Shown here: piece after piece, positions 1 through 47,590 of the stretch
Numbering within the stretch: the stretch's first letter is position 1
How the letters are laid out: each line of letters opens with the position of its first letter
Source: Lysobacterales bacterium
GTDB taxonomy: Bacteria; Pseudomonadota; Gammaproteobacteria; Xanthomonadales; SZUA-36
Assembly (NCBI GenBank): GCA_013001885.1
Contig: JABDLD010000062.1
Location: forward strand, 1-47,590
Reading direction: 5' to 3'
DNA length: 47,590 bases
Notes under the pieces: model-generated
What the model saw: the letters and a program-made list of their open reading frames with translations, nothing else
Told to the model about the DNA's origin: nothing
Databases searched by the model: none
Position numbers and translations under genes: made by a program

Positions 1-1
1 T

Positions 2-235
2 AAGGTAGTAATAGTGACCGTCTTTCCCGTCGCTACTTTTGATCATTTCAAAGTGCAAGGTGGCGGTGTTACATTCTTCAATATCAAATTCACGCGCAAA
101 ACAGGTGGTGTGAAAAAAAATCAAGAAAAAAAAGGCGCAAAATACACGTTCGAAGATCTGCTTCATGGCTTTCTCCCAAAAATTACGGGATTCTTCGGCA
201 GACGAAGAAATCGAGAGGAATCAATAACCAGCTAA
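2..235 (+). CDS. Possible 3' end of an unidentified gene
   Basis: This frame is open from the left edge to a TAA at 233-235, so it may be the C-terminus of a gene that starts outside the window; an internal GTG at 14 is the only start visible near the edge. The deduced tail is lysine-rich and basic, with a hydrophobic-aromatic stretch (VTVFPVATFDHF) followed by a K/R-rich end. I do not recognise a family. Base composition is clearly lower in GC than the downstream genes, which suggests an imported or non-coding border. It could equally be spurious. Confidence 0.3.
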   Translation, partial: KVVIVTVFPVATFDHFKVQGGGVTFFNIKFTRKTGGVKKNQEKKGAKYTFEDLLHGFLPKITGFFGRRRNREESITS

Positions 236-257
236 CACAAATCTGAAGGTATCCGCC

Positions 258-368
258 ATGACGCCAATCAGAAAAAGCTCAAACAAAGCAAGTAGCCCCC
301 CGGATAGTAATTTCAATTATCACCAGCAAACAGTAAACGCTTTAGATATCAATCCTGAAGTGTCGTAA
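258..368 (+). CDS. Small ORF, 36 residues, unknown
   Basis: An ATG at 258 is preceded by GAAGGT at 245-250, a fair ribosome binding site with 7-nt spacing, and the frame runs to TAA at 366-368. The peptide is polar (Ser, Asn, Gln, Lys), with no signal peptide or membrane segment. It sits 22 nt after the preceding open frame on the same strand, so the two could be cotranscribed. The remaining bases up to 405 hold no other recognisable element. The shortness and the AT-rich context make the coding call uncertain. Confidence 0.25.
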   Translation: MTPIRKSSNKASSPPDSNFNYHQQTVNALDINPEVS

Positions 369-405
369 CCGGGAGGGTGTGGTGAAAAAAGTGACCAAAG
401 CGCGG

Positions 406-2346
406 CTATTTAAACCCGTCGAATTCCAGGTCAGTCATATCGGCAATTTCCTCGACCGTGGTCGGGGTCACCCCGGCCGGCGGCGTTAGCGCCATCTCCA
501 GTGGTCCGGCGGCTTCCAGTTCCGCATGCTGGTCGAGTATGAAGGCCGAGTGCTTCAATTCGCCGGCTTCCACCCAGGCGACGATCTTCCAGAATTTGAT
601 GGGTATCCGGATCCCGGTGCCCATTTCGGCGTCCGATGCCGAGCCGCGCAGGTCGTCGTAAGCCGGATCGGTCGCCCTCAGGATCGGGCCGACCAGCTCG
701 GTGATCCGGAGCTGCTCGGCTTCAGCGCCCCCCATCACCTGGCGCTCGAGTTCATACCATTCTTTATGGGCATTAAAGGCTCTGATCTGGGGGCACACGT
801 TGGTCAGCGTAAAGCTGTGGGTGTCGGCCTGCTTCATTTCGTCTTTGTCGGCCCCCCAGTAAATGTAGTCGCGGGCTGCAAGGTGGCCCCTGTGGACCAT
901 GTTGCTGAAGATCGAATCGTCCGGCTGGTGGGCTTCATCAATCCTCGGGTCAATGGACCATGATGGCCGGTTCGGCATCGCACCGTCCGGCTTCTTGCCG
1001 CCGTCGATATTGGTGGCGGCAAACACCGGCAGCCGACGCGCTGCGTGCATGGCGGTGGTGAAATGGCGGAACGGCAGCAGGTAGGTGTCCGGCCGGTCGA
1101 GTCGGGGCGCCAGCTCGGTTCTGAGCGGTGTCCGGGGTTCGGGCAGCGGGATGGTGAAGCCCGGCAAGAAGTCCGGATCGTATCCCGTGTCGTCAGGGAA
1201 CTTCGATAGCCGGCGCCGCACCAGCTCGAACGGCTCGATCCCGGCGGCGATTCCCAGCGCGTCGCGCTCCTCGAGAATCGAGATCCGGGCCGTGGGTTTG
1301 GCCACGGGCCCATTCTCGACGGAGCCGGACGCCAGGTTGACAGCTTCCAGCGTGCGGGCGGCGGCGTCAGCCTGCTCGCTTTCGCTCCCGGAGATTTCTG
1401 CTACACGGGCCAGGATCCGGCTCACCCGGACGCCTTCGTTGGAAAGGTAACGGATCACTTCGTCCGGGTCATCGGCCGCGGCCGCCCTGCCGTTGGTGCG
1501 GACGATGACTTTGCGTCCCCTGACCATCCGGGTCGCCGGCACACCGCGGCGGTGCAGGGCCACCACGTACCACTGGTCGGAGAATACCGGCGAGCCGGAG
1601 GAGCCTTTGAGGGTATCCGTCGAGTAGTACAGGAAATTGTTGGCCGCCCGTTCCTCGGGGCTTAAATCGGTGTCGTAAACGTAAACCGTGATCTTGTTGT
1701 TGCGCGAGGCCAGGTGTTTCTGGCGGCCGTTCGGATGCTGGATGATGGTGGCGTACTCGTTGCGCAGTATCTTGCCCGTGCTGGGGAACAGCCGCAGGTA
1801 TCCGTACCGGTTGAGCGGGGTGCCGTCAATCGCCCGGGGCTCCACCGCGACGAAGCAGAAGTCGAGCTCGGAATCAGCCAGGAACAGCCGGTTGGGATTC
1901 AGCCGGAACACCCGGGGCGGCTTCGGGATGCCGTCGACGTCATCCTCGGAATCCAGCGTCAGCGTGGCGCCTCGCGCCCATTTTGGCGATTCCAGAACAT
2001 GCCAGTTGGTCAGCATCAGCCCGGGGGCGACCAGGAAACCGGTTGCGAAGCCGCTGCCGGAGCCGTCCGGCACCTGCAGGTACACGCGGCCAACCGCGGC
2101 GGCGGCCAATTGACCCAGCGCCAGGTAGCGCAGCGGCATCAGGTCGCTGTCCTCGATGATGCTTTCCAGGAAACTGCGGTCGGCCGGCGCCAGGAAATCG
2201 CGCCGCGCATCTATCATCAGGGCTTCGCCATACAGGGCATCAGCGGTGCCCTCCTCCTGTTCAGACAGTAATTTCTTCTGCTTTTCGACGGCCCCTGCAT
2301 AACGTTCGGCGGCCTGGATGATCGCGTTGCGATTGATGTTGCCCAT
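406..2346 (-). CDS. Trypsin-like serine protease fused to DNA/RNA non-specific endonuclease
   Basis: This 646-residue protein joins two enzymes. After a helical N-terminus (1-80) there is a chymotrypsin-fold protease: His116 in TNWHVLES, Asp162 in SELDFCFVAV and Ser250 in KGSSGSPVF form the expected triad. A linker (~300-400) leads to a Serratia/EndoG-type nuclease: HRGHLAARD (His488 as general base; the first residue of the usual DRGH is His here), then LTNVCPQ, Asn525 and the W-x-x-x-E end at Trp530/Glu534. No signal peptide is visible, so it is probably cytosolic. ATG at 2346 has GGAG upstream. It stands alone, divergent from the TPR gene. Trypsin-type domains occur as effector modules in bacterial conflict proteins, so a protease-gated nuclease in defence or cell suicide is plausible but unproven. 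Confidence 0.85.
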   Translation of the reverse strand: MGNINRNAIIQAAERYAGAVEKQKKLLSEQEEGTADALYGEALMIDARRDFLAPADRSFLESIIEDSDLMPLRYLALGQLAAAAVGRVYLQVPDGSGSGFATGFLVAPGLMLTNWHVLESPKWARGATLTLDSEDDVDGIPKPPRVFRLNPNRLFLADSELDFCFVAVEPRAIDGTPLNRYGYLRLFPSTGKILRNEYATIIQHPNGRQKHLASRNNKITVYVYDTDLSPEERAANNFLYYSTDTLKGSSGSPVFSDQWYVVALHRRGVPATRMVRGRKVIVRTNGRAAAADDPDEVIRYLSNEGVRVSRILARVAEISGSESEQADAAARTLEAVNLASGSVENGPVAKPTARISILEERDALGIAAGIEPFELVRRRLSKFPDDTGYDPDFLPGFTIPLPEPRTPLRTELAPRLDRPDTYLLPFRHFTTAMHAARRLPVFAATNIDGGKKPDGAMPNRPSWSIDPRIDEAHQPDDSIFSNMVHRGHLAARDYIYWGADKDEMKQADTHSFTLTNVCPQIRAFNAHKEWYELERQVMGGAEAEQLRITELVGPILRATDPAYDDLRGSASDAEMGTGIRIPIKFWKIVAWVEAGELKHSAFILDQHAELEAAGPLEMALTPPAGVTPTTVEEIADMTDLEFDGFK

Positions 2347-2391
2347 GAGTAACTCCGTTGTTCACTTTGAGTATAGAAGGCAGCGCAACGA

Positions 2392-2407
2392 TGCGCCATA
2401 CGGCGCA
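2392..2407. repeat. Perfect inverted repeat in a divergent promoter region
   Basis: TGCGCC-ATAC-GGCGCA forms a perfect 6-bp dyad in the 136-bp gap between the protease-nuclease gene (-) and the TolB/TPR gene (+). No T-run follows it on either strand, so an operator or a 5'-UTR hairpin is more likely than a terminator. No binding protein is implied. Confidence 0.4.
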
Positions 2408-2482
2408 CCATCTAATGGCACTGGGTCAAACGGAGCTTCGTTGCTAGAGTGAAAACCTGTTTGCATTTACACTGCTCAAGTT

Positions 2483-4849
2483 ATGACTGACATCTTTAGT
2501 GAATTCAGGGAACGCCGCGTTCTGCCTGCGTTGGGACTGTACGTCGGCAGTTGCTGGGTGCTGATCGAGATTCTCGACCGCCTGGCCGAGCGCTACCTGT
2601 GGTCGCCCTACATTACGGATGCCGCTTTCTGGGGTCTTTACTCCCTGATCCCGGCGGTCATCCTGATGGCCTGGTCGCACGGTAAACCTGGAAAAGACCA
2701 GGTCACGACGGTTGAAAAAGTGGGCGTTCCGATCAATGTCATTGCCACCCTCGGCCTGCTGGTGACGGTATTCGGCGGCAAGGACCTGGGCGCCACCGCC
2801 AGCATGGTCTCCCTTGCCAACGAGGAGGGTGTGCAGGAAACCCATTACATCCCCAGCGAGTCCTTCCGTCGGCGCATGGCGGTATTCTTCTTCGAGAACG
2901 AGTCCGGCGACCCGGAACTCGACTGGCTGCAGTACGGCGTGACCGAATTGCTGGTGCAGGATCTGCAGCAGAACCCGTTCGTGCTGGCGACCTCGCCGTG
3001 GGCCAATTTCGGCAACGGTTTCTTCATGCGCATGAAGCAGGCGGGTTTCAACGACGGGCTCGACGTGCCGGTTTCCCTGATGCGCGACATCGCCGGTGAT
3101 GCCAACCGCCAGTATTTCGTGGAAGGCTCCATCGATCGCGCCGATGATGATTACGTGATCACGGTCCGCGCCTGGGAAACGGAGTCGCTCAAAAAAGTAG
3201 CAGAACTGACGGAGTCCGGCTGGGATCTGTACGGCACGATCGATGCTTTGTCGACCGATCTGCGCAATGCCCTGGATGTGCCGAAGGGCAATAAACGGAT
3301 GGTGGAAGACCTGCCCCTGGCGGCGACCTACGGCGAATCGACCGCTGCCCTGCGGGACTATATCTCCGGGCTGAATGCGCGCCTGTTCGAGAATGATCTC
3401 GAGGCGTCCAATGCCTTTTTCGATGACGCCGTCGCGGCGGACTCCGGGTTTGTGCTGGCCTGGTTCCTGAAGGCGATAAACCTGGTTGATTTAGGTGATC
3501 TTCCCGGCGCCCAGCAGGCGATCAGCGAGGCCCAGCAACTGGATTACCGGCTGCCGGCCCGGGACCGGGCCAACCTGAAGCGCGTCCATTACCGCCTGTC
3601 GGGACAGCAGGAAAAACTTATTGCGTTCCTGCGCCTGCAGGTCCGCCTGCAGGGCGACGCTTCATCGCACAACCTGTTGGCCGCCACGCTGTTGGTCACC
3701 GGCAAGCTCGAGGAGTCCAGGGAACAATACCTGGCGGCGCTGGAAAAAGATCCGCTGAACGTCGGCATTTACCTGCAGCTTTCCCTGCTGGAAAGGGCCA
3801 TGGGCGATATGGAGTCGGCGATCGGTTACGCCAGGCAGTACGAACAGGAAAGGCCCGAAGAATACGAGGGTCAGCTGGTTCTGGGCGACTTGCTGCGCGA
3901 CAGCGGGGATCTCGATGCCTCGGAGGAACACTACCTGCAGGCTTCTCTGCTGGGCGATCAGCCGGTGCAGCCGTATCTGCGGCTGGCCGACCTTGCGCTG
4001 CGCCAGGGTGACGTCAACGAGGCGCGGGAACTACTCGAACAGGCGGATAGCGTGGCCCAGAGCGTCCAGCAACATTCGCAGGTGCTGGGCGCGGTCATTG
4101 CCCTCGAACTGAGGTTGGGACGAATACGCACGGGCATCGAGTTATTATCCGGGTTGGAGGAACTGCTGTCTCAATTCATGCCGCCTTTCCAGGTCTCGCT
4201 GTCGATCCACCAGCCCATGATCCGCGCTTATAACGCGCTGGGCGATCCGGACAGGGCCCAGTGGGTCCTGGAAATTGCCCAGGGAATGGTGGCCCCCCCA
4301 TTGGACAAGTTCCTTTCCTTCTCCGAGGCGGATATTCTGTACCACAGGGAAGATTACGAGGGGGCCGAGGCGGCGGTTCAGCGAGGGGTCGAGATCATTG
4401 AGCAGTTCAAATTGGAGGACCTGAAATTCCTGATCGACCTGATGCACGGGTTCATCGAGCGCAAGCGGGGTGATTATCCGAAGTCAGCCGACGCCTTCCA
4501 GGCCACGCTGGAACGCATCAACCGGTCGGTGCTCGGCGGCAGCGAGCTTTACCAGGAGCTGCCCCGGATGAATGCCGAGCTGGCGCACTCCCTGATCCTG
4601 GGCGGCGAGCTGGATCGGGCGGAAAAAGCGCTTAACGAGGGTTTCCGGCTGGATCCGTCGGAACCGATGCTGTGGGCGAGCAAGGCACGCTACCAACTGG
4701 CCGCGGGCCAGCCGCAGCTGGCGCAGGCCTCAATCGCCTATGCGCTGGCGTTCTGGAAAGACGCGGATCCGGAATTCCACCAGTTGAAAGAGGCGCTCAG
4801 CCTGGAGCAGGAAATAAACGGTTCGCTGTCTGGCGAAAGTAATGGCTGA
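2483..4849 (+). CDS. Membrane-anchored TolB-like/TPR protein
   Basis: The 788-residue protein starts with a cytosolic stub (SEFRERRVLPALGLYVG) and about three hydrophobic segments (~14-34, 45-66, 82-97). A TolB/FlgO-like region follows (~125-265, with MAVFFFENESGDPELDWLQYGVTELLVQDLQ), then a long TPR array (~280-780). The same architecture and N-terminal signature recur in the protein at 24845-26947, so the two are paralogues. In this family the TolB-like part is periplasmic or cytosolic depending on the member; the role is probably scaffolding or regulatory, with no catalytic residues visible. The stop overlaps the next gene by 8 nt, which implies translational coupling with the TMEM175-like protein. 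Confidence 0.8.
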   Translation: MTDIFSEFRERRVLPALGLYVGSCWVLIEILDRLAERYLWSPYITDAAFWGLYSLIPAVILMAWSHGKPGKDQVTTVEKVGVPINVIATLGLLVTVFGGKDLGATASMVSLANEEGVQETHYIPSESFRRRMAVFFFENESGDPELDWLQYGVTELLVQDLQQNPFVLATSPWANFGNGFFMRMKQAGFNDGLDVPVSLMRDIAGDANRQYFVEGSIDRADDDYVITVRAWETESLKKVAELTESGWDLYGTIDALSTDLRNALDVPKGNKRMVEDLPLAATYGESTAALRDYISGLNARLFENDLEASNAFFDDAVAADSGFVLAWFLKAINLVDLGDLPGAQQAISEAQQLDYRLPARDRANLKRVHYRLSGQQEKLIAFLRLQVRLQGDASSHNLLAATLLVTGKLEESREQYLAALEKDPLNVGIYLQLSLLERAMGDMESAIGYARQYEQERPEEYEGQLVLGDLLRDSGDLDASEEHYLQASLLGDQPVQPYLRLADLALRQGDVNEARELLEQADSVAQSVQQHSQVLGAVIALELRLGRIRTGIELLSGLEELLSQFMPPFQVSLSIHQPMIRAYNALGDPDRAQWVLEIAQGMVAPPLDKFLSFSEADILYHREDYEGAEAAVQRGVEIIEQFKLEDLKFLIDLMHGFIERKRGDYPKSADAFQATLERINRSVLGGSELYQELPRMNAELAHSLILGGELDRAEKALNEGFRLDPSEPMLWASKARYQLAAGQPQLAQASIAYALAFWKDADPEFHQLKEALSLEQEINGSLSGESNG

Positions 4850-5456
4850 TAAATTGATCCAACAGGCCGAGGAGCGCGTATTGCGCCGGCTCATGACGTT
4901 CACCGATTGCCTGTATGCGCTCGGCGTGGTGCTGATTATTCAATGGCTGCCCTTGCCCAGCGAAAGCCACGCCACCGGTGGAATCTGGCTGCTGGACCTG
5001 TTTGCCGAATATTCCCAGAACCTGCTGGCAGTGTTCATCGGCGTGGTGTTCATCGTGCTTTACTGGATCCGCAGCAACCACTTGCTGAATGAACTGCAGC
5101 GCAGTAACGGCGTGCACGTTGCATTCTGCATGGCGCAGGTGTTCTTCATCCTGATGCTGCTCTACATTGTCCGGGTGTCGGGTGAAATCGAACCGGCCAG
5201 CGCACGGGCGGGTGAGAGCATCGTCCTGATCCTGACCGGCCTGTTCGGGGCCCTGGGGTGGCGTTACGCGGGCACCAAGGGCCTGGTGCGAAAAGGTGTG
5301 TCAAAAGAAGATATGCAAAAAATCTACATCGAGGCCTACGCGGAACCCCTGGCGGCGCTGGTGACGCTGCCGTTCGCCTTCGTTGGCGAACTGGTCTGGA
5401 ACCTGGCCTGGCTGGCTTATATTCCCATTGCGAGGTTCGTTCGGGCGCGTCATTGA
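4842..5456 (+). CDS. TMEM175-like (DUF1211) integral membrane protein
   Basis: The 204-residue protein has about six hydrophobic segments. Its first helix reads RRLMTFTDCLYALGVVLIIQWL, close to the R-x-x-x-F-S-D-G/A signature of TMEM175-type potassium channels, but the usual FSD reads FTD. A later WIRSNHLLNELQ resembles the conserved W-x-x-H region. Bacterial TMEM175 proteins are K+-permeable tetramers. The ATG lies inside the 3' end of the TPR gene (8-nt overlap), so coupled translation is likely and physical association possible. Family assignment rests on this pattern and topology and is moderately sure; channel activity is inference. Confidence 0.62.
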   Translation: MADKLIQQAEERVLRRLMTFTDCLYALGVVLIIQWLPLPSESHATGGIWLLDLFAEYSQNLLAVFIGVVFIVLYWIRSNHLLNELQRSNGVHVAFCMAQVFFILMLLYIVRVSGEIEPASARAGESIVLILTGLFGALGWRYAGTKGLVRKGVSKEDMQKIYIEAYAEPLAALVTLPFAFVGELVWNLAWLAYIPIARFVRARH

Positions 5457-5462
5457 TCTTAT

Positions 5463-5479
5463 GGCTGAATCAGCCTTTT
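5463..5479 (+). terminator. Short hairpin terminator after the TPR/TMEM175-like operon
   Basis: GGCTG-AAT-CAGCC followed directly by TTTT lies 6 nt past the stop of the TMEM175-like gene and just before the convergent stop of the propeller gene. The stem is only 5 bp, so termination would be modest. Confidence 0.5.
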
Positions 5480-5480
5480 C

Positions 5481-6800
5481 TCAGCGGTCGGCCAACTCCT
5501 CGCACAAAGCGACGTTATCCAGCGCAATGCGCTCGATCGGTATTTCGCCCGAAATGCCGAGCGAGGTGATCTGGTAGGTGACCAGGCCTTCGGTGCAGTC
5601 GGCGAACTCGATCGTCAGGGTGCCGTCGCCCGCCTGGTCCGTGGTTGCGGGCGGCTGGGCGGCATCGAACACGCCACCCTCGGTTACGAAAATGGTGAGT
5701 TCGGCCGAATCCCCGTCGTAGGGGCCCTGCGCCGTCAGCCAGCGATGACCGGGTTCTCCGAGGTTAGCGGTGACGTCGTCCGGCGGACGCTCTGTGTCGT
5801 AGGTGTACCAGGCCACGAACATGCGTTCCTGGTCGGGGTAGACGGTGACCAGGAATCCCTGGCCGTCGGTGATGGGGTTGTACCAGGCGTCGTTGAGGCC
5901 GGCGTTGATCTGTAGCCGGGGCGAGGGTTGACGCTCACGCAGCACAATGGCGTTGGGCCGAATCAGGCCGCCCGACCCGCTGGTGATCAAATCCTCGATA
6001 TAAACGCCGTCCGGGGTGTACATCCTGACTGAGCTGGTGCCGCCATTGCCCAACAGGATGTTGCCGTTGGGCAGAACCGCGACGCCTTCCGGTTGGGAAA
6101 GGCCCTGGATGAAGGGCCCCTGGTAAAGGCCGGTGAAGTCGAACCGCCACACCGTATTGCTATCGTAATCGCTGACCAGCAGGTCGCCGTTTGGCCGGAA
6201 CCAGATGTTGGTCGGCCCCGCCAGGTATGAATTGACGAAGCTCCCCATATCGCCGCCTTGCTGATCGAATAGGCGCACGATGCGCCAGTCGTAAGAGGAC
6301 ACGAACAGGTTGCCCTGCGTGTCCCAGTCCATCCCCAGGCCCCGGGGCAGGCCGAAAAAGGTGAAGTCACCCAGCGGCGTGCCGTCCAGTTCGAACCGCC
6401 GAACCCGCTGCGTGCCGCTGGCCTGAATCACGTAAAGCCGGCCGTCGGGTCCGATCTTCATGCGGGTCGGCCCGCCCAGCCCGGAGGCGAATATATCGAT
6501 GAAACGTCCGGTGTCGGCGTTGTAGCGGTCGATGCGGCCGCTGTTGAAATTGGAGACCAGCACCGAGTTGGAGCCCTCAAGGAACACGATGTCGTGCGGC
6601 CAGTCCAGGTTCTCGGTGATAAAGACTTCCGGGTTCTCGCCGTTGCCGTCGAATTTCAGGATCTGCCAGGGTGGTCGGCTGAAGTTGCCGGCGTCACTGA
6701 CATAAATGTCGTAGTCCTGGGCGGTTGCTTTCGGGGACCAGAGCAGCGCCAAAAACAAAAGAAGCAGCAAAGCGGCCAGCAGTGGTTTCGTGAATTTCAT
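5481..6800 (-). CDS. Secreted NHL/SMP-30-like beta-propeller with C-terminal GQGF-type module
   Basis: The 439-residue protein has a clear signal peptide (cleavage after about residue 27, ATAQ). Residues ~30-300 are repeated blades with the GPDGRLYV, PNGDLLVSDYD and LPNGNILLGNGG rhythm of NHL/SMP-30-like propellers. Residues ~302-435 form a separate module (AGLNDAWYNPITDGQGFLV, then FVAWYTYDT) with a Cys pair near the end; I have met this module as an uncharacterised C-terminal unit in gammaproteobacterial secreted proteins. The start is supported by AGGAGG 7 nt upstream. Function is probably extracellular or periplasmic binding; no catalytic residues are assigned. Confidence 0.75.
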   Translation of the reverse strand: MKFTKPLLAALLLLLFLALLWSPKATAQDYDIYVSDAGNFSRPPWQILKFDGNGENPEVFITENLDWPHDIVFLEGSNSVLVSNFNSGRIDRYNADTGRFIDIFASGLGGPTRMKIGPDGRLYVIQASGTQRVRRFELDGTPLGDFTFFGLPRGLGMDWDTQGNLFVSSYDWRIVRLFDQQGGDMGSFVNSYLAGPTNIWFRPNGDLLVSDYDSNTVWRFDFTGLYQGPFIQGLSQPEGVAVLPNGNILLGNGGTSSVRMYTPDGVYIEDLITSGSGGLIRPNAIVLRERQPSPRLQINAGLNDAWYNPITDGQGFLVTVYPDQERMFVAWYTYDTERPPDDVTANLGEPGHRWLTAQGPYDGDSAELTIFVTEGGVFDAAQPPATTDQAGDGTLTIEFADCTEGLVTYQITSLGISGEIPIERIALDNVALCEELADR

Positions 6801-6947
6801 CTCGAACCTCCTTTAGCGTCAGCATTGCTGCCGGATCGGGAAGTTGTCGAGTTTTTCTTATCGGTTTTTTTCGGATAGCTCACCGATAGGACAGCATCCT
6901 ATTTTAGCATTTTCAGCCTTGCTACGGGCTTAAGCAGCGTGCCGGAA

Positions 6948-8687
6948 TCAGAATGCCGCGGTCTTCAAACGAAACCGCCCGGACACCGGCGCGCCCGGTT
7001 TTGGCGAGAACTGGTCCAGTTCCAGTGATCCGCTGATGCCGAATGCCGTGGTTTTCGCTTCTTCCGAGCCCGGCTCTCCCTGGCTCAATACCGCCCATAC
7101 GGTGAAGTGATCTATGGACAGCTCGCTTTTGCCTTCCACCACCTGGTAAGGGTCCATGATCAGGTTCAGTCTCCATGGCGGATGGCCGGAGTCGGAGGTG
7201 GCGATGAGTTCAATCATCGGATAACCCTTGCGGATAAAATCGGGATCGCCAGGGGTTGCGCGCACGCCGTAGTTGGAAAACGGCTGCTGCGGGACGCCGT
7301 CCACCGTGAACTCGACGTTGGCCGTTCCCGTTCCAATCAGGCTGGCCGGGACGTTGGCGAACAGGCTCAGCGGGTCAGCCGAAGCCTGGTTCTGCGGTAT
7401 TGATTCGGGCACCTGGAATACCGAGCTGAATTCACCGCTCACCTCCATCACGGCGCCCGGCCCCACGACCGCCTTGCTCTCAGGTTTCGGCCAGTCGACG
7501 GCCGGCACATCCAGCTCGGCCTGCACTTCTTGCCGCCGGGTCTCGATATACGCCCGGATCGAAGCGCTGCCTTTTTCCAGGGCCTCGTTCGACACGGTGC
7601 GATAGGGTTGCGTCAGCGCCAGGGCCTGGTCCAGTTCGCCCAGCATCTTTTTCTCGTTCCATACCTTGTCCAGCAGGCGCTGCATCTCGGCGCGGTAACG
7701 GGTGCGCACTTCGGGTATCTCCCACAGGCGCTGGCACAGATGTCCCTGGGCCTTGAAGGACTTGGGAAGCCCCGCGGGCAGGAACGGGCCGGGATCCCAG
7801 AATGCCGAATCGGGACCCCAGGGAATGAAGTAGAACAGGTCGGACCTGGACTCACGGAATATGTAGAAATTGTTTCGGTTACTGGCGTAGCCGTCCCAGT
7901 GGCCGATCAGAACCTCGCTGGCCCACAGCGTGATGAAGGCGTCGAGGTCAAGCAGTTGTTCTAACGCCTTGACCGGTAACGGATCCGGACTCTGCAACAG
8001 GTCGTACAGCACCTGCAGCTTTTCGCTGTCGTCATCCTTGCCCCACTTGTGCACGATGCGGTTGTAATCGTGCTCGGTGAAGTCACCGGCATAACCCTCC
8101 CACAGGTCGCCCTTGGACTTCCTGAACAGCCGCTTCATCATGGCTTTGTCGACCGACTCGACGTGGCTGTAGACCCCAAGGTCCTCGCCATTGACGATGA
8201 TGTGGGCGAAGTTGCTGCGCGGCGACTTGGCGCCCGCGTCGTTCATGAATTTGTAAACCATGAACGTTTGCGCCCGGGTGGCGTCCTGGTTGTTGTTGTT
8301 GAACGTCAGCGTGTCCAGCCCGCTGTATGCCTGGTCATCCACGTAGCGGTCGAGTTTGATTTTCAGCGACGGCCGGGTCGAGATGGCCGATCCGAAGAAC
8401 CCTTTTTTGCGAATGCCCACCGATTGGATCGCCAGGCCGTTAATCACGATGTTCGCGGGATAATAATCGTAGGGCCTTTCGACCACTTGAGAAAAATCTT
8501 CTCCGGTTATCCGGTGGCCGATGCGCAGCGCCTGCCAGTCTTCCGGGGACATCTTCACTTCCACCTGGATCAGATGGTCCGCGGCGAACAGCGCGTCCGA
8601 GGCGTGCGCGCGGGGGGCATCGGACTCTGCGGCAAACAGATTCAAAGAAAAAAGCACGGCGGCCAGCGTTATCAAGGTTCTTTTCAT
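6948..8687 (-). CDS. Secreted CotH-kinase-family protein
   Basis: I place the start at the ATG at 8687 (MKRTLITLAAVLFSLNLFAA), because a normal signal peptide begins there and AGGA lies upstream; an in-frame start at 8726 would add 13 polar residues. The roughly 579-residue product carries CotH-type features: a β-rich start, GIRKKGFFGS and KLDRYVDDQ, the late motif HWDGYASNRNNFYIF and FIPWGPDSAFWDPG. In spore-coat CotH these regions bind ATP and metal for protein phosphorylation; exported CotH proteins in non-spore-formers are of unknown role, often near carbohydrate-active enzymes. Here it is divergent from a chitinase. The C-terminal ~190 residues are an extra β-rich extension. Confidence 0.78.
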   Translation of the reverse strand: MKRTLITLAAVLFSLNLFAAESDAPRAHASDALFAADHLIQVEVKMSPEDWQALRIGHRITGEDFSQVVERPYDYYPANIVINGLAIQSVGIRKKGFFGSAISTRPSLKIKLDRYVDDQAYSGLDTLTFNNNNQDATRAQTFMVYKFMNDAGAKSPRSNFAHIIVNGEDLGVYSHVESVDKAMMKRLFRKSKGDLWEGYAGDFTEHDYNRIVHKWGKDDDSEKLQVLYDLLQSPDPLPVKALEQLLDLDAFITLWASEVLIGHWDGYASNRNNFYIFRESRSDLFYFIPWGPDSAFWDPGPFLPAGLPKSFKAQGHLCQRLWEIPEVRTRYRAEMQRLLDKVWNEKKMLGELDQALALTQPYRTVSNEALEKGSASIRAYIETRRQEVQAELDVPAVDWPKPESKAVVGPGAVMEVSGEFSSVFQVPESIPQNQASADPLSLFANVPASLIGTGTANVEFTVDGVPQQPFSNYGVRATPGDPDFIRKGYPMIELIATSDSGHPPWRLNLIMDPYQVVEGKSELSIDHFTVWAVLSQGEPGSEEAKTTAFGISGSLELDQFSPKPGAPVSGRFRLKTAAF

Positions 8688-8809
8688 TCTTCGATCCTGT
8701 TCGGGGCTGTGCGGGAAATCATACACGATGCCGGCATTTTAGCGTTGGGGCCATCACCCGTGGCAGTTTTTCGCGCCGGTGCTAATCTTCAAATATAGGG
8801 AGGTACATT

Positions 8810-10120
8810 ATGAACGTTGGACGACTGAGGAAGCGTTTTCTGGTTTTGATTCTCCTGCTAACGGGTTCGTTGCCACTTCTTTTGGGGGGCATACCGGCAC
8901 AGGCCCTGGCCCAAAGCGAGGGTTGCACGGCGCCGGACTGGACAGCGGGCGAGGTATATCTTCGCGGCGAGCGGGTGACACATAACTTCCATGAATGGAA
9001 TGCCAAGCGCGTCAGTGAAGGGGTTGAACCGGGTACGCATAAACCCACCTGGCGTGACCTGGGCGCGTGTGCCAGCGAGCCACCGCCACCTCCGCCCCCG
9101 CCTCCCCCACCACCGGGCGAAGCCGGGCCAATGGAGATATTCGGCGTGTGGCATGCAGGCAACCATTACGCGGATTGGGCGTTGCCTCGTGATACGCAGC
9201 CCGGCGGGGAATTCGACCTGGCCAACCACTGGATCATCGACCGGGGTGACGGGACGCCGGCGGTCAACCTGGTGGTGCTGAGCTTCCTGCAGCCGATGCA
9301 GGTGCTGGCCATGACGCCCGGTGATGAAACCAGCGGTGTGCCCGTCGGTATGACGCAGGACGTGGTCGACTATTTCAAAAATGCCGGTATCCGCGTGATG
9401 ATGTCAATCGGCGGGGTGACTTATACGGACTATTGGGACGAGGCACTGTCGACGGATGATAGCGCGACGCTGCTGGGTCACAATGCCGCGTTTATTGCAC
9501 AGGCATTCGGTGTCGGCATCGAAATCGATTACGAGCGAAACACCGATGCGAACCTCGGCGGTCTGCAAAAATTTATCGACGCTTACCGCTCCGTGCACGC
9601 CTACGACGCCACGGGAATCAATCACGCGGCCAGGCTGACCATTGACCTGGCCGCAGGCGGGCGCTACCTGCAGGAATTGAACCGCTATGCGACCATTCAC
9701 TGGCTGGATAACGCCGGCCCGGTTCTGGACTACGCGAACGCCATGGTCCACCGCTCTTCCGGTACACCCAATAACTGGCAAGAGCATGTCGAGGGGATGC
9801 TCACCTACAATCCGCAAATTCCGCCCAAGGCGCCCAATCGTTTCACCGGAGGACTCTACCTGAAGGGCAGCATGGATAACTGCACTGATTTCAGCGCGTC
9901 CGAGCAATGGGAGCATTCCGATTACGTTCTGACCGTGACACCAAACGGGGCAGGCCAGACCAGCGGCATGCTCGGCTACATGTTCTGGGCCGCCGAAGTT
10001 CCGTCCGCACGAAAAAATTACAAAGCCACGGTCCCTCCGAACACCTGTGAGGACGGGATGGGCCCGGCCATCGATACATTCCAGGTTCCGGTTCCGATGA
10101 AGGCGCTGCGCCAGCACTGA
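8810..10120 (+). CDS. Secreted GH18 chitinase-like enzyme with CBM5/12 domain
   Basis: The 436-residue protein starts at an ATG with GGGAGGT 5 nt upstream. A signal peptide (1-35) is followed by a chitin-binding CBM5/12 module (39-86: Cys-APDWTAGEVYLRGERVTHN), a linker of 12 prolines (91-102) and a GH18 barrel (~107-420). GH18 markers are SIGG at 199-202 and the catalytic loop GVGIEIDYE, with Asp240 and Glu242 occupying the essential D-x-E positions; the two outer aspartates of the usual DGxDxDxE are Val and Glu here. Likely role: extracellular hydrolysis of chitin or a related GlcNAc polymer. It is divergent from the CotH gene and followed closely by a membrane protein. Confidence 0.85.
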   Translation: MNVGRLRKRFLVLILLLTGSLPLLLGGIPAQALAQSEGCTAPDWTAGEVYLRGERVTHNFHEWNAKRVSEGVEPGTHKPTWRDLGACASEPPPPPPPPPPPPGEAGPMEIFGVWHAGNHYADWALPRDTQPGGEFDLANHWIIDRGDGTPAVNLVVLSFLQPMQVLAMTPGDETSGVPVGMTQDVVDYFKNAGIRVMMSIGGVTYTDYWDEALSTDDSATLLGHNAAFIAQAFGVGIEIDYERNTDANLGGLQKFIDAYRSVHAYDATGINHAARLTIDLAAGGRYLQELNRYATIHWLDNAGPVLDYANAMVHRSSGTPNNWQEHVEGMLTYNPQIPPKAPNRFTGGLYLKGSMDNCTDFSASEQWEHSDYVLTVTPNGAGQTSGMLGYMFWAAEVPSARKNYKATVPPNTCEDGMGPAIDTFQVPVPMKALRQH

Positions 10121-10177
10121 ATGCTGCCCGTCCGTTGTTGAGTTATGATTCCCCGACTACAGAACGGGGATTGAAAT

Positions 10178-11029
10178 GTGTCGGAGACCGCCGCCAGTTT
10201 GAGCAGCCGCTGGCAGAGGCTGGACAAGGGCCAACTGGTCAAGTGGACAGTCTATTCCCTGTTGCTGGTGAACTGGGGTTACTACGCCATCGAGGAGGCC
10301 TATATCGCCTCGCACGTGTTGCGCCAGGGCGGCACTTTTCTGCAGTGGACCGAAGAGTTCGCCACCACCATCGATGAGTTCGCCTGGTTCGGGCTGCTGT
10401 TCATGTTCGAACTGGAAACCTATGCGCTGGACGAGGCGCTGAAAAAGCGCTGGGTGAAATGGAGCATCCACGGCATGCGCCTGGCCTGTTACCTGTTCCT
10501 GGCGCACACCGTGTACGCGCGGGTCAATTCCATGGTGGACGTGTTTGCCGTCCAACCCTCGCCCGAGGTCAGCCAACTTTGCCAGGTAGCGGACCAGGAC
10601 ATCTCTTTCGGCGAAAACTACCGCTACGAAGTAGTGACCGCGGAAAACTGCGCCAGTCTCTCTGCCGACTCGATGTTTTACCTGCTGGAGCCGTCCGTGA
10701 TCACTGACCGCGACGGTTTTTCACTGGAAAAGAAACACGTTTATATCGACTTTCAGGACGCAGTAATGTGGCTGCTGGTGGTTTGGGCGATTGAACTTTC
10801 CGTGTGGCTGCAGAACCGCGGAATCACCGGCGGCGCCCTGATGATCGTCAGTCATGCGGCCAGGGTGGGCTACGCGGTGTTGTTCGCTCATGCTGCTTTT
10901 TGGATCTGGGCGGGGCACTGGCTGTATGGCTGGGACCAGTTCCTGTGGATTGCCGGGTTCTCGGCGATCGAAATGAATCTGTCCGAGTGGCGGGAGGAAC
11001 TTCGCGAGGAACAGCCGGACTCGGCCTGA
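10178..11029 (+). CDS. Polytopic membrane protein, unknown function
   Basis: The 283-residue protein is read from a GTG at 10178; the nearby ATG at 10176 is out of frame. About six hydrophobic segments are visible (~17-40, 66-84, 94-113, 190-207, 213-237, 240-258), with a soluble loop (~115-185) holding two cysteines (SQLCQVAD and TAENCAS) that could form a disulphide if it is periplasmic. The C-terminus is acidic and soluble. I do not recognise the family. It follows the chitinase by 57 bp, so cotranscription is possible, though nothing else links the two. Confidence 0.7.
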   Translation: MSETAASLSSRWQRLDKGQLVKWTVYSLLLVNWGYYAIEEAYIASHVLRQGGTFLQWTEEFATTIDEFAWFGLLFMFELETYALDEALKKRWVKWSIHGMRLACYLFLAHTVYARVNSMVDVFAVQPSPEVSQLCQVADQDISFGENYRYEVVTAENCASLSADSMFYLLEPSVITDRDGFSLEKKHVYIDFQDAVMWLLVVWAIELSVWLQNRGITGGALMIVSHAARVGYAVLFAHAAFWIWAGHWLYGWDQFLWIAGFSAIEMNLSEWREELREEQPDSA

Positions 11030-11042
11030 GCCCAAAGAAAAA

Positions 11043-11085
11043 CGGGACCGAAGTCCCGCGTATTTAATGAGCGAGCCTTGCTCGC
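11043..11085 (+). terminator. Tandem hairpins downstream of the membrane protein gene
   Basis: Two perfect hairpins follow the stop codon. CGGGAC-CGAA-GTCCCG lies at 11043-11058 and GCGAGC-CTT-GCTCGC at 11071-11085; the second is followed by CCCCCC and TTTA. Position and strength fit termination of the + strand unit, although the T-tract is short. Confidence 0.55.
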
Positions 11086-11240
11086 CCCCCTTTATCTGAC
11101 CGGGTAATCTATCGGGGCTGTAAAATCGTTCTGGCGCCGGAGACCCGTTCGGTCTTTCTTGTGGTTTTACCCCACATATTCGTGAGGCCAAATTAAAGCA
11201 CCGATCGGTTGCTGTGAATCGGGAGAACTCCTAAATTGAT

Positions 11241-11269
11241 AAAAAAATGCTCTAGGGGATTCCCCTAGA
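11241..11269 (-). terminator. Strong terminator of the propeller/LuxR gene
   Basis: A 19-bp perfect inverted repeat at 11251-11269 (TCTAGGGGA-T-TCCCCTAGA) is followed, reading on the minus strand, by GCA and then seven T residues (11241-11247 as A on +). It lies 40 nt past the stop of the minus-strand sensor gene, a classic intrinsic terminator. The high symmetry would also suit an operator. Confidence 0.75.
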
Positions 11270-11308
11270 TCTGGTAATAGCCGATAAAAATCAGTTAGAT
11301 AGCAAAAA

Positions 11309-14023
11309 TCAACTTTTCAGCGAAACCAGGCGTGACCGGATGGCCAGCCGCACCAGCCCGGGTACATCGTAGATCTCCAGGCGCTCCATCAGGTTGGCCC
11401 GGTGGGCTTCCACGGTCTTGACGCTGATGCCAAAGAGCTCCGCGATTTCGCGGGTGGAACGGCCTTCGGCGATCAGTTGCAGGATTTCTTTTTGCCTTGG
11501 TGTCAGCACGGCGAGTTCCGCTTCGCTTCCAAGACGTTCTTCCAATGCGTGCTCCCGTTTTTCGCCGAGGCGCAATAACTCGTTGGACCGTCGTTTCAGG
11601 GTAGCCTGGCGAGTGAGGTGCAATGCCAGTACCAGCAGCAGGAAGGCGGCCGCCAACAGTATCCGGAACCACGACGTCATCCAGAACGGCGGAACCACCT
11701 CCAGCAACAGGGGTTCGGACGCCCCCCAGATGCCGTAAGCGTCCCGGCCGCGGGCCTGGAATTCATACCGGCCCGGCGCAAGGCCAGGAAAAATCAGCTG
11801 GCGCTGTGTGCCGACCCCGGTCCACGGATCAGCAGAATCCAACCGGTAGGCAAACTCGTTCAATGACTCCGTAAAGTCCAGCACCGTCAATTCGATTGAG
11901 AGCACGCCGCCGAAAGGCAGCTGAACACCATTTTTCGGGGAACCGAGGAGTTGCGGCGCCGCGCCCGGTTCCGACTGCTCCCTGGCGGTTACGCGGATGA
12001 TCGGCGGGCTCCGCTTGGTCAGCAGGGTACCCTTGAGGATAGCGAGCAGCCCCCCTGTCGATCCGAAATAGACGAAGCGTTCATCGGAATCGGAAGCGTT
12101 GGCAATGAAATGGCTTACCGGTAAGCCCGACGCCGATACGAAATTGATGATGTCTCCGGTTGCCGGGTTCAGCCGGGTCAGGCCATAGCGGCTGCTCAGC
12201 CAGAGTGATTCATCCAGGTCTTCCTCGATCGCCAGGATTCCATCGTTCAGCAGGCCATCGCTGGAATTCCAGGCCGTGAAACCGGTGACCTCACCGTCCT
12301 GGTCCTGCAACACCTGATTCAGTCCGCCGCCATCGGTACCCACCCAGACCCGGCCGCGCCGATCACGGAACAGCACCGTTACGTGATGGTTGCTCAAGCT
12401 ACCGCGCGCCGATTCCTTGCCGGAGAATCGCTCGCAAGACCCGCTTTGGATGCTGCACCGGTTCAGCCCGTTAGAGCGAGTGCCAACCCAGATGGACCCA
12501 TCTTCCTCTTCCAGCAATGCCGTGATGAAATCCTCGCTGAGCGAGTCCGGCCGGCCCGGATCATGCCGGATGGTCCTGAACAACTGGTTGCCGGTATCAA
12601 AAAAATACAGGCCGCTGCCCCCCATCCCCACCCACAGGCCGGTAGAGCCGGCGGTAAGCAATGCCGTGACACTGCCCGCACCGATTCCGCCGGTGCTGCC
12701 GGGATCGTGCTCGAACAAGGCGGCTTGCGTCCCGTCTGGGGTGAATTCGTAAAGCCCATGCGTGGTCCCCGCATACAGCCGTCCATCAATCGGGCCCGCC
12801 AGGCTAAGCACACTGGATTCGCGCATCTGATGCCTTTTGAGGGGTTTGGTCAGAACCTGGTAAGAGGAGAAATCGATCCGCTGTGGTCCGCCGCCGTAAT
12901 TGCCGATCCAAAGCTGGTCGTCAACGCTGTTTGCCAGAACGGTCGAGATCACGTTGTTTGTCAGGCCGCCGGTGTTGATCATGCTGAACAGTTCAAAGCC
13001 CGGATTAGACAAGGGTGTGCGAAATACCCCGTTACCCCAGGTGCCGACAAATACCTGGTCATGAGCAATGGCCAGGCTGACCAGGGCCTGCGGTGAGTCC
13101 AGGTTTGACTGGCTCCATTCACCGGTACCGCGATCGACCACGAGCAGGCCGCGGTTCATGGTTGTCAGCCATACCCGGCCGACGGAATCTGCCTGCAGTG
13201 ACGTGATCACCGGCGGAAAACCTTCCTCCACGCCAAGGTCGACGTATTGTGCACGGCCCAGTTGTGGATCCAGCCGCACGAGGCCCTCCCGGGTGCCGGA
13301 CCACAGCATTCCATCTGCGTCTTCATGAATGGCCAGCACTTCGTTGCGTTTTGCCGGTCCGCCGGTCAAATCTGCCAGGTCAAAATGGATAAAATTGCCG
13401 TTTTGCGGGTCCCAGCGATTAATTCCGCCGCCGATCGTGCTGATCCAGAGGTTTCCCGATGGGCCAAGATGCAGATCGGACACGGTGTCACTGGACAGCG
13501 ATGAAGGAGACCCCGGCGCATGCACGAAGTGTTCAAACTGCGCGGTTTCGGGATTCAGCCGGCTGAGGCCTTTCTGGGTTGCCACCCAGAGCAGTCCGGC
13601 AGGTCCTTCAGCAATTGCCCCGACGCTGTTGTCAATGACAGAATCCGGGTTTTCCGGATCATGCGCGAAATTTCGGAACGTGTCGGTGGCCGCGTCATAG
13701 CGGTCGAGGCCGCCTGTGTTGGTGCCTATCCAAATGGAACCATCGTCGGCTTCGTAAATGGAGCGTATATCAATATCACTGATCGCCCCCGGGTTGCCCG
13801 CCTGCGGCAGGAACGCCTGCGACCTGTAGCCGTCATAACAGTAAAGGCCCTCTCGCGAGCCGACCCATAGATAACCCTTGCTGTCGAAAATCAATGCAGG
13901 CACGGCCCGCGCCCCGAGGCCGTTTGTTACGCCGACCGGTGCGTAGGTTCGGGCCTGGACGCACGTTGCCCCCACGAGCAACGCCAGGGTAAGGGACAGA
14001 CAAGTGATTTTTCGGTCGATCAA
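11309..14023 (-). CDS. Periplasmic propeller sensor fused to cytosolic LuxR-type DNA-binding domain
   Basis: I place the start at a TTG at 14023, because GGAGG (14034-14038) precedes it with 10-nt spacing and it puts a signal-anchor (TCLSLTLALLVGATCVQA) at the N-terminus. About 905 residues follow: two-component-regulator-type propeller repeats (LIFDSKGYLWVGSREGL, DGSIWIGTNTGGL, GRVWVGTDGGGL and others, to ~residue 660), a Y_Y_Y-type Ig-like domain (~700-770), one membrane helix (~785-805), a short coiled coil and a LuxR HTH (LTPRQKEILQLIAEGRSTRE, then SVKTVEAHRANLMERL). It lacks histidine kinase and receiver domains, so it should be a one-component transmembrane regulator. The ligand is unknown; related propellers often sense glycans, and a chitinase lies next door. 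Confidence 0.85.
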   Translation of the reverse strand: MIDRKITCLSLTLALLVGATCVQARTYAPVGVTNGLGARAVPALIFDSKGYLWVGSREGLYCYDGYRSQAFLPQAGNPGAISDIDIRSIYEADDGSIWIGTNTGGLDRYDAATDTFRNFAHDPENPDSVIDNSVGAIAEGPAGLLWVATQKGLSRLNPETAQFEHFVHAPGSPSSLSSDTVSDLHLGPSGNLWISTIGGGINRWDPQNGNFIHFDLADLTGGPAKRNEVLAIHEDADGMLWSGTREGLVRLDPQLGRAQYVDLGVEEGFPPVITSLQADSVGRVWLTTMNRGLLVVDRGTGEWSQSNLDSPQALVSLAIAHDQVFVGTWGNGVFRTPLSNPGFELFSMINTGGLTNNVISTVLANSVDDQLWIGNYGGGPQRIDFSSYQVLTKPLKRHQMRESSVLSLAGPIDGRLYAGTTHGLYEFTPDGTQAALFEHDPGSTGGIGAGSVTALLTAGSTGLWVGMGGSGLYFFDTGNQLFRTIRHDPGRPDSLSEDFITALLEEEDGSIWVGTRSNGLNRCSIQSGSCERFSGKESARGSLSNHHVTVLFRDRRGRVWVGTDGGGLNQVLQDQDGEVTGFTAWNSSDGLLNDGILAIEEDLDESLWLSSRYGLTRLNPATGDIINFVSASGLPVSHFIANASDSDERFVYFGSTGGLLAILKGTLLTKRSPPIIRVTAREQSEPGAAPQLLGSPKNGVQLPFGGVLSIELTVLDFTESLNEFAYRLDSADPWTGVGTQRQLIFPGLAPGRYEFQARGRDAYGIWGASEPLLLEVVPPFWMTSWFRILLAAAFLLLVLALHLTRQATLKRRSNELLRLGEKREHALEERLGSEAELAVLTPRQKEILQLIAEGRSTREIAELFGISVKTVEAHRANLMERLEIYDVPGLVRLAIRSRLVSLKS

Positions 14024-14103
14024 GAAGTACAGACCTCCCAAGTCACGGCGGACCTGTGATTACAGGTTATCTCATTTGGTTGCCCGGTCAAAATCCAGGC
14101 AAT

Positions 14104-14136
14104 AAAAAAGGCGGAGGTAAGGGGGGACCTCCGCCT
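14104..14136 (-). terminator. Terminator of the M28 peptidase operon
   Basis: The 10-bp perfect stem AGGCGGAGGT / ACCTCCGCCT (14109-14118 with 14127-14136, 8-nt loop) is followed on the minus strand by a run of six T residues. It lies about 105 nt beyond the stop of the peptidase gene. A second, imperfect hairpin (GATTCACAGG with CCTGCGAATC, roughly 14143-14176) precedes it. Confidence 0.8.
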
Positions 14137-14241
14137 GGGGGTGATTCACAGGAAAAAGGGGGGAACCTGCGAATCATTTATCACATTATTGAATTGTTGC
14201 GAATAAGTCAATCAATTAAACCTCTTCACAAGACCCGGATT

Positions 14242-15915
14242 TCAGTCGCCTGTGCGCTGTGCATCGGTCTGTGTGCGAACGGCCCTGAACTCGGAACCGG
14301 GCTTCCACCGCGGCCAGCGGCGCGAGTCGCCCAGGTCCCTGATTATGGTGTGGAAAAGTTCAACGTCCATGACCGCTCCGCGCAGGTCCCAGTAAGGATC
14401 CCAGGCGTCACAGGTCTGGTGGTAGCAATTGGCGATATAGTTCGCGATCCAGGCATCGCCCGCTTCCCGGCCGCCCTCGACCAGGTCTGAGCCGCCGGCA
14501 ATTCCCATGATCAGCAGAACAGGAACGCCGCCGCGCGCCATTGAAAAATGATCAGCGCGGAAAAACAGCCCGTTCTCGGGCAAGTTTTCCGGTGTCACAA
14601 CACGGCCCTGGGCTGCCGCGGCGCGCTCGAGGTCACCCTCAAGGTCGCTTTGGCCTTCACCCACCAAAATAACGTCTTTGGCCGGACCGGCGGTCTGCAT
14701 GATGTCCAGTGTGAAATTGGCGACCGTTTTTTCCAGCGGATAAACGGGATCGGCGGCGTAGGCGGCCGAACCCAGCAACCCGCTCTCCTCAGCGGTCCAT
14801 AAGGCGAACAAGACGCTGCGTTCGAGCGGCTCTTCAGCTTTCAGCACGCGAGCCAGTTCCAGCACGCCGGCTGTGCCCAGCGCGTCATCATTCGCACCGG
14901 GCCGGATCGTGCGGCCCAACGCATCGGGTTCGCCTTGTCCGTAAGCGTCCCAGTGCGCAGAGGCCATCAGGAATTCATCGGGATGAGTCGTTCCGGGCAG
15001 GATGGCCAGCACATTATGGCTTTTGATGCGCTTCACGGAAACAGCCAGGTCGGCGCTGAAGGTGGTGTTCTCGAGCTCAAAAGCCTGGAAGTCCGGGTGG
15101 CGGGCGAGCGTGCGTTGCGTATCGAGATCCAGGCCGGCAGCCGCGAACAGGCGTGCCGCGGCGGCGCCATGCAGCCAGCCCTGCAGCATGACCGGTTCGC
15201 CTGACCCATCGGCGCGCACCAGCGAGTAGTTTTCACCGGGTCCCGAAGCAGCAACGGTCCAGCCGTAGCCGGCAGCCTCGTCCTCATGAATGACCAGTGC
15301 TGCGAGTGCGCCGCGACGTTCGGCTTCCTCGAACTTGTAAGTCCAGCGGCCGTAGTAGGTCATGCGCCTGTTGCCGAAACGCCCGGCCACCGGCTCATCC
15401 GCTTCGGCCGCAAAATCCGGGTCGTTCACCAGGAACAGGGCGATCTTGCCGGCCAGATCAATATCGCCAAAGTCATCCCAATCACGCTCGGGCGCGCTTG
15501 CGCCAAAACCGACGAACACCAGGGGGGCTTTTTCTATCGTGATCCGCTCCAGCGGCCTGCTGGTTTCTATCGCGATGTCAGCAGCCTGTTGCAGCGGCAG
15601 TACGGTGCCGCCCACGTCAAAATTCATGCTGGCCGAAGCCTGCACCTGGGTGCGTATCAGCGGCACCGCCTGCATCCAGCTGTCGTCTTCACCTCCGGGT
15701 TTGAGACCAAGCGCCTTGAATTGGTCTATCAGGTAAGTGACCGTTTTTTTCTCGCCCGGGCCGCCCGGGGCGCGACCTTCAAACTCCTCTGAAGCCAAAA
15801 CCTTGACGATTTCAGACATGTTTTTGGAGTCCACCTGTGCGGCATCGGCGCCAGGGGTATGAAAAACCGCGCAAACTATCAGCAGCGCAGAAAGGAGCAG
15901 CAATGGAAAAGGCAT
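14242..15915 (-). CDS. Secreted M28-family zinc aminopeptidase
   Basis: The 557-residue protein has a signal peptide (1-26, ending GADA-A). A PA-like insert (~140-270) precedes the M28 catalytic core. Zinc-ligand motifs are ASAHWDAYG (His and Asp), GANDDALGTAG (bridging Asp), LWTAEESGLLGS (catalytic Glu-Glu), the Asp in FTLDIMQT, and a late His in FFRADHFSMA. The family removes N-terminal residues from peptides in the periplasm or outside the cell. It is the last gene of a minus-strand run with the alpha/beta hydrolase, glutaredoxin-like and GST genes (65 bp from the hydrolase gene) and is closed by a strong terminator. Confidence 0.87.
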   Translation of the reverse strand: MPFPLLLLSALLIVCAVFHTPGADAAQVDSKNMSEIVKVLASEEFEGRAPGGPGEKKTVTYLIDQFKALGLKPGGEDDSWMQAVPLIRTQVQASASMNFDVGGTVLPLQQAADIAIETSRPLERITIEKAPLVFVGFGASAPERDWDDFGDIDLAGKIALFLVNDPDFAAEADEPVAGRFGNRRMTYYGRWTYKFEEAERRGALAALVIHEDEAAGYGWTVAASGPGENYSLVRADGSGEPVMLQGWLHGAAAARLFAAAGLDLDTQRTLARHPDFQAFELENTTFSADLAVSVKRIKSHNVLAILPGTTHPDEFLMASAHWDAYGQGEPDALGRTIRPGANDDALGTAGVLELARVLKAEEPLERSVLFALWTAEESGLLGSAAYAADPVYPLEKTVANFTLDIMQTAGPAKDVILVGEGQSDLEGDLERAAAAQGRVVTPENLPENGLFFRADHFSMARGGVPVLLIMGIAGGSDLVEGGREAGDAWIANYIANCYHQTCDAWDPYWDLRGAVMDVELFHTIIRDLGDSRRWPRWKPGSEFRAVRTQTDAQRTGD

Positions 15916-15980
15916 GACAGGGTACCCGGGTGGTTGATCACGAACCGCCAGTTTATCAACAAATACGTGCTGGCTGTTCT

Positions 15981-16781
15981 TCAGTCTGAGCCTAAAAAAT
16001 CGAGCATGATGCGGTTGACCTCATCGGCATGGGTTTCCATGAACCAATGCCCGGCCCCGGCAATGCCGCGGGAGCCGCCGCCGCTGTCGGCGACGATCTG
16101 CAGCCATTTTGGTGAATGAAACATGACCGGCTTGCGCTCGCCGAAGAGGTAGAGAACCGGGCACCGGGGCCGGTAACGTCCGAGCACGCTTGAGCGTTTC
16201 CACGGCAACAGCGAACCGCGCCAGAAATAAAAATAGGGATAGTTATAACGGGACCGAAGGATTGCGCGCTGACGTTTTGGGACCCCGACGACCCTGGCTA
16301 CACCCCGGGTCATCAGCCTGCCGAGCGGCGGGATCAGGCCGCCGGCCAGCCAGCAGGCAACCAGCGACCACTGGTAGCCGATGATCAGCAGCGTCGCTTT
16401 CAGGCTGAGCGGCTTCAGGTGTCCGCCAACATCAAGGGCGGCCATCCTGTCGAATAAGTCAGGGTATTTCTGCTCCAGCATATAGCCGACGTAGGCGCCC
16501 CAGTCATGCGTGACCAGGCTGACCTTGCCCTCGGGCTGCACCTGGCGAATCGTGGCTGCCAGCCGTTCGACCAGTTCCGGAAAGTCGCAGCCGCCTGCTT
16601 GCACCGCCTGGGCGCCGAAGTTCGGCAGGGTTACCAGTACGCAGCGGTATGCTTCACCAAGAGCCTCGACCTGCTTGCGCCACAGGCTGGCGTTGTCCGG
16701 CCAGCCGTGGATGAACACCAGGGTGGGGCCTTCCGAATTGCCCTGAATGGCGTATTCACACGCTGCGGTTTGATTCGCCAT
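15981..16781 (-). CDS. Alpha/beta hydrolase, epoxide hydrolase/dehalogenase type
   Basis: The 266-residue protein carries HGWPDNASLW (oxyanion-hole HG), the nucleophile elbow THDWGAYVG with Asp as nucleophile, and the catalytic His in GAGHWFMETHADEV. Asp at the elbow points to the epoxide hydrolase/haloalkane dehalogenase branch rather than to a serine esterase. No signal peptide is visible, so it is cytosolic. ATG at 16781 has AGGAG 5 nt upstream, and the gene sits 8 nt after the glutaredoxin-like gene, so the two are one transcript. With the adjacent GST and glutaredoxin-like genes it suggests detoxification of electrophiles. The substrate is unknown. Confidence 0.82.
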   Translation of the reverse strand: MANQTAACEYAIQGNSEGPTLVFIHGWPDNASLWRKQVEALGEAYRCVLVTLPNFGAQAVQAGGCDFPELVERLAATIRQVQPEGKVSLVTHDWGAYVGYMLEQKYPDLFDRMAALDVGGHLKPLSLKATLLIIGYQWSLVACWLAGGLIPPLGRLMTRGVARVVGVPKRQRAILRSRYNYPYFYFWRGSLLPWKRSSVLGRYRPRCPVLYLFGERKPVMFHSPKWLQIVADSGGGSRGIAGAGHWFMETHADEVNRIMLDFLGSD

Positions 16782-16789
16782 GATCGCTC

Positions 16790-17338
16790 CTAACCGTAAG
16801 TGCTCTGCAGGTAATGGACGATATCCTGGGATTCGGGCATCCAGCGTTCCTCGCCGCCGGGTGAGTAAATCCGCAACACCGGCACGGTAGGCCTGCCGCG
16901 AGCTTCCATCAATTCGTCACGCCGGGCCCGGTCTGCCGTCACGTCACGCATTTCCACCTGCAGGCCCAGGCGTTTGATGACGTCCAATACATTCCAGCAG
17001 AATGGGCAGCTCGGCATATAATACAGCGCCAGCCGGTCGTCAGCGGCGCTATCGCTGGCGGCAAAATGCTGGATGAACTCATTCGCGTAAAACTCGGCCC
17101 AGTCGGAATCTGGCGCCCGGGCCACATGTTCGAGCTCAGCATTCATCAGGCTGAAGATGAGTTGGCTTCGGTCAAACTTCATGCCGGCCTGCTGCTCGAG
17201 CGGCCCGGCAAGTTGATCTGCATACCAGATAGACCAGTCGGGATCATCACGGCCAGAGCCGCCCCTGGCTTCCTGGTGCGCTTTCTCGGTATTTCTGAAC
17301 AACCGGCTCAGGGTCAGTTGCAACTGCGGATCGGTCAT
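16790..17338 (-). CDS. Glutaredoxin/thioredoxin-fold protein with an N-terminal tandem WYA domain
   Basis: I choose the ATG at 17338; a GTG at 17371 would add 11 residues that look non-coding. About 182 residues. The C-terminal half is glutaredoxin-like: YYMPSCPFCWNVLDVIKRLG (CPFC active site), VTADRARRDELM, then the cis-Pro region RPTVPVL. The N-terminal ~95 residues are helical and hold two similar units (DWSIWYADQL and DWAEFYANEF) that look like an internal duplication. Probable role: thiol-disulphide or glutathione-linked redox in the cytosol. It lies between the GST and hydrolase genes in one operon. Confidence 0.75.
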   Translation of the reverse strand: MTDPQLQLTLSRLFRNTEKAHQEARGGSGRDDPDWSIWYADQLAGPLEQQAGMKFDRSQLIFSLMNAELEHVARAPDSDWAEFYANEFIQHFAASDSAADDRLALYYMPSCPFCWNVLDVIKRLGLQVEMRDVTADRARRDELMEARGRPTVPVLRIYSPGGEERWMPESQDIVHYLQSTYG

Positions 17339-17386
17339 TGACTGTTGTCTCTGTGCGGGTGCATGGAGCACGCCGTCCGGGCCCGG

Positions 17387-17998
17387 TTAAACTTCCAGGC
17401 TGTCAAAAATTCGCGCTGCCCGGGACGCCGGGCGGGCCATCAGCCTGCGCATGTACGTTTCGAGTTTACCCTCAAACGGCAGCAGTTTCGCCTGCACGCC
17501 GAGCCGCAACACGTAAGCGGCGCAGATATCCGCCAATGTGAAATCGCCGCAGATATAGCCGGTATCCGGCAGGTCGCTGGCGAAGACGTTAATTCGTTTG
17601 CCCAACGGCCCTTCCAGCAATCCGGTCCATGTTTCGTCCATGAACCCGGCCCTGGAAAGATAATATTGCACCGCCGGAATTTCCAGGGAACTGGCGGAAA
17701 GGTTGATGGACTGCCAGAAATGATCGCGCACGGCCTGGTCTGAAGGAATCAGCGCGGCTTCCGGATGGCGTTCGGCGAGCGACAGGCAGATGGCTGTTGA
17801 CTCGATCAGGATTTTACCGTCCAGCTCGGCCGTGGGAATCTGTTCATAAGGATTCATCTGCCGGTAGGGATCAGACGCGTGCTCACCCAGATTGACCTTA
17901 ATCTCTTCGATCTCGTAACCCAGCTCGCACGCCGTCCAGCGAACCTTGCCGCTGCGGTCAACGTCTGCGAAGGACCATAGTTTGATCTTTCCTGTCAT
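17387..17998 (-). CDS. Glutathione S-transferase family protein
   Basis: 203 residues with the GST thioredoxin-fold N-domain (KIKLWSFADVDRSGKVRWTACELG, then NPYEQIPTAELDGKILIESTAIC, where the cis-Pro and the E-S pair bind glutathione) and a helical C-domain ending GDFTLADICAAYVLRLG. GSTs conjugate glutathione to electrophiles or reduce peroxides. It is the first gene of the minus-strand run that continues to the M28 peptidase, 48 bp upstream of the glutaredoxin-like start. RBS GGAAAG precedes the ATG. The substrate is not predictable. Confidence 0.87.
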   Translation of the reverse strand: MTGKIKLWSFADVDRSGKVRWTACELGYEIEEIKVNLGEHASDPYRQMNPYEQIPTAELDGKILIESTAICLSLAERHPEAALIPSDQAVRDHFWQSINLSASSLEIPAVQYYLSRAGFMDETWTGLLEGPLGKRINVFASDLPDTGYICGDFTLADICAAYVLRLGVQAKLLPFEGKLETYMRRLMARPASRAARIFDSLEV

Positions 17999-18026
17999 GT
18001 TTCTTTCCGTGCGGTTGCCTGAGAAA

Positions 18027-18058
18027 GCCGGACACCGGGGATTAAGCCGGTATCCGGC
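18027..18058 (-). terminator. Hairpin between the small periplasmic gene and the GST operon
   Basis: GCCGGACACCGG pairs with CCGGTATCCGGC (one mismatch, 8-nt loop). On the minus strand TTTCTC follows; on the plus strand GTTTTG follows. It sits just beyond the stop of the 18077-18457 gene and probably limits read-through into the GST operon. Confidence 0.6.
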
Positions 18059-18076
18059 GTTTTGTTACTCGATGGT

Positions 18077-18457
18077 TTACTGTGTCGGCGACATTTTCCA
18101 GAGCCGGTTGCTCGTACATTCCGTCAGGTCTTCAAACATGTTTTCGAGCTCGCTGGCTGCATCGCTATCCAGCGCGGTTTGGGTCGCAGCCCAGGTGTTC
18201 AGGTCAGGATAGGTGTCCACGAACAGAAAAATCGTCTGGTCGCCCACGATGGATGTTCCAACGGCGCTTTCGATATTTTCGTTGACGTTGGCTCTCACCC
18301 ACTTCAGCCACGTGCTGTTGCGCGCCTGCAGATCTTCCACCTTTTTACCGTCCTTCAGCTCACAGGTGTAGGCGGCAACGACGGAATCGGCGAAAACAGA
18401 ACTGCTTGTGAAAGCAAAGGCCAGCGCGAATAATACGGACGATACAATTTTCTTCAT
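18077..18457 (-). CDS. Small exported protein, unknown
   Basis: The ATG at 18457 is supported by GAGGAG 8-12 nt upstream and a textbook signal peptide ([23 protein letters not shown]). The mature part is ~103 residues, acidic, with two cysteines (YTCELKDG and LTECTSNR) that could form a periplasmic disulphide. The pattern [17 protein letters not shown] suggests a compact alpha/beta, possibly ferredoxin-like, fold. I do not recognise a named family. It is divergent from the DUF885-like gene, 90 bp away. Confidence 0.75.
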
Positions 18458-18547
18458 GAAGATCTCCTCAGGTGTGTTTTTATCAAAGTGCCGCGGAAGT
18501 ATAGACGACATGGTTTTTTATTGCCGAGCAGGATAACGGGAACAGTC

Positions 18548-20158
18548 ATGACAAAGTTGCAACGGGCAGGCCTGCTGGCCACAGTGGTTTTCAGTATGAA
18601 TGTACAGGCGGAAGACGGCAGCTACGAGGACTTGCTGAGCCTGTTTGCCGATTGGCGGCAATTCGAGTCACCGCCCTTGCTCGACGGCGCTCCGGATTAC
18701 ACGGCCGCAACTTTCGACCGGCGCTACCGTGATTACCGGCAGATTCGGGCTCGTCTTGACGCTATCGACCCTTCCGCCTGGCCTGTTTCCCGGCAGGTGG
18801 ACTGGAATCTCGTGCGTGCCGAGATGAACGGTTTTGATTTCAATTACCGCGTGTTGAAGCCCTGGCAGCGGGACCCCGCATTCTATGAATCGATCTGGAT
18901 GGCGCGCAGCGATGTACCCGCCCATGAAGGGCCGACCCATCATGCGCTGACTGAAGTCTGGACCTACGAATTTCCGCTGAGCCCCGGTGAGCAGCAGCGC
19001 CTGCTGGATGATCTGAGCGTGATACCGCCGCTGATGAAACAGGCGCAGGTCAACCTGACCGGCAACGCCCGTGAACTGTGGATTACCGGAACGCGTAATA
19101 TCCGCCAGCAGCGCAGGAACCTCGACGAGCTGGAAGCACGGGTTGCCGGGTCCGGTAACGACGAGCTGCTGAAGTCGATCGCCGCCTGCAAGCTCGCTAC
19201 CGATGAACTGATTGCCTGGCTGGACCTCCAGGCCGCGTCCAAAACCGGTCCTTCCGGTATCGGCAAGGACAACTACAGCTGGTACCAGCAGAACGTGCAC
19301 CTGGTGCCGATGACCTGGGAGGACGAAGTGCGCCTCATGCAGCGCGAGTTGCACCGCGCCTGGTCCTCACTGAAGCTCGAGGAGCACCGTAACCGCAATT
19401 TACCGCCCATGCGGGCCGCTCGAAATGCCGAAGAGTACGACCTGATGGCGGACCGGGCCGCCAGCCGGTTCATGGCTTTCCTGGAACAGCAGGAAATCGT
19501 CACCGTGAAGGACTACTTTGAGCCCGCATTGCGTGAACACCTGGGTGAATTCGTGCCGGAAGAAACCCGCAATTTCTTCTGGATTACCGCCCACTACGAC
19601 CCGACTCCTCTATACACGCATTTCTGGCACTGGTTCGAGCTGGCCCGTATGGATAACGAACCGAACCCCAATCCAATCCGGCGTAACGCACTGCTGTACA
19701 ACATTTTTGACAGCGGTAATGAGGGAACCGCCACCGGGGTCGAGGAAATGTTTATGCATGCCGGCCTGTACGATGAAAGCCCGCGCTCGCGCGAATTGGT
19801 CTGGATCATGCTGGCGCAGCGCGCCGCCCGCGGACTGGGCTCGCTTTACGCGCATGCCAACGAGATGACGATGGAGGAAGCCGGTGTCATTCACGTGGAT
19901 TGGACACCCCGGGGCTGGATGAAGACGGAGAAAGAGCTGTTGATTTTTGAGCAACACTTTTATCTGCGCCAGCCGGGGTACGGAACCAGCTACGTCACGG
20001 GGAAGTACCTGCTGGAGCAGACGCTCGCTGATTACGCCCATTTGAAAGAGAAGCGCGGCGAGCCGTTTTCGCTGCGAAGGTTCTTTGATGAACTGAACGC
20101 AACCGACAGTATTCCCATTTCAATGTCGCGTTGGGAAATGACCGGAATCAAAGATTGA
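18548..20158 (+). CDS. DUF885-like secreted protein lacking the canonical metal motif
   Basis: I start at ATG 18548 ([21 protein letters not shown]), which gives a signal peptide; an in-frame start 60 nt upstream would bury it. About 536 residues. The overall plan matches DUF885 peptidase-like proteins: helical N-half, [13 protein letters not shown], and [27 protein letters not shown] near the end. Where canonical members have YHExxPGHHxQ and EGWALY, this protein reads [13 protein letters not shown] and [20 protein letters not shown]. It is either a divergent metalloenzyme or a non-catalytic relative. A canonical paralogue is at 43335-45209. Confidence 0.7.
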
Positions 20159-20238
20159 TGCCCCCGGGGGGCGTCCGTTTTGCTTGACCTGCGCGAACGG
20201 TTGCTTTTAAGTGGTCATAACGAACAACAGGCTGATCC

Positions 20239-20964
20239 ATGTCAACAGCAAGCTCAAAATTATCTCAAAAGTCGCTGAGTCCCAGGGTGATGCGGGAGAG
20301 CCGGGTCAAGCTGCTGCTGTTATGGGTGGCCGCCAGCGACGGTAGTCTCGATGATTCTGAGCTGGAATTTGTTGAGTCAAAGCTTCCCGATACCGGCGAG
20401 TCGCTCAAACTGGAAGATTTCTTGGCCGTCATCAGAAAACAGGACCTCGTTTTGCTGGGCGAGTCTGTCAAGTCAGTCGCAGCGGAGAGCAGGGCGCGCC
20501 GTTCGGCTTTCCTGGAAACGGCAATCACGCTGTCCCTGGCGGATCACGAATTCGCGGATGTGGAGAATCATATATTGCGGTTTTATGCCGATGCGCTTCA
20601 CCTCGGATTGGAAGTATTGGACCAGCGCTTTCAGAAAGTTGCCGGTCGTGGTCTACCTTCACCCGCTGGTTCTGCCGAAGCATCCGCGGATGAGCTTACA
20701 CACGCCACTCTGAAAACAATTGGTGCTTTAAGACATCAGTTGGAGCTTGATCCGGAAAGCTCATGGTTTGCGCAAAATTATCCCGATTACGTGGTTAAAA
20801 AGATTTTTACCGGGTCCGTGCATGAGCCGGCGGCTGTCAGCAGCGCAGTCCGTCCAAAAAAGTCCAGAAAGAGACTCGTTAAAAGTTCTAAGACAAACTA
20901 TATAATCTTCTTTCTAATAGTACTGATACTGATAATTTTCGCATACGTCATTAACCAGTTTTAG
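20239..20964 (+). CDS. TerB-like domain protein with C-terminal membrane anchor
   Basis: The 241-residue protein has a TerB/DjlA-like helical domain (~22-135) with the two acidic metal-binding-type loops VAASDGSLDDSELEFV and ITLSLADHEFADVENHIL. A linker, a basic stretch (KKSRKRLVKSSK) and a single hydrophobic helix at the extreme C-terminus (~218-238) make it tail-anchored with the TerB domain in the cytosol. TerB-like domains occur in tellurite/stress and phage-conflict systems. The next gene starts 18 bp downstream, so the pair is an operon. The metal binding and the partner are inferred. Confidence 0.7.
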   Translation: MSTASSKLSQKSLSPRVMRESRVKLLLLWVAASDGSLDDSELEFVESKLPDTGESLKLEDFLAVIRKQDLVLLGESVKSVAAESRARRSAFLETAITLSLADHEFADVENHILRFYADALHLGLEVLDQRFQKVAGRGLPSPAGSAEASADELTHATLKTIGALRHQLELDPESSWFAQNYPDYVVKKIFTGSVHEPAAVSSAVRPKKSRKRLVKSSKTNYIIFFLIVLILIIFAYVINQF

Positions 20965-20981
20965 ATTCTGCCGCCGCCATA

Positions 20982-22472
20982 ATGACCAGGCTTTCAAAAT
21001 CCCGGATCATGTCGTCGCTGCAGTGTCTGAAGCGTGTTTACCTGGAAGTCAATCGAAGGGAATTGGCCCGCTATTCCAAGGCGACCGAGGCTGCCTTTGC
21101 CCTGGGACATGAAGTCGGCAATCTCGCGATTCGGCTCTATGGCGACAGCAGGGGCGTTTTTATTCCTTATAACGGCGGCAGTTTCACCGGAGCGCTCGCG
21201 CAAACAGAAGAATTAATGACCTCGATGTTCCGTGCCCCGGTATTTGAAGCCACTCTGCAGTTTGAGGGCGTGCTGGTTCGCGAGGATGTGCTGTTGCCGG
21301 TGACGGGCGATGAAGGTGACAGCTGGCGCGTAGTGGAAGTCAAGGCGTCAACCCGGGTGAAACCCGAGCACGTGCACGATTGCGCTGTGCAGGCCTGGGT
21401 GCACCAGGGAGCTGGTTTTCCTCTGCAAAGTATTGCCCTGGCCCACGTAGACAAACAGTTTGTGTATCAGGGCGGTGGCGACTACGGCGGTCTGTTCATT
21501 GAAAACGACCTTACGGAGCCGGTTAACGAACTGATGCCGGCGGTGCCGGTTTGGGTCGATCGGGCCCGTGAGGCGGCGGAAGGGCCGATGCCGCAGGTGG
21601 CGGTCGGCCAGCACTGCACCAGTCCGTATCAATGCCCTTTTATTGCATACTGCTGGCCTCATGATTCGGACTATCCCGTTTCGGGACTCGGAGGAGGACG
21701 CAAAAAGCTCGGCCTCTGGGTGGTCGACGGCTACCGCGACATCCGCGACGTGCCTTCATCGGATATTACCAGTGAGGTCCAGCTGAGGATTCACCGCGTG
21801 ACCATGACGGGCGAACCGGAACTGCTTTCCGGAGCGCGGGAATTTGTCAAAGCACTCGACTATCCCCGCTTTTACCTGGATTTCGAGACCATCGGCCCGG
21901 CGATCCCCGTATGGCCGGGCACCCGGCCATACCAGGTCCTGCCCTTCCAGTGGTCCTGCCACATCGAGCGGGCGCCGGGCGTAATGGAGCATGCAGAGTT
22001 CCTGGACCTCTCGGGCGATCCGCCGATGCGAGCTCTTGCGGAGCAGTTGATCGAGACGCTGAAACCGGAAGGCCCGGTCCTGATGTACACCGATTACGAG
22101 CGCACCGTGATCAAAAGTCTCACCTCTATGTTTCCTGATCTGGCGGAATCGTTGCAAGGCATTATTGAACGGCTGGTCGATCTGCACCCCGTCACGAAGA
22201 TCAACTACTACCACCCGGACATGCTGGGCTCCTGGTCGATCAAGGCGGTGCTGCCAACCATTGCCCCGGACATGGACTACGCCGGCCTCGAGGGAATTCA
22301 GGAGGGCACGGCCGCATCGGTGGCTTACCTGGAGGCAATCAATCCCGCTACTTCACAGCAGCGCAAGGAAGAAATCCGCCGGGAACTGCTGGAATACTGC
22401 AAGTACGATACCGAGGCGATGGTGCGGCTGGCGGCCTTTTTCACGACCACGCCCCCGACAGATTCCGGTTGA
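20982..22472 (+). CDS. Cas4-like Fe-S nuclease fused to DnaQ-like exonuclease (DUF2779 family)
   Basis: 496 residues. The N-half has a Cas4/RecB-type PD-(D/E)xK nuclease: His43, Asp102, Glu119-x-Lys121 in WRVVEVKAST, a downstream QAWVH, and four cysteines in the Cas4/AddB iron-sulphur arrangement (Cys15, then Cys212, Cys218, Cys224). The C-half is RNase-H/DnaQ-like: YLDFET (Asp300, Glu302), a middle region with MYTDYERTVIK, and a late YCKYDTEAMVRL typical of a DEDDy exonuclease. It should degrade or process DNA in the cytosol. It is probably cotranscribed with the TerB-like membrane protein. The family is known as DUF2779; its cellular role is not established to my knowledge. Confidence 0.82.
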   Translation: MTRLSKSRIMSSLQCLKRVYLEVNRRELARYSKATEAAFALGHEVGNLAIRLYGDSRGVFIPYNGGSFTGALAQTEELMTSMFRAPVFEATLQFEGVLVREDVLLPVTGDEGDSWRVVEVKASTRVKPEHVHDCAVQAWVHQGAGFPLQSIALAHVDKQFVYQGGGDYGGLFIENDLTEPVNELMPAVPVWVDRAREAAEGPMPQVAVGQHCTSPYQCPFIAYCWPHDSDYPVSGLGGGRKKLGLWVVDGYRDIRDVPSSDITSEVQLRIHRVTMTGEPELLSGAREFVKALDYPRFYLDFETIGPAIPVWPGTRPYQVLPFQWSCHIERAPGVMEHAEFLDLSGDPPMRALAEQLIETLKPEGPVLMYTDYERTVIKSLTSMFPDLAESLQGIIERLVDLHPVTKINYYHPDMLGSWSIKAVLPTIAPDMDYAGLEGIQEGTAASVAYLEAINPATSQQRKEEIRRELLEYCKYDTEAMVRLAAFFTTTPPTDSG

Positions 22473-22540
22473 TCATTTCGATTCAAAAGTTTGCCTGAGT
22501 GACAAATTCCACTCCGGTCTCTATCAGCCAGTCTGGTGGC

Positions 22541-23185
22541 TCATCTCCGTACCGCATCCGGGGGCAGGATCCGGGACTGTTCGGCAATATCCCTGACAAA
22601 CCGCAGGATCTGCTTCGATGAGTAAAGCCGTGCCGGCTCGAGCTGGCCTTCGTTGGTGGTCCCGATCACGTTGCCTTCCGGGTCGAAGAAGATGGCCACC
22701 GGGATACCCCGCGAAAGCGAAACGCCGAGCTCGGTTGCGAGATCGGCATTCTTGTTGAACTTGCCTACATCCACGTTGGCGAAATGGAACAGCTCGGCGG
22801 TATACGCCTCCACTTCTTCGCTTTTGAGCTGGCGATGCAGGTTTCGACAATCCATGCACCAGTTGGCGCCAAACGTTACCATCAGGAATCGGTCGTCGTT
22901 CAGCGCTTCATTTCGGGCTGAGGCGACCTCCGATCGGGCGTCGGCGAACTCGTCGTAAGGCAAGGGATTGCCTTCCATTTTTGATTCGAACAGCCAGCGG
23001 GGTTTGAACAGGTCCTCGGTTAATTCGAGATTTTCCGCCTGCAGTTTCGCTACAAGGTCTTTTTGCTGCTGCAGGCTTTCCTGCTCCACTACGGAGTAAC
23101 CGCTGACCCAAAGCGCCGCGTGATAGGACAGCAGGCCCGCAAGCAGGCCACCAACAAACCACGCCCTTGAACTGTACTTGAACAT
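22541..23185 (-). CDS. Membrane-anchored thioredoxin-like protein
   Basis: 214 residues with one N-terminal membrane helix (8-30), a heptad-like coiled coil (~33-58) and a thioredoxin fold with TFGANWCMDCRNLH (Cys110, Cys113) and the cis-Pro motif SRGIPVAIFFDPEG. The W-C-x-D-C site resembles the DsbD C-terminal domain and related periplasmic reductases. It should act in the periplasm, tethered to the inner membrane, in thiol reduction or metalloprotein maturation. It is divergent from the receiver-like/barrel pair, 147 bp away, and convergent with the double nuclease gene. Confidence 0.8.
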   Translation of the reverse strand: MFKYSSRAWFVGGLLAGLLSYHAALWVSGYSVVEQESLQQQKDLVAKLQAENLELTEDLFKPRWLFESKMEGNPLPYDEFADARSEVASARNEALNDDRFLMVTFGANWCMDCRNLHRQLKSEEVEAYTAELFHFANVDVGKFNKNADLATELGVSLSRGIPVAIFFDPEGNVIGTTNEGQLEPARLYSSKQILRFVRDIAEQSRILPPDAVRR

Positions 23186-23332
23186 GAGCCGGGTTATTAT
23201 GGCAGAATTTTACTGCTGACCGAACGGGCTATATATTTCAATGGCTTAGACGCCATTCATTTGCAGAACCTGGTGCCTTGTGCTAAACCTGATTAGTGGA
23301 CTGAACGATTCATCGCTAAAGAGGCAATCATT

Positions 23333-23809
23333 ATGAAAGCTCGTGCCGTACTGATTAGTGCTCTGCTCACGGTCATTTTTGCTGCCGACACGTTCGCTTG
23401 CGGAGACAGTCTTTATCGTGTCGGCAAGGGCGTTTCCTATCGGGTATACACGGCTCCGCTTCCCGGCAGCGTTTTGGTCTATGGGCAATCGGAAGGGGCT
23501 GCGCAACTCGCCGAAGCACTGGCCCAGTCGGGTCACAGCGTACACCTGGCCGATAATCAGCTGGACCTGACCGCTGAGCTCGCGACAGGCAATTACGACG
23601 TGGTCATTGCGCCTTACAGTGATCGCGGCGCCGTGGAAGCGAGCGCGAACAGCATCCAGGAGGTCAAAACAACCTATCTTCCGGTGGCGATGGACAAGGA
23701 TGAGGCCAAAACCGCCAGCCAGGACTACAGGAAAGTGATGGTCGCAGAACAGGATGAGATCAAGCACTATCTCAAGGCGATCCACAAGTCGCTCAAGTCC
23801 AGGACGTAA
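23333..23809 (+). CDS. Exported protein with a response-regulator-receiver-like fold
   Basis: 158 residues: signal peptide (1-21), a Cys at the mature N-terminus (ACGDSLYRVGKGV), then alternating strands and helices (GSVLVYGQSEGAAQLAEALA, SVHLADNQLDLTAELATGNYDVVIAPYSD) that read like a CheY fold. The phosphoacceptor Asp expected after strand 3 is replaced (VVIAPYSD), so it is a pseudo-receiver, and it sits outside the cytosol. The C-terminus is basic and helical. RBS AGAGG precedes the ATG by 8 nt. It lies 51 bp upstream of an outer-membrane barrel, probably one operon. I know no established function. Confidence 0.7.
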   Translation: MKARAVLISALLTVIFAADTFACGDSLYRVGKGVSYRVYTAPLPGSVLVYGQSEGAAQLAEALAQSGHSVHLADNQLDLTAELATGNYDVVIAPYSDRGAVEASANSIQEVKTTYLPVAMDKDEAKTASQDYRKVMVAEQDEIKHYLKAIHKSLKSRT

Positions 23810-23860
23810 GAGGACAGCGCGGTCATCCGAGTATCCAAATCATTAGATTCCGGCGACTCG

Positions 23861-24844
23861 ATGCCCCTCCATTCTTACCGTTCAATCTCGGTATTCCTCC
23901 TGGGTTGTCTTGCGGCCTTATTTCTGACCGATTCCGTGTGGGCACAGAGTCAGAAGAAAGGGGACGCCAGCCTCCGGATCGAGTACCAGTACATTCGCAC
24001 GGGAGATTTTTCGGACGCCAACTTTGACTTCGATTACTGGACCACGGATTCGCATATTGGCCTGTTGTCAGGGGACTATGCAATTACCGACCGCCTGACG
24101 GTTTACGCTGCTCTCCCGTATGTACAGAAGCGCTTCAATGCCGATCCCAATGACCCGTTTGGCGGCGATCCGCACAACCCCAACGATCCCTGGTGGATTG
24201 ACTTCCAGCCGCCCGACAAGCGCTTTATCGACGACGAAAATTTTCATGGCGGTTTCCAGGACGTCTCTTTCGGCTTGTCGTACCTGGCCCTGGACGGTCC
24301 GCTGACTGTTGCTCCCTACATCGGCTACGGCTGGCCGACCACCGACTATCCGTTCTACGCCAAGGCGGCCATCGGCCAGAACCTCTGGACCATGCCGGTT
24401 GGGGTGACCCTGGGCTACACCCCGAATTTTTCAGACTGGCAGTTTGACGCAAATGTGGCCTACGTGTTTTCGGAAAAACCCCTGGACATTAATGTCGATT
24501 ACTGGCTGGCTTACCTGTCCGCCCGCTACTGGTTCAAGCCGCGTTTTGCGATGAATGTCTTCCTGTCCGCCAAGTACATCAGAAACGGGCTGGTGATGCC
24601 GTGGGATTTCACGGACGATCCTTTTTACGGCAACTATCCGGATGATTTCGATACCATCGAATGGTGGCAGCATGACCGATTGTTGAGGCACCGCTTCGTT
24701 AACCTCGGAGTCGGCTTCGATTATTTCGTGAATGAGAAATACCTGCTGTCAGGTACATGGTTCACGGGGATCTGGGCCGAGCAGACCAACGTGGTCGACC
24801 GCGCGTTCAGCCTGGCTTTGACGCGGTATTTCAGCGCAGAGTAA
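23861..24844 (+). CDS. Outer-membrane beta-barrel protein
   Basis: 327 residues with a signal peptide (to about WAQ at 28). Amphipathic aromatic strands alternate across the whole length (LRIEYQYIRTGDF, HIGLLSGDYAITDRLTVYAALPYV, FGLSYLALDGPLTVAPYIGYG) and the chain ends in a β-strand with a late aromatic (ALTRYFSAE). This is the layout of small MetA-degradation/transporter-type outer-membrane barrels. A Pro/Asp-rich insert (~98-125) may be an outer loop. It follows the periplasmic receiver-like gene and abuts the convergent TolB/TPR gene with no gap. Cargo is unknown. The ATG has no strong RBS, so coupling to the upstream gene is possible. Confidence 0.72.
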   Translation: MPLHSYRSISVFLLGCLAALFLTDSVWAQSQKKGDASLRIEYQYIRTGDFSDANFDFDYWTTDSHIGLLSGDYAITDRLTVYAALPYVQKRFNADPNDPFGGDPHNPNDPWWIDFQPPDKRFIDDENFHGGFQDVSFGLSYLALDGPLTVAPYIGYGWPTTDYPFYAKAAIGQNLWTMPVGVTLGYTPNFSDWQFDANVAYVFSEKPLDINVDYWLAYLSARYWFKPRFAMNVFLSAKYIRNGLVMPWDFTDDPFYGNYPDDFDTIEWWQHDRLLRHRFVNLGVGFDYFVNEKYLLSGTWFTGIWAEQTNVVDRAFSLALTRYFSAE

Positions 24845-26947
24845 TCACAGCTTGACGCCAAACTTTTCCAGCGTGGCGGGCAGGCGTTTGCGCAGCGCGG
24901 CTCGTCTTTGCTCCTGGTCCGCAAGAATGTCCTGGTACGCGGGCTCATCCGCAAATCGTTGAAAACAGAACGAGTCGCGAATCACCGGATTCCACAGTAA
25001 CCGTTGGCTTTCCTTGACGCGCACCAGCAGTTGCAGCGCATCATCATATCGGCCCATTATGGCCAGGCCGCAGCCCCGGTAAAGGGCCAGCCAACCGATG
25101 TCACCCCACCAGGGACCATTTTCGCTGAAAAGCGCCAGAGATTGGGCCAATTCAGTGGTTTCAGGACTCCCCATTCCGGCCAGCGCATTAGTCAGCGTGT
25201 AAAAACCCTCGATGTCTGCAACCGATCGGGCAGTGCCGCTTAACAGGGAGTCCGGTAGTCCGGTGGAACTCAAAATGTGGATGGCTGACTCGAATTGCCC
25301 CGTCGCGTTGTAGGCGAAAGCCAGCAAATATCGAATGTCTATATCTTCAGGTTCCTCGATCATCAGGAACTCTGCGGTATCGATCAACTCCTGGTAGCGG
25401 CGCATCCGGAACAACAACCCGATGCCCGGATCAGGTTCCAGCGACAGGGCCGTTTGGTAATCTCCGATGGAAGCGTAGAGGTGGGCGAGTTTGCTGTCAT
25501 CAAGAGGGTTACCCGGCTCCTGTTCCCTCGCCCGGGCAGTCCATGCAATAGCCAGGTCTACTTCGCCGGTCAGTTCTCTCAACCAGCCGATCACCCGGTA
25601 TGCCTCCGCGTCGTCGAAGAGCTGCTGAATGCCCTGGATGACGGTTCTTACTTCATCTGTTCGGCCTTCTTTCCCAAAGTAATCACCCAGAGCGGCGTGA
25701 CGAGAGAGTGAGAGTGGGTCAAGTTCCAGCGCACGTCGAAACAGCTGCGCCAGGTCCTGAACTTTTCCCTGGTAAGGCTCGTACGACAGCCACAGCAAAT
25801 TTGCATAGTTTGTGAGCGCATCGGCGTTGTTCGGGTTAAGTTCCACCGCACGGGCAAATGCCGTTCCCGCTTCCGGCAAGCCGCGCGCCCAGTAAAACTC
25901 GCCCAGCGTGTTCTGCACTTCGGACAGGTTCGGGTCGAGCGACAGCGCCTTGAAAATCGGCGCCTCGGCAGCCTCGATATCGCCGACAAACAACAGGGCG
26001 CCGGCCAGGCGGCTGTGGGCCAGTGCGGATTCCGGATCCGCCTCGGTCGCTTCGCGGTACAGACGGATCGCCTCGAGCAGTGTCTCTGTATCCGTAACCT
26101 GCCGGTCCCTGACCTGTTGCTCGTAGTGCCGGGCCAGCAGCATCAGCTCATTGGCGGTGACGTCACGGGTGGCCGGCTGCGTTTCTATAAGCTGCGAGTT
26201 GGGAAGAATAAGCTGAACCACCCGCTCGGCAATAGCCTGCTGTACGTTGAGCAGTTCATTCGGACCGCGTTCGAAGGTCTCGGACCAGAGCGCCAGGCCG
26301 CTGGTTCCCTCGATCAGCTGCACTGACACCCTCAGCTTGTTTCCCTCGCGCCTGACGCTGCCTTCCAGCAGGTTGGCGACCCTGAGCCGGGTGGATACAG
26401 TCAGGGCATCCATGCGCTGTTCGAGAGCCGCTATGGATGAAGAGCGCGCGGCGATTCGGATTCCGGGCACCTGCCCCAACTGGTCGCGCAGTTCGTCGCT
26501 GAGGCCCTCGCTCAGAAAACTGTCCTCCGGACCGCTTCCGGCATTCTCGAATGGCAGCACAGCAAGACTGTTTGGCTGGATCATTACGGTTTCCGAGCTT
26601 CTCTCCTGGAGTTGTAATGCCGGTTTGATCAGAAGAAACAGGCCAGCCGTGCCTGCCACAAGCAACAGCAGGGATGCCGCAATACTCGCCTTGCCGCGAC
26701 GGCTGGAAATCGCTGTGCGGTGTATGCCCTCAGAAGTGAAATCAAACGTCCAGGACATGAACATCGCAACCGGAAATCCGACCACGAAGCCAATCACGGC
26801 CAGAGTGGACACCCATTGCGGAAGAAACAGCTGTTCAACGACCGTTACGGCGACCTCGGTGACGCCCCAGGCAATGGCGCCATAAATGGCTGCGGCCTGC
26901 AACACCTTGCGCTTGCGCAGTTCGGAGAAAAAAGAACCGCCCGTCAT
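24845..26947 (-). CDS. Membrane-anchored TolB-like/TPR protein, second paralogue
   Basis: 700 residues. The N-terminus (SFFSELRKRKVLQAAAIYGAIAWGV) matches the protein at 2483-4849 in pattern and also gives three hydrophobic segments (~16-37, 43-66, 88-108). A TolB/adenylate-cyclase-associated region follows (~127-258: NSLAVLPFENAGSGPEDSFLSEGLSDELRDQL, NLLEGSVRREGNKLRVSVQLIEG), then about ten TPR-like repeats (~280-690). No catalytic motif is seen. In many gammaproteobacteria such proteins carry a DNA-binding or kinase domain at the N-terminus; here it is replaced by the membrane region. Its role is probably assembly or regulation. Confidence 0.8.
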   Translation of the reverse strand: MTGGSFFSELRKRKVLQAAAIYGAIAWGVTEVAVTVVEQLFLPQWVSTLAVIGFVVGFPVAMFMSWTFDFTSEGIHRTAISSRRGKASIAASLLLLVAGTAGLFLLIKPALQLQERSSETVMIQPNSLAVLPFENAGSGPEDSFLSEGLSDELRDQLGQVPGIRIAARSSSIAALEQRMDALTVSTRLRVANLLEGSVRREGNKLRVSVQLIEGTSGLALWSETFERGPNELLNVQQAIAERVVQLILPNSQLIETQPATRDVTANELMLLARHYEQQVRDRQVTDTETLLEAIRLYREATEADPESALAHSRLAGALLFVGDIEAAEAPIFKALSLDPNLSEVQNTLGEFYWARGLPEAGTAFARAVELNPNNADALTNYANLLWLSYEPYQGKVQDLAQLFRRALELDPLSLSRHAALGDYFGKEGRTDEVRTVIQGIQQLFDDAEAYRVIGWLRELTGEVDLAIAWTARAREQEPGNPLDDSKLAHLYASIGDYQTALSLEPDPGIGLLFRMRRYQELIDTAEFLMIEEPEDIDIRYLLAFAYNATGQFESAIHILSSTGLPDSLLSGTARSVADIEGFYTLTNALAGMGSPETTELAQSLALFSENGPWWGDIGWLALYRGCGLAIMGRYDDALQLLVRVKESQRLLWNPVIRDSFCFQRFADEPAYQDILADQEQRRAALRKRLPATLEKFGVKL

Positions 26948-27044
26948 TGATCGAAGTCCGGCGTGTTTTCCAGCATGGCTTCAAGGATAGCCCAAAATCT
27001 ATTGATCCAGATCAAGCGCTTGAAACCTTTTTCATTAATGCAAA

Positions 27045-27059
27045 TGAGAATCATTGTCA
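27045..27059. promoter_or_regulatory. Fur box upstream of the porin/FMN/PepSY operon
   Basis: TGAGAAT-C-ATTGTCA matches the 7-1-7 Fur consensus TGATAATCATTATCA at 13 of 15 positions and is flanked by symmetrical AAA/TTT. It lies 64-78 nt before the porin start and in the 175-bp region divergent from the TolB/TPR gene. It predicts repression in iron-replete cells, mainly of the porin operon. Confidence 0.82.
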
Positions 27060-27122
27060 TTTGGGTGATTTTGTAATAGTCTGCGAACACTCCAAAAAAT
27101 CTTTGAAAGGAAAATTGCAGTC

Positions 27123-28388
27123 ATGTTTAAACGAACCGCGCTCTCCGTGTTCGCCGCCCTTGTTTTTGGATCGACGGCGGCACTGGCGCAGGAGCAACCC
27201 ACCACGATCGAAGAGTTGTGGAACATCATCCAGCAGCAACAGGCGGAAATCGATGCGCTGAAGGCTGAAGTCAGCGAAGCCCGGCAGGAAACCGCGACAA
27301 CCAACGAGCGTGTTGCCGTTACCGAAGCCCGCGTTGAGGAGACAGAAGAAAGGGTCGAGGCAACCGGAGAATACGTCGAGTCGATGGCTGAAGTTCAAGC
27401 AGAACCCAGCCGGACAACGATTGGCGGTTACGGCGAACTGCACTACAACACGATCAAATCCGATGCGGGGGACAGCGACGAAATTGATTTTCATCGTTTT
27501 GTCCTCTACTTCGGGCACGAATTCACCGACCGGGTGCGCTTGTTTTCTGAATTGGAGCTCGAGCACTCGCTCGCGGGCGACGGCAAACCAGGGGAAGTCG
27601 AACTGGAGCAGGCTTACATCGACTTTGTATTGAACGACAAGATGTCGGCCAAGGCCGGGCTGTTCCTGCTGCCGGTCGGTATCCTTAATGAAATACACGA
27701 GCCGACCACGTTTTATGGTGTGGAGCGCAACGATGTCGAAAGCATCATCGTGCCCTCGACATGGTGGGAGGCCGGCGGCGCCCTGTCCGGGCGCCTGGGT
27801 AACGGACTGAGTTGGGATGCGGCGCTGCACTCCGGGCTGGCGATGCCCACTACCGGCAGCAGCGCCTTTCGCGTCCGCAGCGGCCGCCAGAAAGTGGCCG
27901 AAGCACTGGCCAGTGACTGGGCGGGCACGTTTCGCCTGAAATACACCGGGATTCCCGGGCTGGAACTGGCCGCCAGTTACCAGTACCAGTCCGATCCCAG
28001 CCAGGTTCCGGATGACGGCCTGGACAGCGGCCACCTTTTTACCACCCATGCGATCTACCAGGCGGGGTCCTTTGGCCTGCGTGGGCTTTACGGCGTCTGG
28101 AATTTCAACGGTGACGCAGTCGAAGCCGCCGGCGCCGATCGTCAGAAGGGCTGGTATATCGAGCCCAGCTGGCGTTTTAACGAAAAGTGGGGTGTTTATG
28201 CGCGCTACGAGGACCTGGACGGGGCGCGTGACCAGGACCAGTTCACCCAGAGCCAGATCGGCCTGAACTACTGGCCGGTGCCGGGGGTGGTCTTCAAGAT
28301 CGACTACCGTGACCGCGACCACTCGCTGCCCGAACTGGCTGTCCGCGACTTCACTGCGGTCGATCTCGGGCTGGGGTTCACCTTTTGA
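27123..28388 (+). CDS. Iron-regulated outer-membrane porin with N-terminal coiled coil
   Basis: 421 residues. A signal peptide (1-20, ALAQ) is followed by a coiled coil (~25-95, with repeated E-x-x-V-x-x-T/A heptads), the type used to trimerise or reach peptidoglycan, and then a 16-strand-like porin region (~100-421: TTIGGYGELHYNTIK, FHRFVLYFGHEFTDRVRLFSELELEH) ending in GLGFTF with C-terminal Phe, the barrel-assembly signal. It resembles OprO/P-type and related porins lacking a TonB plug. It is first in a three-gene unit behind a Fur box; the next gene starts 10 bp later. Likely role: outer-membrane passage of an iron-related solute or electron shuttle. Confidence 0.83.
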   Translation: MFKRTALSVFAALVFGSTAALAQEQPTTIEELWNIIQQQQAEIDALKAEVSEARQETATTNERVAVTEARVEETEERVEATGEYVESMAEVQAEPSRTTIGGYGELHYNTIKSDAGDSDEIDFHRFVLYFGHEFTDRVRLFSELELEHSLAGDGKPGEVELEQAYIDFVLNDKMSAKAGLFLLPVGILNEIHEPTTFYGVERNDVESIIVPSTWWEAGGALSGRLGNGLSWDAALHSGLAMPTTGSSAFRVRSGRQKVAEALASDWAGTFRLKYTGIPGLELAASYQYQSDPSQVPDDGLDSGHLFTTHAIYQAGSFGLRGLYGVWNFNGDAVEAAGADRQKGWYIEPSWRFNEKWGVYARYEDLDGARDQDQFTQSQIGLNYWPVPGVVFKIDYRDRDHSLPELAVRDFTAVDLGLGFTF

Positions 28389-28398
28389 GACGAAACCG

Positions 28399-28929
28399 AT
28401 GTTTTTGCGAATTTTAACGCTCTCCTCGTTGCTGGCCGCCACCGTTGCTCTTGCGGGCACCGGTGGGCAGGCCGGCCGTTATCTCGAAGTTGAAGACTAT
28501 CTGGGCGGTGTATTCCCGGGAGGGGTGCCCGAGGCGCAAACCTTGTGGGTCTCCGGTGACCTGCGTGACCAGGTCGAACACATCCTGGGCCACCGATTCG
28601 GCGCCTTACGGACCCGTTACTGGTACGACGGTGAAGCCAGCGCCTGGATCCTGGAAGAGATAGGCAAGGAATTGCCTATCACCATTGGTGTGACCATCAA
28701 GGACGGCGCCATCCTGAACGTCCGGGTGCTGGAGTTCAGGGAAAGCCGCGGCTGGGAGGTGCGTTACCCGTTTTTTACCGACCAGTTCACGCAGGCCCGA
28801 CTGGCTGGCGAAGGACAGCTGGATCGTAAAATTGACGGTATCACCGGAGCGACCCTGTCTGTCAGCGCCGTGAAGCGAACGGCCAAAGTCGCCCTGATTC
28901 TGCATGAACACATCGACCAGGCCGGATAA
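28399..28929 (+). CDS. Exported FMN-binding-domain protein with a flavinylation motif
   Basis: ATG at 28399 gives a signal peptide (MFLRILTLSSLLAATVALA) and 176 residues. The FMN_bind domain ends with DGITGATLSVSAVK; in this family ApbE attaches FMN to the last Thr of the T-G-A-T motif (Thr152). Upstream the typical KDGAILNVRVLEFRES strand pair is present. The protein should carry a covalent flavin in the periplasm and pass electrons. It starts 10 bp after the porin, and its 3' end overlaps the next gene by 26 bp, so all three are one operon under Fur. No apbE gene is visible in the window, so flavinylation would use a copy elsewhere. Confidence 0.85.
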   Translation: MFLRILTLSSLLAATVALAGTGGQAGRYLEVEDYLGGVFPGGVPEAQTLWVSGDLRDQVEHILGHRFGALRTRYWYDGEASAWILEEIGKELPITIGVTIKDGAILNVRVLEFRESRGWEVRYPFFTDQFTQARLAGEGQLDRKIDGITGATLSVSAVKRTAKVALILHEHIDQAG

Positions 28930-29677
28930 TTCCATTCCGAAACGCCGCCGATGGCTGCGAACCGTGCACCGCTGGCTGGGGATTGCCAGCGCTTTGTTCG
29001 TATTGCTGCTGTCCGGCACCGGCATCGCGCTGAACCACAGCCACGACTGGCGGCTTGATCAGCGTTTTGTGCAGTGGCCGTTTTTGCTGGACGCTTACGG
29101 GATTAACGCCGCTCCGCTGCAGGCCAGTTTTGCCGATGGCGGTCATCGTATGAGCCTGTTGGGCGAGCGTCTTTTCTACGACGGTCGCCTGGTCGCAGAA
29201 TCGGTAATGCAGCTCAGAGGATTCCTGTCGCTGGACGGATTGCACCTTGTGGCGACGGCGCAGGGCATCGTGCTGTTGACTCCCGAGGGCGAGCTGGTCG
29301 AGCGACTCGACCTGACTTCCGTTCTGCCCGAAGAGATTGACCAGCTTGGCGAATGGCGCGGACGCGCGGTCATCAGCAGCGGCCGCGAGGCTTACCTGGG
29401 CGATGCTGAAGTGACCCGGTTCGAGCGCTGGGGTGATGCCCAGGAGGAGGGGATCAGGTGGTCCGTGGCTTCAGTGCCTGCGGAACAGGAAATCGCCTTG
29501 CTGCAAGAGCAATTTCGCGGCCGGGGACTCACCGTCGAGCGCCTGGTGGCCGATCTTCACAGCGGCAGGATCGTGCAATCAGCCGGCCCGCTGCTGATGG
29601 ACCTGATCGCCGTTTTTCTGATTATCCTGTCCGTTACCGGATTGATGCTGTGGCTGCGCCGTAGCCGGCGGTCCTGA
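28904..29677 (+). CDS. PepSY-type transmembrane redox protein
   Basis: 257 residues with two membrane helices (~22-44 and ~228-250) flanking a periplasmic domain, the plan of PepSY-associated TM proteins. The first helix begins with WLRTVHRWLGIASALFVLLL and ends ALNHSHDW; His22, His45/His47 and a late His220 (DLHSGRIVQ) fit the haem-ligand positions proposed for this family. It would move electrons from the quinone pool or the cytosol to the FMN protein encoded just upstream (26-bp overlap). A ferric reductase role follows from the Fur box and is inference. Confidence 0.78.
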   Translation: MNTSTRPDNSIPKRRRWLRTVHRWLGIASALFVLLLSGTGIALNHSHDWRLDQRFVQWPFLLDAYGINAAPLQASFADGGHRMSLLGERLFYDGRLVAESVMQLRGFLSLDGLHLVATAQGIVLLTPEGELVERLDLTSVLPEEIDQLGEWRGRAVISSGREAYLGDAEVTRFERWGDAQEEGIRWSVASVPAEQEIALLQEQFRGRGLTVERLVADLHSGRIVQSAGPLLMDLIAVFLIILSVTGLMLWLRRSRRS

Positions 29678-29774
29678 TCACCAGGTCTTTAGCGGGTAAT
29701 TAATCGGCTTGGGCGGCGCCCACGCGAAAGACGTTACGGCGTTTCAGTTCTTCGAAAAATGATGTCACCGGTTC

Positions 29775-30983
29775 TTACATCCCTTGTTCGAATGGCGGAA
29801 AAACAATTTTGAAAGTGGTTCCGCGGGAAACTGTGGAGTTTACCGAGATCGAGCCGCCCATGTCCTGGATGATTTTGCGGACCAGGTTCAACCCCATCCC
29901 GCTGCCCTTGCCGACGGGCTTGGTGGTGAAGGCGCGGGTGAATAGCCGGCCAATATCATCCTCGCCGATACCGCAGCCGGTGTCGGAAACTTCGATAACG
30001 GCGGCTCCATCCTGCTCGCGGGTCACTACGGAAATCACCTTGGTATCGCTGGATTCCATGGCGTCCTTGGCATTGGAAAAAAGGTTCATCAACACTTGCT
30101 GCAGTTTGCCGATATTGCCCAATATCATGGGCGACCCGCCCGACAGCTCATTATGCAATTCAATATTTTCCTGTTTGTACAGGAAGGAAACCAGGTTGAG
30201 TGAACCCTGGATCGCAGCATTCAGATCGATCGGAGCCGGATTGGTTTCCACAATCCGCGCGTAGGTCTTGATGCCTGAAACGAGCTTGACGATCGACTGG
30301 CTGGCGGAGTCGAGCTTTTCCGCAACCTCGGCCAGTTCCTCTTTGGAAATCTCTTCTTGCTGGATAGTTTCGTTGAGCACGTCCAGGTAGCCGGTGATCA
30401 CGAACAGCGGGTTGTTGATCTCGTGCGCGATTTCAGCAGTCAACAGTCCGATGGAGGCCATCTTGTCGCTGAGTAATAACCGGTTGTGGCTGTCCTCGAG
30501 CTCATCGAACTGGTGCTTCAGTTTGCGGAACTGGCCCACGACAACGTCGTTGTGCCGCCGCAGCCTTGCGTCGTAAGTGAGCAGCAGGTTGTGCATCACG
30601 GTTGGCGAAGTTTCAAACAGCCGGTCGAACACGGCGGCTGAAATCTCGAATAACACCGACGGTACCAGTGTGGTGACGGTCGCATTTCGCATGCGCCGGG
30701 TGATCAGGGACATTTCTCCAAAATAATCCCCGGTCTCAAGATGTGCAAAAGCGACGCCTTTCTGCGAAATACTGACCTCACCGGAATGAATGAAATACAT
30801 CGAGTCGGAACGTGTTTCTTCCACGCAGACAATTTCATCCTTTTCGAATTCAAGCACGGATGTGTTCCGGCCAATGCGGTCCAGTTCATGCCGGGACAGG
30901 TTATCGAACAGGTTGAACAGCCTGAGCTTTGAGAAATCCCCAAGAGGTTTTATGTTCGCTCCGTTTTCTTCTTGCTTGCCCAT
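29775..30983 (-). CDS. cNMP-binding sensor histidine kinase
   Basis: I prefer ATG 30983 over 31007 because AGGGA lies 6-7 nt before it. About 402 residues: a cyclic-nucleotide-binding-type β-barrel (~20-130: SMYFIHSGEVSI, GDYFGEMSLI), a coiled coil, HisKA with the phosphoacceptor in AEIAHEINNPL, and HATPase with NLFSNAKDAM (N box), DTGCGIG (G1) and GKGSGMGLNLV (G2). No membrane segment is present, so it is a soluble kinase. FGEMSLI resembles the phosphate-binding cassette, but the usual Arg is not obvious, so the ligand may differ. No response regulator lies nearby, so it is an orphan kinase. Confidence 0.87.
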   Translation of the reverse strand: MGKQEENGANIKPLGDFSKLRLFNLFDNLSRHELDRIGRNTSVLEFEKDEIVCVEETRSDSMYFIHSGEVSISQKGVAFAHLETGDYFGEMSLITRRMRNATVTTLVPSVLFEISAAVFDRLFETSPTVMHNLLLTYDARLRRHNDVVVGQFRKLKHQFDELEDSHNRLLLSDKMASIGLLTAEIAHEINNPLFVITGYLDVLNETIQQEEISKEELAEVAEKLDSASQSIVKLVSGIKTYARIVETNPAPIDLNAAIQGSLNLVSFLYKQENIELHNELSGGSPMILGNIGKLQQVLMNLFSNAKDAMESSDTKVISVVTREQDGAAVIEVSDTGCGIGEDDIGRLFTRAFTTKPVGKGSGMGLNLVRKIIQDMGGSISVNSTVSRGTTFKIVFPPFEQGM

Positions 30984-31069
30984 TGGACGTCCCTGTTCAC
31001 GCTGCATTCATGGATGCAGAACTATAGTGTATCCGTAAAGTTCCATCTTTGGGTGGACAGGAGCCGAAA

Positions 31070-33559
31070 ATGAAAAGATCGCTGGCAATCGTGTTTTCCG
31101 GATTACTGCTGTTTTTGGGACAGGCTGCCGCGCTGGCACAGGAAGACGACTGGCCCCGCACGGTACCGCTGGAGCAGGGAACGGTAACCATTTACCCGCC
31201 GCAGGTCGATGAAAGGAGCGGTGATGTCATTAAATTCCGCGCCGCACTCGCTTATCGTAAAACGGCCGGGTCTGAACCGGTTTTCGGAGCAGGCTGGTTC
31301 GAATCCAGGGTGGAGATCGACCCGTCCCGCGGGATCGTTCATCCGCTGGACTTCATTGTCACCGAAACGCGGTTTCCCGCGGGAACCGATGACCTGCAAT
31401 CCGGCCTGTCGTCTGCGCTGGCCCGGCAATCGGCCAACTGGAACCTGGATTTCTCGCTGAACGATCTCGAGGCCGGGCTGGAAAAAGCGAAAGCAGAATC
31501 ACTGGCGCAGCAAGGCCTGAATACCGCACCGCCGAAGATTATCTACCGCGACCGTCCTGCATTGCTGATCTCGATGGATGGCGATCCGGTTTTGCGCGAG
31601 ATCGAGGACAGCCCTTACCGGGCGGTCATCAACACGCCGTATCCACTGATTTACAACGGCGATGATTACTTCCTGAACGTCGCGAAGGATACCTGGTACC
31701 GCTCTTCCAAAGCGACCGGGCCCTACCGGTTCGAAGATCGCCCGCCGTCCGATATTGCTGCGATGGTGAATCCCGAAGAGGCGGGTGAGGCCAGCGAATC
31801 ATTCGATGAGCCTGTTACGGCCGCTAACGCGCCGGAAATCATTGTGTCAACGGAACCGGCGGAACTGGTCGTCACCGAGGGTCCGGCGGCGTTTGTTCCG
31901 CTGGTGGATGATTTGCTGGTGCTGCAGAACTCCGATGACGACGTTTTCATGCACGTCAGTTCCCAGGAATATTTCATCGTGCTGGCGGGCCGTTGGTATC
32001 GCGCCGGTTCCCTCAACGGCCCATGGGCATATCAGCCTGCGGACCGCTTGCCGGCCGCTTTCGCCGATATCCCGAGAGGCTCCGACCAGGCGGATTCCCG
32101 CGTTTACGTGGCGGGCACGGATGAAGCCAAGGACGCCGTGCTCGATTCCTATGTTCCGCAGACCGCCGCGGTCAATCGGGGCGAGGTGGATGTTGATGTT
32201 GTATACGATGGCGATCCGGTCTACCGGCCGGTGGATGGCACCGACCTGGTCTATATCGAAAATACAGGGTCGACCGTTCTGCTGGCGGACGGTTTGTACT
32301 ACCTGGTAGAAGACGGCGTCTGGTACGTGTCCGCTTCACCCAATGGGCCCTGGCAGGTTGCGACTCGCAGGCCGACGCAGATTGATACGATTTTGCCGAC
32401 ATCGCCTGTCCATAACGTGAAGTATGTTCAAATCTACGACTACACGCCAAATGTGGTTTATGTCGGTTACACGCCGGGATACACCGGCAGCTATGTCTAT
32501 CACAACACGATTGTTTACGGATCAGGCTGGCATTACCGGCCATGGGTCTCGCCTTATTACTACTATCCCCGCCACAGCACCTGGGGGTTCAACGTCAGCT
32601 ACAATCCCTGGAGCGGCTGGAATTTCGGTTTGAGCTGGGGCTGGGGTCCATTCAGCTTCAGTTACTACACGGGCGGGTATTGGCACCGCAGCCATCATTG
32701 GCATCATCGCCATTTCGGACGCTGGGGGCCGCATGGTTACCGTCCGCGGCATTATGCGCGCCGCGGGTACGGCCACGGCCGGTACGCCGGCCGTCACCAC
32801 AGTCCGGGCCCCCATCAGCGGCATGACAACCTGTATCGCGACAGTGCGCAACGGGCCAGGGTGGCTGAGACGCGCGATGTGCGGACTCGAGCAACGCGCA
32901 ACCGCGACCAGAATGCCATTGTGAGAAACAAGGAAGGCCGCAGCAGGATCACACCGGTCAATCGGTCCGAACTGAGGACGAAAGCGAACGTGCAGGACGC
33001 TAACTTCAGGGCACGCAAAGGCGAGCTGTACGCCGATAACAGCGGTAATGTCTACCGCAGGGCCACCCGCGGTCCGGTCCCCAAAGATTCTATTGGCCGA
33101 AAAATCAGTCCGGTGAAGAAAGTTCCGGTCAGCCGCAGTACCCGTCCGGTGCAGAGAGAAACATTAAAACGCAGCGCGGCCCCGGTGCCGAAGGACACGA
33201 TAAACAACAGGCGGAACCCGGTACCCAAGGACAGGGTCGGGCGCAGCGTTAACCCGGTGCGTAATGATGCCGCCCGCCCGGATATCGGTGCGCCTAAAGC
33301 GGCCAAAAGCCGGACTACGCCGTCGCCTCCAAAGGCCAGAAATCGGCTGGATGGCCAATCCAGGGCTCCGGCTCAGAAGCAGATTCAGGCTCCGCAGCAG
33401 AGACAAATTCAGGCTCCGCAGCAGAGGCAGATTAAGGCTCCGCAGCAGAGGCAGATTCAGGCTCCGGCGCGTTCTCAAAAAGGGGGCGGTCCCCGGGTTG
33501 AGCCCGTGAAACGCGCACCAAAGAGCAATTCAAAAGCCGGCGGAAGAAAAAGAGACTAG
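31070..33559 (+). CDS. Large exported protein with a His/Trp/Tyr-rich segment and a Gln-rich repeat tail
   Basis: ATG 31070 has AGGAG 8 nt upstream and a good signal peptide (ending AALAQ); the start 21 nt earlier is less likely. About 829 residues. Residues ~20-470 contain several similar units (YPLIYNGDDYFLNVAKDTWYRSS, DDVFMHVSSQEYFIVLAGRWYRAG, VYIENTGSTVLLADGLYYLVEDGVWYVS), a repeated surface domain whose homologues are loosely labelled carbohydrate-binding. Then a Gly/Trp/Tyr region and a His-rich block (YWHRSHHWHHRHFGRWG), and a basic tail with PVPKD and QRQIQAP repeats. It is likely periplasmic or surface-exposed; metal or polymer binding is inferred. Confidence 0.72.
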   Translation: MKRSLAIVFSGLLLFLGQAAALAQEDDWPRTVPLEQGTVTIYPPQVDERSGDVIKFRAALAYRKTAGSEPVFGAGWFESRVEIDPSRGIVHPLDFIVTETRFPAGTDDLQSGLSSALARQSANWNLDFSLNDLEAGLEKAKAESLAQQGLNTAPPKIIYRDRPALLISMDGDPVLREIEDSPYRAVINTPYPLIYNGDDYFLNVAKDTWYRSSKATGPYRFEDRPPSDIAAMVNPEEAGEASESFDEPVTAANAPEIIVSTEPAELVVTEGPAAFVPLVDDLLVLQNSDDDVFMHVSSQEYFIVLAGRWYRAGSLNGPWAYQPADRLPAAFADIPRGSDQADSRVYVAGTDEAKDAVLDSYVPQTAAVNRGEVDVDVVYDGDPVYRPVDGTDLVYIENTGSTVLLADGLYYLVEDGVWYVSASPNGPWQVATRRPTQIDTILPTSPVHNVKYVQIYDYTPNVVYVGYTPGYTGSYVYHNTIVYGSGWHYRPWVSPYYYYPRHSTWGFNVSYNPWSGWNFGLSWGWGPFSFSYYTGGYWHRSHHWHHRHFGRWGPHGYRPRHYARRGYGHGRYAGRHHSPGPHQRHDNLYRDSAQRARVAETRDVRTRATRNRDQNAIVRNKEGRSRITPVNRSELRTKANVQDANFRARKGELYADNSGNVYRRATRGPVPKDSIGRKISPVKKVPVSRSTRPVQRETLKRSAAPVPKDTINNRRNPVPKDRVGRSVNPVRNDAARPDIGAPKAAKSRTTPSPPKARNRLDGQSRAPAQKQIQAPQQRQIQAPQQRQIKAPQQRQIQAPARSQKGGGPRVEPVKRAPKSNSKAGGRKRD
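33365..33465 (+). repeat. 24-bp tandem repeat inside the Gln-rich tail
   Basis: Four in-frame 24-bp units begin GCTCC at 33365, 33389, 33413 and 33437, with a partial fifth at 33461. Each encodes about QRQIQAPQ. Such repeats expand and contract by slippage, so length may vary between strains. Confidence 0.9.
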
Positions 33560-33641
33560 CGTTATGGCTGGTTTTTCCTGCCCGACCCGTGTGCGTTATC
33601 ATCTCCGTCCGGTTTTGACCTGATAACGGAAAACACGTTGC

Positions 33642-34544
33642 ATGAGTAAATTTGAAGCGATAGAACCGTCCTGCAGCAGGCACCCCGACTCGGTGGTGGT
33701 CCTTGTCAGGGGCCGCAGTAAAGACCTGGGCGGATTCAGCGTCAGGCGCGTACTTCCCGCTTCAATGGCGCCGCGAGTAGGCCCATTTGTATTTTTTGAC
33801 GAGATGGGGCCAGCCGATTTTCCGCCGGGACAAGGCATAAACGTTCGCCCCCATCCGCATATCGGACTTGCGACCGTTACCTTCTTGCTGGAAGGTGAAA
33901 TCCTGCACCGCGACAGCCTGGGTTTCGTACAGCCCATTCAACCGGGCGCAGTAAATCTGATGACCGCAGGCAGGGGCATCGTCCATTCGGAGCGTACGGA
34001 TCCGGAACGGGAACGAAGAGGACAGCGACTCCATGGCCTGCAGGTCTGGATGGCATTGCCGGAGGGCAAGCAGGAAATCGAACCGGCTTTCGTCCATTAT
34101 CCCAGGTCGGTGCTGCCAGTCAGCGAAAGCCCCGGTGTGATCACCACGGTAATCATTGGCGAATACGAAGGCTTAAAGTCGCCTGTCGAGGTGCACGCCA
34201 GGACGCTGTATCTTTCGCAGCAACTGGATGCCGGAGCCTACACGTTCATCGATGCCGACGTGGACCAGCTGGCTATCTACGTGGTTTCCGGAAAAATCAA
34301 TGTGGGCCAGACTGGGATTGAAGCCGGTGTGATGGCCGTGTTGAAGCCTGGCGAGGCGCAGTTGCATGCTGAGGAAGCCAGCCAGCTGATGGTCATCGGC
34401 GGCGAAGACATGGGGCCGCGTGCAATTTTCTGGAATTTCGTCCACACTTCAAGGGCGCGGATTGAAGACGCAAAGCGCGACTGGCGCGAGATGAAGTTTG
34501 CGCGCGTCCCCGGTGATGATGAATTTATCCCGCTGCCGGATTAA
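33642..34544 (+). CDS. Pirin family protein
   Basis: 300 residues forming two cupin-like β-barrels. The metal site in the N-terminal barrel is intact: His71 and His73 in RPHPHIGLATVT, His115 and Glu117 in GRGIVHSE, equivalent to the iron ligands of human pirin. Some bacterial pirins act as quercetin 2,3-dioxygenases and others as redox-sensitive regulators; nothing here decides between them. It is cytosolic. The stop overlaps that of the convergent TPR gene in a shared TTAA. Confidence 0.9.
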   Translation: MSKFEAIEPSCSRHPDSVVVLVRGRSKDLGGFSVRRVLPASMAPRVGPFVFFDEMGPADFPPGQGINVRPHPHIGLATVTFLLEGEILHRDSLGFVQPIQPGAVNLMTAGRGIVHSERTDPERERRGQRLHGLQVWMALPEGKQEIEPAFVHYPRSVLPVSESPGVITTVIIGEYEGLKSPVEVHARTLYLSQQLDAGAYTFIDADVDQLAIYVVSGKINVGQTGIEAGVMAVLKPGEAQLHAEEASQLMVIGGEDMGPRAIFWNFVHTSRARIEDAKRDWREMKFARVPGDDEFIPLPD

Positions 34545-35122
34545 CCCGGCCCGATTGATTGGAGCATGTCACTTGCCGACCGCCCGACTTCGCTATCGGC
34601 TCCGAGCTGGATCGCGGCATTCAAAGCGTTGCGGGCTTCGGAAATATTGCCGACCTGGCTGTTGACGAAGCCGAGCGTCAACCAGATTCTCTGGTAGTTG
34701 GGATCAACTGCGGTGCCCTGGTTCAATACGTTGAGCGCCTCGCCTGACCGGCTCAGGTAGTGCAGCGTGATACCCAGGTTATTGTAGGTATCGACGTTTT
34801 GCGGATCCGTGGCCAACAGCTGACGGTACAGCTCCGCTGCGCGGTCATATTGTTGGGTCACAAAATATTCATCGGCCTGTTGCGCCAGCACCAGGGGGTC
34901 GGTGATGGCCGGCTGTCCGGGAAAAGCTGAGATCAACTGCTCCAATTCGCTATCGCCGCCGGTTTCCGGCCATGCGGCAGGCGCTTGCTGATTCGTAACC
35001 TGTCTGTCAGCAGTCGGGGTGGTGTCCTGAATGTAATAGTGGCGCGTCACGGCGAATACTGAAAGCCCGAAAGCGAGCTGGAAAACCGTCATCAGAATCC
35101 AGAATCTGGCACTGCTTTTCAT
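34541..35122 (-). CDS. Membrane-anchored TPR protein
   Basis: Two in-frame ATGs are possible (35137, 35122); the second has AAGGTG 6 nt upstream and is chosen. About 193 residues: one N-terminal helix (~7-27), a Pro/Gln-rich linker, then about three TPR units (~75-180: YDRAAELYRQLLATDPQNVDTYNNLGITLHYL and following). With the N-terminus inside, the TPRs face the periplasm. It is likely an adaptor for an unknown partner, resembling CcmH/I-like and other small TPR proteins. It is divergent from selO. Confidence 0.75.
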   Translation of the reverse strand: MKSSARFWILMTVFQLAFGLSVFAVTRHYYIQDTTPTADRQVTNQQAPAAWPETGGDSELEQLISAFPGQPAITDPLVLAQQADEYFVTQQYDRAAELYRQLLATDPQNVDTYNNLGITLHYLSRSGEALNVLNQGTAVDPNYQRIWLTLGFVNSQVGNISEARNALNAAIQLGADSEVGRSASDMLQSIGPG

Positions 35123-35229
35123 GGGTGTCACCTTCATTGGTCTTGATCTGGGGGGAAGTTTACCGCTTTTTGAATCTTTCGAGTCAGCTTATCTTGCTAT
35201 GGCGCCAGCGAGACCACATAGTGTGCAAG

Positions 35230-36705
35230 ATGAGCGATTCTATTAATTTCGACAACAGTTACCTGGAGCTTCCCGGGCGCTTTTACTCGAAGCTGGCGCC
35301 CACGCCTGTTGCGGGTCCCGGACCGATCCGGGTGAATCGGGCCCTGGCCGAGCAACTGGACCTCGATGCGGCATGGCTGTCGTCAGAGCAAGGCACCGAG
35401 ATGCTGGCCGGTAACCGCCTGCCTGACGGCGCCGAGCCCATCGCAACTGTGTACGCAGGACACCAGTTTGGCGGTTGGGTGCCCCAATTGGGCGATGGCC
35501 GCGCAATCCTGCTGGGCGAGGTGATCGGACGCGACGGGCAGCGCTACGACATCCAGCTCAAGGGGTCGGGCCCAACACCCTATTCGCGCGGCGGCGACGG
35601 CCGGGCGCCCCTGGGCCCCGTGCTGCGTGAATACATTGTCAGCGAAGCGATGTCGGCGCTGGGCATTCCCACCACCCGTTCGCTGGCCGCGGTAACCAGC
35701 GGCGAGCCGGTTTACCGGCAGGCAGCGGAGCCGGGCGCCGTGCTGACCCGCGTTGCCCGCAGCCACATCAGGATCGGCACGTTCCAGTACTTTCTGGCGC
35801 GACAAGATATCGAAGCCTTGCGGCTGCTGGTTGACTACGTTGTCAGGCGTCACTATCCGGCCGCCGCTGAAGCTGAAATTCCTGCACAAGAAATGCTCGA
35901 TGCGGTTGTAACGGGGCAGGCCAGGTTGATGGCCCAATGGCAGCTGGTGGGATTCATTCACGGCGTGATGAACACCGACAACATGCTGCTGTCCGGCGAA
36001 ACCATCGATTATGGCCCCTGTGCCTTTATGGACCATTTTGATCCCTCGACGGTTTTCAGCTCCATTGATCGCCAGGGCCGTTACGCCTATGGCAATCAAC
36101 CCGGCACGGCGCACTGGAACCTGGCCCGACTGGCTCAGACCCTTCTTCCCGTTATGCATGCGGATGAGGAACAGGCGCTGGTGATGGCCCAGGAATCACT
36201 TGACGCATTTCCGGACCGGTTCCAACAGGCCTACCGGGATGGAATGGCCCGCAAACTGGGTCTGAACAGCCTGCAGGCTGACCACGACGAACTGGTGAGC
36301 GAATGGCTCGAACTGATGGCGCGGGAAAGTACGGACTTTACCCTGGCATTCCGCCGGTTAGCCGACCTGGCACTGCCCGGCCCGGGGCCGGACGTAGCGG
36401 GTTTGTTTGAATTTTCCGAGGCATTCAGCCCGTGGCTGGAGCGCTGGCGGCAGTGCATTGAGGCCGATCCGCAGTCTCTAGCTGAACGCCGGGGCCGCAT
36501 GTACGAAGCCAACCCGGTGTTCATTCCGCGCAACCACTTGGTGGCGGGTGCGATTGACGCAGCCGTGAGCGAGGGTGATTTCGAGCCGTTTCACCGGCTG
36601 GTGGACCGGCTGGAGCAGCCGCATGATTACGACCCGCAGCAGGAAGATTTTGCCCGTCCACCGCGGAAGGATGAAATCGTCACCACTACCTTTTGCGGGA
36701 CTTAA
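35230..36705 (+). CDS. selO: Protein adenylyltransferase SelO (YdiU/UPF0061)
   Basis: ATG 35230 (MSDSINFDNSYLELP) fits the family N-terminus; the frame is open upstream but reads as non-coding. About 491 residues, normal for SelO. The pseudokinase-like core shows GHQFGGWVPQLGDGRA, the Lys in QLKGSGPTPYSRGGDGRAPLG, HGVMNTDN (catalytic loop) and DYGPCAFMD (metal-binding D-Y-G). SelO transfers AMP from ATP to Ser/Thr/Tyr of proteins, notably redox enzymes under oxidative stress. The C-terminus TTTFCGT keeps the penultimate Cys of the conserved tail. Monocistronic as far as visible. Confidence 0.94.
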   Translation: MSDSINFDNSYLELPGRFYSKLAPTPVAGPGPIRVNRALAEQLDLDAAWLSSEQGTEMLAGNRLPDGAEPIATVYAGHQFGGWVPQLGDGRAILLGEVIGRDGQRYDIQLKGSGPTPYSRGGDGRAPLGPVLREYIVSEAMSALGIPTTRSLAAVTSGEPVYRQAAEPGAVLTRVARSHIRIGTFQYFLARQDIEALRLLVDYVVRRHYPAAAEAEIPAQEMLDAVVTGQARLMAQWQLVGFIHGVMNTDNMLLSGETIDYGPCAFMDHFDPSTVFSSIDRQGRYAYGNQPGTAHWNLARLAQTLLPVMHADEEQALVMAQESLDAFPDRFQQAYRDGMARKLGLNSLQADHDELVSEWLELMARESTDFTLAFRRLADLALPGPGPDVAGLFEFSEAFSPWLERWRQCIEADPQSLAERRGRMYEANPVFIPRNHLVAGAIDAAVSEGDFEPFHRLVDRLEQPHDYDPQQEDFARPPRKDEIVTTTFCGT

Positions 36706-36719
36706 CTGGGGTTTCTGAA

Positions 36720-37571
36720 TCAGGCTGATTTCGATTTGCTGATCAGCTTCTGAAGTGTAGAGCGCAGGCTGCCAATTTCTTTCGCGGCATGCCGGCGCTG
36801 TTTGCCGGTTAAATCGTTCAAAACATCCGCCACGGCAACTGTGGTCACCTGCAGATTGTGGTCGAGGATTTCGTTGTATTCGGGCGTGCGGCTCTCCCGC
36901 CGCTTGCCGTAGGCGGCAATGACAGCATCCTGCCAGCCTTCAGGCCGCTGCAGCAGCGGTTCCAGCCGGGTCAGCCAGTTTGCCCGGTCATCCAGCCAGG
37001 CAGCATCGAACCGATGCAAGGATGAGGCCGCTAGCAGCAATCGCTGTTTCTGGGCCGAGCTGAGGCGCCCGGTAAACCGTTCCAGGAAATCAACGAGGTT
37101 GTCATGGCTTTCGCGGATGTATTCCTGCTCGCTGCGCGACAGGAACTCCTCTTCGGCCTCCCGTTGTCGTTCCCACAGGCTGGCAGTGAATTCTTCCATC
37201 TGTTCCGTGCTGATCTTCGCGCCGAAACCCAAAGCGACAGGCATCATGGATTCCTCGACACGCTGGCCGGCACTGGTGATTTCATCAATCCAGCTCTGCA
37301 CAGTAGCCGCCTCGACCGGCTGCGACAGGTCCGACTCGATCCGGTCGAGTATCGCAATATAATTAACCAGTTCCTGCTCGCGGTGCCACTGCAATACCGA
37401 GCTCAGTTGTCCTCGCAGAAGTTTCCGTTGATCACGCGACAGGTCGACATAGTCATCGACGTACCATGGGATCAGCCAGTCGAGCTGATTGTAGGTAAAA
37501 GCCGTGCTGCAGCCGGCCAGCAGCGCGATGGCGAGCAGGCAGGCGGCAAGTTTTCGAAACAGTCCAGACAA
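36720..37571 (-). CDS. DUF6279-type lipoprotein
   Basis: 283 residues read from a TTG at 37571: AAGGTGA lies 5 nt upstream and no ATG occurs until the middle of the protein. The lipobox LLAGC gives an acylated Cys21; no Asp at +2 (next residues STAF), so outer-membrane sorting is likely. The mature part is helical with conserved-looking YNQLDWLIPWYVDDYVDLSRDQ, the hallmark of the DUF6279 family of unknown role. It is divergent from the kinase gene by 88 bp and convergent with selO. Confidence 0.82.
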   Translation of the reverse strand: MSGLFRKLAACLLAIALLAGCSTAFTYNQLDWLIPWYVDDYVDLSRDQRKLLRGQLSSVLQWHREQELVNYIAILDRIESDLSQPVEAATVQSWIDEITSAGQRVEESMMPVALGFGAKISTEQMEEFTASLWERQREAEEEFLSRSEQEYIRESHDNLVDFLERFTGRLSSAQKQRLLLAASSLHRFDAAWLDDRANWLTRLEPLLQRPEGWQDAVIAAYGKRRESRTPEYNEILDHNLQVTTVAVADVLNDLTGKQRRHAAKEIGSLRSTLQKLISKSKSA

Positions 37572-37659
37572 AATTCACCTTCAATTGGGCTAAATGGCAA
37601 CGGCCAGGACCTCGAGGGTCGGCTAGAATAAACCAGACACCATTTTTGGAAAGCAGTTC

Positions 37660-38397
37660 ATGGAAAGTTACCTGATATCCGTCGCCGGCAACATTGCGGC
37701 CGGCAAATCGACCCTGACCAGGGCGCTCGAGAAGCGGTCGGGTGGAAAAATCGTTTCCTTCCTGGAGCGCGTCGACTACGTCAAGAAGAACGGATACCTG
37801 CAGAAGTACTACGAGGCCGTCAGCGCATACGACGGGTTGAAGGGCAGAAAGCTGACGGGTAAAGACCGCAAAAGCTTCCTGGAGGTCAAGGAAGCTGCGG
37901 AATACTGGGGCTACAAAATCCAGGAGACGTACTTCCTGTCACGCCTGCTGGACCTGGGTGTATTGAGTGAGTTGTTGCGCGATGGCCAGTCGGTGGCGCA
38001 GGACCGGAGTATTTACGAAGATCAGATTTTCACCAAGAATTCCAATAACTACGAGTACATCACCGACGAAGACTACAGAAAATACCTGGACCTGTTCGAA
38101 CTGGTGATGAAAAACAAGCCGACACCGGACCTGATCATTTACCTGGAGAGCGATGTGGGCGCCCTGAAGGAGCGTATCGTGGGCCGCAGCCGAGGTGAGG
38201 AAGTCGAACTGGCCAGTCCGGACAACACCTATCTTTCCAACCTGAATGACCTCTACCGCCCCTGGATCATGAAATGCGGGTTCCCGTATCTGGTGATCGA
38301 CACGGAGTCGGTGGACTTCCGCACCAGGGAGGGGCTGGAGCAGGTGGTCGAGGATATCGTCCGCACCGTTCCCGGCACCAGCGAACTTTTCGAATAG
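37660..38397 (+). CDS. Deoxynucleoside kinase family protein
   Basis: 245 residues. P-loop GNIAAGKST (Lys16), the catalytic/ERS-equivalent segment QDRSIYED, and the LID arginines in LKERIVGRSRGEE define the dNK/thymidine-kinase-2-like family. It phosphorylates deoxynucleosides for salvage. The N-terminal region includes SFLERVDYVKKNGYLQKYY, with the Glu expected to contact the sugar. RBS GGAAAG precedes the ATG. Base specificity cannot be read from sequence alone. Convergent with the DUF2130 gene. Confidence 0.88.
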   Translation: MESYLISVAGNIAAGKSTLTRALEKRSGGKIVSFLERVDYVKKNGYLQKYYEAVSAYDGLKGRKLTGKDRKSFLEVKEAAEYWGYKIQETYFLSRLLDLGVLSELLRDGQSVAQDRSIYEDQIFTKNSNNYEYITDEDYRKYLDLFELVMKNKPTPDLIIYLESDVGALKERIVGRSRGEEVELASPDNTYLSNLNDLYRPWIMKCGFPYLVIDTESVDFRTREGLEQVVEDIVRTVPGTSELFE

Positions 38398-38464
38398 GAT
38401 GCTGCATGGGTCCGCAATCGCGGTAACCTGAACCCGAGGTTCGCAAAATGACCTGCCCTTGTGC

Positions 38465-39622
38465 TTAGTCCGCGTCGCCGGTTTCCTCAACTTCACCCGG
38501 CAGTTCGAGCGACCTGACCTTTGGTATCGCATTGCCGGCAATGCCCTTGATCGAGCTGTACATATGACTGGTATTAAGTAGAACTTTCTCGATCTGCTTT
38601 TCGCGCTTTTTCCAGATGCTGGCCATAGCACGCTTTTCTGTGTCGAGATCGCTCTTCATCTGCGTGAAGCCCTCAACGATGGCCTCTACCTGAAGCCGGT
38701 ATTCATCGCTGGTGACGTAATCGTAGACCATCGACATTTTGTCACCCCGGTTTTCCTGCTGCGCGACCACGCGGTTCAAACTGATCAGTGATTCCCGCAG
38801 CACGTTGGACAGGCCTTTGAATTCGCTGTAGCTGCAAATCCACACGCCTTCCCGGTACCCCATCCGGTCCATGTCCGTCGGCATGGCTTCGGTGACCAGC
38901 ACACCGATGCTCGCATTTTTTTCCCGGATATCGGTCTTGAATTTATCGATCCAGAGTGGCTGAAATGTCTTGGTGCGTTTGCTTTCGTAATAGATTCTGC
39001 CGCAGTTCGTGAACGTGCGGGTGTTGATCGTCTGGATGCAGTCGCCGCCCCTGGCCCCCTTCTTGATTTCTTCGATGGTGTCCAGCGGGTAGGCTGATGC
39101 CAGCCAGTCTTCGATGATCAGCTCCTGCACTTCACCCTGGAGTTGCATCGATCCCTGCTCAGCCTTTTTCTTCATGATCTCCACCTGGTCTCTGAGCTGG
39201 TGGATCAACTGGTCTCTTTCGGCGACCTTCTTCTCCAGTTTCTCTTCTTCCATCTGCCTGATCTTTTGCCGTTCCTCCGCCAGTTGCCGGCCCAGCTTTT
39301 GCTCCATCTCGGCCTCGATCTTGCTCTCGGCCTCGGCATTTTCCCTTTTCAGCCGTTCAATGTCGGCTTTTGCCTTGTTCAGCTCCCTGACCTGCATTGA
39401 TTTGGCCTGCAGTTCTTCCCGCAGGTCTTTCAACTGGTCAGCCTGCTCCTCCCGGATCCGGGCCGTAATCCGGTCGGCCAGCGATTTTTTCTCCCGTTCG
39501 AGCTGGGCTTTGAATTGCTGTTTCAACTCGAGTTCCACCTGGTCATACAGCACATCACTGATGTCGAATTCGTGCCCGCAATCGGGACATTTGATCATCA
39601 TTCTGGGATCGGTCATTTGCAT
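38465..39622 (-). CDS. DUF2130 protein: zinc ribbon, coiled coil and restriction-like C-domain
   Basis: 385 residues. A half zinc ribbon at the N-terminus (KCPDCGHEFD), a long coiled coil (~25-165, nearly continuous charged heptads), then the DUF2130 domain (~170-350), in which GARGGDCIQTI followed by GRIYYESKRTKTF gives the D-x(n)-E-x-K order of a PD-(D/E)xK nuclease fold. Cellular role is not established; the fold suggests DNA cleavage or binding. It is divergent from the MBL-like/papain-hydrolase operon with only 75 bp between starts, so they could share control. Confidence 0.85.
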   Translation of the reverse strand: MQMTDPRMMIKCPDCGHEFDISDVLYDQVELELKQQFKAQLEREKKSLADRITARIREEQADQLKDLREELQAKSMQVRELNKAKADIERLKRENAEAESKIEAEMEQKLGRQLAEERQKIRQMEEEKLEKKVAERDQLIHQLRDQVEIMKKKAEQGSMQLQGEVQELIIEDWLASAYPLDTIEEIKKGARGGDCIQTINTRTFTNCGRIYYESKRTKTFQPLWIDKFKTDIREKNASIGVLVTEAMPTDMDRMGYREGVWICSYSEFKGLSNVLRESLISLNRVVAQQENRGDKMSMVYDYVTSDEYRLQVEAIVEGFTQMKSDLDTEKRAMASIWKKREKQIEKVLLNTSHMYSSIKGIAGNAIPKVRSLELPGEVEETGDAD

Positions 39623-39697
39623 CGGGCTCGTCAGTTGCGTTCAAGACCTATGGTATCAACTATGATCTAATGAAGGAGAGCGCAGCCGGAGAAAAAC

Positions 39698-40480
39698 ATG
39701 ACCAACGACGTACTTCAAGTTTCTGACGATTTCTGGAATATTCGGGGTTCTTACAAGATCGGCGGTGTCATCGATGTGGGCACGCAGACTTCCCTGGTAC
39801 GGCTGGCGAGCGGAAAGTTTGTCTTGCTCGACTGTTATACGCTGAGCGGCGCGGCCCGTCGACTGGTCGATGACCTGACCAGCGGCGGTGAAGATATTGA
39901 AGCCATACTGAACGTTCATCCGTTTCACACCGTGCATGTCAACAGAGTGCACGAGATGTACCCCGGCGCCAGGCTCTACGGAACGGCGCGCCATCTATCC
40001 AAATTCCCGAACCTGCCGTGGGCCGATTTGCGCACTGAGGATGTGGCGCTGCACGAGTTTTACGCGGAAGATTTCGAATTTTCGGTTCCGCGCGGCGTCG
40101 ATTTCATTTCGGACGACGAAAACATTCATTTCTCATCCGTGCTGGTGCTGCATCGCGCTTCTCAAACCATCCACTCCGACGACACGCTGATGTACCTCCA
40201 GTTACCGGGATTGATGCGCATGGTTGGACTGGGAGACTCGGTGAGTTATCACCCGACGCTTGCCAAGGCGCTGGAAAAAAGGGCCGGGGCGGCCGCGGAC
40301 TTCCGGCTTTGGGCCAATGAGCTGAACGATCGCTGGCAGGATGCTGAAAACCTGTGCGCGGCGCATACGGCGGCGTTACTGGCACGGAACAATCGTGGAG
40401 AATCCATCCATGCACGAATGGTGAAAGCGCTGGAGAAGGTGGAGAAAACGTTGAAGTCACATGAAGAGAAGTGGAGCTGA
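39698..40480 (+). CDS. Metallo-beta-lactamase-fold protein with degenerate metal site
   Basis: 260 residues. The N-half has the MBL strand order (SYKIGGVIDVGTQTSLVRLASGKFVLLDCYT) and, at the place of HxHxDH, the sequence NVHPFHTVHV (His74, His77, His80). The later metal-site His/Asp positions fall in LVLHRASQTIHSDDTLMYL. This fits the DUF4336-like branch where the ligands are altered; hydrolase activity is doubtful. Residues ~185-260 are helical and charged. Start supported by AAGGAG about 20 nt upstream and GGAG closer. The stop is 4 nt before the start of the papain-hydrolase gene, so the two are coupled. Confidence 0.68.
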   Translation: MTNDVLQVSDDFWNIRGSYKIGGVIDVGTQTSLVRLASGKFVLLDCYTLSGAARRLVDDLTSGGEDIEAILNVHPFHTVHVNRVHEMYPGARLYGTARHLSKFPNLPWADLRTEDVALHEFYAEDFEFSVPRGVDFISDDENIHFSSVLVLHRASQTIHSDDTLMYLQLPGLMRMVGLGDSVSYHPTLAKALEKRAGAAADFRLWANELNDRWQDAENLCAAHTAALLARNNRGESIHARMVKALEKVEKTLKSHEEKWS

Positions 40481-40484
40481 AACC

Positions 40485-42341
40485 ATGGCGAAGAAAAAGG
40501 TCTGGACTGAAAAATATAGCCTGACGGCCAGGGAGGACGCGCCGGATTTCAGGGATTTTTTTTACCAGCCCGCACTGGTCAAACTCCCTGCGCGCCGTGC
40601 GATTCCCAAGGACCTGATTATCCGGGACCAGGGGAAAGAAGGCGCCTGTACCGGTTACGGTTTGGCCGCAGTGATAGACCTTCAGATTGGAGTAAACAGG
40701 CGTAAGAACAATCACAAGGAAAAACGCACCAGCGCCCGTATGCTGTACGAAATGGCCAAACGTTACGACGAGTGGTCAGGTGAGGGCTATACCGGCTCCA
40801 GTTGCCGCGGCGCCATCAAGGGCTGGTACAACATGGGCGTATGCCGGCATAAGTTTTATCCCGACCACGGAACCGCTGACGCCGGCTTCACCGTGGCGGC
40901 GGCCAAGGACGCACGCAACAACACCATCGGCGCTTATTATCGATTGAGTAACCGCATCTCCGATTATCATGCGGCCATGGCCGAAGTCGGGGCCATTTTC
41001 TGTTCGGCGCGCATTCACCCGGGTTGGGACGAAGTCGACTCGAAACCCGGAAAGATCCCGCTGCGCAACAAAGCACTGGGCAGCCATGCATTTGCGATCG
41101 TCGGGTATGACGAGAAGGGTTTCTGGATCCAGAACTCCTGGGGTGAAAAATGGGGTAAGGACGGCACGGCATTGTGGACCTATGAAGACTGGTTGGCCAA
41201 TGTGCAGGACGCCTGGGTGTTCCGCATGGCAGTCCCCACACCGCAGATCTGGCATTTGCCCAGCCGGATCAACTCGAACACCGAAATGGCCGAAAGCGCC
41301 CCCAAGCCAACGCGGGCCGAAATCGCCGGTCATTTCGTCCATTTCGACGACGGTAAATTCCATGAAAACGGCCGCTACTGGAGCACCCTGGATGACGTCA
41401 AACTGACGGCGGACCTGGTGGCTGAATCGTCAGACTATGACCACCTCCTGCTCTACGCTCACGGTGGCTTGAACAGCCCCGCTGCCTCTGCGCGCCGGAT
41501 TGCGGCGATGAAGGAAACGTTCAAGGACAACCGCATCTACCCCTACCACATCATGTACGACACCGGTTTGCTGGAGGAGCTGAAGGATGTACTGGTTGGC
41601 CGGCGTAAGCAGGCCGAGGAACGTGCCGGCGGCTTCACCGACTGGCTCGACCGCCTCGTGGAAATTGCGACCCGGGTGCCCGGCAGGGCCCTGTGGCGGG
41701 AAATGAAGTTTGGAGCTGAAAAGCCGTTCAGTGAAGAAGAATCTGCCGGTTCACAGGCCCTGGCCGCGTTCATCGATGCCTTCAACCGCTCGGACAAGCC
41801 CAAAAGGATTCACCTGGCCGGGCACAGCACGGGCATGATTCTACAGACCCACGTGTTGCAGCGCTTGTCGGTGCTAACACCCGGGACCTGCATCGATACG
41901 GTCAGCATGCTGGCGCCCGCCGGTTCGGTTGAACTGTACATGAAGAAAATATTGCCCTTCCTCAAAGCCCAGGATCCGCAATTCCGGATTGATGAGATGG
42001 AGGTGTACAACCTGAGCGATGCATTGGAACAGGACGACGAAGTCACCAAGGCCTACAATAAATCCTTGCTCTATCTCGTATCCCGGGCATTTGAAGAATC
42101 GGTTCCCCAAAAGCTGCTTGGCATGCAAACCGGCTGCAAGGACCTCGATCCTGAGGACAAGCCCCGGTTGAAGTTCCATTATTCAAAAGGGGATTTACCG
42201 CGCGCGCAGGTCACAAAGGCCGATTCACATGGCGGTTTTGACAACGACCCGGTCACCATGAATCATATTCTTCGCAGGATATTGCCCAACGACCAGTGGG
42301 CCGGGGCGGTCAGGTTCACCAAGGAAACCCTGGACTACTAG
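40485..42341 (+). CDS. Papain-like cysteine protease fused to an alpha/beta hydrolase
   Basis: ATG 40485 is chosen for its GGAG 9 nt upstream; a start at 40461 would overlap the MBL gene. 618 residues. Residues ~15-250 are a C1A-type protease: Gln49 and Cys55 in IRDQGKEGACTGYGLAA, His201 in GSHAFAIVGYDE, Asn217 in WIQNSWGEKWGKDG. Residues ~315-600 are an α/β hydrolase: oxyanion HGG (326-328), nucleophile Ser448 in HLAGHSTGMIL, candidate late acid/His residues in the ~560-600 region. No signal peptide is visible, so it is cytosolic or exported by another route. The fusion suggests sequential or mutually regulated attack on protein and lipid/ester targets; an effector or defence role is possible but unproven. 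Confidence 0.8.
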   Translation: MAKKKVWTEKYSLTAREDAPDFRDFFYQPALVKLPARRAIPKDLIIRDQGKEGACTGYGLAAVIDLQIGVNRRKNNHKEKRTSARMLYEMAKRYDEWSGEGYTGSSCRGAIKGWYNMGVCRHKFYPDHGTADAGFTVAAAKDARNNTIGAYYRLSNRISDYHAAMAEVGAIFCSARIHPGWDEVDSKPGKIPLRNKALGSHAFAIVGYDEKGFWIQNSWGEKWGKDGTALWTYEDWLANVQDAWVFRMAVPTPQIWHLPSRINSNTEMAESAPKPTRAEIAGHFVHFDDGKFHENGRYWSTLDDVKLTADLVAESSDYDHLLLYAHGGLNSPAASARRIAAMKETFKDNRIYPYHIMYDTGLLEELKDVLVGRRKQAEERAGGFTDWLDRLVEIATRVPGRALWREMKFGAEKPFSEEESAGSQALAAFIDAFNRSDKPKRIHLAGHSTGMILQTHVLQRLSVLTPGTCIDTVSMLAPAGSVELYMKKILPFLKAQDPQFRIDEMEVYNLSDALEQDDEVTKAYNKSLLYLVSRAFEESVPQKLLGMQTGCKDLDPEDKPRLKFHYSKGDLPRAQVTKADSHGGFDNDPVTMNHILRRILPNDQWAGAVRFTKETLDY

Positions 42342-42364
42342 GAAGCAGGCAGATCGAGACTCCA

Positions 42365-42619
42365 GTGGACTGGACGGTTTACATCATCCGCTGCGATGAT
42401 GAGACGCTTTATACCGGCGTCACCACCGACCTGGAACGGCGATTCAACGAGCACGGCGGACGCCCGCGCGGCGCCAGGTATTTTCTGGGACGCAAACCGC
42501 TAAAAATAGTTTTCGCCGAAAGCGGCCATACCCGCAGCAGCGCCTGCAAGCGGGAAGCGGCGATCAAGAAGCTCAGCCGTAAACAGAAGCTGAGCCTGGT
42601 TCACAATACAGAGGAGTAG
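42365..42619 (+). CDS. GIY-YIG nuclease domain protein (YhbQ/UPF0213-like)
   Basis: I start at the GTG at 42365, aligned with the N-terminus of YhbQ-like proteins; an ATG at 42296 would overlap the protease-hydrolase gene by 46 bp. 84 residues: VYIIRCDDETLYTGVTTDLERRFNEH is the GIY-YIG core (Y-x-I and Y-T-G), with the Arg and the catalytic-type Glu in CKREAAIKKL. Stand-alone members act on branched or damaged DNA; the physiological substrate is unclear. It lies 23 bp after the fusion gene and 3 bp before a GST, suggesting an operon. Confidence 0.82.
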   Translation: MDWTVYIIRCDDETLYTGVTTDLERRFNEHGGRPRGARYFLGRKPLKIVFAESGHTRSSACKREAAIKKLSRKQKLSLVHNTEE

Positions 42620-42622
42620 ACC

Positions 42623-43258
42623 ATGTACCGACTGCACGGATTTTTCACCCAGAACACCATGAAGACACTCTACGTCCTTGAGGAACTCGGTGTTGATTAC
42701 GACTTCGTTTTTGTCAACTTGATGACCGGAGAGAACCGCAGCGAGGAATTTCGCGCCATGACCCCGATCGGAAAAGTGCCGGTGCTGGAGCATGACGGAT
42801 CGTTTCTGTTCGAGTCTGGCGCCATTTGCCGGTACGTCGCCAGCACGGAGAAATCACCGCTGTTTCCGGCGGATAAACTGCAGCGTGCAAAAGTGGACCA
42901 GTGGATGACGTTTTTCACCTGCCATCCCGGCCGCTGGCTGACCGAGATCTATTTTGAAAAAGTGATCAAGCCCCAGGCCAACCTGGGCGATACCGACCTG
43001 GCCGCCTGTACGAGGGCGGAAAAGTTTGCCGTTCAGCAGTTGAAAGCAATTGAGCGTTGGTTTGAAAACACAGACTGGCTCGCCAATGATTCATTCTCGA
43101 TTGCCGAACCGTTCGCGCTGGCTTACCTTGAACAGGTGCATGCCATCGGTTTTTCACTGGATGAACTTCCGCGGGTCAAGGCCTGGCTGGCCCGGCTGGA
43201 GGCGCGGGACAGCACGGCACGTGCCCGGGCGAAGGTGCAGCCCCACATAGTGCCGTAA
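42623..43258 (+). CDS. Glutathione S-transferase
   Basis: 211 residues. The N-domain reads YRLHGFFTQNTMKTLYVLEELGVDYDFVFVNLMTGE with IGKVPVLEHDGSFLFESGAICRYVA (cis-Pro and Glu-Ser glutathione-binding positions); the helical C-domain ends ANDSFSIAEPFALAYLEQVHAIG. It starts 3 bp after the GIY-YIG stop, with AGAGGAG upstream, so it is cotranscribed. Its inclusion after a nuclease domain protein may be operonic convenience. It differs clearly from the GST at 17387-17998. Confidence 0.88.
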   Translation: MYRLHGFFTQNTMKTLYVLEELGVDYDFVFVNLMTGENRSEEFRAMTPIGKVPVLEHDGSFLFESGAICRYVASTEKSPLFPADKLQRAKVDQWMTFFTCHPGRWLTEIYFEKVIKPQANLGDTDLAACTRAEKFAVQQLKAIERWFENTDWLANDSFSIAEPFALAYLEQVHAIGFSLDELPRVKAWLARLEARDSTARARAKVQPHIVP

Positions 43259-43274
43259 TTGAGCAACCCGCAAG

Positions 43275-43296
43275 TGGCTTTCGGGCCGCAAAGCCA
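43275..43296 (+). terminator. Hairpin after the GST gene
   Basis: TGGCTTT (43275-43281) pairs with AAAGCCA (43290-43296) across an 8-nt loop, followed by TTAAAG. It is in place to end the MBL-to-GST transcript, but the T-tract is weak. Confidence 0.4.
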
Positions 43297-43334
43297 TTAA
43301 AGTTCGGGAACTTTTCCCTTCAGAGCAAAAACTC

Positions 43335-45209
43335 ATGATGAAACACTTTGGTATCGCCCTGGTCAGCAGCCTCGCCTTGCTGGCGTGTACTGAGAAAGAG
43401 CCCACGGCTGAGCCGACCGTCGAAATGGCGCAGAAAAGCGATAAAAATGCTGACGGCCCGGCGATGGACTTCGACAGCCGGATGCTGCAGGTTTCGCAGG
43501 AATATTTTGCGCTGAGGCCGGAAATTGCAACGTATTACGGGATTCCGGATGACAAGGCCGGCCGCGGCATTTCGAGCCGGCTGGGCGATTACTCCCCCGC
43601 AGGAGAAGCGCAGCGACGGGAAGGTATGAAGGCGATTCTCGATGAATTGGAAAGCATCGACGAATCCGAACTGACGAGCAGCCAGCAAGTCAGCCTGGGG
43701 CTGATAGCAACAGGCGTCAGAAACGCCTATACGCCGGCGACGGTGGTCGACTACGGTGCGATACTCGGCGACTATGGCGTCTGGTTCAGCCCCTACGCGG
43801 TCTCACACCTGACAGGGCCGCATGTCGAAATCCCCTCCATCCTGGAGGCGAACATGGCGGTGCGCACGCGTCTGGATGCGATGGCTTACCTCACGCGGCT
43901 GAACAATTACGCCGGCGTGCTCAATGACGTTATTGCGAAAATGGAGTCGGATCGGGAACTGGGCGTTATGCCGCCGGATTTCAGCATCAGGCGGACGATT
44001 GAAAACCTGGCTGGGAATATCGCCGCACCGGCGGCGGAGAACTCGCTGGTAACGACTTTCAACCGGAAACTGAATGAGGCTGGACTCGAACGCACCAATG
44101 AATTCATGGAACAGGCCATCGCCCTGGTGGACGAACAGGTCTATCCCGCCACCCGTCGATTGATCAGCGCTCTGGAGGCGATGCTGCCGCTGGCCTCTCA
44201 CGATGCCGGCGTGGGCCATCTGCCCAACGGCAGGGCACTGTACCAGGCCATGATCACGCAGATGACCGACACGATGCTGCCGCCCGGCGACATCCACGCC
44301 ATCGGCCTGGTCGAAGTCGACCGCATTCACTTGGAAATGGACCGCTTGCTGCAGAGCATCGGCTACATCGAGGGTACGGTGGGTGCGCGCATGAGCGAGT
44401 TATTGCAGGACCCGCAGTACATCTACCCGAACACGCCCGAGGGCAAGGCGGAGTTGATGGCAGGCCTGGCCGCTGACCTGGAACGGGCCAATGCAAAATT
44501 GCCGCAGTGGTTCGGCAAGCTGCCTGAGCAGGAAGTGGCGATACGCGCCGTGCCGCCGCACCGCGAGAAATCAACCAGCGGGGCTTTTTACGATGCGCCG
44601 TCGATGGATGGTACCCGCCCCGGCACGTTCTGGATCGTCCTGGCGGATACGGCAGTGTTGCCGTCGTATTCCCTGCAGACGTTGACGTATCACGAGACCA
44701 ATCCCGGCCACCACCTGCAGACCATGCTGGGGCTCGATCCCTCGCTGCCGATCCTCAACACCATTTTCTACTCCAACGCGGCCGGAGAAGGCTGGGGTCT
44801 GTACGCTGAATACCTGGCCAGCGAAATGGGCCTCTATGAAAACGATCCGGTCGATGATCTGGGCCGTCTGCAACAGGAACTGCATCGCGCCGTCAGGCTG
44901 GTTGTAGATACCGGCATGCATGCGATGAGTTGGAGCCGGGAACAGGCCATTGAATACTCAGTCGCAACCGAGGGCATCCATGTGGATGAGGCCACGGCAG
45001 AAATTGAGCGTTATGCCGTTTGGCCGGGTCAGGCGCTGGGCTACAAGCTGGGCATGCTGAAGATCCTGGAATTGCGAAAACGCGCGCAGGAACAGCTGGG
45101 TGACCGTTTTGATATTCGTATCTTTCACGACCAGGTTCTGGAGAATGGCGCCGTGCCGCTGAATCTGCTGGAAAAGAAAATTGACGCCTGGATTGCGGCG
45201 CAGGGATAA
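43335..45209 (+). CDS. DUF885 lipoprotein, canonical metallopeptidase-like
   Basis: 624 residues. The N-terminus carries a lipobox (LALLAC, Cys18), so it is membrane-tethered in the periplasm. The DUF885 catalytic-type motifs are complete: TYHETNPGHHLQTML (HE and GHH), AAGEGWGLYAEYLASEMGLYE (Glu ligand), RLVVDTGMHAMSWSREQAIEY and VWPGQALGYKLGMLKILELR. The family is a presumed Zn-dependent peptidase. It contrasts with the exported relative at 18548-20158, which lacks the HE...GHH site. Substrate unknown, presumably oligopeptides. Confidence 0.88.
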   Translation: MMKHFGIALVSSLALLACTEKEPTAEPTVEMAQKSDKNADGPAMDFDSRMLQVSQEYFALRPEIATYYGIPDDKAGRGISSRLGDYSPAGEAQRREGMKAILDELESIDESELTSSQQVSLGLIATGVRNAYTPATVVDYGAILGDYGVWFSPYAVSHLTGPHVEIPSILEANMAVRTRLDAMAYLTRLNNYAGVLNDVIAKMESDRELGVMPPDFSIRRTIENLAGNIAAPAAENSLVTTFNRKLNEAGLERTNEFMEQAIALVDEQVYPATRRLISALEAMLPLASHDAGVGHLPNGRALYQAMITQMTDTMLPPGDIHAIGLVEVDRIHLEMDRLLQSIGYIEGTVGARMSELLQDPQYIYPNTPEGKAELMAGLAADLERANAKLPQWFGKLPEQEVAIRAVPPHREKSTSGAFYDAPSMDGTRPGTFWIVLADTAVLPSYSLQTLTYHETNPGHHLQTMLGLDPSLPILNTIFYSNAAGEGWGLYAEYLASEMGLYENDPVDDLGRLQQELHRAVRLVVDTGMHAMSWSREQAIEYSVATEGIHVDEATAEIERYAVWPGQALGYKLGMLKILELRKRAQEQLGDRFDIRIFHDQVLENGAVPLNLLEKKIDAWIAAQG

Positions 45210-45260
45210 CAGCTGTTCAACGCCCTACGAGTCGCACGGTTTGCGTTGCAGATTCGCGGA

Positions 45261-45965
45261 TTAGCGGGCCGGCCGGTCCTGGTCAGTGCCGGCCAAAAGC
45301 GTGATTTTGTCTTTCTCGAGCTTGATCAAGCGTTTTTTGTAGAGTCGTCCCAGGGCTTTCTTGTACTTTGCCTTGCTGACCTGGAACTGTTTGTAAATGG
45401 CGTGGGGCGGGCTGTAGTCGGTCAGCGTAGAGACGCCTTTGCGGGCCTTCAGAAAGTCGAGAATTCGTTCTGACAGCTCGTCCTGCGGGTTTCGCTCGTG
45501 GAGTTTCAGGGTCAGGTTTATTTTCCGGTCTTCACGAATGGACTTGATATACCCCGTCGCTGTGTCGCCCGGCCGATACGTTTCAAAAGCTTCGTCCTTG
45601 AACAGCAGGCCGAGGTGCGTGCCGTTGACCACAGCTTTATAACCCAGGTCGGTTTCGCCAACGAATACCAGGTCGACTTTTTCCCTCAATTTTAATGGCG
45701 TGGCGTCCTCGGAAAGGTAACGATGCAGCTTGGTGCTTCCGATCATCCGTTCGTCCGGGTCCAGTAACAGGTACACAAGGTAGGACTTGCCTCTTTGCAT
45801 CGGGGCCAACTGCTGGCTGATCGGCACCAGCAAATCCCGTCCCTCGCGCCATTCCATGAAGGTGCCGGCCCGGGTCGTGTTTATCGCTTTGAGCAACACG
45901 CAGGTTCCGGCTTCGGCATCCGCAGCCCCGGAGTCTTGGTTGGATTGGGTCTGTTCGGACATCAT
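45261..45965 (-). CDS. CvfB-like S1 RNA-binding protein
   Basis: 234 residues. S1-like barrels (~20-80 and ~88-155: GTFMEWREGRDLLVPISQQ, VNGTHLGLLFKDEAFETYRPGDTATGYIKSIREDRKINLTL) precede a winged-helix end (~165-225: SERILDFLKARKGVSTLTDYSPPHAIYKQFQVSKAKYKKALGRLYK matches in outline). This is the CvfB layout, slightly shorter than usual; CvfB binds RNA and affects virulence and translation in staphylococci. Start 45965 has AGGAGT upstream. It is 18 bp after a GNAT gene on the same strand. Confidence 0.84.
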   Translation of the reverse strand: MMSEQTQSNQDSGAADAEAGTCVLLKAINTTRAGTFMEWREGRDLLVPISQQLAPMQRGKSYLVYLLLDPDERMIGSTKLHRYLSEDATPLKLREKVDLVFVGETDLGYKAVVNGTHLGLLFKDEAFETYRPGDTATGYIKSIREDRKINLTLKLHERNPQDELSERILDFLKARKGVSTLTDYSPPHAIYKQFQVSKAKYKKALGRLYKKRLIKLEKDKITLLAGTDQDRPAR

Positions 45966-45983
45966 TTGTCCAGCGTACTCCTG

Positions 45984-46625
45984 TTACGACTCAATCGCGA
46001 TGGGTTGACCCAGACAGTCGAAAGCCCTCAGCGCGGTTTTCGCCGCAGGAGTGGCTGGATAATCAGCGGCGAACAGACTCCAGACCATCAGGTCGCAGAT
46101 TTTTCCCTCTGAATTGGTGGCCCGTTTGGGCAGCGTGGCGTCGTGGGTAAAGCCCAGCCTTGCAGGGATCGCCGCGCTGGCCACATTCTCCGGCTCACAG
46201 TGAATTTCCAGGCGCTCGGCGCGCTCGATCTCAAAGGCGACGCGGATCATTGCGGCCGTCGCTTCGCTGGCAAAACCGCGTCCCGTCGCGTGCCGGTCGG
46301 TCCAGTATCCGATTTCGAAAGCCCCGGGTCCGACCCGGCCCAGCAGCATGTTCTCCCCCAGCAACTTTTCCTCGCCGGCGTCGAACACCGCGTAGCGGTA
46401 ATTTTGCCTGAGGTCGAAGTTTGCCCGGATACTCCGCAGCCACTCCGCTGTTTGTTCCAGGCTGCGCGGTTCGTCTTTCATGAAAGGAATCCACGGCCGC
46501 AGGTGCTGGTCATTGTCGCCCAGGCAACTGCGTAGAACGCGGGCATCGGCGGGCGACCAGCAGCGCATCATCAGGCGGTCGGTCTCGATTCGGTAAGCGG
46601 TGGGTGTTAGCGTTGTTTTTGGCAA
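45984..46625 (-). CDS. GNAT acetyltransferase, RimJ/RimL type
   Basis: 213 residues read from a TTG at 46625, since an in-frame TGA lies just upstream and the first ATG is inside the fold; the start is weakly supported. The fold shows IETDRLMMRCWSPADARVL, GAFEIGYWTDRHATGRGFASEA (the acetyl-CoA pyrophosphate loop, H-A-T-G-R-G-F/A) and VASAAIPARLGF. The family acetylates ribosomal protein or small-molecule amines. A C-terminal extension (~180-213) is atypical. Cotranscribed with the CvfB-like gene. Confidence 0.8.
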   Translation of the reverse strand: MPKTTLTPTAYRIETDRLMMRCWSPADARVLRSCLGDNDQHLRPWIPFMKDEPRSLEQTAEWLRSIRANFDLRQNYRYAVFDAGEEKLLGENMLLGRVGPGAFEIGYWTDRHATGRGFASEATAAMIRVAFEIERAERLEIHCEPENVASAAIPARLGFTHDATLPKRATNSEGKICDLMVWSLFAADYPATPAAKTALRAFDCLGQPIAIES

Positions 46626-46732
46626 TGGGTTTCAACTGCTGACGGTTGCGCCGATTGTAGCGTAAAATCGGCCGCTCAAATGGATTGCCGCAAGGGCCTG
46701 GATTGCGGATTCAGGCAAGGATTCGGAACAGA

Positions 46733-47419
46733 ATGGAAAATTCATCGGCTAAAAACGGGGAAAACACGGAACCACTGAATATGGACCGGTCACTTCGGGT
46801 GGCCGTTGAAACAACAGCCATGTCCTGGGAAAAATCCCCGGCCCGCGGTGTATGGCGGAAAAAACTGGAGCGCGAAGCGGCCGAATCCGGCCAGGTGACC
46901 AGTGTCGTGCGTTATGATCCGGGGTCGAATTTTTCGGCCCACACGCATCCCGCGGGTGAAGAAGTTTTCGTACTCAGGGGGGTGTTCGAAGACGAACACG
47001 ACCGCTACCCGGCCGGCACGTATATCCGCAATCCCCCGGGCACGCGCCATGCGCCGCTGTGCAGCGACGGTTGCGAGTTATTTGTGAAACTTCACATGTT
47101 CGATCCACAGGATCTGGAGCACGTCTGTATCGATACCGAAAGCGCAGAGTGGCTGCCTGGCCTGGTTGACGGATTGACCGTGATGCCGCTTCATTCGTTC
47201 GAGACGGAGCACACGGCGCTGGTGCGCTGGGCGCCGGGAACCCGGTTCAAACCGCATACGCACCCGGGCGGAGAGGAAATATTCGTTCTGAGCGGCGTCT
47301 TTGAGGACGAGCAGGGCACTTATCCGGCAGGCACCTGGCTGCGGAACCCCTCCTACAGCCGGCACCTGCCGTTTACTCGTGAGGGCTGCACGATCCTGGT
47401 GAAGACCGGGCATCTCTAA
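46733..47419 (+). CDS. ChrR-type bicupin protein
   Basis: ATG 46733 is preferred over an upstream TTG at 46685. 228 residues with two near-identical cupin units: HTHPAGEEVFVLRGVFEDE (His70, His72, Glu76) and HTHPGGEEIFVLSGVFEDE. Each has the ChrR/anti-sigma cupin-like metal motif, and the repetition shows an internal duplication. No anti-sigma N-terminal domain or sigma-factor gene is adjacent, so it is more likely an enzyme or metal-binding sensor. Convergent with the trhO fragment. Confidence 0.84.
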   Translation: MENSSAKNGENTEPLNMDRSLRVAVETTAMSWEKSPARGVWRKKLEREAAESGQVTSVVRYDPGSNFSAHTHPAGEEVFVLRGVFEDEHDRYPAGTYIRNPPGTRHAPLCSDGCELFVKLHMFDPQDLEHVCIDTESAEWLPGLVDGLTVMPLHSFETEHTALVRWAPGTRFKPHTHPGGEEIFVLSGVFEDEQGTYPAGTWLRNPSYSRHLPFTREGCTILVKTGHL

Positions 47420-47432
47420 AAGTTCGGAACCG

Positions 47433-47590
47433 TCACCTGTTCTTAATACCAATGTGCCGGGTCCCCCGCCCTGCAGCCAGTTCGATTTGCCGCGCGCGCT
47501 CCAGCAAGCCTTCGCGTTTTCGCTCCGTCAGGCGGTGGTGGCAGCGCGGGCAGGAGACGTGCAGTTCGAATAGGGGTGACACGCGGTCTT
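47433..47590 (-). CDS. trhO: C-terminal fragment of tRNA uridine hydroxylase TrhO (rhodanese family)
   Basis: The minus frame is open from the right edge to a TGA at 47433-47435, giving 51 codons after a partial one. The deduced tail DRVSPLFELHVSCPRCHHRL, then ERKREGLLERARQIELAAGRGTRHIG, matches the C-terminus of TrhO/YceA, with the paired Cys (C-P-R-C) and the closing RG-x-x-HIG. TrhO makes 5-hydroxyuridine in tRNA (wobble position). The gene continues beyond the window. Confidence 0.75.
   Translation of the reverse strand, partial: DRVSPLFELHVSCPRCHHRLTERKREGLLERARQIELAAGRGTRHIGIKNR

Follow-up and report, generated by a model that had tools for sequence, protein, structure and literature searches.

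A membrane-anchored TerB-like protein and a Cas4–PolB-type DUF2779 nuclease as probable chance neighbours in a Lysobacterales bacterium

Do a membrane-anchored TerB-like protein and the two-domain nuclease encoded directly downstream of it form a functional unit, or do the two genes simply happen to be adjacent? The question was addressed for a gene pair in a Lysobacterales bacterium (assembly GCA_013001885.1, contig JABDLD010000062.1), where the whole 47,590-nucleotide stretch analysed is referred to as the window. A first-pass annotation had proposed that the two proteins could be a membrane-proximal unit that degrades DNA in defence or repair. Such a joint unit is not supported by the present analysis. 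The pair probably consists of two independent genes that became neighbours by chance in one lineage, namely a stand-alone DUF2779 nuclease and a degenerate relative of TerB/J proteins that has no J-domain. Features of the locus are collected in Table 1.

Table 1. Positions in the window of the gene pair, its parts and its surroundings
Feature	Position	Strand	Remarks
Four-gene stretch	18077..22472		18077-18511 (-), 18488/18548-20158 (+, DUF885), TerB-like, DUF2779
Terminator-like hairpin	20157..20175	+	between DUF885 and TerB-like genes; from a consensus scan alone
TerB-like protein gene	20239..20964	+	241 aa; ORF; C-terminal membrane anchor
C-terminal part of TerB-like protein	20692..20961	+	residues 152-241; resembles the second, J-like gene of G018/G006, not their TerB gene
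Predicted transmembrane segment	20896..20955	+	residues 220-239; Kyte-Doolittle mean 2.92 over 19 residues
DUF2779 nuclease gene	20982..22472	+	496 aa; ORF
Cas4/RecB-like PD-(D/E)xK domain, four Cys	20982..21665	+	residues 1-228 (about)
PolB-type 3'-5' exonuclease domain	21858..22451	+	residues 293-490 (about)

Both open reading frames lie on the forward strand where the first-pass annotation had placed them, and the gap between them, given there as 18 bp, was counted as 17 bases (20965-20981). A codon-usage gene caller also picked both genes, with a later start for the TerB-like one at 20287. The annotation had taken the short gap to tie the nuclease to the TerB-like gene. Gaps of 20 bp or less are commonplace, however: among adjacent genes on the same strand they separate 192 of 532 pairs at the comparison loci and 8 of 19 in the window. 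The gap was rejected as evidence of coupling on this baseline. Judging from the shared strand, the 17-bp gap and the terminator-like site upstream, the two genes are likely co-transcribed in this genome; the number of terminator-like sites in positions 20000-22700 (4, compared to 2.9 in shuffled sequences) is not above chance. By eye, 20965-20981 has no Shine-Dalgarno-like AGGAG directly 5' of the DUF2779 ATG, which leaves translational coupling or a different start site as possibilities.

The nuclease belongs to a known but uncharacterised family and is well conserved; its match to DUF2779 (PF11074) scored 135.4 bits at a cut-off of 23.3 and covers profile positions 1-126 of 126 and residues 297-419. 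An AF2 model built from 78 sequences had a mean pLDDT of 95.6, and its best Foldseek match among solved structures was Cas4 (8d3l, E 5.1e-5), followed by human MGME1, RecE and AddB. Residues 1-228 were aligned to the Cas4-Cas1 structure 7mi4_A over 179 residues (Z 14.6, 3.0 A; VIA-align), while residues 293-490 were aligned to 8g99_A over 170 residues (Z 14.9, 2.6 A) and to 1qht, the exonuclease region of a family-B DNA polymerase, over 166 residues (Z 14.7, 3.3 A). Conservation was read from an alignment of 78 DUF2779 relatives, from which 9 of the 87 loci surveyed were omitted, their DUF2779 gene being incomplete or fused or having escaped the gene caller. Residues C15, C212, C218, C224, D102, E119 and K121 of the N-terminal domain are invariant or nearly so in this alignment (77 or 78 of 78), as are D300, E302, Y472 and D476 of the exonuclease domain. 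Together, fold matches and residues bear out the earlier description of a four-cysteine PD-(D/E)xK domain joined to an exonuclease domain, and the model points to a Cas4/RecB-type PD-(D/E)XK fold that carries a D-(D/E)xK motif and four cysteines predicted to hold an Fe-S cluster.

The exonuclease domain had been described as DEDDy-type and DnaQ-like. Of the residues that the first label calls for, D300, E302, D476 and Y472 are kept. In the usual naming of exonuclease motifs, however, motif II of DEDD enzymes carries Asp, and all 78 relatives have Glu at this position (E373, placed by sequence pattern), which gives DUF2779 a D-E-E-D plus Tyr pattern. As for the second label, PolB-type is closer than DnaQ-like, the best structure matches being exonuclease domains of family-B polymerases (Z about 14-15). 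Compared to the orthologue in a genome of the same genus (G004), the nuclease gene gave a dN of 0.17 and a dS of 1.56 (dN/dS about 0.11 by NG86, with dS near saturation), consistent with purifying selection. We infer cutting and trimming of DNA, along with its polarity, from these likenesses; the enzyme would most likely use two-metal active sites to cut and trim DNA ends that are frayed or single-stranded.

This two-domain architecture is already published. The passages of PMC3985635 that were available assign PF11074 to family F.17 of the RNase H-like superfamily, with predicted 3'-5' exonuclease activity, and report that it is accompanied by a DUF83 domain resembling PD-(D/E)XK nucleases. 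The domain make-up of the window nuclease is no different from that family as described there, and the Glu at motif II, found throughout the alignment, is not mentioned in the same passages. They also attribute an analogous two-domain layout to the TM0106/COG2251 RecB-like nucleases (TIGR03491), for which the window nuclease scored 20.8 bits at its C-terminal end, below the NCBIfam cut-off of 97.45. Cas4, RecB-AddB and MGME1-type nucleases share the fold of residues 1-228 and the pattern of four cysteines and D-ExK, but differ from the window nuclease in that the latter is fused to an exonuclease domain. Likewise, the 3'-5' exonuclease of family-B DNA polymerases shares the fold of residues 293-490 and the DxE and YxxxD motifs, whereas the DUF2779 version ends motif II in Glu, stands behind a Cas4-like domain and comes without a polymerase domain. 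The window nuclease did not qualify as a CRISPR Cas4, as the PADLOC Cas4 model matched at only E 0.026 and 13 bits, and no cas genes were recognised among the ten genes flanking the pair. Cas4 was the only PADLOC protein model to match the nuclease, none matched the TerB-like protein at E <= 1, and no PADLOC model was matched at E <= 0.001 by any of ten genes surrounding the pair.

The earlier proposal had called for a neighbourhood survey of DUF2779 genes for TerB partners. Of 61 related genomes, 14 carry DUF2779, and of the 45 good ones 10 do; the window's family accounts for 11 of the 14. Loci from the related genomes were combined with those of a contig scan, in which 99 were confirmed and the 80 most similar to the window copy kept, and removal of 7 duplicates left 87. 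A TerB profile built from 28 of 30 domains (L150 and L165 were dropped for stops in translation) was run on all called genes and placed TerB beside DUF2779 at one of the 87 loci, the window itself; a TerB gene that is highly divergent or was overlooked by the gene caller would go undetected. The 622 proteins encoded in the neighbourhood of DUF2779 at 85 loci likewise included a single TerB, the window's own, while in one genome (G018) the upstream side of DUF2779 ends at a contig end. The association thus did not recur across genomes. The nuclease of the same-genus genome G004 is 76% identical to the window copy and follows an MscS-like gene (PF00924, 39.1 bits) at a distance of 18 bp. More generally, DUF2779 in the window's family has neighbours that resemble household genes (11 loci), and the gene adjoining it at four of these loci (L018, L020, L021 and L025) is one that we take to be ABC-transporter-like.

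The four-gene stretch that holds the pair is absent from the GST-thioredoxin junction of G004, where the orthologues of 17387-17998 and 22541-23185 lie 22 bp apart. Elsewhere the neighbour on the thioredoxin side is a helicase gene (G002) or an unrelated gene (G015). As this junction varies, an insertion is indistinguishable from loss or rearrangement of the four-gene block, and a clean insertion in the window is not claimed.

The TerB-like protein matched the Pfam TerB family (PF05099) weakly but above the cut-off of 24.4, at 27.4 bits in one search and 28.9 in another. Its AF2 model, from four sequences and with a mean pLDDT of 78.3, has a helical domain that extends to about residue 135 and a separate helix at 152-167, which a linker of low confidence connects to the C-terminal helix at 215-240. 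The best Foldseek matches were the TerB-type structures 2h5n and 2ou3, at probabilities of 0.99-1.00 but E values of 0.12-0.32. No hydropathy window above 1.6 other than the C-terminal segment starts before residue 205. The description of this protein as a membrane-anchored TerB domain is in line with the Pfam score and the single hydrophobic segment at its C-terminus.

Relatives of this TerB protein were found in 3 of 39 genomes of the family and 4 of 398 of the order, with the window genome counted. They occur in G006, G018 and G332, with no DUF2779 alongside in the stretches read, and in each a small J-like second gene follows the TerB gene. TerB and J-like genes are separate in G018 and G006, and the window protein corresponds to parts of both. 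Residues 1-144 match the TerB gene of these two genomes, while residues 152-234 match the second gene of G018 (G018:C124; 37%, E 3.5e-10) and residues 151-199 that of G006 (G006:C168; 41%, E 6.4e-7). By eye, these second genes have a J-domain-like start and a hydrophobic segment at the end; the DnaJ profile gave only E 0.025 on that of G018 and no match on that of G006. The G332 copy has a TerB-like region that scores below the cut-off (21.9 bits) and then, in the same frame, a DnaJ domain of 38.7 bits (cut-off 27.8) with HPD; the DnaJ match in G006 stays below threshold at 19.9 bits, and the HPD there is lost. The window protein itself has no DnaJ match at E <= 1, and the NCBIfam DjlA model scored 11.9 bits against a cut-off of 162. 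It resembles DjlA-type co-chaperones (PF05099 plus PF00226) in its TerB domain and membrane anchoring, and the G332 relative combines a TerB-like region with DnaJ; it differs from them in having no DnaJ match and in that its anchor is C-terminal.

These comparisons suggest that the TerB-like protein is a collapsed, J-less remnant of a TerB/J co-chaperone-like module. The TerB domain would have fused with the J-like partner's tail and anchor and the J-domain would have been lost, leaving a protein of putative co-chaperone ancestry to which no role on DNA is ascribed; the direction of this fusion rests on three TerB relatives, two of them from incomplete genomes (G006 65% and G018 77% complete). 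At L136:6733-8182, in a related family, a TerB-like/J-domain gene overlaps a second small J-like gene; the two may be a co-chaperone-like module that is so far undescribed. The TerB partnership was rejected on the neighbourhood survey, the searches of family and order and the same-genus G004 locus. The proposal of a unit gave way on the same grounds, and functional coupling between the two proteins appears to be absent.

The neighbourhoods of DUF2779 outside the window's clade are of a different kind. A WYL regulator lies within 6 kb of DUF2779 at 43 of the 87 loci, in 18 cases within 200 bp and in 32 on the same strand. WYL genes were counted on six-frame ORFs, as the gene caller missed DUF2779 at L020 and L090 and placed shadow ORFs over WYL genes at L016 and L048. 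About 0.46 such loci would be expected, an estimate derived from 72 matches, those beside DUF2779 included, in about 121.6 Mb of 34 hand-picked genomes from the set, with WYL models that differ between the two counts. An AAA ATPase of one cluster occurs at 17 of the 87 loci and a 5'-nucleotidase at 7. In the window's own family the 11 loci yielded no WYL, AAA or 5'-nucleotidase of these families; nine of the 11 form one supported clade in a quick tree with the window next to G004. DUF2779 was also detected in 30 of 72,556 plasmid records and, with 14% of the query covered, in 2 of 50,697 phage records. Out of eight plasmid records viewed, WYL is annotated in four (H1, H6, H7 and H13) and 5'-nucleotidase in two (H7 and H9), while H5, H8 and H15 have neither; gene orders include AAA-type ATP-binding protein - DUF2779 - WYL and PD-(D/E)XK - DUF2779 - WYL.

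Several individual arrangements were observed in the course of the survey. At L054 DUF2779 is fused to a 5'-nucleotidase in one 806-aa frame; the gene directly 3' of DUF2779 at L067, L068 and L070 encodes a 5'-nucleotidase (PADLOC candidate PDC-S08). A 920-aa frame at L087 has about 420 extra residues of unknown kind after DUF2779. A protein with an FtsK-gamma winged helix and an FtsZ/tubulin-like GTPase (L082:11627-12784, L084, L097 and L108) is encoded within five genes of DUF2779 at 4 of 85 loci. About 9 kb of the Sphingobium yanoikuyae plasmid p-A-Sy (L173) hold DUF2779, a TM0106-type nuclease, two WYL genes, a 5'-nucleotidase and a PD-(D/E)XK gene.

Distance matrices of WYL and DUF2779 were correlated across 39 loci (r = 0.475, p 0.0005). 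The correlation was r = 0.116 (p 0.17) for 15 adjacent same-strand pairs, compared to r = 0.544 (p 0.0005) for 17 loci at which WYL lies more than 1 kb from DUF2779. Adjacent WYL genes accordingly do not co-diverge with the nuclease, and the remaining signal reflects shared descent of the islands; the result for the adjacent pairs counts against WYL as an obligate cognate partner in a fixed WYL-DUF2779 pair. When WYL was compared with AAA along the tree by independent pairs, the informative pairs were too few (median p 0.25).

Alternatives to chance adjacency were weighed against these results. If the pair were a genuine operon specific to this lineage, the tail-anchored TerB protein would recruit the nuclease to the inner membrane, where incoming DNA is degraded. 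The shared strand and 17-bp gap, the predicted anchor on the TerB-like protein and purifying selection on the nuclease fit this arrangement, but pairing at a single locus, other DUF2779 neighbours in the same genus and family, the commonness of such gaps, the want of a PADLOC match among the ten flanking genes and of any TerB-DUF2779 fusion among those seen make it very unlikely. That the TerB-like protein belongs to a Ter/stress system or a Shango-like TerB defence system is extremely improbable. Its TerB domain scores above the Pfam cut-off and some described defence systems contain TerB domains; yet TerB domains are widespread (56 of 61 related genomes), the PADLOC search with this protein was negative, no other Ter or defence protein was recognised among the ten surrounding genes and its own relatives are linked to J-like genes.

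A third alternative, in which the TerB-like gene is irrelevant, holds that DUF2779 of the window's clade is a solitary anti-phage effector derived from the WYL-linked versions in defence islands. The excess of WYL genes and the AAA ATPase and 5'-nucleotidase neighbours speak for this origin, as do the patchy presence of DUF2779 among relatives and its varied locations within the family. Patchiness fits gene loss and incomplete genomes too, however, and none of the three partners, but household-like neighbours, are found at the 11 family loci, leaving this reading possible though doubtful. According to the part of PMC9122601 that was consulted, WYL regulators co-localise with phage defence systems, and the literature passages at hand propose no defence role for DUF2779. 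The earlier defence reading survives only at the level of the family, as a defence-like neighbourhood in other clades, and not as a TerB-nuclease unit in the window. We tentatively suggest, as a minority view, that DUF2779 may serve as the nuclease in a WYL-regulated defence module, as yet undescribed, in which DNA would be degraded to mononucleotides that are then dephosphorylated, the window copy being a solitary derivative in a household context. Examples of such a module are AAA ATPase - DUF2779 - WYL on Diaphorobacter and Rhodoferax plasmids and PD-(D/E)XK - DUF2779 with WYL or 5'-nucleotidase on Arcobacter-type plasmids, together with the single fusion of DUF2779 to a 5'-nucleotidase.

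Chance adjacency of two independent genes thus remains the preferred reading, and in the window lineage the nuclease would work by itself, either in repair or as a lone guard enzyme. For the window itself, removal of a plausible-looking TerB-nuclease defence unit has little consequence. The part worth following is the strong DUF2779-WYL link outside the window's clade. If that link reflects function, it would turn a predicted Cas4-PolB-exonuclease fusion into a testable defence effector.
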